Positions 1 through 5,046 of a stretch of 5,046 bases of DNA are shown here, piece by piece. Position 1 is the first letter of the stretch, and each line of letters begins with the position of its first letter. The stretch lies in the NCBI GenBank assembly GCA_003696125.1, contig RFHZ01000934.1, forward strand, positions 1 through 5,046. Direction: 5' to 3'. Position numbers and translations under genes: made by a program. Under the pieces are notes generated by a model, which was not told where the DNA came from, ran no database searches, and worked only from the letters and a program-made list of their open reading frames with translations. This DNA comes from Nitrospinota bacterium. GTDB taxonomy: Bacteria > Tectomicrobia > Entotheonellia > J063.

Positions 1-549
1 GACCTGCAGTATCATCTGGTGCTTTTCTCTCTCTGCCATCTCCTCTTCTTTCTGTTGGCCGTCGGTACCGCGCTCTTTGCTCCCCTCATGCTGCGCTTAC
101 ACGGTGACGAGGCCTACTTCGCCGAGATGGCTCGGGCAGCCGAGCAGCTCCTGTATCTCCATACCCACTTCTGGCCTGTGGCCCTGATTGCCGCTCTGGT
201 GATCTGCCTGCATACGATTGCCATCTCCCATAAGGTCGCTGGCCCCCTGTACCGGTTGCGCCAGTTCCTTCAGGCCATGCAACAGGGGCACCTTCCCCCT
301 CCTCTCCGCCTTCGGCATGGCGACTACCTGCATAAAGACATCGAAGTCATCAACGAGATGGTCTCTATCCTCCGTACCAAGATGGCAGAGATCCAGGCCG
401 AACAGGAAGAGCTGAACAAGGCGATAGTCGAGCTGCAGGCGGTGGTGAAGCAGGCATCGCGAGAGGAGATCATCACGCACATGGCCAGAGTTGCGGAGAA
501 AGGGGAACGACTTGCCGAAAAGTTGTCCTATTTCCAGATCGATACGTGA
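1..549 (+). CDS. HAMP-domain, coiled-coil inner-membrane protein (5' end outside the window)
   Basis: The reading frame is open from base 1 (the first codons read DLQYHL), so the gene almost certainly begins upstream. The GTG at 19 is internal and would cut into the first membrane segment. The visible 182 residues contain a hydrophobic helix at about 8-31, a short acidic extracytoplasmic loop, a second helix at about 57-76, then a HAMP linker opening with SHKVAGPLYRLRQF and continuing to about residue 131. A charged alpha-helical tail rich in Glu, Lys and Gln follows to the end, with coiled-coil character. This is the membrane-plus-HAMP half of a chemoreceptor or sensor kinase, but no kinase, cyclase or methyl-accepting signalling domain follows; the protein simply stops. 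Such short HAMP proteins probably relay a conformational signal to a partner (inference). The next gene, a pseudopilin, overlaps its last 38 nt, which suggests coupled expression and a related envelope role. The family call is firm; the function is unknown. Confidence 0.85.
   Translation, partial: DLQYHLVLFSLCHLLFFLLAVGTALFAPLMLRLHGDEAYFAEMARAAEQLLYLHTHFWPVALIAALVICLHTIAISHKVAGPLYRLRQFLQAMQQGHLPPPLRLRHGDYLHKDIEVINEMVSILRTKMAEIQAEQEELNKAIVELQAVVKQASREEIITHMARVAEKGERLAEKLSYFQIDT
499..514 (+). promoter_or_regulatory. Ribosome binding site deciding the pseudopilin start (TTG 512)
   Basis: The purine run AAAGGGGA at 499-506 lies 5 nt before a TTG at 512-514, inside the end of the HAMP gene. The earlier in-frame TTG at 491 has no comparable site. 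No ATG or GTG is available in this frame before the mature pilin sequence. Choosing 512 gives a 17-residue leader ending in Gly-Gly, within the usual range for prepilins. Confidence 0.55.
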
Positions 550-988
550 ACGGAACGGGGGCTATACCCTGATCGAACTCTCCATTGTCATGACCGTCAT
601 GGGCATCCTGGTCGGCATAGCCATTCCCCTCTACATCACCCATGTACGCAAGGCCCAGATCGTCCGGGCCATGAGCGAAATCAGGCAGATAGCAACCGCC
701 ATCGCCGCCTATCAGGCCGAATATGATGCCCTCCCTTCCTCCTTGGAGGAGGTCGAATACGGGGATGCGCGTGATCCCTGGGGCAACCCGTACCAGTATG
801 TCAACCTGGGAGACATGGCCAGCACCCCGAGAAAAGACTCTGCTGCCGCCCCCCTCAATACCGATTATGACCTGTACAGCAAGGGACGAGACGGCAAAAC
901 CCAACCATCCATCACGGCGCAGGAAAGCCGGGATGATATCATCCGGGCCCGCAACGGCTCCTACTTCGGTCTGGCCGCTTCCTACTGA
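512..988 (+). CDS. GspG-like type II pseudopilin / prepilin-type N-methylation protein
   Basis: A 158-residue prepilin with a basic 17-residue leader ending in Gly-Gly. The prepilin peptidase site follows directly: mature Tyr1, then TLIEL with the essential Glu5, and a hydrophobic helix to about mature residue 24. Mature Tyr1 replaces the commoner Phe. The soluble part has GspG hallmarks: DPWGNPYQY at mature 71-79, DYDLYSKGRDG at 101-111 and an ESRDDIIRARNG segment at about 121-132. The Asp-rich loops match the region where GspG pseudopilins bind calcium. The mature length of 141 residues is normal for GspG. It would be inserted in the inner membrane, trimmed by a PilD-type peptidase and assembled into a pseudopilus or pilus. 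No other secretion or pilus gene is in view, so it may be an orphan or belong with genes upstream. The gene starts inside the HAMP gene, so translational coupling is likely. TTG 491 is a less likely alternative start. Confidence 0.88.
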   Translation: MPKSCPISRSIRERNGGYTLIELSIVMTVMGILVGIAIPLYITHVRKAQIVRAMSEIRQIATAIAAYQAEYDALPSSLEEVEYGDARDPWGNPYQYVNLGDMASTPRKDSAAAPLNTDYDLYSKGRDGKTQPSITAQESRDDIIRARNGSYFGLAASY

Positions 989-1076
989 TCCCCCTCCTCC
1001 GGCTCCTGGATCCCCAAAAGCTTTCCACCCCTTCTCTTCCCGAGCCTCCCAGGGGGCCACCCCTCACCCTCCCCTC
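989..1076 (+). promoter_or_regulatory. C-rich, G-poor stretch after the pseudopilin gene; possible Rho-utilisation region
   Basis: Counting by hand, these 88 bases hold about 48 C and only 12 G on the plus strand. Such C-over-G bubbles are typical of Rho loading regions. There is one small hairpin (AGGGG at 1051-1055 with CCCCT at 1060-1064) but no T-run after it, so it is not an intrinsic terminator. Rho-dependent termination of the HAMP/pseudopilin unit here is inference from composition alone. Confidence 0.3.
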
Positions 1077-1087
1077 AAAAAAGAGTG

Positions 1088-1116
1088 TTGCACAACAGGA
1101 TGGAGGCTGATAGACT
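1088..1116 (+). promoter_or_regulatory. Weak sigma-70-type promoter candidate for the DJ-1/PfpI gene
   Basis: TTGCAC at 1088-1093 and TAGACT at 1111-1116 are separated by exactly 17 nt and lie about 80 nt before the start codon, in an otherwise non-coding gap. The boxes match the consensus only at 3 and 4 of 6 positions, so the optimal spacing is the main argument. The rest of the gap to 1193 shows only the ribosome binding site AAAGGAG at 1181-1187. Confidence 0.3.
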
Positions 1117-1193
1117 AATAAGCACCTCGGCAAGAGAAAATGCGTTGGCAAAAGAAAAGGACGAGTATATTCAGGGCTAGAAAGGAGTGAACG

Positions 1194-1715
1194 ATGAAAC
1201 TGCAGGGGAAGAAGATCGCCATTTTAGCCGAGAACATGTATCAGGAGATGGAGCTCTGGTACCCGTACTACCGGATGAAGGAAGAAGGGGCAGAGGTGGT
1301 CGTGGTAGGTACAGGAACGGCAGATACCTACACCAGTAAGAGCGGTTACCCGGTCAAAGTCGATGCCACGGCCGATCAGGTCAAGGCCGAGGACTTCAAC
1401 GCCATCATCATCCCTGGTGGATATGCTCCAGACCTGATGCGCCGCTGCAAGGCGATGGTCAACCTGGTGGCTGACGCCTATAAGCAGGGGAAGATTGTTG
1501 CCGCCATCTGCCATGCCGGATGGATGGTCGCCTCTGCCGGTATTGCCAAAGGGAAGACCCTGACCTGCTTCCACTCGATCAAGGACGACCTGGTCAATGC
1601 CGGCGCCGAGTATGTGGATGAAGAGGTGGTGATCGACGGCAATCTGGTAACCTCCCGGGTTCCTAACGATCTGCCCGCCTTTTGTCGAGCCATCATCAGT
1701 CTGCTGACCAAATAG
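1194..1715 (+). CDS. DJ-1/PfpI-family protein (class I glutamine amidotransferase-like; deglycase or protease-type)
   Basis: A complete 173-residue protein with ATG 6 nt after a strong AAAGGAG site; the length is typical for stand-alone PfpI proteins. It shows the flavodoxin-like fold pattern: GKKIAILAENM at the N-terminus, IIIPGGYAPD at 71-80, and the nucleophile elbow AAICHAGW with Cys106 followed by His107. IKDDLVNAGAEYVDEEVV and VTSRVPNDLPAF near the end are also PfpI signatures. The conserved acidic partner appears to be Glu20 in QEMELWYP. By manual comparison with Pyrococcus PfpI, the Glu of its NEFED motif falls on Gln17 here. Members of this family are cytoplasmic oligomers variously described as intracellular proteases, chaperones or protein/methylglyoxal deglycases, usually linked to stress. 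Which activity applies cannot be read from sequence. It appears to be a single-gene transcription unit, bounded by a C-rich gap upstream and a palindromic repeat 2 nt or less after its stop. Confidence 0.92.
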   Translation: MKLQGKKIAILAENMYQEMELWYPYYRMKEEGAEVVVVGTGTADTYTSKSGYPVKVDATADQVKAEDFNAIIIPGGYAPDLMRRCKAMVNLVADAYKQGKIVAAICHAGWMVASAGIAKGKTLTCFHSIKDDLVNAGAEYVDEEVVIDGNLVTSRVPNDLPAFCRAIISLLTK

Positions 1716-1861
1716 TAGAGCCTCCCCCTCTATCCTGGGAGGGGGAGACGCTTCCCCTGCTGGCGACAGGAGAAGGAGTGGTCGCAAGGGGAAGCGCTAA
1801 CCGTACCAGCCGAGGAGGGGCTCTCCATCTATACCGCTGGAGGGGAGAGGGGGAGGCTCTA
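1716..1861 (+). repeat. 146-bp palindromic element with 16-bp perfect terminal inverted repeats (MITE-like)
   Basis: The left end TAGAGCCTCCCCCTCT (1716-1731) is the exact reverse complement of the right end (1846-1861). Nested pairs lie inside: CGCTTCCCCT at 1749-1758 with AGGGGAAGCG at 1787-1796; GCGAC at 1763-1767 with GTCGC at 1781-1785; and CTCTCC at 1821-1826 with GGAGAG at 1844-1849. The left arm can also fold locally, CTCCCCCTC (1722-1730) with GAGGGGGAG (1739-1747). If the arms are read as GAGCC...GGCTC, both ends are flanked by TA, as expected for insertion by an IS630/mariner-type transposase. The element begins directly after the PfpI-family stop codon and carries no gene. It may act as a bidirectional folding or termination barrier, but lacks the T-run of an intrinsic terminator. 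The inverted repeats are seen directly; the mobile origin is inferred. Confidence 0.7.
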
Positions 1862-1871
1862 GATCAGGCCT

Positions 1872-1886
1872 TTCCTCGAAGAGGAA
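1872..1886 (+). other. Small hairpin in the leader of the CBS-ACT gene
   Basis: TTCCTC (1872-1877) pairs with GAGGAA (1881-1886) around a GAA loop, about 45 nt before the start codon at 1932. No T-run follows, so it is not a terminator. It could be a minor leader structure or chance in a purine/pyrimidine-biased sequence. Confidence 0.25.
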
Positions 1887-1931
1887 GCGGTGTCCAGAAG
1901 GGATAGGAATCTAAGATAAGGAGAGCTTTCC

Positions 1932-2576
1932 ATGATCGTGGGGCAAAAGATGTTCAAGAACGTGGTGACGATTGACAGGAGAGAAAAGGTAGTTACCGCC
2001 TTTGAACAGATGCGGAAGCACCGTATCCGTCATCTCCCGGTTATGGATGGAGAGCGCCTGGTCGGTATCATCTCGGATCGGGATATCAAGCTGGCCTTGA
2101 TTCCAGAAACCTCTCCCCGCACCGGTGAGCGCTTCTACTACCTCCTGGAGACAACGACGATCGAAGAGATCATGACCACCAGCCCGATCACGGTAACCCC
2201 ACAGACACCGCTGGAAGAAGCGGCAAAGCTCATCTATCGTTACAAGATCGGCAGTCTTCCCGTCGTCGAAGAGGGAAAGCTGGTCGGGATCATTACGGAG
2301 ACCGATATCCTGGAGGTCTTTATCGAAATGATGGGCTTCATCAAGGCCAGCTCTCGCCTGGATGTCATCCTGGGAGAAAAACCGGAAGCCTTTGAAGAGG
2401 TGAGCAAGATTATTCAACAGGCCGGCGGGAAGATCATCAGCGTGGGGATCTCTCCTTATAGTAAAGAGGTGGCCAATCGTATCTATCATTTCCGCTTGGA
2501 GCCGATCGATCTGGAACCGGTTACCGCCAGGATCCAGGAAGCCGGTTACAAGGTGCTGGCGAGTTATACCACCTGA
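1932..2576 (+). CDS. AcuB-type protein: two CBS domains plus C-terminal ACT-like domain
   Basis: A 214-residue soluble protein; ATG lies 7 nt after AAGGAGA (1918-1924). CBS domain 1 covers about residues 1-57, with RHLPVMDGERLVGIISDRDI at its core. CBS domain 2 covers about 78-132, starting IMTTSPITV and ending GSLPVVEEGKLVGIITETDI. The Asp in each SDRD/TETD motif is where CBS pairs usually contact the ribose of an adenine nucleotide. From about 141 to the end, LDVILGEKPEAFEEVSKIIQ and the GGKIISVGISPY strand fit an ACT-like ligand-binding domain. This CBS-CBS-ACT order and length are those of AcuB, named for acetoin utilisation in Bacillus but widespread elsewhere without acetoin genes. The likely role is a cytoplasmic sensor of adenylate charge and possibly an amino acid or other small ligand (inference). 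It is followed 96 nt later by a universal stress protein gene, another nucleotide-binding family, so the two may be co-transcribed. Confidence 0.92.
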   Translation: MIVGQKMFKNVVTIDRREKVVTAFEQMRKHRIRHLPVMDGERLVGIISDRDIKLALIPETSPRTGERFYYLLETTTIEEIMTTSPITVTPQTPLEEAAKLIYRYKIGSLPVVEEGKLVGIITETDILEVFIEMMGFIKASSRLDVILGEKPEAFEEVSKIIQQAGGKIISVGISPYSKEVANRIYHFRLEPIDLEPVTARIQEAGYKVLASYTT

Positions 2577-2672
2577 ACGCCTGCCGCAGACTGGAGAGAC
2601 GACTGTGTTGCGCGTATGGTGCCGCAGAGTGTCGCTGCTGAGGAGACAGAGAACGATCCGGTGAGCAGAAAG

Positions 2673-3125
2673 ATGAGTGAAATCAAAACCATTCTGGTAC
2701 CTGTCGACTTCTCCGCCAACACAACCCGGGTCCTCTCTTATGCCCTTACCCTGGCCCGGGATCTGGGAGCCATGCTCCATGTTCTACACGTTGTCCACGA
2801 TCTCCGCGCCTATACCGGCGTCTACATCACCGATGTCCCCCTCGACACCCTACAGAAGAGCATGGAAGAGGAAGCCAGGGCGCAGATGGAGAAGCTGCAA
2901 CAGCGCTATCTGTCCGACTTCCCCTCTCATGTGACCAGGGTGCTGACCGGTAGCCCTTTTCTGGAGATCATCCGCTATGCCAAGGAGATCCAGGCCGATA
3001 TGATCGTAATAGGAGCCCATGGGGCTCCCAAACCGGAACATGCCCTCTTTGGCAGCACGGTAGACCGCGTGGTGAAAACGGCTCCCTGTCCGGTTACCGT
3101 GGTGCGAGGAGAAAGAGAAGCGTAG
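2673..3125 (+). CDS. Universal stress protein (UspA family), ATP-binding type
   Basis: A 150-residue single Usp domain beginning MSEIKTILVPVDFSANT. The first strand, the DFS motif and the helix ALTLARDLGA followed by LHVLHVV are standard for UspA. The nucleotide-binding signature GX2GX9G(S/T) is intact: Gly114, Gly117, Gly127 and Ser128, in IGAHG...FGST, followed by CPVTVVR at the C-terminus. This places it with the ATP-binding (MJ0577-like) rather than the non-binding branch. I chose ATG 2673 because GGTGAG (2660-2665) lies 7 nt upstream and the domain begins at once. An in-frame ATG at 2616 would add 19 polar, unconserved residues and has no well-placed ribosome site. The protein is cytoplasmic, probably dimeric, and typically induced by starvation or stress. 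It sits between the CBS-ACT gene and the molybdopterin synthase gene (46 nt downstream), plausibly in one transcript. Confidence 0.93.
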   Translation: MSEIKTILVPVDFSANTTRVLSYALTLARDLGAMLHVLHVVHDLRAYTGVYITDVPLDTLQKSMEEEARAQMEKLQQRYLSDFPSHVTRVLTGSPFLEIIRYAKEIQADMIVIGAHGAPKPEHALFGSTVDRVVKTAPCPVTVVRGEREA

Positions 3126-3171
3126 CAGGTACCCGCTGTCGGGCAGCCCAGCAGGGAAAGGATGGGTTCTG

Positions 3172-3840
3172 ATGAAAGTTCGCGCCAAATTCTTTGCCGC
3201 CTTACAAGAGATCACCGGCCAGAAGGAGATCGATCTGGAGGTTCCCTCAGGAAGCACCCCTGTTGATCTCTTCAACACCCTGTGCCAGCGCTACCCCCAG
3301 ATGGAACGGTTTCGTGATTCCCTCCTCTTCTCGATCAACCTGGAGTTTGTTTCTCCGCAGGACCGCCTCGCCGAGGGAGACGAGATCGCCTTTATTCCCC
3401 CGGTAAGTGGAGGAGCAGGGATGGAAAGCACGCCGAAGAAACGGTTCCTGATCACAGAAGACCCGTTGCCCGTAGAAACGCTAGTCGATGAGGTCCGCAC
3501 CGATGCCTCGGGAGCGGTGGTGACCTTTGTGGGGGTGGTGCGAAACTCCTTCCAGGGGAAACCGGTCCATCATCTCCAGTACGAAGCGTACAAGGAGATG
3601 GCCGAAAAGAAACTGGAACAGATCGGGACAGAGGTGCGGGAGAAGTGGCCTGTAGAGGACATGGCCATCTTCCACCGCGTGGGGAAACTCGACATCGGGG
3701 AGCGCAGCGTGGTCATCGTGGTCGCGGCTCCCCATCGACGAGAAGCCTTTGCCGCCTGCGAGTACGCCATTGATCGACTCAAAGAGATCGTGCCGATCTG
3801 GAAAAAGGAGTTCTGGGCCGGAGGAGCCGACTGGCGCTAA
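3172..3840 (+). CDS. moaX: Fused molybdopterin synthase: MoaD (small subunit) joined to MoaE (large subunit)
   Basis: One 222-residue frame carries both halves of molybdopterin synthase, which converts cyclic pyranopterin monophosphate to molybdopterin in molybdenum cofactor synthesis. Residues 1-81 are a complete MoaD ubiquitin-like domain ending IPPVSGG; the Gly80-Gly81 end normally must be free to carry the thiocarboxylate sulfur. Two residues (Ala-Gly) later, Met84 opens MoaE. MoaE features are present: GVVRN (Arg124, matching Arg39 of E. coli MoaE), HRVGKLDIGE, APHRREAF (His188-Arg189), and LKEIVPIWKKE with Lys204 and Lys211, the counterparts of catalytic Lys119 and Lys126. The MoaE part is 139 residues, slightly short at its C-terminus. 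Comparable MoaX fusions occur in mycobacteria, where the chain is cut after Gly-Gly. AAAGGA at 3157-3162 is a plausible ribosome site, 9 nt from the ATG. The gene ends tail to tail with the decarboxylase operon, stops overlapping by 4 nt. Confidence 0.95.
   Translation: MKVRAKFFAALQEITGQKEIDLEVPSGSTPVDLFNTLCQRYPQMERFRDSLLFSINLEFVSPQDRLAEGDEIAFIPPVSGGAGMESTPKKRFLITEDPLPVETLVDEVRTDASGAVVTFVGVVRNSFQGKPVHHLQYEAYKEMAEKKLEQIGTEVREKWPVEDMAIFHRVGKLDIGERSVVIVVAAPHRREAFAACEYAIDRLKEIVPIWKKEFWAGGADWR
3409..3423 (+). promoter_or_regulatory. Internal Shine-Dalgarno and ATG at the MoaD/MoaE junction
   Basis: The codons for Gly80-Gly81 read GGAGGA and, with the next base, form GGAGGAG (3409-3415). This strong Shine-Dalgarno site is 5 nt from the in-frame ATG at 3421-3423, which is exactly where the MoaE domain starts. 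Free MoaE of 139 residues could therefore be made by internal initiation in addition to the fusion. There is no stop codon after Gly81, so free MoaD would still require proteolysis. The site is seen directly; its use is inferred. Confidence 0.5.
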
Positions 3841-4403
3841 GACCTGGAACCGGTCACCACCTCCATCAGCCGCCTCTTGTTCAGTACCGGCTCCACCGGC
3901 GGGATGGGACTGGTGTGCCGTTCAACAACCTTGGCCAGGATGAACCAGGGGCCATCCTGAGCAAGAGCCTGCTGTACATAGCGCTCAAACTCCGCCTCAC
4001 TCCGGGCCTGAACCGCCTGGGAAATTCCTGCTCCCTGCGCTATGCGGACCAGGTCGGTCCCATGTGCCGTATGGGTAGGCTGTCCTCCCGTCTCTGCCCA
4101 CTGCTCGTTGTCCCAGACGATATGAATCAGATTGGAAGGCTTTTGACGGGCAATGGTCGCCAAAACCCCTAAGTTCATCAACAGAGAACCATCCCCATCC
4201 AGGACAATGACCTTGCGCGGGGCCACCGCCAGGGCAAGCCCCAACCCGATGGAGGAGGCCTGGCCCATGGCCCCCCAGGTGTAAAAGTTCTCTGGCCGGT
4301 CCCGCACCGCGTAGAGATCGTAAGTATTCTTGCCCAGGTTGGTGACCACGAGCTCGTCGGAAAGCTGATCGATCAGTAAGCGGGTAAGTGTTAGCCTATC
4401 CAC
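3837..4403 (-). CDS. Thiamine-diphosphate-binding decarboxylase, beta subunit (ComE / phosphonopyruvate decarboxylase C-terminal half-like)
   Basis: A 188-residue pyrophosphate-binding domain of a thiamine-diphosphate enzyme. NFYTWGAMGQASSIGLGLAL (40-59) is the characteristic early motif. The cofactor and Mg-binding motif follows as LDGDGS (68-73), then IVWDNEQWAETGGQ with Asp98-Asn99 (the usual NN pair reads DN) and TGGQ at 105-108. Together with the upstream gene it makes the two-chain version of enzymes that are single chains in phosphonopyruvate decarboxylase and two chains in sulfopyruvate decarboxylase (ComDE). The predicted reaction is non-oxidative decarboxylation of a 3-substituted pyruvate to an aldehyde; the substrate is not determined. 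I chose GTG 4403: GGAGG lies 5 nt before it and the conserved domain starts there. A TTG at 4442 would add 13 Pro/Ser-rich residues. It overlaps the alpha gene by 8 nt, so translation is probably coupled. Its stop overlaps that of the convergent molybdopterin synthase gene. Confidence 0.88.
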   Translation of the reverse strand: MDRLTLTRLLIDQLSDELVVTNLGKNTYDLYAVRDRPENFYTWGAMGQASSIGLGLALAVAPRKVIVLDGDGSLLMNLGVLATIARQKPSNLIHIVWDNEQWAETGGQPTHTAHGTDLVRIAQGAGISQAVQARSEAEFERYVQQALAQDGPWFILAKVVERHTSPIPPVEPVLNKRRLMEVVTGSRS

Positions 4404-4899
4404 GTTTTCCTCCGGTAAGTAAGGTGGAGAGGATGAGGGCAACCGGGAGCCGGGTAGAATAGGCGGAAAAGATCGCTCCCTGTACCCTCTTTCTTATCTC
4501 TTCCTCTCGCTGTAAAGTGAAATGCAGAATACCCAGCGCATCAAAAATCGGGCGAACCGCCCGTCCCATGGGTACCTGACAGATATTGAATTCCTCTAAC
4601 TCCCCCCGCTGGCTGACCAGGATGAGCAGCGGGATCTGATGAGGCACGTTGAGCGAGGCCAGGGTATTCACGCTGTTGCCCAGCCCACTCGACTGGAGCA
4701 GCATGGCCCCTCGTTTCCCTCCCAGATAGGCCCCGGATATCACCCCGATCCCTTCCTCTTCCCGCGCCGTAGGGATCAAACGGAAAAACGGATCCTTCTC
4801 CATCCGCTCCAGCACATGCTGCAGAACCGCATCCGGGACATAAGCGATGTATTCGATCCCCCCTGCCTTCAACTCCTCGACGATGGCTTCTGCCCACAT
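4396..4899 (-). CDS. Thiamine-diphosphate-dependent decarboxylase, alpha subunit (ComD / sulfopyruvate decarboxylase alpha-like)
   Basis: A 167-residue pyrimidine-binding domain, the partner of the following gene. The segment PTAREEEGIGVISGAYLGGK (43-62) contains the Glu-rich stretch that supplies the catalytic glutamate contacting the thiamine aminopyrimidine. QSSGLGNSVNTLASLN (69-84) and SQRGELEEFNICQVPMGRA (96-114) are highly characteristic of the sulfopyruvate/phosphonopyruvate decarboxylase branch. In methanogens ComD-ComE makes sulfoacetaldehyde for coenzyme M. In bacteria such pairs are often named by similarity only, and nearby genes here give no sulfonate or phosphonate context (no PEP mutase or phosphosulfolactate synthase in view). 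Two adjacent ATGs, 4902 and 4899, are possible; GGAG at 4909-4906 is 6 nt from the second and only 3 from the first, so 4899 is preferred. It is the first gene of a two-gene minus-strand operon. A phosphonopyruvate, sulfopyruvate or unrelated 2-oxo acid substrate all remain possible. Confidence 0.88.
   Translation of the reverse strand: MWAEAIVEELKAGGIEYIAYVPDAVLQHVLERMEKDPFFRLIPTAREEEGIGVISGAYLGGKRGAMLLQSSGLGNSVNTLASLNVPHQIPLLILVSQRGELEEFNICQVPMGRAVRPIFDALGILHFTLQREEEIRKRVQGAIFSAYSTRLPVALILSTLLTGGKRG
4404..4413 (-). promoter_or_regulatory. Ribosome binding site fixing the GTG start of the beta subunit
   Basis: On the minus strand GGAGG (4413-4409) followed by AAAAC leads directly into GTG at 4403. 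The same GAGGAAAAC string recurs just before the alpha gene (4918-4910). This strong site, placed within the end of the alpha gene, is the reason for preferring GTG 4403 over TTG 4442. Confidence 0.7.
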
Positions 4900-4960
4900 C
4901 ATAGACTCCGTTTTCCTCTTCTCTCTGTTGGCGTCTTCCGATCCCTTCTCTCCCCTATGA

Positions 4961-4999
4961 GCCTTACCATGTCCTGTACCTTCCTGTCAACCTTTTTTT
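4961..4999 (-). promoter_or_regulatory. Promoter candidate for the decarboxylase operon
   Basis: On the minus strand a perfect TTGACA (4990-4985) is preceded two bases upstream by seven A residues (4999-4993), resembling an UP element. The -10 region is poor: TAAGGC at 4966-4961, with 18-nt spacing, matches the consensus weakly. It lies about 60 nt before the alpha start. The -35 box and A-tract are good; the weak -10 could mean an activator or a different sigma factor is needed, or that this is chance. Confidence 0.4.
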
Positions 5000-5021
5000 G
5001 CCCCAGGCCCCCCGGCTGGAG

Positions 5022-5045
5022 ACAGGGGAACTCCCTGTAGCAGGG
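5022..5045. repeat. Overlapping short inverted repeats at the window edge
   Basis: ACAGGG (5022-5027) pairs with CCCTGT (5033-5038) around 5 nt, and CCCTG (5033-5037) alternatively pairs with CAGGG (5041-5045) around TAG. The two folds share an arm and are mutually exclusive. They lie just upstream of the minus-strand promoter candidate and could be an operator, or part of a terminator of a gene beyond the window. Too short to decide. Confidence 0.3.
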
Positions 5046-5046
5046 C

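Follow-up and report, generated by a model that had tools for sequence, protein, structure and literature searches.

The window analyzed here, an entire contig of 5,046 bases, carries a moaX-like gene at positions 3172 to 3840 of the plus strand in which moaD and moaE share one open frame of 222 amino acids with no internal stop, confirming that a single frame spans both subunits of molybdopterin synthase. This gene is most probably an ordinary cleavable fusion of the MoaX kind that represents the in-frame extreme of an overlapping moaD-moaE pair, possibly with minor internal initiation. We also propose, with somewhat less assurance but as the likelier state of affairs, a rule for bacteria in general: the Gly-Gly motif is selected as GGA GG(N) to serve as the moaE Shine-Dalgarno site, the resulting overlap leads to a MoaD tail or to an in-frame fusion, and such precursors persist almost only in company with a JAMM metalloprotease.

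The fused gene has a Shine-Dalgarno-like site of its own, AAAGGA at 3157 to 3162 on the plus strand (-8.6 kcal/mol), ahead of its start at 3172. Its MoaD domain (residues 1 to 81; 3172 to 3414) scores above the TIGR01682 cut-off over residues 3 to 81 and ends in PPVSGG. A linker of 13 residues follows (3415 to 3453; fusion linkers have a median of 10 and a range of 6 to 26 residues), and the remainder is the MoaE domain (residues 95 to 222; 3454 to 3837), recognized by PF02391 and by our panel MoaE model. Pfam placed ThiS/MoaD at residues 6 to 81 and MoaE at residues 94 to 205, both far over their cut-offs. A MoaD of the ThiS fold is thus followed by MoaE in one open frame, with an internal Gly-Gly (residues 80 and 81) closing the first domain, as expected of a MoaX-kind gene; the frame is continuous, with no moaD stop before or just after a moaE start as a split pair would have. 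Lys204 and Lys211 would correspond to the catalytic lysines of Escherichia coli MoaE. Structural relatives in the PDB include the MoaX fusion chain 9jbd_A, and the searchable part of the genome holds no other MoaD or MoaE match. The G+C content of the window (57.1%) is in line with that of other contigs of the genome (55 to 61%).

Fusion of the two subunits and cleavage at the Gly-Gly are already known. A survey of 33,957 bacterial genomes counted MoaD-MoaE fusions in 775 (PMC11237513), and MoaX of Mycobacterium tuberculosis, which likewise carries both subunits and an internal Gly-Gly on one chain, is cut directly after the second Gly of the equivalent motif, between Gly82 and Ser83 (PMC4326299). 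By analogy, cleavage of the window gene product is predicted after Gly81, whose codon together with that of Gly80 reads GGA GGA (3409 to 3414); unlike MoaX, the window gene has Ala in place of Ser after the Gly-Gly, and a possible Shine-Dalgarno site and ATG at the junction. DR2607 of Deinococcus radiodurans is a linear MoaD-MoaE fusion, as is the window gene, and is activated through cleavage by the JAMM protein DR0402 (PMC8832034), whereas searches of the incomplete and partly masked genome of the window found no standalone JAMM. In Haloferax volcanii, HvJAMM1 cuts SAMP1-MoaE precisely after the terminal Gly, activating the synthase (PMC4443979), although that fusion is archaeal and was engineered from two separate genes. 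The window gene therefore appears to be a further member of the known cleavable fusions, and the part of the original prediction that placed it among them holds up by its domains, its internal Gly-Gly, and the cleaved relatives in the literature (PMC4326299).

Three genomes of the same class carry moaD and moaE as separate, overlapping genes in different frames. The first junction reads GGAGGAGCCTGATG, with MoaD ending in the residues GGA, one residue beyond the Gly-Gly, and the other two read GGAGGATACGAATG and GGAGGATACGGATG, with MoaD running ten residues beyond it. Judged from these junctions, the Gly-Gly codons of all three clearly occupy the position of the moaE ribosome site. It had been proposed to check whether relatives have split genes with a stop after the Gly-Gly; the genes are indeed separate, with GGAGGA as the putative moaE Shine-Dalgarno site, but MoaD ends 1 or 10 residues past the motif. 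Overlapping and translationally coupled pairs encoding subunits of one complex, with the downstream start signals within the upstream coding region, have been described (PMC10666635); in the window, by contrast, moaD and moaE lie in one frame, which leaves no place for termination and reinitiation.

Because the protein itself requires Gly-Gly, only codon choice and the presence of a Met carry information on a ribosome site. We therefore set the first Gly codon of each split pair against Gly codon usage in that pair's two genes, in a first panel of 185 loci from diverse genomes and in a second set from Chloroflexota, with start codons set by rule rather than by annotation and with close pairs defined as those in which moaE starts 3 to 11 nucleotides (nt) after GGNGG. 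In the close split pairs of the first panel, the first Gly codon was GGA in 41 of 62, against 13.3 expected; collapsing these pairs at 60% MoaD identity left 34 of 54 against 11.8 expected, a value reached in 0 of 100,000 simulations. No GGA excess was seen in the first panel where moaE lies far from moaD (9/31 versus 7.1 expected), where moaE precedes moaD (20/47 versus 18.3), or where the spacer is 0 to 2 and the start overlaps the Gly-Gly (2/14 versus 1.9). The Chloroflexota set gave the same picture for close pairs (10/21 versus 2.7 expected) and far pairs (3/15 versus 2.0). Fused genes showed no excess in either set, with GGA in 8 of 29 other fusions of the first panel (5.5 expected) and in 7 of 45 Chloroflexota fusions (4.6 expected). 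The idea that the Gly-Gly codons double as the moaE Shine-Dalgarno site, as put forward in the original prediction, is therefore right for closely spaced split genes and lost in fusions.

Overlap of the two genes also leaves its mark on the MoaD protein. MoaD extends 1 to 10 residues past the Gly-Gly in 29 of the 185 first-panel loci, and 18 of these 29 have moaE starting within the moaD frame or its stop. A recurring tail, GG-x-D-V-stop, arises from the overlapping moaE start in GATGTTTGA. MoaD requires a free Gly-Gly C terminus, and a tailed MoaD should therefore need trimming. Split MoaD proteins with tails made by overlap (GGxDV or GGY(E/G)CSASRQNP) were observed at loci L086, L087, L090, L157, L166, L167, and L179, and these tailed proteins are predicted JAMM substrates.

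The distribution of standalone JAMM proteins, called as Prok-JAB matches with E < 1e-10 from a presence list compiled by hand, follows the form of MoaD. In the first panel, a JAMM was present in 28 of 29 genomes with fusions, 27 of 28 with tailed MoaD, and 23 of 71 with a terminal Gly-Gly (P = 4e-15). The sole fusion genome lacking one is that of the window; the other 28 of 28 have it. Counting each family once per state and leaving out the window's genome gave 18/18 fused, 18/19 tailed, and 21/57 terminal (P = 8e-10), and a tree-based pair test gave about three pairs for the association and none against, too few for significance. By hand count, 88 of about 92 Chloroflexota fusion genomes have a JAMM, compared to 2 of the 20 listed that lack the synthase (P = 5e-15). 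A JAMM was not detected in four of these approximately 92 genomes (G691, G687, G570, and G662), and the rule is therefore not absolute; Chloroflexota are uninformative on tails, since nearly every genome there that has the synthase also has a JAMM. In the literature that we searched, with incomplete coverage, we found neither an association of short MoaD tails with JAMM nor selection of the Gly-Gly codons for moaE ribosome binding reported before.

In the window's own genome, a family search for a standalone JAMM returned RadC-like matches only, and a search with the JAMM protein of a relative gave one weak match (E 0.35). Both searches covered a genome with masked short contigs: of 20 contigs sampled, the 9 shorter than 3 kb read as N and make up about 26% of the sequence sampled. 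Since short contigs were read as N, this absence is weak evidence. A JAMM is present in all three same-class relatives that have moaD and moaE, as well as in a fourth with no match to either gene, and a missed gene is the simplest reading of its absence here. The genome does contain ten PF00384 molybdoenzyme matches and one MoeB-like gene, L271. This gene (L271:802-1980, on G000:C891) is the only strong ThiF/MoeB-like gene of the genome and combines rhodanese and ThiF domains. Where the PS[C]NEAGVLG motif has its conserved Cys, L271 carries an in-frame TGA, and a hairpin follows closely (-17.2 kcal/mol, z -1.8). L271 probably encodes a MoeB with selenocysteine; the Sargasso Sea selenoproteome includes such a family (PMC1088965).

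Under the cleavable-fusion reading, the main product would be a single polypeptide that is inactive until a protease, most likely a standalone JAMM (Prok-JAB) metalloprotease, cuts after Gly81. The freed C terminus of MoaD would be adenylated and thiocarboxylated by the MoeB-like enzyme, and the MoaD and MoaE parts would then form the usual MoaD2-MoaE2 enzyme. The fusion would stand at the in-frame end of a series of overlapping pairs in which the Gly-Gly codons act as the moaE ribosome site and MoaD is often short-tailed. The GGAGGA of the window gene may have been carried over from such an overlapping layout or may be coincidence, and initiation at Met84 may yield some free MoaE. Internal initiation supplies free MoaE only and never free MoaD, and is therefore no substitute for cleavage.

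A stronger role for Met84, in which ribosomes also start there by way of GGAGGAG and make substantial, selected amounts of free MoaE, is an unlikely alternative despite a favorable junction. The possible internal Shine-Dalgarno site GGAGGAG (3409 to 3415, plus strand) is followed by CAGGG and by the in-frame ATG of Met84 (3421 to 3423), 5 nt from GGAGGAG and 7 nt from GGAGG, just as the original prediction had described. Its pairing to the anti-Shine-Dalgarno sequence (-9.3 kcal/mol) matches the strongest gene starts in the window (-9.1, -8.6, and -8.2). A strong site, good spacing, and a start codon thus coincide at the domain boundary, the same codons appear to act as the moaE site in the split relatives, and the local RNA is less structured than shuffled sequences (z +1.0), with no strong structure at the candidate start. 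The ATG does not, however, begin MoaE exactly as had been claimed. Relative to the first column of the MoaE model, Met84 sits 11 residues upstream. Split moaE genes in the 62 closely spaced pairs begin nearer to that column (median, 4 residues; 11 or more in only four), which puts Met84 7 residues upstream of where moaE usually starts. Nor is the arrangement rare by chance: among sampled genes of this genome, 28% of Gly codons are GGA, and GGAGG lies 4 to 11 nt upstream of 11 of 307 internal in-frame ATGs in its sampled open reading frames, Met84 included. The first Gly codon is GGA in 16 of 75 nonidentical fusions, and the window gene and L352 are the only two of the 16 with an ATG at a spacer of 4 to 11; about 0.9 would be expected by our estimate, taking Met as roughly 2% of codons. 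The internal start is therefore not above chance among fusions, and the site and start codon are not conserved beyond chance across the 75, most of which have different Gly codons and no Met there, an outcome that the original prediction had listed as refuting it. The missing GGA bias in fusions points the same way, and as the synthase needs MoaD and MoaE in equal amounts, surplus MoaE would have no clear use. Of a cleavable fusion that also delivers extra MoaE from one gene, as originally envisaged, the first half is probable by analogy and the second, in substantial amounts, unlikely. The ATG of L352 (from G471) lies 10 nt after GGAGG and nearer the usual moaE start position than Met84 does (AASMIPLIKIT).

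The remaining alternatives concern how the gene came to be fused. An assembly or sequencing error that merged two separate overlapping genes is very improbable: it would fit the split genes of same-class relatives and a draft genome of 990 contigs (94.8% complete, 8.0% contamination), but the frame is open across 13 linker codons of fusion-typical length, and fusions are common in other genomes. By inspection, deleting one base in the GGG run reads on into TGG with no moaD stop near the Gly-Gly, and inserting one gives a first stop only about 35 codons on. That the window gene instead shares a fused ancestor with L273 and L274, the GGA GGA and Met84 having arisen by chance in the linker, is a real possibility, though not the one we favor. 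These two fusions are its best full-length matches (55% and 52% identity), Met84 is out of alignment with the start codon of the split relatives, and an ATG in range is near chance among GGA-type fusions. However, the gene has no settled position in the tree, where its nearest rows are fused L273 and L274 together with L157 and L302, split loci with tailed MoaD that are as near or nearer by path, and its same-class relatives are split, with GGAGGA. A single origin for all fusions was rejected, as fusions do not form one clade (AU test, P = 1e-7), and fused, tailed, and terminal forms interleave in the tree. A recent, separate fusion giving the window gene is plausible, but the picture of a snapshot that kept its old ribosome site is not established, given the misaligned Met84 and the unsettled tree position. 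Fused L276 (G577) and split L310 (G605) share one genus code and form a natural pair for the study of fusion or fission.

The flanking genes (DJ-1/PfpI, CBS, Usp, and thiamine pyrophosphate [TPP] enzymes) had no match at E 1e-4 among all fetched loci and so provide no evidence from synteny. Adjacent TPP_enzyme_N and TPP_enzyme_C genes at 3840 to 4902 on the minus strand, convergent with the fusion, resemble the subunit pair of sulfopyruvate or phosphonopyruvate decarboxylase. At 491 to 985 on the plus strand, the window encodes a pilin-like protein that bears an N-terminal methylation motif and matches T2SS protein G.

These results offer an account of how MoaD-MoaE fusions may originate. The obligatory Gly-Gly motif is also the best ribosome site available, so moaE would come to start within the last part of moaD or right next to it, and as a consequence MoaD would gain a tail or a fused partner that a JAMM must remove. 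Iyer et al. suggested in 2006 that JAB domains might release fused ThiS/MoaD proteins, although they saw no JAB proteins in molybdenum-cofactor pathways (PMC1779556); our panel backs this idea and widens it to short-tailed MoaD. If the proposed rule is true, many split MoaD proteins would be zymogen-like precursors, extending this mode of activation beyond the known fusions.
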